From Candidatus Epulonipiscium sp. (GTDB lineage: Bacteria > Bacillota > Clostridia > Lachnospirales > JAAYNZ01), in NCBI GenBank assembly GCA_012520595.1, contig JAAYNZ010000115.1, forward strand, positions 1-34,991: DNA of 34,991 nucleotides, given 5' to 3'. Shown here piece after piece: positions 1 through 34,991 of the stretch; the first letter of the stretch is position 1; every line of letters begins with the position of its first letter. The notes under the pieces were generated by a model. It did no database searches. It was given only the letters and a program-made list of their open reading frames with translations, and had not been told where the DNA came from. The translations under genes and the position numbers were made by a program.

Positions 1-7
1 CTATCAT
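1..7 (-). CDS. Possible start of a leftward gene truncated by the window edge
   Basis: Minus strand reads GGATGAGGGAATC-ATG at 7..5, with a TATAAT-like -10 (plus-strand ATTATA near 54-60) upstream. Only two codons visible. Confidence 0.3.
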
Positions 8-147
8 GATTCCCTCATCCATTTAGTCTTTGTAAATATACCTTTTACTAACATTATTATATCCTTTTTATTTATTTTGTACACATTCTATAATCATATA
101 CTCTGCCGTACAAATCCACTTAAGTAGAAATATTTCTTATAAAAAAC

Positions 148-178
148 AAAGGCAGGAGCCATTACTGCCTCCTGCTTT
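148..178 (-). terminator. Intrinsic terminator-like hairpin, second of a tandem pair downstream of the ZIP gene
   Basis: GCAGGAG(152-158)/CTCCTGC(169-175); on the minus strand followed by CTTTGTTTTTT. Confidence 0.55.
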
Positions 179-181
179 ATA

Positions 182-224
182 TAAAAATTCTGATCCCTTA
201 ACATGAAGGGACAGGATCAGAATT
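182..224 (-). terminator. Intrinsic terminator-like hairpin downstream of the ZIP gene
   Basis: AATTCTGATCC(186-196)/GGATCAGAATT(214-224), 11 bp perfect, with inner CTT/AAG complementarity; minus strand continues into TTTTATAT. Confidence 0.6.
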
Positions 225-293
225 GTTAATAACCTTTATCTATCCTCTCTTACTTTATGATATGCAAAACAGAAAAAAATGATACAAACTCAT

Positions 294-1115
294 CTACGTA
301 AGCAATAAACTAATCGCCATTACAACCATACCTGCAATCACACCATAAATGGATAAATGATGTTCTCCATATTCTCTAGCAGCAGGAAGCAACTCATCTA
401 AAGAAATAAAAACCATAATCCCTGCTACAGAAGCAAATAAAATACCAAAAACCATGTCATTAAAAAAAGGTGCTAATATTAAGGCCCCTATCAAAGCTCC
501 TAAAGGTTCTGATAATCCTGATAAAAAAGAGTACATAAAAGCCTTTTTGCGATCTCCCGTAGCATAATAAATAGGAATAGAAACAGCAATTCCCTCTGGA
601 ATATTATGAATAGCAATAGCAATTGTAATAGCTACACCTAAAGTCGGATCTTTCAACGCAGCTGTAAAAGTAGCTAAACCTTCTGGAAAGTTATGGATAG
701 CAATGGCTAAAGCTGTAAACATTCCCATTCGAAGCAAATGACTATCTTGATTTTTTTGTCCTTGATTTCCTATCTCCTCCAATTCCTCTATTTTTTCCAC
801 CTTCTGCACTTCATGAGGATTGTCCCCCGATGGAATAAATCGATCAATAAGGCCAATCAATAACATACCACTAAAAAAACTAATAACAGTTATCCAAGAA
901 CCTTTCGAAAATCCTAATGCTTCTGTTAAAGCATCTTGCGCTTTGGAAAAAATCTCAATCATAGATACATAAATCATTACTCCAGCAGAAAATCCAAGAG
1001 CAAGAGAAAGGAACTTTGTATTTGTTTTTTTTGTAAAAAAAGCCATGACGCTTCCAATCCCTGTTGAGATTCCTGCAATCACAGTTAAACCAAATGCAAA
1101 CCAAAAATTCTCCAT
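294..1115 (-). CDS. zupT: ZIP family metal (zinc) transporter, ZupT-like
   Basis: ORF with ZIP motifs HNFPEGLATF and HNIPEGIAVSIPIYYATG. ATG at 1115 preceded by AGGAGG is preferred over the TTG at 1124. Confidence 0.9.
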   Translation of the reverse strand: MENFWFAFGLTVIAGISTGIGSVMAFFTKKTNTKFLSLALGFSAGVMIYVSMIEIFSKAQDALTEALGFSKGSWITVISFFSGMLLIGLIDRFIPSGDNPHEVQKVEKIEELEEIGNQGQKNQDSHLLRMGMFTALAIAIHNFPEGLATFTAALKDPTLGVAITIAIAIHNIPEGIAVSIPIYYATGDRKKAFMYSFLSGLSEPLGALIGALILAPFFNDMVFGILFASVAGIMVFISLDELLPAAREYGEHHLSIYGVIAGMVVMAISLLLT

Positions 1116-1145
1116 ATTGTTCAACCTCCTATGTTTAAAAAAGAT

Positions 1146-1174
1146 TTGGATTTATTCTGTTTTTCTTGTATAAT
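1146..1174 (+). promoter_or_regulatory. Sigma-A-like promoter for the MATE gene
   Basis: TTGGAT (1146-1151), 17 nt, TATAAT (1169-1174). Confidence 0.5.
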
Positions 1175-1246
1175 AAGATATTACAATCAAAAGCCGATTG
1201 AACTTCTTCCATTGGAGGAAACCAAAAAAAGAAAGTGAGGAATAGT

Positions 1247-2608
1247 ATGGATCGACAAGAACAATTAAAAAACGAAAAAATAAGTAAGTTGCTTTTTAAA
1301 TTTTCTCTTCCTGCCATTATAGGGATGCTAGTAAATGCTCTTTATAATATCGTAGATCGAATTTTTATTGGACGAGGAGTTGATCCTTTAGCTCTTACAG
1401 GAATCGGGGTAGCCTTTCCCTTTATGACAATTTTAATGGCCTTTAGCATGCTAGTAGGAATTGGATCGACTTCTTTAATCTCCATCCGACTTGGAGAAGA
1501 TAAACAAGAAGAAGCAAATCATATTTTAGGACATGCGTTTATTTTACTTATTGTTGTAACCGTTATTGTAACTACCTTAGCCCTCATTTTTTGTGATCCC
1601 CTTCTTCAACTTTTTGGAGCTAGTGAGGAAACTTTTGTCTATGCCAAGGATTATATCACTATCATTTTATGGGGTGCTTTAGGAAATACCTTAGGTTTTG
1701 GGTTAAATAATATTATTCGTGCTGAAGGAAACCCTAAAGCAGCTATGTTAACCATGTTATTAGGTGCTGTCTTAAATACCATCTTAGATCCTATCTTTAT
1801 CTATGTATTTAAAATGGGAATCAAAGGAGCTGCTTATGCTACTATTATTTCTCAATTGGCAAATACTATTTATGTGTTATGGTATTTTACTAGTTCCCGC
1901 AGCCTACTTAAATTAAAAGCACAGTATATGAAATTATCCAAAAAAATTGTTCTCAATATTTTTTCCATTGGAATGGCTCCCTTTGCTGTTCAATTAGCAG
2001 CTAGTGTTGTTAACACCCTTTTTAATCGTTCTTTAAAAATCTATGGTGGTGACTTAGCTATTGGAGCTATGGGAGTCATTATGAGTGTTTCTATGATTTT
2101 TTTAATGCCCATCTTTGGAATTAATCAAGGAGTGCAACCCATTATTGGCTTTAATTATGGAGCCAAGCAGTATGATCGTGTAAAGCATGCATTAAAACTA
2201 GCCATTATTGCTGCTACCGCTTTTTCTACCCTTGGTTTTTTGGTAGTTCAATTTTTCCCTCAAGTCATTTTAAGAATTTTTACATCGAATGAAGATTTTA
2301 TTGTTATCGGTATTTCAGGCATTCGTATTTTTGAAAGCATGCTTCCAGTTGTTGGTTTTCAAATTATTAGTTCCAATTATTTTCAAGCCATTGGAAGAGC
2401 CAAAACTGCTATACTATTAAGTCTCTCTCGACAAGTTTTTGTTTTAATTCCTATGATTTTAATTTTACCCATCTTTTTTCAATTACCAGGTGTTTGGCTT
2501 GCCACTCCTGTATCTGATGTTATTGCAGCCATCCTTACTGGATACGTTCTTATTCTAAACCTAAAGCATTTAGATGATACTGCAAAAATCCAAACCATTC
2601 TAGAGTAA
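1247..2608 (+). CDS. MATE family efflux transporter
   Basis: ~450 aa multi-TM ORF with MATE pattern (LPAIIGMLVNALYNIVDRIFIGRGVDPLALTGIGVAFP). ATG at 1247 has GTGAGG upstream; the ORF track starts at GTG 1235. Confidence 0.92.
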   Translation: MDRQEQLKNEKISKLLFKFSLPAIIGMLVNALYNIVDRIFIGRGVDPLALTGIGVAFPFMTILMAFSMLVGIGSTSLISIRLGEDKQEEANHILGHAFILLIVVTVIVTTLALIFCDPLLQLFGASEETFVYAKDYITIILWGALGNTLGFGLNNIIRAEGNPKAAMLTMLLGAVLNTILDPIFIYVFKMGIKGAAYATIISQLANTIYVLWYFTSSRSLLKLKAQYMKLSKKIVLNIFSIGMAPFAVQLAASVVNTLFNRSLKIYGGDLAIGAMGVIMSVSMIFLMPIFGINQGVQPIIGFNYGAKQYDRVKHALKLAIIAATAFSTLGFLVVQFFPQVILRIFTSNEDFIVIGISGIRIFESMLPVVGFQIISSNYFQAIGRAKTAILLSLSRQVFVLIPMILILPIFFQLPGVWLATPVSDVIAAILTGYVLILNLKHLDDTAKIQTILE

Positions 2609-2629
2609 AAGATTACTCTAGAATGGTTT
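2592..2629. terminator. Bidirectional intrinsic terminator-like hairpin between convergent genes
   Basis: AAACCATTCTAGAGTAA (2592-2608) / TTACTCTAGAATGGTTT (2613-2629), 17 bp perfect, loop AAGA. The 5' arm contains the MATE stop codon. Confidence 0.75.
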
Positions 2630-2641
2630 ATATTTATTAAA

Positions 2642-3949
2642 TCATTCTGTAATAACGTCATAAATATACGATTTTTGAGAAGGTTTACCTGAGCCGATAC
2701 AAATCGCTTCATCAAAAATAAATAAAGCCTCTTTTAATTGATCTTTTTTGTTAACGTGAAACTCGGCTATAAGCTCTCCTGCCATTACATAGTCTCCTAC
2801 TCTTTTCTTCATAACAATCCCAACTGCAGGATCAACCTCCGACTTCATGGTCCTTCTACCTGCTCCTAATAACATGGAGCTCCTTCCAATTTCTTGTGCT
2901 TTCATGGATTGAATATAACCTGTATCTTTTGCAAATACAGGAATAACATCTTTAGCTTGAGGTAATAAGGACAAGTCTTCCACTACTTTATCATTGCCGC
3001 CTTGGGCATAAATAAGCTCCGCCAATTTTTGCAATCCCTTCCTATTACTAATGTTTTGGGCAAGCTGTGCTTTACCTTCCTCTATATTATTTACATATCC
3101 ACCTACATATAACATGTAACTTCCCAAAACTAAAGATACTTCTTTTATGGGCCCCTCTACTTTTCCACAAAGAACTTGAATAGCCTCTTCTACTTCCAAT
3201 GCATTTCCAATAGCCATACCAAGGGGTTCATTCATATCTGTTACCAGTGCAACCGTCTTTCGTCCAACCCGATTCCCTATATTCACCATCTCTTTGGCTA
3301 GTTGAATGGCCTTATCTGTCGTTTCCATAAAAGCTCCGCTACCTACTTTAACATCTAATACAATTCCTTCTGCCCCTGCTGCAATTTTTTTACTCATAAT
3401 ACTGCTAGCAATCAATGACAATTGCTCTACTGTTCCTGTTACATCTCGTAAAGCATATAGTTTCTTATCAGCTGGAACCATATTTTCTGTTTGTCCAATA
3501 AGGGCTAGTCCCATTTTTTGCACATTTTCAACGGCCTTGTTTATCGATAAAAAAGGATTAAAACCAGGTATGGATTGAAGTTTATCAACGGTTCCACCTG
3601 TAAAGCCTAGTCCCCTTCCTGACATCTTCATAATAGGAACTCCACAAGAAGCTACCAATGGCGCCAAAATAAGAGTCGTGGTATCTCCTACTCCTCCCGT
3701 ACTATGTTTATCCACCTTCACACCTGGAATCATGTCCAAATTCATCCGGTGTCCTGACTCTACCATAGCTATTGTCAAATTAGCCGTTTCTTCTTGATCC
3801 AGGCCTCGAAAATAAATAGCCATTAATAAGGCAGATACTTGATAATCTGGAATATCTCCCTTGGTATACCCTTTGACAAAATATTCAATCTCCTGCTTAG
3901 ACAAATGTTTCCCTTGGCGCTTTTTAATAATCAGATCCACCATGTTCAT
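2642..3949 (-). CDS. pdp: Pyrimidine-nucleoside phosphorylase / thymidine phosphorylase
   Basis: DLIIKKRQGKHLSKQEIEYFVKGY, VDKHSTGGVGDTTTLILAPLVASCGVPIMKMSGRGLGFTGGTVDKL. Start moved to ATG 3949 behind GGAGGG. Confidence 0.93.
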   Translation of the reverse strand: MNMVDLIIKKRQGKHLSKQEIEYFVKGYTKGDIPDYQVSALLMAIYFRGLDQEETANLTIAMVESGHRMNLDMIPGVKVDKHSTGGVGDTTTLILAPLVASCGVPIMKMSGRGLGFTGGTVDKLQSIPGFNPFLSINKAVENVQKMGLALIGQTENMVPADKKLYALRDVTGTVEQLSLIASSIMSKKIAAGAEGIVLDVKVGSGAFMETTDKAIQLAKEMVNIGNRVGRKTVALVTDMNEPLGMAIGNALEVEEAIQVLCGKVEGPIKEVSLVLGSYMLYVGGYVNNIEEGKAQLAQNISNRKGLQKLAELIYAQGGNDKVVEDLSLLPQAKDVIPVFAKDTGYIQSMKAQEIGRSSMLLGAGRRTMKSEVDPAVGIVMKKRVGDYVMAGELIAEFHVNKKDQLKEALFIFDEAICIGSGKPSQKSYIYDVITE

Positions 3950-3989
3950 AATGATCCCTCCTATAATGGTTTTTGTAAAAGTTACATAT

Positions 3990-4361
3990 TCATTTTTCAT
4001 TTACGCCTTTTACCAAGTTAGGATCTCCTGCTTGATCACTTTCTATCTCTAATTCTTTAAAATCTTCTTCACAAAATGTTGTTAATTGATCAACCTGATG
4101 TCGTAACAATTGATTTTCTTCCTCCAATTGGGTTATCGTCTTTACAGCTGTCTTCATTTTAAAGGTTGATTTGATTTGTTTTACCATTCCTAATAATAGA
4201 ACAATACTTCCTCCTAATATAGCAGAAAATAAAATCACCAAAGCCTGCGAAATCCTATATTCAGCAAAAAACACATTAATCTCAACAGGATTGGCATTTT
4301 GAATTGCAAAAAAAGCCACTAAAATAGCAAAGAATAATGATATAATAAAGCGAATAGCCAT
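3990..4361 (-). CDS. LapA family (DUF1049) membrane protein
   Basis: 123 aa with two TM segments and the NANPVEINVFFAEYRISQALVILFSAILGG motif, then a coiled-coil tail. Confidence 0.75.
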   Translation of the reverse strand: MAIRFIISLFFAILVAFFAIQNANPVEINVFFAEYRISQALVILFSAILGGSIVLLLGMVKQIKSTFKMKTAVKTITQLEEENQLLRHQVDQLTTFCEEDFKELEIESDQAGDPNLVKGVNEK

Positions 4362-4392
4362 TCTTCACCCTCCCTAATCCTCTTATTCTTTT

Positions 4393-4422
4393 ACGATACA
4401 GGTAACCAATGCTTTTTGTCAA
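4393..4422 (-). promoter_or_regulatory. Putative promoter for the lapA-like gene
   Basis: Minus strand TTGACA (4422-4417), 18 nt, TATCGT (4398-4393). Confidence 0.4.
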
Positions 4423-4456
4423 GTCTTTTTCTTTTTACATATACTTGTATACATAT

Positions 4457-4492
4457 AAAAAACCATCTTTGTAAAATTACAAAAATGGTTTA
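4457..4492 (-). terminator. Intrinsic terminator of the trx/AI-2E/lemA/TPM cluster
   Basis: AAACCAT-c-TTTGTAA / TTACAAA-a-ATGGTTT stem; minus strand ends in GGTTTTTTAT. Confidence 0.65.
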
Positions 4493-4502
4493 ATTTGATC
4501 AT

Positions 4503-5255
4503 CTAGCCCCGACGACTAGCACCTCCACCACCTGAACGGCCTCCTCCACCTGAAGAGCCTCCTCCGCGGCCACCACCACTGCCTAAAATTCTTAAAATCA
4601 AATAAGTAAAATAACCACCAAAAAAGATAAAATCTAAAATAAATAAAATAACAATAAGAATAGCTATTAGTAAAACAGCCAAAGGATGTCTTGCTATAAA
4701 ACTTTCTAGCCCTGACTCTTTCTGAATGATTGCATAATTTTCATCTGTTATTTTTCTAATAATATCCGTATACGTATTAAAAACTGCCTTTTCTATTCCC
4801 TCTTCTGAACGAACTTTAAAAAAATTTTGTAATAGGAAATCACTTTCTAAGTCTGTTAATTCTCCTTCATGTCCATACCCTACTTCAATTCTAGCTGCCA
4901 TTTCTTGTTCCCCTTGCGCCACTAAAAACAAAATACCTTTATCATTTTTACCAATCTTCCATTTATTAAATAATTCATTGGAATATTCTTCAAAAGACGC
5001 TGGAATTTCTGGCAATGATACAAAAACAACTTGAGTCTCTCCAGTATATTCATACGTATCTTTTCCTAAATAATTGATTTGATCAATGGTCGTTGAAGAT
5101 AATAAATCTGCAAAATCATTAGCATAAAACTCAAAAGTAGGCTGGGGAATCTTGTAGGATTGGCCAAAAACCAAGGTAGGTAGTAAAAAAATACAACAAA
5201 ATAAAAAACTAACAAATTTACATACTCTTTTTTTTGGAAAACACCCTTTTTCCAT
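4503..5255 (-). CDS. TPM domain-containing (YgcG-like) secreted/membrane protein with Gly/Ser-rich tail
   Basis: Signal peptide, TPM-type core (FYANDFADLLSSTTIDQINYLG ... NDKGILFLVAQGEQEMAARIEVGYGHEGELTD), TM, then GGGRGGGSSGGGGRSGGGGASRRG. Confidence 0.85.
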   Translation of the reverse strand: MEKGCFPKKRVCKFVSFLFCCIFLLPTLVFGQSYKIPQPTFEFYANDFADLLSSTTIDQINYLGKDTYEYTGETQVVFVSLPEIPASFEEYSNELFNKWKIGKNDKGILFLVAQGEQEMAARIEVGYGHEGELTDLESDFLLQNFFKVRSEEGIEKAVFNTYTDIIRKITDENYAIIQKESGLESFIARHPLAVLLIAILIVILFILDFIFFGGYFTYLILRILGSGGGRGGGSSGGGGRSGGGGASRRG

Positions 5256-5267
5256 TTGAATTCACTC

Positions 5268-5846
5268 CTAATCAAAGGAAACTTCAGGAGCTTTTTCAGA
5301 CCCAGGATCTGCTTGGATATAAGGAAACTCATCTGTAAATCCTAGCATACCAGCAATCATATTCGTAGGAAATACTTTAATTTTTCTTTTATAACTACGA
5401 GCTGCGTCATTATAATTTTTTCTTGCTACTGCTATTCTGTTTTCTGTTCCTTCCAATTGTACTCGTAACTGCTCAAAAGCTTCATTTTGTTTCAGTTCTG
5501 GATAATTTTCTACAACTGCCAATAGTCTAGAAAGTCCAGAAGATACTTCTTGGTTTGCTGCAATGACTTCTTCTCTCGTCGTAGCACCTGATAATTTAGA
5601 CCGAGCATCAGCTAAAGCTGTAAAAATTTCCTGCTCTCGATTCGCTTGTTCTTTTACAGTAGCTACAATATTAGGAATCAAATCAGCTCTTCGTTGATAT
5701 TGGATTTCAATATCACTCCAGCTTGCTTCTACCGCTTCTCTTTGATCTACTAATCCTCTTTGGGTCGTGATTACAAAAAAAGCAAGTACAACAATAATTG
5801 CTAAAAAAGCAAATATAAATTTATTGCTATTGCTGTTTTTATTCAT
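5268..5846 (-). CDS. lemA: LemA family protein
   Basis: N-terminal TM then VEASWSDIEIQYQRRADLIPNIVATVKEQANREQEIFTALADARSKL. ATG 5846 behind AGGTGAAGAAT. Confidence 0.92.
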   Translation of the reverse strand: MNKNSNSNKFIFAFLAIIVVLAFFVITTQRGLVDQREAVEASWSDIEIQYQRRADLIPNIVATVKEQANREQEIFTALADARSKLSGATTREEVIAANQEVSSGLSRLLAVVENYPELKQNEAFEQLRVQLEGTENRIAVARKNYNDAARSYKRKIKVFPTNMIAGMLGFTDEFPYIQADPGSEKAPEVSFD

Positions 5847-7035
5847 ATTCTTCACCTTTCCTTTCTTTTTCATGAAAAAACTGTGTTTTTTTCATGAAAC
5901 TCCATTGGATTTCATATTTTATGAAAGCAACTAAGGGTATTGCAACCAACATTCCTAGCAATCCAAACAAAGAACCTAAAATAAAAATGGACATAATTAC
6001 AGTAATAGGATGTAATTTTAATTTTTCTCCGACAACTTTAGGGGCAATAACATTGGCTTCTATTTGCTGTAAAATAGTAAGAACAATCAATACATATAAA
6101 GCTTTTATAGGTGTATCTCCCATCAAAGCAACCAAAACAGCTAAGACGGTAGCTATAATAGATCCTATCAAAGGAATCAAGTTAACAATTCCTGATAAAA
6201 TTCCTATTACAATAGCAAATTCAATTTCTATTATCGTTAAAGCCATACTAATAAAGATACTCATCATTAAAGCAATTAAAAGCTGCCCCCGAATATATCG
6301 AGATAAAATTAAATCGATTCCTTGCCATTTCTTTGTCATGCTTTTTATTGATTCTTTAGAGAGCACAAGAGTTAAATATTCCTTTCCTTGAGCTAGTATA
6401 CTATATTTATCCATTAAAAGATAAAAAGCTATGACAAAAGCCATCACTATAGTCAGAAGATAGCTGCCTATCTTCATTATAATGCCCATCATATCTGTCC
6501 CTATTTTTTGTATGACACTTTGAAACATAACCATTATTTTTTCTAATAAGAAATCTCCTTGTGATAAAATTCCAATATGTTTTAATAAACTTTCTGTATC
6601 AAACATCATGAGACTAAAGTTATTGATAAAATCTTCCATCATGGTCTCCATTGTCTTTTGTTGTCCTGCTTTCCTAATACTGTAGGAAATAAACCAACTA
6701 CTTAAAAGAATACCTATAATAAGAGATAAGTAAGTAAAAGCTGTAGCCCATCCACGGTGTTCCTCTTGGGAAGCAAATAGCTTTCTTTGATAAAAACTAA
6801 CAAATGGATCCAATAAATAAGCAATAACGATCCCTAGGAATAAAGGGGATAACATGCTGAAAAAAGTGGAAAATAGAACCATTAAAAATTGAAAAATAAC
6901 AGTGATATGTTGAATAGCAAAAAATAAAATATACAATGTAATAGCTGTTACAATCACTTGCAAAAAAATACGTGTTTCTCTTAAACTCCATTTCCACTTC
7001 TCCATTAATTCATTCATCCTCCTAGAACCTTTCAT
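5839..7035 (-). CDS. AI-2E family transporter (DUF20 / YtvI-PerM-like permease)
   Basis: Multi-TM ORF with FLGIVIAYLLDPFVSFYQRKL and the GIVNLIPLIGSIIATVLAVLVAL motif. Exact start ambiguous (7005-7035). Confidence 0.88.
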   Translation of the reverse strand: MKGSRRMNELMEKWKWSLRETRIFLQVIVTAITLYILFFAIQHITVIFQFLMVLFSTFFSMLSPLFLGIVIAYLLDPFVSFYQRKLFASQEEHRGWATAFTYLSLIIGILLSSWFISYSIRKAGQQKTMETMMEDFINNFSLMMFDTESLLKHIGILSQGDFLLEKIMVMFQSVIQKIGTDMMGIIMKIGSYLLTIVMAFVIAFYLLMDKYSILAQGKEYLTLVLSKESIKSMTKKWQGIDLILSRYIRGQLLIALMMSIFISMALTIIEIEFAIVIGILSGIVNLIPLIGSIIATVLAVLVALMGDTPIKALYVLIVLTILQQIEANVIAPKVVGEKLKLHPITVIMSIFILGSLFGLLGMLVAIPLVAFIKYEIQWSFMKKTQFFHEKERKGEEYE

Positions 7036-7041
7036 ACAATG

Positions 7042-7359
7042 TTATATATATTTCTGTATGTATTGTTCCACTTCTTCTAGGCGAATAAACCTTGATTGAC
7101 GAAAAATCTCTTTTTCCCCCCAAAATAATAGTAACGTCGGGGCACTAAAAACCATAAATTCCCCTTGAGCCCTTGGTATTTTTTCAATATCAATATGTGC
7201 TGCAAAAATCTGAGGATATAAGGAGGCCAATTGTTGTACTTTAGGTAGTAAAGCATGACAAACTGGACATGTTTTTGAAGTAAAATAAAATAAAGATACC
7301 TTGTTCTCTTGTACTTTTAACTCGTTTTCCAATTCTTCCCATATCCGTATAACTTCCAC
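7042..7359 (-). CDS. Thioredoxin family protein
   Basis: SKTCPVCHALLPKVQQLASLYP (CPVC active site). GTG 7359 (VEVIRIW) behind AAAGGAGGGGGAGT is preferred over ATG 7383. Confidence 0.82.
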   Translation of the reverse strand: MEVIRIWEELENELKVQENKVSLFYFTSKTCPVCHALLPKVQQLASLYPQIFAAHIDIEKIPRAQGEFMVFSAPTLLLFWGEKEIFRQSRFIRLEEVEQYIQKYI

Positions 7360-7431
7360 ACTCCCCCTCCTTTCTGTAGTCATTTATTTTCTCTATATTC
7401 TTGCCTGTTCTACTTACTACTACTTACGTTT

Positions 7432-7878
7432 TTATTGTGATTTTGTCTGTTGTAAAATAAACTGTCTCGCTAAAAAATCACATCTTTCATTCTCCACATT
7501 ATCTGCATGGCCTTTCACCCAAACAAAACGAACCGCATGAAAATCTAACAAGGGCAAAAGTCTTTCCCATAAATCAACATTTAAAGCTTTCTCTTTTTTA
7601 TTTCTCATCCAACTATTCTTTTTCCACTTAAACACCCAGCCTTTTTCAATTGCATCTACAACATATTTAGAATCACTATATAAAGTCACCTGACAAGGCT
7701 CTTTTAATGCTTCTAATGCTTTAATCACTGCTAATAATTCCATTCGATTATTGGTGGTTTCCACCTCGCCTCCAAATAATTCCTTTCTAAATTCATGATA
7801 TAAAAGAACAATGCCATATCCTCCCGGACCTGGATTCCCAGAACAAGCACCGTCTGTATATATTGTTACATGCTTCAT
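7432..7878 (-). CDS. rnhA: Ribonuclease HI
   Basis: [64 protein letters not shown]; catalytic D/E/D/D retained. Confidence 0.95.
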
Positions 7879-8057
7879 TTTTTCACCTCTTTTATTGTAT
7901 ACTATAATACCCCTTTATTTCCCTGTTTCAATATTTATAACGATACACGCCCATAGTTAAAACTATGCCAATTGCTAAGCAAGTGCATATATTCAGCGAA
8001 TGCGTACTTTTGTCTCCCTATTACTTTCTGCTTTTTATTAAGAGCAAAGGTGTTGTA

Positions 8058-8600
8058 CTATAATGTACATTCTTTAATAATCTGTCCTTCAAAATCTTTA
8101 ACAATAAACGTTTTGTTTTCTAAAATTCCATAGGTATGTGGGTTTCCTTCCTTTGGCAAACTAATGGATCCTGGATTTAAAAAAGTCTTTTCTTCTACCT
8201 TTTTCCCATCTAATATATGAGTGTGTCCCTGTATAAATACATCCCCTTTACAAAGCCATTGAACTTTTTCTATTTCATATAAATGTCCATGGGTAGCAAA
8301 AATCCGAATATCTTCATGAAAAATTACTGTGTAATCAGATAACATAGGAAATTCCAACATCATTTGATCCACTTCCGAATCACAATTTCCTCGTACAGCA
8401 ATGATTTTATGTTTATACTGATTAAGGCTCTGTGCTACTTTAGGTGGATCATAGGCCTCTGGTAAAGGATTTCTAGGGCCATGATAAAGCACATCCCCTA
8501 ACAAAACAATAATTTCTGCTTTTTCTTCTTCAAATTTTTTTAAAGCCCTATTCACCCAAGTGCTGGATCCATGTAAATCAGATATAAAAAATAATTTCAT
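8058..8600 (-). CDS. yfcE: YfcE-type metallophosphodiesterase
   Basis: FFISDLHGSSTWVNRAL, VLLGDVLYHGPRN, AVRGNCDSEVDQ, TVIFHEDIRIFATHGHLY, FIQGHTHILDGKK, LNPGSISLPKEGN. Confidence 0.92.
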   Translation of the reverse strand: MKLFFISDLHGSSTWVNRALKKFEEEKAEIIVLLGDVLYHGPRNPLPEAYDPPKVAQSLNQYKHKIIAVRGNCDSEVDQMMLEFPMLSDYTVIFHEDIRIFATHGHLYEIEKVQWLCKGDVFIQGHTHILDGKKVEEKTFLNPGSISLPKEGNPHTYGILENKTFIVKDFEGQIIKECTL

Positions 8601-8611
8601 AAAAAACCTCC

Positions 8612-8806
8612 TTATTCTCCTATAAATTGATTATGAAGAGGATCATAAGAATAGCCAACTTGCTCAAGCCGATTCTCTATTTCTTTTTGTGATAGCCCCA
8701 TATCTTCACAAAGCATTTCTAAGGTATCAAACTGATTTCTCAATTTCGTATTGACCCAACTTAAAGTAATATATGGATCCATTGTAAGTAATTTTTCTGC
8801 TTCCAC
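8612..8806 (-). CDS. DUF4250 domain-containing small protein
   Basis: 64 aa: DPYITLSWVNTKLRNQFDTLEMLCEDMGLSQKEIENRLEQVGYSYDPLHNQF. Adjacent upstream of the phosphodiesterase. Confidence 0.75.
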   Translation of the reverse strand: MEAEKLLTMDPYITLSWVNTKLRNQFDTLEMLCEDMGLSQKEIENRLEQVGYSYDPLHNQFIGE

Positions 8807-8852
8807 TTTGTTTTCCCCCTTTTAAATGTAATATCAATTTATTAATTCTTTT

Positions 8853-10235
8853 TTATTTTTTTTCAACAATAGTCCATCCAGTCCAACCATAGAGCACAGT
8901 TAAAATAGGACATAAAATGCAAAAAAAAGCAAATGGAGCATACTGTATTGTAGGTACACCAAGAACATTTGTAAGAAATATTCCGCACACTCCCCAAGGA
9001 ACTAAAGGATTTACAACAGTCCCTGCATCTTCTAATACCCTTGATAAATGTTTACCTTCTAAACCTAACTTTTCAAACTGAGATTGATACATTTCTCCTG
9101 TTATTAAAATAGATAAATACTGTTCTCCTGTCAAAAAGTTAACCATAATACCTGTTAATGCTGTAACAGTAATCAAAGAACCTACATTTGTTAATATTTT
9201 TTCCATTTGTATCAAAAATCTCGGAATAATTCCAAGTGTAAATAAAAGTCCACCCATACTAAGAGCTAACAAAACCAACGACACAGTAAACATCATGCTT
9301 TCAATGCCTCCTCTTGTTAGCAAAACATCGATGGTTGCATTCCCTGTTTGAGATACATATCCACTATAAAGGACATTGAATAAACGGGAAACCCCTTGCC
9401 CTTTAAAATGAAAAAAGGAAAGAATAATTCCTGCGATAGAACTTATTGCTAGAGTAAGCAATGCAGGTATTTTTTTAATGGATAAAATAACCATAACTAA
9501 AAGGGGAATAAAGCTATACCAATAAATCATTTCTGTATCTGATAATGCCTTATTAAAATCATAAAGTTGTTGCATATTTAACTGTTGTCCTGTTGGAGAT
9601 AAAAAAGCAAACAAAATCATCGTTATTAAAAGAGCTGGAATTGTAGTCCACCCCATATTTTTAATATGTTCAAACAAATCAATTCGAGCAATAGATGCTG
9701 CTAAATTTGTTGTATCCGATAAAGGTGACATTTTATCACCAAAAAAAGCTCCCGAAATAACTGCACCTGCCGTTAGCGGCAAAGAAAAATCAAGGGCTGT
9801 ACTAATCCCTATGAAAGCTGTTCCTATGGTTGCTGCCGTAGTTAAAGAACTGCCAAGGCCAAGTCCTACTAAAGCAGATACTAAAAAGACAACGGCAAAA
9901 TAAAAATGAGGGGTAACCATCGTAAGACCTACCTGCATTAGAGCAGGAATGGTTCCACTGATAATCCAACTACTAACCAAAATTCCAATAAAGAAAAAAA
10001 GAAAAACAGACCCAATAGCAGCTTTGGCTCCCTCTCCCATTCCATATTCTAATTCTTTAAAAGTAAGATCTTTACTTAAACCATAAAGAATTAAAATTAA
10101 AATAGAAGCAACAATTGGAATATGAGGTACTGACTCAAAATAAATAATTGAAATACCAATAATAAATAAAATTGTGATTGTTAACAAAATCGCCTCTTTT
10201 AAAGAAGGCAAAAATTTAGGCTGAATACGAAACAT
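8853..10235 (-). CDS. nhaC: Na+/H+ antiporter NhaC family
   Basis: GAVISGAFFGDKMSPLSDTTNLAA and VLEDAGTVVNPLVPWGVCGIFLTNVLGVPTIQYAPFAFF; GGAGG RBS. Confidence 0.9.
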   Translation of the reverse strand: MFRIQPKFLPSLKEAILLTITILFIIGISIIYFESVPHIPIVASILILILYGLSKDLTFKELEYGMGEGAKAAIGSVFLFFFIGILVSSWIISGTIPALMQVGLTMVTPHFYFAVVFLVSALVGLGLGSSLTTAATIGTAFIGISTALDFSLPLTAGAVISGAFFGDKMSPLSDTTNLAASIARIDLFEHIKNMGWTTIPALLITMILFAFLSPTGQQLNMQQLYDFNKALSDTEMIYWYSFIPLLVMVILSIKKIPALLTLAISSIAGIILSFFHFKGQGVSRLFNVLYSGYVSQTGNATIDVLLTRGGIESMMFTVSLVLLALSMGGLLFTLGIIPRFLIQMEKILTNVGSLITVTALTGIMVNFLTGEQYLSILITGEMYQSQFEKLGLEGKHLSRVLEDAGTVVNPLVPWGVCGIFLTNVLGVPTIQYAPFAFFCILCPILTVLYGWTGWTIVEKK

Positions 10236-10279
10236 ATGAAACCTCCATTATTAATTTGTTTTTTATTTGATCTAAAATA

Positions 10280-10309
10280 TTGACATATGTTCTTATTTTA
10301 AGTTATAAT
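10280..10309 (+). promoter_or_regulatory. Sigma-A promoter for the USP gene
   Basis: TTGACA (10280-10285), 18 nt, TATAAT (10304-10309). Confidence 0.7.
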
Positions 10310-10398
10310 AAATATATAGTCAGAATATTATCATTAATCCTAATTTATAAAAAAGATTGCCTAACTGAGTTATAAAACTCTAAGAAGGAGGTATCTTT

Positions 10399-10800
10399 AT
10401 GGAAGTTAAAAAAATATTAATTCCTGTTGATGGATCCAAAGAAAGTTTTAAAGCTTTACAAGTGGCTAAAAACATAGTTGAGCAATTTCAATGCCAAGTT
10501 ATTTTTCTTAATGTCATTGAAATTAATACGATTTTTACTCATGATATGTTACGCCTCTTAAAAGAACAAGGGCAAAAAGTCTTAAAAGAAGCAAGAGAGT
10601 TTGTAAATCCTTCAGTTTTTGAAGAAGAATGTGTTTTTGGTTACCCAGCTGACGAAATTGTAAAAAGAGCCCAAGATATGGATGTGGATCTAATTGTTAT
10701 TGCTAAAAAAGGTCTTACTGGGTTAGATAAATATCTAATGGGTTCTGTTGCTAGCAAAGTAGTAAAACATTCTAAAAAAACTGTTCTGGTTATTCCTTAA
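10399..10800 (+). CDS. Universal stress protein (UspA family)
   Basis: KKILIPVDGSKESFKALQVAKNI and DLIVIAKKGLTGLDKYLMGSVASKVVKHSKKTVLVIP. Confidence 0.93.
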   Translation: MEVKKILIPVDGSKESFKALQVAKNIVEQFQCQVIFLNVIEINTIFTHDMLRLLKEQGQKVLKEAREFVNPSVFEEECVFGYPADEIVKRAQDMDVDLIVIAKKGLTGLDKYLMGSVASKVVKHSKKTVLVIP

Positions 10801-10811
10801 AATCATTAACT

Positions 10812-10852
10812 ATTAAAAAGAACATCTTACTCTTAAAGATGTTCTTTTTAAT
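10812..10852. terminator. Bidirectional intrinsic terminator between the USP and LUD genes
   Basis: ATTAAAAAGAACATCTT / AAGATGTTCTTTTTAAT perfect inverted repeat. Confidence 0.8.
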
Positions 10853-10889
10853 ATAGTTTTTCAAATTTCAAATTCTTTGATAACCATCA

Positions 10890-11537
10890 TTAAAATCCTA
10901 CATCTTCTCCTACTAGAATGACTGTAAATCGTCCTTCAAACTTTCCACCCTGTTGTACAATGGAAATATAATTACACATTCTTTCTTCCACCATACAATC
11001 TACACATTCTCCTGTTGGTACACAAGGCGCATTGTTATGATTTTTTAATCTTTTACAATTCATGGGAGCTATTTCTGTTAATCGATCCAATGCTTGGTCT
11101 AAATTTTTTACAATTTTATTGTATCCTGCCACAACAATAACATGTTTGGGCCCAAAGATCATGCTAGCTGCTCGATTCCCTGAAGAATCAATATTAACTA
11201 ATTTCCCGTCTTCTGTAATAGCATTGGTACTTGTCAAAAAATAATCTGCTAATAATCCTTGTCGATAAACTTCTACTTCTTCAGGAAATGTAAGTCCAGG
11301 TGCAAAACGATCAAAAAATTTGTAATTTCCATTTCTGATTTCGTTAATCATATCCATTTCTCGTAATGTAACAGATCCTCCCATGGCTACAGTGGATCCC
11401 TCTTCAATAGTATCCAATACTATTTTTTTCGCTTGTTCTAAAGTATCTACATAAACAGCATTGTATTTTCTTTTATTTAGTACGTCTACTACTCTTTTGG
11501 CTTTTTTTACATAATACATTCTTTTAATTTCATTCAT
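10890..11537 (-). CDS. LUD domain (DUF162, LutC-like) protein
   Basis: EGSTVAMGGSVTLREMDMINEIRNGNYKFFDRF, LTSTNAITEDGKLVNIDSSGNRAASMIFGPKHVIVVAGYNKIV; Cys-rich C-terminus CVPTGECVDCMVEERMCNY. Confidence 0.85.
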   Translation of the reverse strand: MNEIKRMYYVKKAKRVVDVLNKRKYNAVYVDTLEQAKKIVLDTIEEGSTVAMGGSVTLREMDMINEIRNGNYKFFDRFAPGLTFPEEVEVYRQGLLADYFLTSTNAITEDGKLVNIDSSGNRAASMIFGPKHVIVVAGYNKIVKNLDQALDRLTEIAPMNCKRLKNHNNAPCVPTGECVDCMVEERMCNYISIVQQGGKFEGRFTVILVGEDVGF

Positions 11538-11593
11538 CTAAATGTCCTCCATTATTCTAGCTTTTATACAATGTTTTTTATTATTTCCTACTA

Positions 11594-12280
11594 CTAATCT
11601 CCTAACATTATTTTTGTTAATTCCAATGGTTCTATATACCTACCATCTTTGTAAGCTCGCATATTTCCACCAGAAATTTCATCAATTAAAGCAATTTGTT
11701 TTTCCTCACCGATTCTTCCAAACTCAAGCTTTATATCATATAATTCAATTCCTTTTTTCTCTAATTCTTCTTTAACAATATTTCCAATTTGTTTAGTGAG
11801 CTGCTTTAATATCTTATATTCATCTTTAGTCAGAATCCCTAACATAGCAAGAGCATCCTCTGTAATAGGAGGGTCTTGTCTTAGATCATCCTTAAGAGTA
11901 ACTTCTACAAAAGCATCTAAAGGCTGTCCCTCTTTCGCATACATACCATAACGTCGTATAAAACTTCCCACAGCTCGATACCGACATATCACCTCAAGAC
12001 CATTGCCAAACGCAGTTGCTGGTTTAACTGTCATCGTTAATTCTTCAATGTTAGCATCAACATAATGAGTAGGAATACCTTGTCCTTTTAATATTTCAAA
12101 AAAATATTTTGTCAATCGCAATCCTGCTTTTCCTGCTCCCTCAACAGTTAAACCAACTGTATTTGCTCCCGGATCAAATACACCATTTTCACCAGTTACA
12201 TCATCTTTAAACGAAAGCAAATAATTTCCATCTTCTAAATCAAATACATCTTTTGTTTTACCCTTATACATTAGTTTCAT
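11594..12280 (-). CDS. purC: Phosphoribosylaminoimidazole-succinocarboxamide synthase
   Basis: MKLMYKGKTKDVFDLEDGNYLLSFKDDVTGENGVFDPGANTVGLTVEGAGKAGLRLTKYFFEIL. Start moved to ATG 12280 behind GGAAGG. Confidence 0.94.
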   Translation of the reverse strand: MKLMYKGKTKDVFDLEDGNYLLSFKDDVTGENGVFDPGANTVGLTVEGAGKAGLRLTKYFFEILKGQGIPTHYVDANIEELTMTVKPATAFGNGLEVICRYRAVGSFIRRYGMYAKEGQPLDAFVEVTLKDDLRQDPPITEDALAMLGILTKDEYKILKQLTKQIGNIVKEELEKKGIELYDIKLEFGRIGEEKQIALIDEISGGNMRAYKDGRYIEPLELTKIMLGD

Positions 12281-12332
12281 AACATTCATCCTTCCTAGGT
12301 GTAAAGATAAAAAATATGCAAACAATAAATAA

Positions 12333-12341
12333 ATTATAGCA
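12333..12341 (-). promoter_or_regulatory. Extended -10 promoter element for purC
   Basis: Minus strand TGCTATAAT (TGnTATAAT); no good -35. Confidence 0.4.
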
Positions 12342-12363
12342 CAATTTTCTATTGATTTTGTAG

Positions 12364-12822
12364 CTATTTTTTTGATCCTTGGCTACTTTTCATCTTTTCA
12401 ATCTCTTTTTCTGTATATACCTGTATCCCATTTTGACTTAACAACTCTGTTGTTATCCCGTTTCCTTCTTTTAACTTTCCTGAAAACGTTCCATCATAGA
12501 TAAAACCATAACCACACGAAGGACTTTTTGACTGTAAAATTGCTTTTTTAGCTCCAATGGTTTGGGCTATCACTAGGGTTTTTTTAGCTCCCTTTATAAA
12601 TTCTTTTGTAACATCTTGTCCGTCCTTGTTTATGACCTTTTTCTTACCCTCTTTATCAATGATTTCACAACAAGCTCTAGGTATGGGTAATCCACCTAAT
12701 TGTTCTGGGCAGACAGCAATGGCTTTTCCCTGTTCTACTAATTTTCGCACCCACTCATTAACTGTATTACTTCCATTATATCTACAGTTTACTCCAGCCA
12801 AACAAGCACTTACTAAATACAT
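12364..12822 (-). CDS. DUF523 domain-containing protein
   Basis: VSACLAGVNCRYNGSNTVNEWVRKL, AVCPEQLGGLPIPRACCEI, AILQSKSPSCGYGFIYDGTFSGKL. Confidence 0.88.
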   Translation of the reverse strand: MYLVSACLAGVNCRYNGSNTVNEWVRKLVEQGKAIAVCPEQLGGLPIPRACCEIIDKEGKKKVINKDGQDVTKEFIKGAKKTLVIAQTIGAKKAILQSKSPSCGYGFIYDGTFSGKLKEGNGITTELLSQNGIQVYTEKEIEKMKSSQGSKK

Positions 12823-12861
12823 TGTTACACCTCACTTTTATAAACCAACGCCATCCTCCTT

Positions 12862-13617
12862 TTAAAGCTGAATTTCTAAAAGAATTGGGCAATGATCACT
12901 TCCCATAATATGAGAATGAATTTGCGAATCCTGTAGCATTCTTTTTAATCTTTCGGATACAATAAAATAATCAATTCTCCATCCAATATTTCTTTCTCTG
13001 GATTTTCTCATGTAAGACCACCATGTATATGCCTCTTCTTGATCCGGATAAAAATACCGAAAGGTATCAATAAATCCTGCGTTGAGTAATTGGCCCATTT
13101 TTTCTCGTTCTTCATCAGTAAATCCTGCGTTTTTCCTATTGGTCTTTGGATTTTTTAAATCAATTTCTTGATGTGCTACATTAAGATCTCCACATAAAAT
13201 AACAGGTTTGATGGAATCTAATATTTGTATATACTCCCTAAAATGATCTTCCCAAATCATTCGATAATCAAGTCTCGTTAATTCTCTTTGAGTATTTGGC
13301 GTATACACATTAATTAAATAAAATTCTTTAAACTCTAAAGTAATTACCCTTCCTTCTTGATCATGTTCTTCTATACCTATTCCATATGTCACTGTTAAAG
13401 GCTTGGCTTTCGTAAAGATGGCCGTACCCGAATAGCCTTTTTTTACTGCATAATTCCAGTACTGATGATATCCCTCTAAGTCTAAATGAATCTGGCCTTC
13501 TTGTAATTTTGTTTCTTGAATGCAGAAAATATCTGCATTAACAGTTTGAAAATATTCTAAAAATCCTTTTCCTATACAAGCTCGAATCCCATTCACATTC
13601 CATGAAACAAGTTTCAC
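12862..13617 (-). CDS. xth: Exodeoxyribonuclease III / AP endonuclease
   Basis: KLVSWNVNGIRACIGKGFLEYF, DIFCIQETKLQ, LCGDLNVAHQEIDLKNPKTNRKNAGFTDEER, RNIGWRIDYFIVS, GSDHCPILLEI. GTG 13617 behind AGGGGG is likely the start. Confidence 0.94.
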   Translation of the reverse strand: MKLVSWNVNGIRACIGKGFLEYFQTVNADIFCIQETKLQEGQIHLDLEGYHQYWNYAVKKGYSGTAIFTKAKPLTVTYGIGIEEHDQEGRVITLEFKEFYLINVYTPNTQRELTRLDYRMIWEDHFREYIQILDSIKPVILCGDLNVAHQEIDLKNPKTNRKNAGFTDEEREKMGQLLNAGFIDTFRYFYPDQEEAYTWWSYMRKSRERNIGWRIDYFIVSERLKRMLQDSQIHSHIMGSDHCPILLEIQL

Positions 13618-13775
13618 TGTCATCCCCCTATTTTTTATGGTTTTCGTAATATTATTTATTAATTGAGATAAAATAGTAAAAGTAAAAATTTTTTATTGAA
13701 TTACCTTTTTCTATCTTCTTTTGTTTATTTCGCTAAGAAAAAATTGAATAATGTTAAAGGAGCTTGAATATTCTT

Positions 13776-14474
13776 ATGACAAAAAAAGTATTGATTAAAA
13801 ACATTGTTCTTATAAGTGTACTCATTTATTTTATATTTTTAAGCATCGATATTATAACAAAAAACACAGCCAGTATCCACTCTTCCTATTTAAAATATAC
13901 AGCCATATGTCTCTGTTTTACCTTAACTTTATTGATCAACCATCACGGATATAATAACAAGGATACCTTACTCTTACAAATGGCTTTCTTTTTTACCCTC
14001 ATTGCTGATTTTTTTCTTGTTATTCTTAACTGGCCCACACCTGGAGTTTTCACCTTTATCTTCGTCCAATCCATGCATAAACTAAGACATCTGGTTAAAT
14101 ATAGACTATCTAAAAAAAATATATTCATTTTTCTAGTGATAAATTTGATTTTATTGCTCTTTTTTCCTCTACTCCCCCATGGTACCATCCCTTTTCATTT
14201 ATACCTAATCAGTGTCTTTTACGGAAGTCTACTCTCCATCAATCTAATTGATTCGATAAAAACATTGAATGAAAAAGCAAATTCAAAAGAAAACTCTCTA
14301 TTTATAGCCTTAGGAATGTTTTTATTTTTCATGTGTGATATCAATGTAGCTCTATTTAATATTATCGATAACAATATAACTGGCTTTTTTATTTGGCTGT
14401 TTTATTTCCCTTCACAACTTTTTCTTTCCCTTAGCGGATATGATATTACCTATTTAAAAAACATATTAAGATGA
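13776..14474 (+). CDS. Multi-TM membrane protein, weakly resembling the YhhN/TMEM86 (lysoplasmalogenase) family
   Basis: ~233 aa, about eight hydrophobic segments; LLQMAFFFTLIADFFLVIL, FIFVQSMHKLRH, ALGMFLFFMCDINVALFN, WLFYFPSQLFLSLSGYD. ATG 13776 preferred over TTG 13764. Confidence 0.5.
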   Translation: MTKKVLIKNIVLISVLIYFIFLSIDIITKNTASIHSSYLKYTAICLCFTLTLLINHHGYNNKDTLLLQMAFFFTLIADFFLVILNWPTPGVFTFIFVQSMHKLRHLVKYRLSKKNIFIFLVINLILLLFFPLLPHGTIPFHLYLISVFYGSLLSINLIDSIKTLNEKANSKENSLFIALGMFLFFMCDINVALFNIIDNNITGFFIWLFYFPSQLFLSLSGYDITYLKNILR

Positions 14475-14479
14475 TGACT

Positions 14480-15280
14480 TTATGACCCTATTTTCTCAAA
14501 GACTGATTGGTATAATGAAAGATCTAGAGGCTGGTTATTTGAAAACAGATCAGGGTTTATTTCTAACATAGCACTAAGAAGATTTGTCAGAGGTCGTGTT
14601 TTGCAAATTCGCACCAGTGCATTTCCAAAATATCCTTTGTACATCACATTGGTTTTTTCACAAATTTCATCTACTTTCCAAAAATATTCAGACCAAGATT
14701 CTCCACAGTGTCTTCTCGAAGGAACAGATATCTCCGTACCATCAGACAATACAACATAAAGCTGTTCGTGATCATCTGTTAATCGACCCGGTATATTCAT
14801 CCACTCTTCAATTCCATGAATAAATGTATTTCTCCTTAAATCTACACCCAAAAGCATAATATCTGCATTTCGATCCAACAATTTTCCCCAAGGTGAATTT
14901 CTAGCACAAGGGGTATCATGCTGTTCATTTCCCTCTACAAATTCTTCTGCATCTTTTCCTAAAGCAGCTACTGAATGAGTAGGATGAAGGGAGCGAATGA
15001 CTCTTTCTCTTTTCCTAAATAGTTCGGGTAGAATACCTACACATACAGAAGAATGATCTACATAAAACTTAGGATTTTGTCCATTTATATAAGACCATGT
15101 GTGAGTTGGTAAAACAAGCAAACCCTCTTTCATATACTCAGATAATGCATCCAAAACCGTATCAGCTCCTCCTTCTACTTCTCCGATGCTTTTCATTGAA
15201 GAATGAACCAATAACGTTCCTTTAGGATCAATCCCTAATACTTCTAGATGATTTAAAAGTTCTACTTTTGTATAGGCCAT
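14480..15280 (-). CDS. AAC(3)-family N-acetyltransferase
   Basis: GTLLVHSSMKSIGEVEGGADTVLDAL, LVLPTHTWSY, RSLHPTHSVAALGKDAEEF, TPCARNSPWGKLLDRNADIMLLGVDLRRNTFIHGIEE; strong GGAGGAGG RBS. Confidence 0.88.
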   Translation of the reverse strand: MAYTKVELLNHLEVLGIDPKGTLLVHSSMKSIGEVEGGADTVLDALSEYMKEGLLVLPTHTWSYINGQNPKFYVDHSSVCVGILPELFRKRERVIRSLHPTHSVAALGKDAEEFVEGNEQHDTPCARNSPWGKLLDRNADIMLLGVDLRRNTFIHGIEEWMNIPGRLTDDHEQLYVVLSDGTEISVPSRRHCGESWSEYFWKVDEICEKTNVMYKGYFGNALVRICKTRPLTNLLSAMLEINPDLFSNNQPLDLSLYQSVFEKIGS

Positions 15281-15561
15281 TTACTGACGCCTCCTCCTTT
15301 TATTTTTCTATCCCCTATCCCTAGATAATATACTAATATAATACAAATTACTACTAATAACAACTTTTTTTGATTACTGACTGTTTTATCTATAGAATCC
15401 AATCTCATAATCTAAATCTCTCAATAGACATATCCATTGGCTCACGCTCTGATTGTCTCTCGTGTTGCTTCGAATGTAAAAACGGGAGAGTAATATACAA
15501 GCTTACTGGAATTTTAGATTTTCAATGTGGATCTATATGTTCTTCCACAGAAAATTGAATA

Positions 15562-15590
15562 TTGACATAGGTATATTTACATGATATTAT
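15562..15590 (+). promoter_or_regulatory. Promoter P1 of the carD-like gene
   Basis: TTGACA (15562-15567), 17 nt, TATTAT (15585-15590). Confidence 0.65.
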
Positions 15591-15597
15591 TATTTAT

Positions 15598-15626
15598 TTG
15601 ATATTTTTAAAAATCTATGTTATAAT
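15598..15626 (+). promoter_or_regulatory. Promoter P2 of the carD-like gene
   Basis: TTGATA (15598-15603), 17 nt, TATAAT (15621-15626). Confidence 0.7.
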
Positions 15627-15662
15627 CAAATTAATCATCATAATAAGGATGGAGGTGTAGAT

Positions 15663-16145
15663 TTGTTCAAGATTGGTGATAAAATTGTTTACCCTATGCA
15701 AGGAACAGGGATTATCAAAGGTATTGAAGAAAAAGAATTTCTCGGTGAAAAACGACACTACTATATCATAAAAATGCTAACAAACAACATGAAAGTTATG
15801 ATTCCTGTTAATAAGATGTCTGATTCTAATGTCCGTTTAATTAGTGACGCAACAACATTAGAAAAAGTCTTACTTAAATTTCATAATAAACGATCTAAAC
15901 CTAATGAAACATTAACATCCAAACAAAGACAACAAATCAATATGCAAAAAATTAAATCAGGTTCATTACAAGAAACAGCTGAAGTTGTTCTTGATTTAAC
16001 TCACTTAAATAAGAAAAAACCTTTGAACTCTAGCGAGAAACAAATGTTAACAACAGCACAAAGGTTTTTAATTGACGAGATCAGTTTAATTAAAAAAATA
16101 ACTGTCGACGAAGCTGAAGACTTACTATACTCTAGCATTTTATAA
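15663..16145 (+). CDS. CarD/CdnL-family transcription regulator
   Basis: FKIGDKIVYPMQGTGIIKGIEEKEFLGEKRHYYIIKMLTNNMKVMIPVNKMSDSNVRLIS (CarD/TRCF RNAP-interacting domain) plus helical C-terminal domain. TTG start behind GGAGG. Confidence 0.88.
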   Translation: MFKIGDKIVYPMQGTGIIKGIEEKEFLGEKRHYYIIKMLTNNMKVMIPVNKMSDSNVRLISDATTLEKVLLKFHNKRSKPNETLTSKQRQQINMQKIKSGSLQETAEVVLDLTHLNKKKPLNSSEKQMLTTAQRFLIDEISLIKKITVDEAEDLLYSSIL

Positions 16146-16170
16146 CTTCTTTCTACTCTTTTATTTATTC

Positions 16171-18123
16171 CTATAAACAATGCATATATTCTTCTGCTCT
16201 GTTCCCTTCTACCGTATATGATTGTCCTTTAGTACAAAAAATTGAATTGGAGGTATAATGTGCATCTGCATTCTTATTATACCTTGTCTTTTCAATCACT
16301 TCGTGTGAATTATGACAAATATCATATCCATCAAAAATTACATTCATGCTTCCTTTACCTTTAGTAATCGCCACAAACTCCATGGAATAGTCCATAAATG
16401 TAGCAACAGGACCTCTTCCTATAATGATCGCTTTTTTTCTTGTGGTTTCTGGAGGATTAAAGGATCCATGTAATTTTTGTATATCTGATAAAATCCTTCC
16501 CATTTGATCCAACTCTACCTCAAATTTAAAACGATAATAAGGTTCTAACAATACGGTTTCTGACTTTTCTAACCCTTGTCGCAAGGCACGATAAGTAGCT
16601 TCTCGAAAATCACCCCCGCTAGTATGTTTATAATGAGAACGCCCTGTCAACAACGTAATTTTTAAATCTGTTATAGGAGAACCTGTTAGTATTCCATTAT
16701 GAGCCCTTTCATAAATATATGAGCGAATCAAATTTTGATATCCGATAGATAAGTCATTGACATGGCAGTGGTTTTCAAAGATAATTCCACTGTTTCTTTC
16801 AGTTGGTTCTAACATAAGATGAACCTCTGCATAATGTCCTAAAGGTTCAAAATGACCGTAACCAATAGCTGATGTATGAATGGTTTCCATATACAAAATT
16901 TCACAAGATCCAAAGTGAATTTCAAATTCAAATCTTTCAGCCACTACTTTTTTAAGTACTTCTAATTGAATTATACCTGTTACGTGAATCTGTATTTCTT
17001 TTAAAACTTCATCCCATAAGACATTCAAGGTTGGATCTTCTGCCTCTAATGTTTTAAAGCAATATAAAACATCCTTGGGATTTAAGGTGCTATCAAATAA
17101 CACCTTTGATTTTAATGTTGCTACCATATGATAAGACGACTTTGCTTTTAACATACCAACTCCATCACCAACTTTTGCTTTCGTTAACCCAGTGACTGCA
17201 AAAAGCTGTCCTGCTGAAACTTCATCTACAACCTGAAATTGATTCCCATTATATTTCCTGATTTGAGTGACTTTTTCAAAATCTTGCTTGTCTCCATCAC
17301 CATAACCTATTTCATCTCTTACTTTTAAGATCCCCTGCAAAGCTTTTATATAAGTAATCCTAGTGCCTTGTTCATCATGGCGTATTTTATAAACACGACC
17401 ACTGAATTCTCCTTGGCTTATATAATCTGTATAGGTCCAATTATGAAATATTTCTAAAAAATATTGAATTCCTTCATCTCTTAAAGCTGATCCTGCAAAA
17501 CATGGAAATAGCTTTTGTTGCTTGATCATCTCTGTCATCGTATTAAACCATCGATTTTTATCGTATCCCTCTTCAATATAAGCTTCTAGCAGATCATCGT
17601 CTCGTTCCGCAACAAACTCTACAAGTTCACGACTCATTTCTTCTTTATCTATATTTCCAGTAATCAAACAAGCATCTTGTGTAATATTTAAATGTATTTC
17701 CTCCATTACTCCTTGAATATCTGCCCCCACTCGATCCATTTTATTAACAAAGAAAAAAGTAGGAACTTGATATCTTCTTAACAAACGCCATACTGTTTCT
17801 GTATGCCCTTGTATCCCTTCTACTCCGCTAATAATGATAAGTGCATAATCCATAACTTGAATAGCTCTTTCCATTTCAGGTGAAAAGTCCATATGTCCTG
17901 GCGTATCTATAATATAATAAGTAGAATTTTTATATAAAAAAGTACCTTGATCTGAAAATATAGTAATTCCTCGATCCTTTTCTATCTTATTATAATCTAA
18001 AAAAGTATCTTTATGGTCAACTCTTCCTCTTTCTTTTATTCCTTTTCCATGATACAAAAGTTGTTCTGCAAAGGTAGTTTTACCTGCATCCACATGAGCT
18101 AGTATTCCTATTGTCTTTCGCAT
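16171..18123 (-). CDS. TetM/EF-G-like translational GTPase (ribosomal protection protein-like)
   Basis: MRKTIGILAHVDAGKTTFAEQLLYHGKGI, DRGITIFSDQGTF, IIDTPGHMDFSPEMERAIQVMDYALIIISGVEGIQGHTETVWRLL, FFVNKMDR, LLEPYYRFKFEVELDQMGRI. ATG 18123 behind AGAGGTG. Confidence 0.87.
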   Translation of the reverse strand: MRKTIGILAHVDAGKTTFAEQLLYHGKGIKERGRVDHKDTFLDYNKIEKDRGITIFSDQGTFLYKNSTYYIIDTPGHMDFSPEMERAIQVMDYALIIISGVEGIQGHTETVWRLLRRYQVPTFFFVNKMDRVGADIQGVMEEIHLNITQDACLITGNIDKEEMSRELVEFVAERDDDLLEAYIEEGYDKNRWFNTMTEMIKQQKLFPCFAGSALRDEGIQYFLEIFHNWTYTDYISQGEFSGRVYKIRHDEQGTRITYIKALQGILKVRDEIGYGDGDKQDFEKVTQIRKYNGNQFQVVDEVSAGQLFAVTGLTKAKVGDGVGMLKAKSSYHMVATLKSKVLFDSTLNPKDVLYCFKTLEAEDPTLNVLWDEVLKEIQIHVTGIIQLEVLKKVVAERFEFEIHFGSCEILYMETIHTSAIGYGHFEPLGHYAEVHLMLEPTERNSGIIFENHCHVNDLSIGYQNLIRSYIYERAHNGILTGSPITDLKITLLTGRSHYKHTSGGDFREATYRALRQGLEKSETVLLEPYYRFKFEVELDQMGRILSDIQKLHGSFNPPETTRKKAIIIGRGPVATFMDYSMEFVAITKGKGSMNVIFDGYDICHNSHEVIEKTRYNKNADAHYTSNSIFCTKGQSYTVEGNRAEEYMHCL

Positions 18124-18137
18124 TACAAACACCTCTA

Positions 18138-18851
18138 TTATTTGGTTTGACTTAACAATCGAAGATCTTTTACTTCTTTCTCTGTTAGATTCCTCCATTC
18201 ACCTGCTTTTAACCCTTTTAATGTAATATTCATAATACGAATTCGTTTTAATTTTATTACTTTATAATGAAAATGTGCACACATTCTTCTTATTTGTCGA
18301 TTTAATCCTTGAGACAGCGTAATTTTAAAAGTTCGATCATTCATTTTAGAAACTTTACAAGGTTTTGTAATGGTGTGTGATTTTTTTACAGGGTTAAAAA
18401 TCTTTACTCCTTTTGTCATGCCACTTAAAAATTCTGGAGTAATTTTTTTATTTACTGTTACAATATACTCCTTTTCATGATGATTTTCTTCTCTTAAAAT
18501 TTCATTCACAATACTTCCATCATTGGTAAGAAGGATCAACCCCTCTGAATCTTTGTCTAATCGACCAATCGGAAAAATTCGTTCCGAATGATTGATAAAA
18601 TCAATAATGTTTCCTTTTATGTGCCGTTCTGTTGTACAAGTAATTCCTACAGGTTTATTTAAGGCAATGTAAATATCATTTTTCTTTCTTTCCACTACTT
18701 TTCCATTGACTTCCACAATATCTTCCGACTCTACTATATATCCTAAGGGCGCTATGTTTCCATTGACTTTTACTTTTCCTTGGACAATCAATTCATCTGC
18801 TTGCCTTCTCGAACAAAGTCCTGTTGAACTAATAAAGTTATTAAGCCGCAT
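18138..18851 (-). CDS. rluF: 23S rRNA pseudouridine synthase, RluF-like
   Basis: S4 domain [84 protein letters not shown]. Confidence 0.9.
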
Positions 18852-18965
18852 ATCTATCTCCTTATCTATGCTCTACTCTGTTTTTGTTTCTAAGATATTT
18901 TCCATACTATTCTTTCATCTTTTTTATATCTTACTACACAAAATATTCATTTTTTTAGGCTGAAA

Positions 18966-19010
18966 ACAAAAAACTCCCTAACCTAAGAAAATATTCTTAA
19001 AAGAGAGTTT
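18966..19010 (-). terminator. Intrinsic terminator on the minus strand, left of the GIY-YIG gene
   Basis: Minus: AAACTCTCT-tt-TAAGAA-TATT-TTCTTA-ggtt-AGGGAGTTT followed by a T run (9 + 6 bp). Confidence 0.6.
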
Positions 19011-19036
19011 CATGTGCTCATAGAACAAAATAGTGG

Positions 19037-19042
19037 TATACT
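19037..19042 (+). promoter_or_regulatory. Extended -10 for the GIY-YIG gene inside a palindrome
   Basis: TGGTATACT resembles TGnTATAAT; GGTATA-C-TATACC spans 19035-19047. Confidence 0.35.
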
Positions 19043-19060
19043 ATACCTTGGTGATGCAAT

Positions 19061-19303
19061 ATGTGTTATATTTATATTCTAGAATGTTCTGATCATACTT
19101 TATATACTGGTTGGACAAAAGATCTTGAAAAACGATTAAAAACCCATCAAAAAGGAAAAGGAGCAAAATATACAAGAGCTCGCCTTCCTGTAAAATTAGT
19201 CTATTTTGAAAAGCACAAAGATCAAATTTCTGCCCAAAAAAGAGAATATGAAATAAAACAAATGACCAGAAAAGAAAAATTAAAACTCATATGCTCTCTG
19301 TAA
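19061..19303 (+). CDS. GIY-YIG nuclease family protein (UPF0213-like)
   Basis: [76 protein letters not shown]. Confidence 0.9.
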
Positions 19304-19315
19304 GAACATCCTATA

Positions 19316-19783
19316 TTAATAACTTGATTTAATGCTAATCATAATTTCAATTTCTACAGCCACATCATTAGGTAAGGCTGCTACTCCTACAGCAGATCTT
19401 GCATGTTTACCTGTCTCTCCAAAAAGATCGATCAATAAAGTAGAAGCTCCTTCAATCACTGCAGGTTGATGGATAAAATCAGGTGATGAGTTTACAAATC
19501 CTGTCACTTTGATGACTTTTTCTACTTTATTCAAATCACCTAAAACATTGTGTACAGCTGCCAAACAATTTAATATACAAATTTTAGCTGCTTCTTTTGC
19601 CTCCTCCACTGTTAAATCTTTTCCTACCTTGCCCCTATATTTTAGTTCTTGATTCACTATAGGAAGCTGACCAGACGTAAATACTATATTTTGATATACA
19701 GTTGCAGGTTCATAAGAAGCCAAAGGTTTTGGTAATACAGGCAATTTTAAACCTAATTCTTCCAATCGCTTATAAATATCCAT
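19316..19783 (-). CDS. RidA/YjgF family protein (longer ~155 aa subfamily)
   Basis: YQNIVFTSGQLPIVNQELKYRGKVGKDLTVEEAKEAAKICILNCLAAVHNVLGDLNKVEKVIKVTGFVNSSPDFIHQPAVIEGAS, HARSAVGVAALPNDVAVEIE. Confidence 0.88.
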   Translation of the reverse strand: MDIYKRLEELGLKLPVLPKPLASYEPATVYQNIVFTSGQLPIVNQELKYRGKVGKDLTVEEAKEAAKICILNCLAAVHNVLGDLNKVEKVIKVTGFVNSSPDFIHQPAVIEGASTLLIDLFGETGKHARSAVGVAALPNDVAVEIEIMISIKSSY

Positions 19784-19844
19784 CTTCTCTCTCCTCTTCT
19801 AGATTGTATGATTGATAACCTTAACTCTTTTTATCTATCTTTTT

Positions 19845-20717
19845 TCAACGGTTCAAAAAAATCACAACCAATTCTGGGCGATTAAAAACTCTCAAATTAA
19901 TGGTATAATTTCCAAGTCCCCTTCCCACAATCATCGTTGAATTTTTTAACTGATATTTTCCCGCATCATATTCTGGAAAATAATCACGTTCTGGGGATAA
20001 AACCCCACCTATAAAAGGTAAACGAATAATTCCCCCATGCATATGCCCTGAAAAAACCAAATCAGCTCCCCATTCAACATAAGATGAATAATATAAAGGT
20101 GTGTGAACTAACAACATATTAAAATCATTATCATCAATATCTCCTAAATATTTTTCAAGATATCTTTGGCTGAATTCTACTTCCATTGGAGTGCCTGCTT
20201 CACTATAATACATCAATGGAATCTCTAAACCATAAATCATAATTTGCTCATCATTCTTCTTTATGATTGCTTTTTCATCCTCTAATACAATAACTCCTAA
20301 CTCTCGTAGCTTATTAATATATTCCTTATACCAATTAGAATTTATTCTATTTGCTGTTATTCTAGCTATTTGCTCATGATTTCCTAAAATATAATATAAA
20401 GTATATTTCTGTGTAAGTTGTGCTGCCAGATTTAAAAATATTTCACCTTTATCATTTCGTGAATTTAACATATCCCCTGTTGCTACAATGATATCTGGAT
20501 TTATTTTATTTATTTTTTTAAGAAGCCTTTTGTTATTTTCCCCAAAGTTTTTGCTATGTAGATCCGTTAATTGAAGAACCTTAAATCCTGCAAAAGAATG
20601 GGGTAATTTTGATGAATGAATGGAATATCTTGAAACTTGTATCCAATTACTCTGTACATATAAAAAAAACATGATTAACAAAATTCCTACTATTACCATA
20701 TCAAAAAATTTTTGCAT
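19845..20717 (-). CDS. Membrane-anchored metallophosphoesterase
   Basis: N-terminal TM, FKVLQLTDLHSKNFG, DIIVATGDMLNSR, YYILGNHEQIAR, NMLLVHTPLYY, DLVFSGHMHGGIIRLPFIGG. ATG 20717 behind AAGGAGAG. Confidence 0.9.
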   Translation of the reverse strand: MQKFFDMVIVGILLIMFFLYVQSNWIQVSRYSIHSSKLPHSFAGFKVLQLTDLHSKNFGENNKRLLKKINKINPDIIVATGDMLNSRNDKGEIFLNLAAQLTQKYTLYYILGNHEQIARITANRINSNWYKEYINKLRELGVIVLEDEKAIIKKNDEQIMIYGLEIPLMYYSEAGTPMEVEFSQRYLEKYLGDIDDNDFNMLLVHTPLYYSSYVEWGADLVFSGHMHGGIIRLPFIGGVLSPERDYFPEYDAGKYQLKNSTMIVGRGLGNYTINLRVFNRPELVVIFLNR

Positions 20718-20887
20718 TCGTCTCTCCTTACATAAAAATAAATACGTTCTTATTGTATATGGAAAGTTATACTTTTTCAATGCTTATCAAAGAATTTTAA
20801 CTTTCATCCTGCTTATTTTTTATATTTCATCTCTTTTTATTTTAATATTACAATCTCCTCTTGTCAAAAATATTTTGTCGAAATAGG

Positions 20888-20916
20888 TTGTAAAAGAATA
20901 TCGACTGTGCTATATT
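20888..20916 (+). promoter_or_regulatory. Sigma-A promoter driving the purine riboswitch leader
   Basis: TTGTAA (20888-20893), 17 nt, TATATT (20911-20916), about 20 nt upstream of the aptamer. Confidence 0.6.
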
Positions 20917-20937
20917 AGGATTGTTAAAAAAAGAATA

Positions 20938-21011
20938 TTCCCCATATAATCTCTGTAATAGGGTCAGAGAGTTTCTACAGGATAACCGGAAATTATCCTA
21001 CTATGGTGAGA
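20938..21011 (+). ncRNA. Purine riboswitch aptamer, guanine/hypoxanthine-type specificity base
   Basis: CCATATAATC-TCTG-tAATAGGGt-CAGA-GAGTTTCTAC-AGGATAA-CCGGAAA-TTATCCT-ACTATGG. Shows J1/2 ATATAATC, J2/3 GTTTCTAC, L2 ending GG with L3 starting CC, and J3/1 ACTATG (C rather than ATTATG). Confidence 0.93.
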
Positions 21012-21018
21012 AAGTGCA

Positions 21019-21054
21019 CAAAATAATAATATACAGAAGTATATTATTATTTTG
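21019..21054 (+). other. Long spacer stem-loop between aptamer and terminator
   Basis: CAAAATAATAATATAC / GTATATTATTATTTTG, 16-bp perfect inverted repeat with loop AGAA. Confidence 0.75.
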
Positions 21055-21070
21055 CATGGCTAGGTTTATT

Positions 21071-21108
21071 AGCTGATAATCTCACATAGATTATCAGCTT
21101 TTTTATTC
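21071..21108 (+). terminator. Riboswitch-controlled intrinsic terminator
   Basis: AGCTGATAATCT (21071-21082) / AGATTATCAGCT (21088-21099), then TTTTTATT. Confidence 0.88.
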
Positions 21109-21169
21109 CCATGTAAGTACACTTATTAGCTAATAGCAATATGGGGTAAACAGAAAGGATGAACGAAAT

Positions 21170-22213
21170 ATGGACATTATGAAAGATTTATTGGCAGCAC
21201 TTGGAGTTATTCTAAATGGACTTCCCCAAGGGTTATTAGCATTATCTTTCGGTTTTGCCTCTGTTCCTACTGCCTTAGCTTTTCTAACAGGTGCTGTAGG
21301 AAATGCAATTACGGGTTCCGTGGCTCCTATTTCATTTCAAGCGGAAACCATTACCGTTGCTGGTACAATGGGTAAAAACATGAGAGAACGCCTCTCCATG
21401 ATTTTTATTGGAGCTGGCATTATGACAGTTATTGGAATTTTTGGTCTTTTGGAGCAAATTGTAAACTTTATTGGCCCTGTTATTACCAATGGAATGATGG
21501 CCGGTGTAGGCATTATGCTTGCTAGGGTGTCCTTGGATATGGCTAAAAAAAATAAAATAGTGGGCTTTATCTCTATGCTCGTTGGATTTGTTGTATATAT
21601 AGTAACCAATGACTTAGTATATACTATTGTCTTATCCGTAGTTATTTCCAGTGTATCATCTATTATACTAAAAAAAGATACTGCTCATGTAGAAATTCCT
21701 AGAGAAAAGTTTGTACTTCAAAAGATCACATTTAATCTGGATATTTTACGTGGTGCTCTAGCTATGGTCTGTTTAAACATAGGTGCTAATATTGCCTTCG
21801 GAAATATTACAGGTTCTATGGCAAATACAGCTGTAAACATTGATCATCTTACTGTTATCAGTAGTATAGCTGATATGGGTTCCTCTCTTTTTGGAGGTGC
21901 TCCTGTTGAATCTATCATTTCAGCTACTGGAAGTGCTCCTCATCCTGTACTTTCTGGGATTCTTATGATGGTTGCAATGGCCATTATTTTATTAAGTGGC
22001 CTCCTTCCTAAAATGGGTAAATACATCCCTAGTGAATCCATTGCTGGATTTTTATTTGTCTTAGGAGCCATCGTAACAGTACCTATCAACGCTGCTGCCG
22101 CTTTAGAAGGCGCTTCCCTTGTTGGAGGTGTAACCATGGCAGTTACTGCTATTACAGATCCTTTTTTGGGTATGCTTGCTGGTCTTGCGATGAAATTTTT
22201 TGTAGGAATTTAA
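21170..22213 (+). CDS. NCS2-like (xanthine/uracil-type) purine permease, short form
   Basis: 347 aa multi-TM; FGFASVPTALAFLTGAVGNAITGSVAPISFQAETITVAGTMG, GPVITNGMMAGVGIMLARV, SSLFGGAPVESIISATGSAPHPVLSG. Directly downstream of the riboswitch. Confidence 0.75.
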   Translation: MDIMKDLLAALGVILNGLPQGLLALSFGFASVPTALAFLTGAVGNAITGSVAPISFQAETITVAGTMGKNMRERLSMIFIGAGIMTVIGIFGLLEQIVNFIGPVITNGMMAGVGIMLARVSLDMAKKNKIVGFISMLVGFVVYIVTNDLVYTIVLSVVISSVSSIILKKDTAHVEIPREKFVLQKITFNLDILRGALAMVCLNIGANIAFGNITGSMANTAVNIDHLTVISSIADMGSSLFGGAPVESIISATGSAPHPVLSGILMMVAMAIILLSGLLPKMGKYIPSESIAGFLFVLGAIVTVPINAAAALEGASLVGGVTMAVTAITDPFLGMLAGLAMKFFVGI

Positions 22214-22239
22214 TGGAATACAATGATGGAGGAATGAAA

Positions 22240-22788
22240 ATGAATGATTTTTACACATTAACAGTCGCTAATGTTAAAAGAGAACTACCTATTATTCAAA
22301 TTAATGATGATCTAGCTATTGCTAGCTTTGTTATCTTAGGAGATACAGAAATGGTTTGTGCCGCAGCAAAAGAATTGGCCAAAAAAATTCCCGAAGTAGA
22401 TATTTTAATTACAGCAGAAGCCAAAGGGATCCCTCTCGTATTCGAAATCTCTCGAATACGAGGACATCAAAAATACATTGTTGCTCGAAAAAGTATAAAA
22501 GCCTATATGGATGAACCCTTGATCAATGAAGTAGAGTCCATTACTACGCAGAAAAAACAATTTCTCTGCTTAGATAGTACGGACGTAGAAAAAATTCAAG
22601 GTAAACGTGTGGCTATTATTGATGATGTTATTAGTACTGGTGACTCCATTCGTGCCGTAGATGAATTAGTAACGAAAGCTGGAGGTAGGGTCATTGCAAA
22701 AGCTGCTATTTTAGCAGAAGGGGATGCTGCAAATCGTGATGATATTATTTTTCTTGAAAAGCTACCCTTATTCCCTTTTCAAAAATAA
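22240..22788 (+). CDS. Purine phosphoribosyltransferase family protein (adenine PRTase-like)
   Basis: VDILITAEAKGIPLVFEISRIRGHQKYIVARKSIKAYM and PRPP loop VAIIDDVISTGDSIRAVDELVTKAGG. ATG 22240 behind GGAGG. Confidence 0.85.
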   Translation: MNDFYTLTVANVKRELPIIQINDDLAIASFVILGDTEMVCAAAKELAKKIPEVDILITAEAKGIPLVFEISRIRGHQKYIVARKSIKAYMDEPLINEVESITTQKKQFLCLDSTDVEKIQGKRVAIIDDVISTGDSIRAVDELVTKAGGRVIAKAAILAEGDAANRDDIIFLEKLPLFPFQK

Positions 22789-22862
22789 TCTTGAATGAAA
22801 ATAGATACAAAAGTATTCACAAGGTATTTGGCTTATATGGTATAATGATCTAGGGTGATCCT

Positions 22863-23306
22863 ATGAAAATAATAGTAGATGCTGATGGCTGCCCTGTTGT
22901 TGAGTTAGCCATCTCAATTGCAAAGGAACATAGCTTAGACATTGTCATCGTAAAAAATTATTGTCATGAAATTATAGATGATTATGCAACTATTATAACC
23001 GTTGATCTTTCTCGTGACCGTGCTGACTTTTATATTGTTAATAACATTGAAAAAGGAGATGTTGTAATTACACAAGATTATGGTTTAGCTGCTATGGTTC
23101 TAGCTAAAGAAGGTCTTTGCATAAATCAAAATGGTCTTATCATCTCTTCCAATAATATTGACATCTTGTTAGGTCGCAGGCATTTAAATCAAGAGTTACG
23201 CAGAAAATATCAAAAATCCTTTTCAAAATTTAAAAAGAGAAAAAAAGAAACAGACAAAGAGTTTGAAAACAGTTTGCGTTCTCTTCTTGCATCTCAAAGT
23301 ATATAA
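22863..23306 (+). CDS. YaiI/YqxD family protein (UPF0178)
   Basis: MKIIVDADGCPVVELAISIAKEH, DVVITQDYGLAAMVLAKEGLCINQNGLIISSNNIDILLGRRHLNQELRRK. Confidence 0.92.
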   Translation: MKIIVDADGCPVVELAISIAKEHSLDIVIVKNYCHEIIDDYATIITVDLSRDRADFYIVNNIEKGDVVITQDYGLAAMVLAKEGLCINQNGLIISSNNIDILLGRRHLNQELRRKYQKSFSKFKKRKKETDKEFENSLRSLLASQSI

Positions 23307-23364
23307 TACTCAACTTATCTTTAATCATCTATTTTTAATTTTTATGTTTTATTTATAGGATAAA

Positions 23365-23398
23365 AAAGAACACCTTAAAAAATGAAAAGGTGTTCTTT
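23365..23398. terminator. Bidirectional intrinsic terminator between convergent genes
   Basis: AAAGAACACCTT / AAGGTGTTCTTT, 12 bp, flanked by A-rich and T-rich tracts. Confidence 0.75.
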
Positions 23399-23413
23399 CT
23401 CTCAAATTTAATC

Positions 23414-24760
23414 CTATAATTTTATAATTCCTGTTGAATATAAAAAGATCAATCCAATGGCAATGGGTGCAATAAATTTTATAATAAAGTTGTAAATTTT
23501 ATAACCTTTCATGGGATGTGCTCCATCATTGGTTAATTCTTGAAAAGCATTTTGACTTCCCCAAACCCAACCTACAAAAATACAGGTTAAACAACCACCT
23601 ATCGTTAAAAATGCGTAAGAAGCCATGAAATCCATAAAATCAAAAATATTTTTACCAAAAAGTTGAACTTCACTCCATACGCCAAAGGACAGAGTACTCG
23701 GTATGGATAGAATAAAAACTCCAAGGGCTAATAAAGCAGTGGCTTTTTTACGATTTATTTTAAATTCTTCTGTTACAAAAGATACAGAAACTTCTAACAA
23801 AGATATCGTAGATGTAATCGAAGCAATTCCTACTAATAAGAAAAATAGAGTTTCAAACACAGCTCCTAAAGGCATTGCTTGAAATACAGCTGGTAATGTA
23901 ATAAAGATTAGAGAAGGACCTGATTGGGGTTCAAATCCATAAGCGAATACAGCAGGAAAAATAACCATACCTGACATTAATGCCATTAGTGTATCAGCCG
24001 TAATAATCTGTAAAGATAAGGAAACTAAATTTTCTTCACGATTAATATAGCTACCATAGGTAATAATGATTCCCATTCCTAAGCTTAAAGAATAAAAAGC
24101 ATGTCCTAAGGCTTCTAATAAAGATTTTGTCGTTAATTGAGAAAAATCAGATTTAAACAAAAATTTCAAACCTTCTTTTGCACCATCTAAAGTTAAGGAA
24201 CGAATCATTAAGGCCACCAAAGTAAAAAATAAAATTGGCATTAAAACTTTACTATATTTTTCGATTCCATTTTTAATACCTGAAATAACAATAAAGGCTG
24301 TAAGACCTATAACAATTGCATTCCAAAACAATGCACTCGAAGCATTACTTGATAAGCTAACAAAATAAGATTCTAGTTGATCTGGAACTACTTTTATCAG
24401 TTTTCCTGTAAAACTTTGTTGTAAATAAGTAAACACCCAACCTGCTATAATGGAATAAAAAGAAAGAATAATAAATGAGGTCACTACTGCCAAAATTCCT
24501 GTATACTTCCACTTACTATTCGGTCGTAACACTTTGTAAGCACCAACAGAGTTAGATCTCGTATGCCTACCAAGTACTAATTCAGAAATCATAAGAGGTG
24601 TACCCATTACTATAACAAAGATAATGTATACAAAAATAAAGGCTGCCCCTCCATTTTTACCTGCTATATAGGGAAAACGCCATATATTTCCTAATCCTAT
24701 AGCAGAACCTGCTGCTGCTGCCAATACACCAAACTTTGAACCAAAATTTTCTCTTTTCAT
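23414..24760 (-). CDS. Sodium-dependent transporter, NSS/SNF family
   Basis: NFGSKFGVLAAAAGSAIGLGNIWRFPYIAGKNGGAAFIFVYIIFVIVMGTPLMISELVLGR. ATG 24760 behind AAAGGAG. Confidence 0.93.
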   Translation of the reverse strand: MKRENFGSKFGVLAAAAGSAIGLGNIWRFPYIAGKNGGAAFIFVYIIFVIVMGTPLMISELVLGRHTRSNSVGAYKVLRPNSKWKYTGILAVVTSFIILSFYSIIAGWVFTYLQQSFTGKLIKVVPDQLESYFVSLSSNASSALFWNAIVIGLTAFIVISGIKNGIEKYSKVLMPILFFTLVALMIRSLTLDGAKEGLKFLFKSDFSQLTTKSLLEALGHAFYSLSLGMGIIITYGSYINREENLVSLSLQIITADTLMALMSGMVIFPAVFAYGFEPQSGPSLIFITLPAVFQAMPLGAVFETLFFLLVGIASITSTISLLEVSVSFVTEEFKINRKKATALLALGVFILSIPSTLSFGVWSEVQLFGKNIFDFMDFMASYAFLTIGGCLTCIFVGWVWGSQNAFQELTNDGAHPMKGYKIYNFIIKFIAPIAIGLIFLYSTGIIKL

Positions 24761-24881
24761 ACTTCCTGTCTCCTTTGTCAAACTTCAATTATGTAATTTA
24801 TAAGAAATAATATTAACATGATTATACCATGACTTTCAATTTAGGCAAGTGCTTATTTAAAGTTTTAAACTATTGAAGTAT

Positions 24882-24919
24882 AAAAAACTACTGGTACGAT
24901 TCCTTACCAGTAGTTTTTT
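24882..24919 (-). terminator. Intrinsic terminator of the ABC exporter operon
   Basis: AAAAAACTACTGGTA / TACCAGTAGTTTTTT, 15-bp perfect; palindromic A/T tracts allow either direction. Confidence 0.75.
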
Positions 24920-24957
24920 TACATTATAAACACAAAATTTTTTATGAAAATAAAGTT

Positions 24958-26826
24958 CTATACTAGGTTTTTGCTTGTAAATTGACTATTATAAAGATCA
25001 GCATAAAAACCTTTTTGAGCCATTAACTCATCATGATTTCCTTTTTCAATAATACTGCCATCATTCATTACAAGTATCAAATCCGCCTCTCGAATGGTAG
25101 AAAGTCGGTGGGCAATAACAAAACTGGTTCTCCCTTTCATTAATGCTGTCATGGCTTTTTGTATCTGTGCTTCTGTTCTTGTATCAACGCTACTAGTAGC
25201 TTCATCTAAGATCAATATGCTAGGCTCTGCAAGTATTGCCCTTGCAATAGTAAGAAGCTGTTTTTGTCCTTGTGAAATGTTCGAGGCCTCTTCATTTAGT
25301 ATGGTATCATATCCTTCGGGAAGTGTCCGTATGAAGTGATCTGCATGAGCCGCTCTTGCTGCCTGAATAATTTCTTCCTCTGTAGCTCCCTCTCGTCCAT
25401 AAGCAATATTATCCCGAATGGTACCATTGAATAACCATGTATCTTGAAGTACCATTCCAAACATGCTACGCAAATCGCTACGGGCCATATCCCGAATATC
25501 TATCCCATCAATTTCTATTTTTCCATCATTGATCTCATAAAAACGCATTAACAAATTAACAAGTGTTGTTTTTCCTGCACCTGTTGGACCTACAATCGCA
25601 ATCGTCTCTCCTGGATGAACTTCAATATTCATATTTTCAATTAATTCAACATCCTCTTGATACCTAAATTGAACATTTTCAAATTTAATTTCTCCCTCAG
25701 GAAATTCAATTACTTTTCCGTGAGGCTCATCTGGAATTTCTTCTATTTCGTCTAAAATTTCAAAAACCCGTTCAGCTGATGCTACCATTCCTTGAATTAC
25801 ATTTGCTATATTTGCCGTCTGAACGATAGGTTGGGTAAATTGTCTTGAGTATTGAATAAAAGCCTGAATATCTCCAATTTGAATGCTCTTTTTTGTAACC
25901 AAAATACCCCCTACTACAGAAACAAACACATATCCAATATTATTAATAAAATTAATAAGAGGCATAATAATACCTGAAATAAACTGAGCCTTCCACCCTG
26001 AATAATACAGTTCTTCATTAATATGATTAAACTTTTCAATGGATCGCTCTTCATATCCAAATGCTTTTATTATTTTATGGCCTGTATACATTTCCTCTAC
26101 ATGCCCATTTAAAGCACCCAATGCTTTTTGCTGTCCTATAAAATATTGTTGGGAACGAGTCGCTACAAATTTCGTTACAAAAAGTGAAAGAGGTAATGTG
26201 ATCAACCCAAGTAAAGTCATAATGGGACTAATGGCAAGCATCATAATCGTAACACCAATTAAGGTGATAATAGCAGTAAGCAACTGAGTAATACTTTGCT
26301 GTAACGTACTACTTACACTGTCAATGTCATTCGTAACACGGCTTAAAATTTCTCCATGAGTATGGGAATCAAAAAACTTCAATGGCAAACGCGCTAACTT
26401 ATCATTCACTTCTTTTCTCATATCAAAAACTGTCTTTTGTGCAACATCTGCCATAATAAATTGCTGAATATAGCTAAACAATGCACTAATAACATAAAGC
26501 ACAATTAATACCAAAAGTATCATTTTAATATAATCAAAATTGATAGAAGCTCCAGGTACCCCTTGTAATTTCATCATAACTCCCTTAAACAATTCTGTAG
26601 TAGCTAATCCCATAATTTTAGGACTGGCAATCGTAAAAATTGTACTAAGGACAGCCATTATAAAAACCAATACAAACTGAAAAATATGGGGTCTTAAATA
26701 ATGAAGAAGTCTTCTTAATGTGCCTTTAAAATCTTTAGCTTTTTCCACAGGCATTCCCATTCTAGGTCCCCCACCATGACTTCGATTCATTCTGTGATTT
26801 TGTTGTTGTTTACGTTTTTCACTCAT
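24958..26826 (-). CDS. ABC exporter subunit (TMD-NBD), consensus-site partner
   Basis: Walker A GPTGAGKTT, signature NISQGQKQLLTIARAIL, Walker B ILILDEATSSVDTRTE, H-loop FVIAHRLSTI. Confidence 0.93.
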   Translation of the reverse strand: MSEKRKQQQNHRMNRSHGGGPRMGMPVEKAKDFKGTLRRLLHYLRPHIFQFVLVFIMAVLSTIFTIASPKIMGLATTELFKGVMMKLQGVPGASINFDYIKMILLVLIVLYVISALFSYIQQFIMADVAQKTVFDMRKEVNDKLARLPLKFFDSHTHGEILSRVTNDIDSVSSTLQQSITQLLTAIITLIGVTIMMLAISPIMTLLGLITLPLSLFVTKFVATRSQQYFIGQQKALGALNGHVEEMYTGHKIIKAFGYEERSIEKFNHINEELYYSGWKAQFISGIIMPLINFINNIGYVFVSVVGGILVTKKSIQIGDIQAFIQYSRQFTQPIVQTANIANVIQGMVASAERVFEILDEIEEIPDEPHGKVIEFPEGEIKFENVQFRYQEDVELIENMNIEVHPGETIAIVGPTGAGKTTLVNLLMRFYEINDGKIEIDGIDIRDMARSDLRSMFGMVLQDTWLFNGTIRDNIAYGREGATEEEIIQAARAAHADHFIRTLPEGYDTILNEEASNISQGQKQLLTIARAILAEPSILILDEATSSVDTRTEAQIQKAMTALMKGRTSFVIAHRLSTIREADLILVMNDGSIIEKGNHDELMAQKGFYADLYNSQFTSKNLV

Positions 26827-28550
26827 GCTAATTCCTCCTCTGACAATTGGGAAGATACAATCTCACGATACACTTTACAGGTATTCAAAAGTTCTTTATG
26901 TTTCCCAATACCAACAATTTCACCTTCATCTAAAACAAGAATTTGATCTGCATCCATAATGGTACTAACTCTTTGAGCTACAATAATAACCGTAGAATCT
27001 TTTATTTCTTTTTTAAGAGCTATACGTAACTTTGCATCTGTTTTAAAATCAAGTGCAGAAAAACTATCATCAAAAAGATAAATTTCTGGTTTTCTCACTA
27101 AGGCTCGTGCAATGGAAAGTCGTTGTTTCTGTCCTCCTGAGATATTGGTACCTCCTTGAGAAATCTGATAATCAAAGCCATCTTTCATATTGATAATAAA
27201 ATCTGTTGCCTGTGCAATATCTACCGCATGTTGAATTTCATCTACTGTAGCATTTTCTTTGCCGTATCGAATATTATCAGCGATCGTTCCTGAAAAAAGA
27301 ACTGCTTTTTGGGGTACAAAACCTATTTTAGATCGTAATTCTTTTTGACTCATTTCTCTAATATCAATTCCATTTATTAAAATACTACCACTATCAATAT
27401 CATAAAAACGTGGGATTAAATTGATGACCGTTGATTTACCTGAACCAGTACCTCCAATAATGGCTGTAACCTTACCTGATTGTGCACAAAAAGAAAGATT
27501 ATTAAGAACAGGCCGCTCTGCTCCAGGATAGCTAAAACTAACATTTTTAAACTCTACCAAACCTTTTTTACCAGTGTTCTTTTTAGGCTGCTTAGGGTCC
27601 TTAATATTTGTTTCCATCTCAAGGACCTGATTAATTCGATTGGTTGAAACTGATGCTCGGGGTATCATGACAAACATCATGGAAAGCATAAATAAAGAAA
27701 ACATGATTTGCATTACATATTGAATAAAAGCCATTAAATCTCCTACTTGCATTCTTCCACTATCAATGCGGAGACCCCCAAACCAAATAATGCTTATCGT
27801 TGTTAAATTTAATAACAACATCATAAGAGGCATTAAACTAACCATAATTTTAAATGCTTTACTGGCTGTTTTCGTAAGATCAAGGTTTGCCTTATTAAAT
27901 CGTTCTTTTTCATGTTCGCTCCGATTAAAAGCTCGAATCACCCGTATACCTGTTAATTCTTCACGTAAAATAAGATTTAACTTATCGATCTTGGTTTGCA
28001 TGACTTTAAAAAGGGGTACTCCCTTTTTTGCAATTAAAAAAATTAAACTGGCAATGATAGGAATTACAATGACAATAACCAGTGATAACTCTGCATCTCT
28101 TGATACTGCCATGATAATACCACCAATGCACATAAGAGGAGCACTAATCATCATTCTTAATATCATAAACACTACTTGCTGAATCTGTGTAATGTCATTG
28201 GTTGTTCTTGTAATCAAAGACGATGTTCCAATTTTCTCAAATTCCTCAATAGAAAAACTCTCTACTTTAGAAAATACTTGATTTCGAAGGTCCCGACCAA
28301 ATCCAGCAGCTACCCGCGAAGATAAAAAACTGGCTAAAATCGTAAAAATAGTACCTCCTGCTGCAACAATCAACATGATTCCACCAATTTTTATAATATA
28401 TTTAATATCTCCGTTTACAATTCCTATATCTACAATATCAGACATTAATGTCGGCAAATATAATTCTGATATAGATTGGGCAAATACAAAAACAATAACT
28501 GCTACTACAGCTACTGTATAGGGTTTCAAAAACTTTATTAATTTCTTCAT
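26823..28550 (-). CDS. ABC exporter subunit (TMD-NBD), degenerate-site partner
   Basis: Walker A GGTGSGKST, signature NISGGQKQRLSIARALV, Walker B IYLFDDSFSALDFKTD, H-loop position Q (VIIVAQRVSTI). 4-nt overlap with the next gene; ATG 28550 behind GGGAGAGG. Confidence 0.93.
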   Translation of the reverse strand: MKKLIKFLKPYTVAVVAVIVFVFAQSISELYLPTLMSDIVDIGIVNGDIKYIIKIGGIMLIVAAGGTIFTILASFLSSRVAAGFGRDLRNQVFSKVESFSIEEFEKIGTSSLITRTTNDITQIQQVVFMILRMMISAPLMCIGGIIMAVSRDAELSLVIVIVIPIIASLIFLIAKKGVPLFKVMQTKIDKLNLILREELTGIRVIRAFNRSEHEKERFNKANLDLTKTASKAFKIMVSLMPLMMLLLNLTTISIIWFGGLRIDSGRMQVGDLMAFIQYVMQIMFSLFMLSMMFVMIPRASVSTNRINQVLEMETNIKDPKQPKKNTGKKGLVEFKNVSFSYPGAERPVLNNLSFCAQSGKVTAIIGGTGSGKSTVINLIPRFYDIDSGSILINGIDIREMSQKELRSKIGFVPQKAVLFSGTIADNIRYGKENATVDEIQHAVDIAQATDFIINMKDGFDYQISQGGTNISGGQKQRLSIARALVRKPEIYLFDDSFSALDFKTDAKLRIALKKEIKDSTVIIVAQRVSTIMDADQILVLDEGEIVGIGKHKELLNTCKVYREIVSSQLSEEELA

Positions 28551-28613
28551 ACAATAATCCTCTCCCATCAACAGTAAAATATATAAATCCTTATAAGATA
28601 TTCTCTTATCATA

Positions 28614-28638
28614 AAAATAACGCTCACTATTGAGCGCT
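28614..28638 (-). terminator. Intrinsic terminator overlapping the stop codon of the CofE-like gene
   Basis: Minus: CGCTCA-atag-TGAGCG then TTATTTTTATG. Confidence 0.55.
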
Positions 28639-29824
28639 ATTCTGTAGCATAATTATCAAAATACCCCTGAACCAAAACTATCGGCGTTCCTTTATCTCCA
28701 CTACCACTAGTTAAGTCACATAGACTACCTAAAAGATCTGTAATCTGTCGTGGGGTTGTTCCTAATGTAGCCGCTTCTCCTAAATCCTCATTATCTTTTT
28801 CTTTAATCTTGTCTCGCATAAGAACTTCCATTTCTTCTTCTTTAAGATCGCTTAACTCATTATCTGCAATGTATTTTAATTTAATCTCATTGGGAGTTCC
28901 ACTTAATCCCTTTGTGTAGCCTGGTGATACAACAGGATCTGCTAATTCCCATATCTTACCCATAGGATCTTTAAAAGCTCCATCACCATATACCATAACT
29001 TCTACATTTTTTCCTGTCTTTTCTTTAAATTCTCGTTGGATCTTATCAACTACTTTTTCACAATCCTTAGGAAATAGCTTTATTTTTGTATCTGTAGCCA
29101 TATTAGAACCTAGTAATCCATACTTAGGATTATATCCACTTCCATTAACAGATTCATTTAAGATTTCATCCAAACCATATATCGTCTTGGCTCCTGCTTT
29201 TTTTAAAATTCGCTTTGTTCTATGTCGCTCATGTACATTGGCTACTAAAACTTCTTTTGTATAGTGCAATGCTTCTCTAGGATCATTAGCAAGATAAATT
29301 TCTATATTATCATTAACAGCCAAATCCTTATACATTTTTACATAATCTACACCTGTAAAAGGATGAACAACATGATCTCCAAATAAACTTCTATATTTTT
29401 CTTCACTCATTACATCCGTATATGGATTAATATCCAACTCATCCATTTTATCAATATCCATCAGATGATTTCCTACTTCATCCGATGGGTATGTTAAGAA
29501 TAAATATATTTTCTTACCACTCATAGCTAATCCTTTAAGAATTAAAGAAAATCGATTCCTGCTTAGAATAGGAAAAACAACAGCAAAATCTCCCTCAAAT
29601 TTTCTATTTACGTCAAATGCAATATCGGATATAGTAGCATAATTCCCCTGAGCACGTGCAACTAAAGATTCTGTAATCCCGATCACATCTCGATCATTCA
29701 GATGATAGTTCTCTGCCTCCATGGACTTTAAAACCGATTGAACTACAATACTTACTAAATCGTCTCCTTGTTTAACAATAGGAGCACGAATACCTCTAAC
29801 TGTTGTACCTACTGTTCTTTTCAA
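28637..29824 (-). CDS. Coenzyme F420-0:L-glutamate ligase-like (CofE/COG1478) protein
   Basis: TVRGIRAPIVKQGDDLVSIVVQSVL, LNDRDVIGITESLVARAQGNYATI, KNVEVMVYGDGAFKDPMGKIWELADPVVSPGY. TTG 29824 behind GAGGAGG. Confidence 0.72.
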   Translation of the reverse strand: MKRTVGTTVRGIRAPIVKQGDDLVSIVVQSVLKSMEAENYHLNDRDVIGITESLVARAQGNYATISDIAFDVNRKFEGDFAVVFPILSRNRFSLILKGLAMSGKKIYLFLTYPSDEVGNHLMDIDKMDELDINPYTDVMSEEKYRSLFGDHVVHPFTGVDYVKMYKDLAVNDNIEIYLANDPREALHYTKEVLVANVHERHRTKRILKKAGAKTIYGLDEILNESVNGSGYNPKYGLLGSNMATDTKIKLFPKDCEKVVDKIQREFKEKTGKNVEVMVYGDGAFKDPMGKIWELADPVVSPGYTKGLSGTPNEIKLKYIADNELSDLKEEEMEVLMRDKIKEKDNEDLGEAATLGTTPRQITDLLGSLCDLTSGSGDKGTPIVLVQGYFDNYATE

Positions 29825-30106
29825 GTTAATCCTCCTCATGAATATTTTTATCATATTCATATTTATTGTAACACATATTAAGGCAAGCATCTAGATCCTA
29901 ATCGTATTTCAAAAACTTCTACATGTTATTTACAATAATATCTATTATAAGATAAAAATATCAACGTAATTATATTACACTTTTATATTATAAATAATAT
30001 TGGTTTTTTATACAAGAATTTTTGATGACTTTTTATTTGTGTTAAAGCAACTAATAAAATTAAACATATAGCAAATTGTAAATGAACAAAAAATCACAAG
30101 ATTTGC

Positions 30107-30145
30107 CAACAGTGTCATATTGTTGATCGATATCATCTATGATAA
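30107..30145 (+). promoter_or_regulatory. Inverted repeats upstream of the GH94 gene (possible operators)
   Basis: CAACA-gtgtcatatt-TGTTG (30107-30126) and TATCAT-CT-ATGATA (30132-30145). Confidence 0.3.
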
Positions 30146-30226
30146 CCTTAAAAAGTATAGAACATACAATATATTCTTACTTTTTATAAGATCCTAATAA
30201 AAATTACTTAAGAAAGGAGTTTTTTT

Positions 30227-32617
30227 ATGAAATACGGGTATTTTGATAACGCTGCAAGAGAATATATCATTGAAAGACTTGATGTTCCCACATCATGGAC
30301 TAATTATCTTGGTGTTAAGGATTTATGTACAGTTATTTCCCATCATGGAGGTGGATATTCTTTTTATAAAAACCCACAACATCATAGAATAACCCGTTTT
30401 CGTCCAAATGGCGTTCCACTGGATAGACCAGGACACTATGTTTATCTAAGGGATGATGAAACAGCTGACTATTGGAGTATCTCTTGGCAACCTGTTGGTA
30501 AAGACCTTGAAAATTCTAAATACATATGTAGGCATGGTCTTTCCTACTCTATTTTCGAATCTGAATATAACCATATTAAAGCCAAGCAGCTTGTCTTTAT
30601 TCCTGTTGATGATAATGTTGAAATATGGGATGTAACCATAAAAAATCTTGATCATAAACAGCGAAAGATTAGCCTTTTCTCTTATGTTGAATTCTCCTTT
30701 CATAATGTAGAAATTGACAATCAAAACTTTCAAATGAGTCTATATGCTTCGGGATCTAGTTATGACGAAGGTATTATTGAATATGACTTATATTATGATC
30801 CTAATAAATATCATTTTTTTACATCCAATTTTGAACCTGATAGTTTTGATTGTGTTCGCGATCAGTTTATAGGTCCTTATCGAAGTGAATCCAATCCCTT
30901 GGCTGTAGAAAAAGGAAGTTGTAACAACAGTTCAGAACTTGGGGGAAATCATTGCGCTTCTCTTCATAAGCACATGATCATAGAACCTGGACAAGAAATA
31001 AGAGTCATTTTTATTATGGGTATTGGAGATAGGAACATAGGAAAACAAAAACAAAAATATTATTCCAATTTTCATAATGTAGATGAAAAATTTACTGACC
31101 TTAAAATTTATTGGGAGAAAAAATTATCCATGTTTCAATGCTCTACTCCTCATGATGGCTTAAATACTATGGCTAATATATGGACATTATACCAAGCAGA
31201 AACATGTATTGTTTGGTCTAGGTTTGCTTCTTTTATTGAGGTTGGGGGAAGAACAGGATTAGGCTATCGAGATACAGCACAAGATGCAATGAGTGTTCCA
31301 CATACAAATCCAGAAAAAGTACGTCAACGGCTTATTGAGCTTTTAACAGCGTTGACTCAAGAAGGATATGGATTACATCTATTTGATCCTGCTTGGTGGA
31401 AAGAAGATGAAAAACCATCCTTTAAATCTCCAACTGTTGTCCCTACTCCCCGTATGGATGATGTCGTACATGGCATTGAAGATGTCTGTTCTGATGATGC
31501 TTTATGGTTAGTAGCTTCTATCTGTGAATATGTAAAAGAAACGGGAGACATGGATTTTTTTGAAACAGTTGTTCCATATGCAGATAAAGGTAAAGGAACC
31601 GTATATGAGCATATTAAAAAAATACTTGACTTTTCTGCAAAACATGTAGGCCCCAACGGGATTTGTAAAGGACTAAGAGCTGATTGGAATGATTGTTTAA
31701 ACCTTGGGGATGGTGAAAGTGCACTGGTTTCTTTATTGCACTATTGGGCGCTTGAAAATTTTATTGAACTAGCAAAATATCTAGAAAGAGAAGAAGATGT
31801 CATAGTTTACTCGAATATGGCAAAAAAAGTTAAATCATCTTGTGAAAAAGTTCTTTGGGATGGAGAATGGTTCCTTCGTGGTATCACAGCAAAAGGTACT
31901 AAAATTGGTAGTAACGATTCAGAAGAAGGTAAAATCTACCTTGAATCTAATTCTTGGGCTGTTGTATCTGGCCTTGCATCCAAAGAACAGGGGCAAAAAT
32001 GCATGGATTCAGTGGATAAATATTTATATTCAGAATATGGTCTCCATCTTGTATCTCCAGCTTATTCAATTCCAGATGATGATATAGGTTTTGTTACAAG
32101 AGTATATCAAGGAATTAAAGAAAATGGTTCAATTTTTAGCCATCCAAATCCATGGGCTTGGATCGCAGAGTGTAAATTAGGAAATGGAAATCGTGCAATA
32201 AAATTTTATGATGCCCTACTTCCCTATAACCAAAATAATAAAATTGAAACACGTAAAGCAGAACCTTATTCTTATTGTCAATTTATCATGGGAAAAGATC
32301 ATTCTGCGTTTGGTAGAGCAAGGCATCCTTGGCTTACAGGTACATCTGGTTGGGCTTATACAGCTATGACAAAATGGATCTTAGGAATACGTCCTCAATA
32401 TGATCATTTAGTTATTGATCCATGCATCCCAAGTGATTGGAATGAGTTTACAGTAACACGAAAATGGCGAGGAGCTATCTACCACATTGTAGTGAAGAAT
32501 CCTTATCATGTTGAAAAAGGAATTCAATCGATTCAATTAAATGATCAACAGTTAAAAGCAAATGTACCTTGCCAACCTGCTGGTACAGTCAATCATATCG
32601 AAGTCGTTATGGGTTAA
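30227..32617 (+). CDS. chbP: GH94 family glycoside phosphorylase, N,N'-diacetylchitobiose phosphorylase-like
   Basis: MKYGYFDNAAREYIIERLDVPTSWTNYLG, RPGHYVYLRDDETADYWSISWQPV, RFASFIEVGGRTGLGYRDTAQDAMSVPH, GLRADWNDCLNLGDGESALVS (catalytic Asp), HPWLTGTSGWAY. Confidence 0.85.
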   Translation: MKYGYFDNAAREYIIERLDVPTSWTNYLGVKDLCTVISHHGGGYSFYKNPQHHRITRFRPNGVPLDRPGHYVYLRDDETADYWSISWQPVGKDLENSKYICRHGLSYSIFESEYNHIKAKQLVFIPVDDNVEIWDVTIKNLDHKQRKISLFSYVEFSFHNVEIDNQNFQMSLYASGSSYDEGIIEYDLYYDPNKYHFFTSNFEPDSFDCVRDQFIGPYRSESNPLAVEKGSCNNSSELGGNHCASLHKHMIIEPGQEIRVIFIMGIGDRNIGKQKQKYYSNFHNVDEKFTDLKIYWEKKLSMFQCSTPHDGLNTMANIWTLYQAETCIVWSRFASFIEVGGRTGLGYRDTAQDAMSVPHTNPEKVRQRLIELLTALTQEGYGLHLFDPAWWKEDEKPSFKSPTVVPTPRMDDVVHGIEDVCSDDALWLVASICEYVKETGDMDFFETVVPYADKGKGTVYEHIKKILDFSAKHVGPNGICKGLRADWNDCLNLGDGESALVSLLHYWALENFIELAKYLEREEDVIVYSNMAKKVKSSCEKVLWDGEWFLRGITAKGTKIGSNDSEEGKIYLESNSWAVVSGLASKEQGQKCMDSVDKYLYSEYGLHLVSPAYSIPDDDIGFVTRVYQGIKENGSIFSHPNPWAWIAECKLGNGNRAIKFYDALLPYNQNNKIETRKAEPYSYCQFIMGKDHSAFGRARHPWLTGTSGWAYTAMTKWILGIRPQYDHLVIDPCIPSDWNEFTVTRKWRGAIYHIVVKNPYHVEKGIQSIQLNDQQLKANVPCQPAGTVNHIEVVMG

Positions 32618-32644
32618 AAATCTATCTATATTTTATGATATAAC

Positions 32645-32738
32645 AAGTCCCTATATTCCTCCTTCTACCTAAGTTGCCTTTTATCACAATTTCTTAAACA
32701 CTAGGCAAAAAAGATCGTTGAAGTGAATATAGGGGCTT
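32645..32738. repeat. 94-bp imperfect inverted-repeat element (MITE-like or structured RNA)
   Basis: AAGTCCCTATATT (32645-32657) / AATATAGGGGCTT (32726-32738), 13 bp with one G-U; nested CTTCTAC/GTTGAAG and TTGCCT/AGGCAA. Confidence 0.55.
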
Positions 32739-32748
32739 ATAAAAATTG

Positions 32749-32790
32749 AAGCTTATGGAGTTACTTATTATTCTCTAATAAGCTTTTTTT
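32749..32790 (+). terminator. Intrinsic terminator-like hairpin for the GH94 transcript, overlapping the VOC gene 3' end
   Basis: AAGCTTAT (32749-32756) / ATAAGCTT (32778-32785) followed by TTTTT. Confidence 0.5.
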
Positions 32791-33153
32791 CCTTTGAATA
32801 AAATGAATAATATTACCTTCCAAGTCCTTGAAAAAAGCTGTTTTAACACCTGAAGCTGATTCTGTTAAAGGAGTAATAATTTCGACTCCTTGCTCTAATA
32901 ACTTTTGATAATCCTCTTCTATTGTATCGGTTCCAAAAGCTAAATGACGAATGCCTTGATGTTTATTTGTTTTTGATGGATCTTCTTGTTCCATAGGATA
33001 AATTTCAATCATACTTTCATCTTCCATCAAAAGAAAGTATGTAGGTTCTGTTTTTTTGTTATTATACACAACTTTAAAATCAAATAACTTAACATACCAA
33101 TCTTTTAAAGTGGTTGTATCTTTTGCACAAATTCCTACATGTTCTAATTTCAT
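32761..33153 (-). CDS. VOC (glyoxalase/bleomycin resistance) superfamily protein
   Basis: LEHVGICAKDTTTLKDWYVKLFDFKVVY, SMIEIYPME, HQGIRHLAFGTDTIEEDYQKLLEQGVEI, KTAFFKDLEGNIIHFIQ. Confidence 0.88.
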   Translation of the reverse strand: MKLEHVGICAKDTTTLKDWYVKLFDFKVVYNNKKTEPTYFLLMEDESMIEIYPMEQEDPSKTNKHQGIRHLAFGTDTIEEDYQKLLEQGVEIITPLTESASGVKTAFFKDLEGNIIHFIQRKKSLLENNK

Positions 33154-33275
33154 AAAAATGCCTCCTCATTTCTTGGGTCAAAATCTATTATCCTCTTAAG
33201 ATAAGTAGTGCTAAAACCAAAAGAACTTATCCACATCTATTATATACCATTTTAAAAAGGACGTCATCCTCTCTT

Positions 33276-34991
33276 TTACTTTATCTTTAAAGAAGAATCT
33301 AATATTTCTTTTAGTTCATTAAGATCTGTGATAGGCTCATGACAAGTATAGTTTTGACACAGATAAGCTGTTGGCTTTCCTTCTATCATCTTATAATTCT
33401 CTATATTTGGTATTACACTTTTTAATTCTTCCTGATCTTTACTATAAAAAATAATAAGAGTAAAGGGCATAAATTGTTCATGAATCATTTCCATCATTTT
33501 TTTAACTTGAAGATCTTTATCCTGTGCAACAATAACAATGGTTCTTATAGGAACTTGGGAAAATAATTGAGCCATTAAAGCAAATGAATATCCTTTCGGA
33601 TAGTCATTAATTTGGCTTCCAAAAGTTCTTATTATTTGTTGACCCTTTTGTTCTAGTTCAGGATCATGAACTAACTTTGCCAACCTTAAAAAATTAAATG
33701 CGGCTACAGAATTTCCTGACGGAATAGCCCCATCATAAAGTTCTTTCGGCCTTGCAATGAGTTGTTCACTATCTTTACCATAAACAAATAATCCACCTTG
33801 CTCTTCGTCCCAAAAATACTTGATTAAGTCATAACTTAATTGTATCGCTTTTTCTAAATAATTGGGATTAAAGGTTGTTTGGTATAACTCAAACAAACCC
33901 CAAATTAAAAATGCATAGTCTTCTGCATAAGCAGGGAAATCAGCATCTCCCTCTCGATACCTAGCAAGCAATCGGCCATCAAATCGAGTCAAATATTCCT
34001 CAATAAATTGTACTGCCTTTTCAGCTGCTATTTGATACTGTTCTTTTTTTAAAACTCTTGCACCAATGGCTAAAGCCGCAATCATTAAACCATTCCATGA
34101 AGTTAAAATTTTATCATCTTTATGGGGATGAACTCTCTTTTCTCGTGCATGAAACAATTTTTCCTTACATTCCTTAATAAAACAAGATTCTTCCTCTACC
34201 AAGGGCCTATGGATTATATTAAGAATATTACTTCCTTCGAAATTCCCTTTCTCTGTAACATTAAAATAACTAGCAAGTTTTTCTCCATCTTCATCTCCCA
34301 ATATCTCCTTGATCTCCTTTTTTGTCCACACATAAAATTTTCCTTCTTTTCCTTCTGAATCGGCATCTTCTGCACAATAAAATCCACCTTTTAAAGATGC
34401 CATATCTCTTAAAATATAAGTGAAAATTTCTTCAGCAATCTGAGCATATGGTTTTTTCTTTGTTACTTGATACGCTTCTAAATAAGCAATGGGTAACAAA
34501 GCATTATCATAAAGCATTTTTTCAAAGTGAGGAACCAACCATTTTTGATCCGTAGAATAACGACAAAATCCATATCCAACATGATCATATATACCTCCAC
34601 AGTACATCCCTTCTAACGTTTTTTCTACCATAGCAAGTGCCATATCTTCTTGGGTCTGCTGCCAATACCGAAGAAGAAAAAACAACTGATGAGGTGTTGG
34701 AAACTTGGGTGCTACACCAAAGCCACCATAAGTCCTATCAAAGTCCGATTGAAACAGTAAAAATGCTTTCTCCATAATAGTATTATCTACATCCTCTTCT
34801 GTAGATACTGGCTGATTTAATATCTCAAAAAGTTTTTCGCTCGATGATAAAAGCTTTTCAGGATTGTTTTTCCAAGCAATGTGAATGGCTTTAAGAAGAG
34901 TTTCCAATCCTTGCATTCCCCAGCGATCTTGTTTAGGAAAATAAGTTCCTGCAAAAAAAGGCTTTTTATCTGGAGTCATAAATATAGTAAG
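33276..34991 (-). CDS. Thioredoxin domain-containing DUF255 (YyaL/SPATA20-like) protein, N-terminus beyond the window
   Basis: TPDKKPFFAGTYFPKQDRWGMQGLETLL, FDRTYGGFGVAPKFPTPHQLFFLLRYW, GIYDHVGYGFCRYSTDQKWLVPHFEKMLYDNALL, CAEDADSEGKEGKFYVWTKKEI, LTSWNGLMIAALA. The frame-initial Met is internal to the family. Confidence 0.9.
   Translation of the reverse strand, partial: LTIFMTPDKKPFFAGTYFPKQDRWGMQGLETLLKAIHIAWKNNPEKLLSSSEKLFEILNQPVSTEEDVDNTIMEKAFLLFQSDFDRTYGGFGVAPKFPTPHQLFFLLRYWQQTQEDMALAMVEKTLEGMYCGGIYDHVGYGFCRYSTDQKWLVPHFEKMLYDNALLPIAYLEAYQVTKKKPYAQIAEEIFTYILRDMASLKGGFYCAEDADSEGKEGKFYVWTKKEIKEILGDEDGEKLASYFNVTEKGNFEGSNILNIIHRPLVEEESCFIKECKEKLFHAREKRVHPHKDDKILTSWNGLMIAALAIGARVLKKEQYQIAAEKAVQFIEEYLTRFDGRLLARYREGDADFPAYAEDYAFLIWGLFELYQTTFNPNYLEKAIQLSYDLIKYFWDEEQGGLFVYGKDSEQLIARPKELYDGAIPSGNSVAAFNFLRLAKLVHDPELEQKGQQIIRTFGSQINDYPKGYSFALMAQLFSQVPIRTIVIVAQDKDLQVKKMMEMIHEQFMPFTLIIFYSKDQEELKSVIPNIENYKMIEGKPTAYLCQNYTCHEPITDLNELKEILDSSLKIK

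Follow-up and report, generated by a model that had tools for sequence, protein, structure and literature searches.

A probable guanine-sensing OFF riboswitch ahead of a transporter-phosphoribosyltransferase operon in Candidatus Epulonipiscium sp.

The leader and its aptamer

The stretch of DNA that we analysed, hereafter the window (34,991 nt; contig JAAYNZ010000115.1 of Candidatus Epulonipiscium sp.), holds on its forward strand a leader with a purine riboswitch aptamer, an A+T hairpin and an intrinsic terminator, followed by genes for a nucleobase-transporter-like protein and a type I phosphoribosyltransferase (PRTase) (Table 1). An Rfam scan matched RF00167 at 20922-21023 (+) over model positions 1-102 of 102, i.e., the full model length, with a score of 83.7 bits (E-value of 7.2e-14) against a gathering score of 37 bits; this significant match agrees with an earlier note that had read a complete purine riboswitch from the letters, and the core motifs claimed there all lie where it had placed them. 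No other Rfam match lies in the window, and the 2.5-Mb genome has no other RF00167 match; a genome of the same genus likewise has one, and at least one match was found in 55 of 196 genomes of the order, where scores ran from 41.5 to 93.1 bits among the matches listed and 83.7 bits is typical or better. Promoter-like matches were no commoner than in shuffles, so the call of the sigma-A promoter in Table 1 rests on its position and extended -10 only.

Table 1. Coordinates of the leader features and of the two genes that follow them
Feature	Coordinates	Strand	Basis or remark
Probable sigma-A promoter	20888..20916	+	TTGTAA, 17 nt, TATATT, TG ahead of -10 (consensus scan)
Expected transcription start	near 20923	+	From predicted promoter
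Guanine-type purine riboswitch aptamer	20922..21023	+	RF00167
P1 5' strand, UCCCCAUA	20939..20946	+	cmscan structure line; pairs with 21002-21009
P2/L2, loop AAUAGGG	20950..20970	+	cmscan structure, xpt alignment
J2/3, GUUUCUAC, U47 and U51 as in consensus	20971..20978	+	Alignment to xpt
P3/L3, loop CCGGAAA	20979..20999	+	L3 CC predicted to pair with L2 GG
C74 of J3/1 and P1 3' strand, CUAUGGUGAGA (= CTATGGTGAGA)	21001..21011	+	Also antiterminator 5' strand
A+T hairpin, ~15 bp, AGAA loop	21019..21053	+	-12.4 kcal/mol; between aptamer and terminator
Intrinsic terminator, 12-bp stem, CACAT loop, then TTTTTATT	21071..21099	+	-14.8 kcal/mol
Antiterminator 3' strand, UCUCACAUAG (= TCTCACATAG)	21080..21089	+	Terminator stem top and loop
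Gene 1, 347-aa nucleobase-transporter-like protein	21170..22213	+	Weak Xan_ur_permease match; SLC26/UraA fold
Gene 2, type I phosphoribosyltransferase	22213..22788	+	NF005592/PRK07322; ORF overlaps gene 1 end

For the reference numbering we used the xpt aptamer of Bacillus subtilis. In the alignment to xpt, positions 20-25, 46-53, 60-62, 64-66 and 73-76 are identical, including U22, U47, U51 and C74, the last of which is the C at 21001 in J3/1, and neither J2/3 nor J3/1 carries an insertion (cmscan and xpt alignment). The GG and CC letters of the predicted L2-L3 tertiary contact are at 20962-20963 and 20986-20987. The sole differences from xpt among the conserved loop positions checked are a G at position 36 of L2 and a G at position 63 of L3, both of which are variable across the 34 riboswitches compared. 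The riboswitch is real and well formed, and judged by its sequence it looks functional.

Elsewhere in the window, the product of 16171-18198 (-) is an EF-G-like GTPase whose best NCBIfam match was tet_protect (420 bits against a cut-off of 775); it is distantly related to the proteins that protect ribosomes from tetracycline, and the gene does not count as a confirmed resistance determinant. A search for similar DNA in plasmid records found only distant matches, in three records.

Terminator, antiterminator and the proposed switch

The leader has a folding energy 4.45 standard deviations below that of its shuffles, and the stem of the terminator at 21071-21099 consists of perfect pairs only, ahead of the T tract TTTTTATT. 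That the 3' strand of P1 complements the terminator with a single bulge had been noticed before, and this holds exactly: CTATGGTGAGA (21001-21011) and TCTCACATAG (21080-21089) form ten Watson-Crick pairs with G21006 bulged, and this putative antiterminator uses C74 itself. The duplex energy, computed with a 12-nt P1 strand reaching 21012, is -11.3 kcal/mol, whereas shuffled terminators average -5.6 (p = 0.006), and it ranks first of 12 among the terminators of different loci; about 1% of the 29-nt stretches of the window pair equally well with the 11-nt strand 21001-21011.

Several related loci have the same geometry with different letters; in L009, L038, L039 and L044, for instance, the pairings between the P1 3' strand and the terminator come to -13.9 to -16.8 kcal/mol. 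When P1 strands and terminators were swapped among loci of the set, the excess of each locus's own pairing was not significant, either with automatically chosen terminators (p = 0.13) or with 130-nt leaders (p = 0.10), partly because the automatic choice of terminator failed in some loci (a plain error in L004 and a likely one in L006, L031 and L034, loci that seem to be otherwise arranged); as these tests were not significant, comparative support for the antiterminator is partial. Three Sporosarcina loci (L031, L036 and L046) have a P1 3' strand that pairs poorly with the terminator, and by eye CCCCUGU, which forms the 5' side of P1 in these loci, might pair with ACAUGGGG at the terminator 5' arm, a possible different layout of the antiterminator.

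When each transcript length was folded, P1 was predicted to persist until about 21080; in transcripts ending at 21089-21092 the antiterminator reached a mean pairing probability of 0.87-0.88 with P1 near zero, and at an end of 21100 the terminator had a probability of 0.98 and the antiterminator was lost. At full length without ligand, the terminator state (-49.0 kcal/mol) is better by about 4 kcal/mol than the antiterminator state (-45.2 kcal/mol); therefore the switch must be kinetic, decided during transcription, and read-through needs kinetic trapping.

We think it very probable that this is a guanine-I riboswitch that shuts OFF an operon for purine uptake and salvage through premature termination of transcription. 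Guanine (and, more weakly, hypoxanthine or xanthine) would pair with C74 in the three-way junction and stabilise P1; the ligand would hold P1 past 21089, keeping 21001-21011 engaged, the terminator would then form, and RNA polymerase would stop at the T tract near 21100-21107. In the ligand-free case, once the polymerase had copied 21080-21089, this segment would draw the P1 3' strand and C74 out of P1 and pair with them, and the duplex would mask the terminator loop and the upper end of the 5' arm for a few nucleotides, letting the polymerase pass and the transporter and phosphoribosyltransferase genes be made. Against this scheme, the antiterminator leaves the bottom 9 bp of the terminator uncovered, and these could be a nucleation site for displacing it. 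The same OFF scheme, with ligand-bound P1 freeing the terminator, had been proposed in the earlier note, and with terminator and antiterminator both present and their pairings mutually exclusive it is still the best reading, in which we infer the ligand, the direction of the switch and an antiterminator that survives long enough for read-through.

The aptamer might be genuine and the antiterminator pairing incidental, with the ligand acting via some other structure, e.g., the nearly perfect A+T hairpin at 21019-21053, and the unusual strength of that hairpin (z = -5.8 for the spacer region), the equilibrium preference for the terminator and the outcome of the swap tests all speak for this; we nonetheless consider it improbable given a ten-base-pair match that outscores both shuffled terminators and those of other loci, that the folding predicts to prevail at just the transcript lengths that matter, and whose geometry recurs with other letters in the relatives above. 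The hairpin, which the earlier note had left unnamed along with the regulated genes, is strong also in the Sporomusa loci L039 and L044, and other relatives have a weak one or none (z of about 0 in L008 and L009); we therefore rejected it as a conserved part and regard it as probably only a spacer.

Ligand class and the P1 mismatch

Contacts of the U22, U47, U51 and C74 type are kept in guanine-sensing aptamers, and for the guanine-I class hypoxanthine and xanthine are bound about ten times more weakly than guanine (PMC9295807). The reading of the J3/1 C as the mark of the guanine type holds in this core, and on these letters guanine would be the expected ligand, with hypoxanthine and xanthine weaker. 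The adenine class was ruled out by the C instead of U at position 74 (21001), and the xanthine-II class, defined by U51G and a two-nucleotide J2-3 insertion, and the guanine-II class, with a one-nucleotide insertion (PMC9295807), were ruled out by a J2/3 (GUUUCUAC) that has no insertion and retains U51. A guanine-riboswitch variant of altered specificity (adenine, 2'-dG, xanthine-II or guanine-II) might be suspected from the two loop positions that differ from xpt and from the name 'adenine phosphoribosyltransferase' carried by the family of the downstream PRTase, but those positions vary in relatives, many annotated PRTases are without an established base specificity (PMC9295807), and the junctions and C74 are as just described, which makes such a variant very unlikely. 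The riboswitch at 20922-21023 is a further ordinary guanine riboswitch of a well-known family and not a new class.

The single mismatch in P1 (20939-20946 with 21002-21009), C20941/U21007, and the L2 letters AATAGGG are both as the earlier note had them; its conclusion that the aptamer is slightly divergent is not supported, because the differences in L2 and L3 fall at positions that vary freely in relatives and 83.7 bits is high for the order, and we rejected divergence on these grounds. U21007 has no partner in P1 but pairs with A21084 once the antiterminator forms; reciprocally, G21006 is paired in P1 and bulged in the antiterminator. In yxjA of B. subtilis it is mismatches in the region of P1 and the central helix that decide the outcome (PMC9756952). 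We read the mismatch here as tuning the competition between P1 and the antiterminator rather than as divergence or decay. That it marks a decayed or non-functional remnant is scarcely credible for a high-scoring full-length match with core, terminator, antiterminator and operon all intact and the same arrangement across many genera.

Known counterparts and the downstream operon

The xpt-pbuX riboswitch of B. subtilis (guanine-I, RF00167) shares with the one described here the junction and ligand-contact positions, the L2-L3 GG/CC pairing, the terminator-type OFF logic and a purine salvage and uptake operon; it differs in L2 position 36 and L3 position 63, both G here, and in its helix sequences. 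Our leader also has an A+T hairpin separating aptamer and terminator, and its antiterminator reaches into the terminator loop and the upper part of the stem. The B. subtilis pbuE riboswitch is an adenine sensor and an ON switch, whereas C74 and the proposed OFF logic set ours apart. The two have in common an expression platform that overlaps the aptamer (for pbuE, PMC9756952) and cotranscriptional control. Also alike is yxjA, an OFF switch of a transporter gene in which an intermediate 'central helix' competes with P1 and the terminator; there, however, the ligand-binding junction has no overlap with the expression platform (PMC9756952), whereas here C74 and U75 belong to the antiterminator.

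The product of gene 1, a short membrane protein, matched PF00860 (Xan_ur_permease) below the Pfam cut-off (E-value of 5.7e-5) and no NCBIfam model, and a search by sequence found no solved structure for it. Its AlphaFold2 model (pLDDT of 87.5) had the SLC26 family as its best Foldseek match, with UraA among the matches, and the SLC26/UraA fold is common to NCS2 nucleobase transporters. Gene 2 scored above the cut-off for NF005592 (E-value of 3.4e-78), and its annotation family, PRK07322, is named 'adenine PRTase'. The PRTase at 22213-22788 combines a family name of adenine with a guanine-type riboswitch, and because the NF005592 name sits under such a riboswitch the annotated specificity may be wrong.

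The transporter and PRTase genes are adjacent in all 46 related loci compared, and 33 of these have an RF00167 riboswitch upstream, i.e., the position of the riboswitch ahead of purine-type genes is conserved in relatives. In two Viridibacillus loci a ZMP/ZTP riboswitch (RF01750) replaces the purine riboswitch (L012:2856-2933 and L014:2855-2932). Six further loci (L020, L021, L022, L023, L025 and L040) gave no riboswitch match; by eye they have upstream GTTCG words resembling PurR boxes, and several of them have CGAAC further upstream. We put at about even the chance that the 347-aa protein represents a subfamily of purine transporters that is uncharacterised, with an operon that acquired different purine sensors by genus (a guanine riboswitch, a ZTP riboswitch or possible PurR boxes).

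The locus would add a further natural case of an aptamer and an antiterminator that share both the P1 strand and the specificity nucleotide C74, and it gives a conserved and poorly annotated transporter-PRTase operon a likely signal (guanine) and mode of control (OFF).
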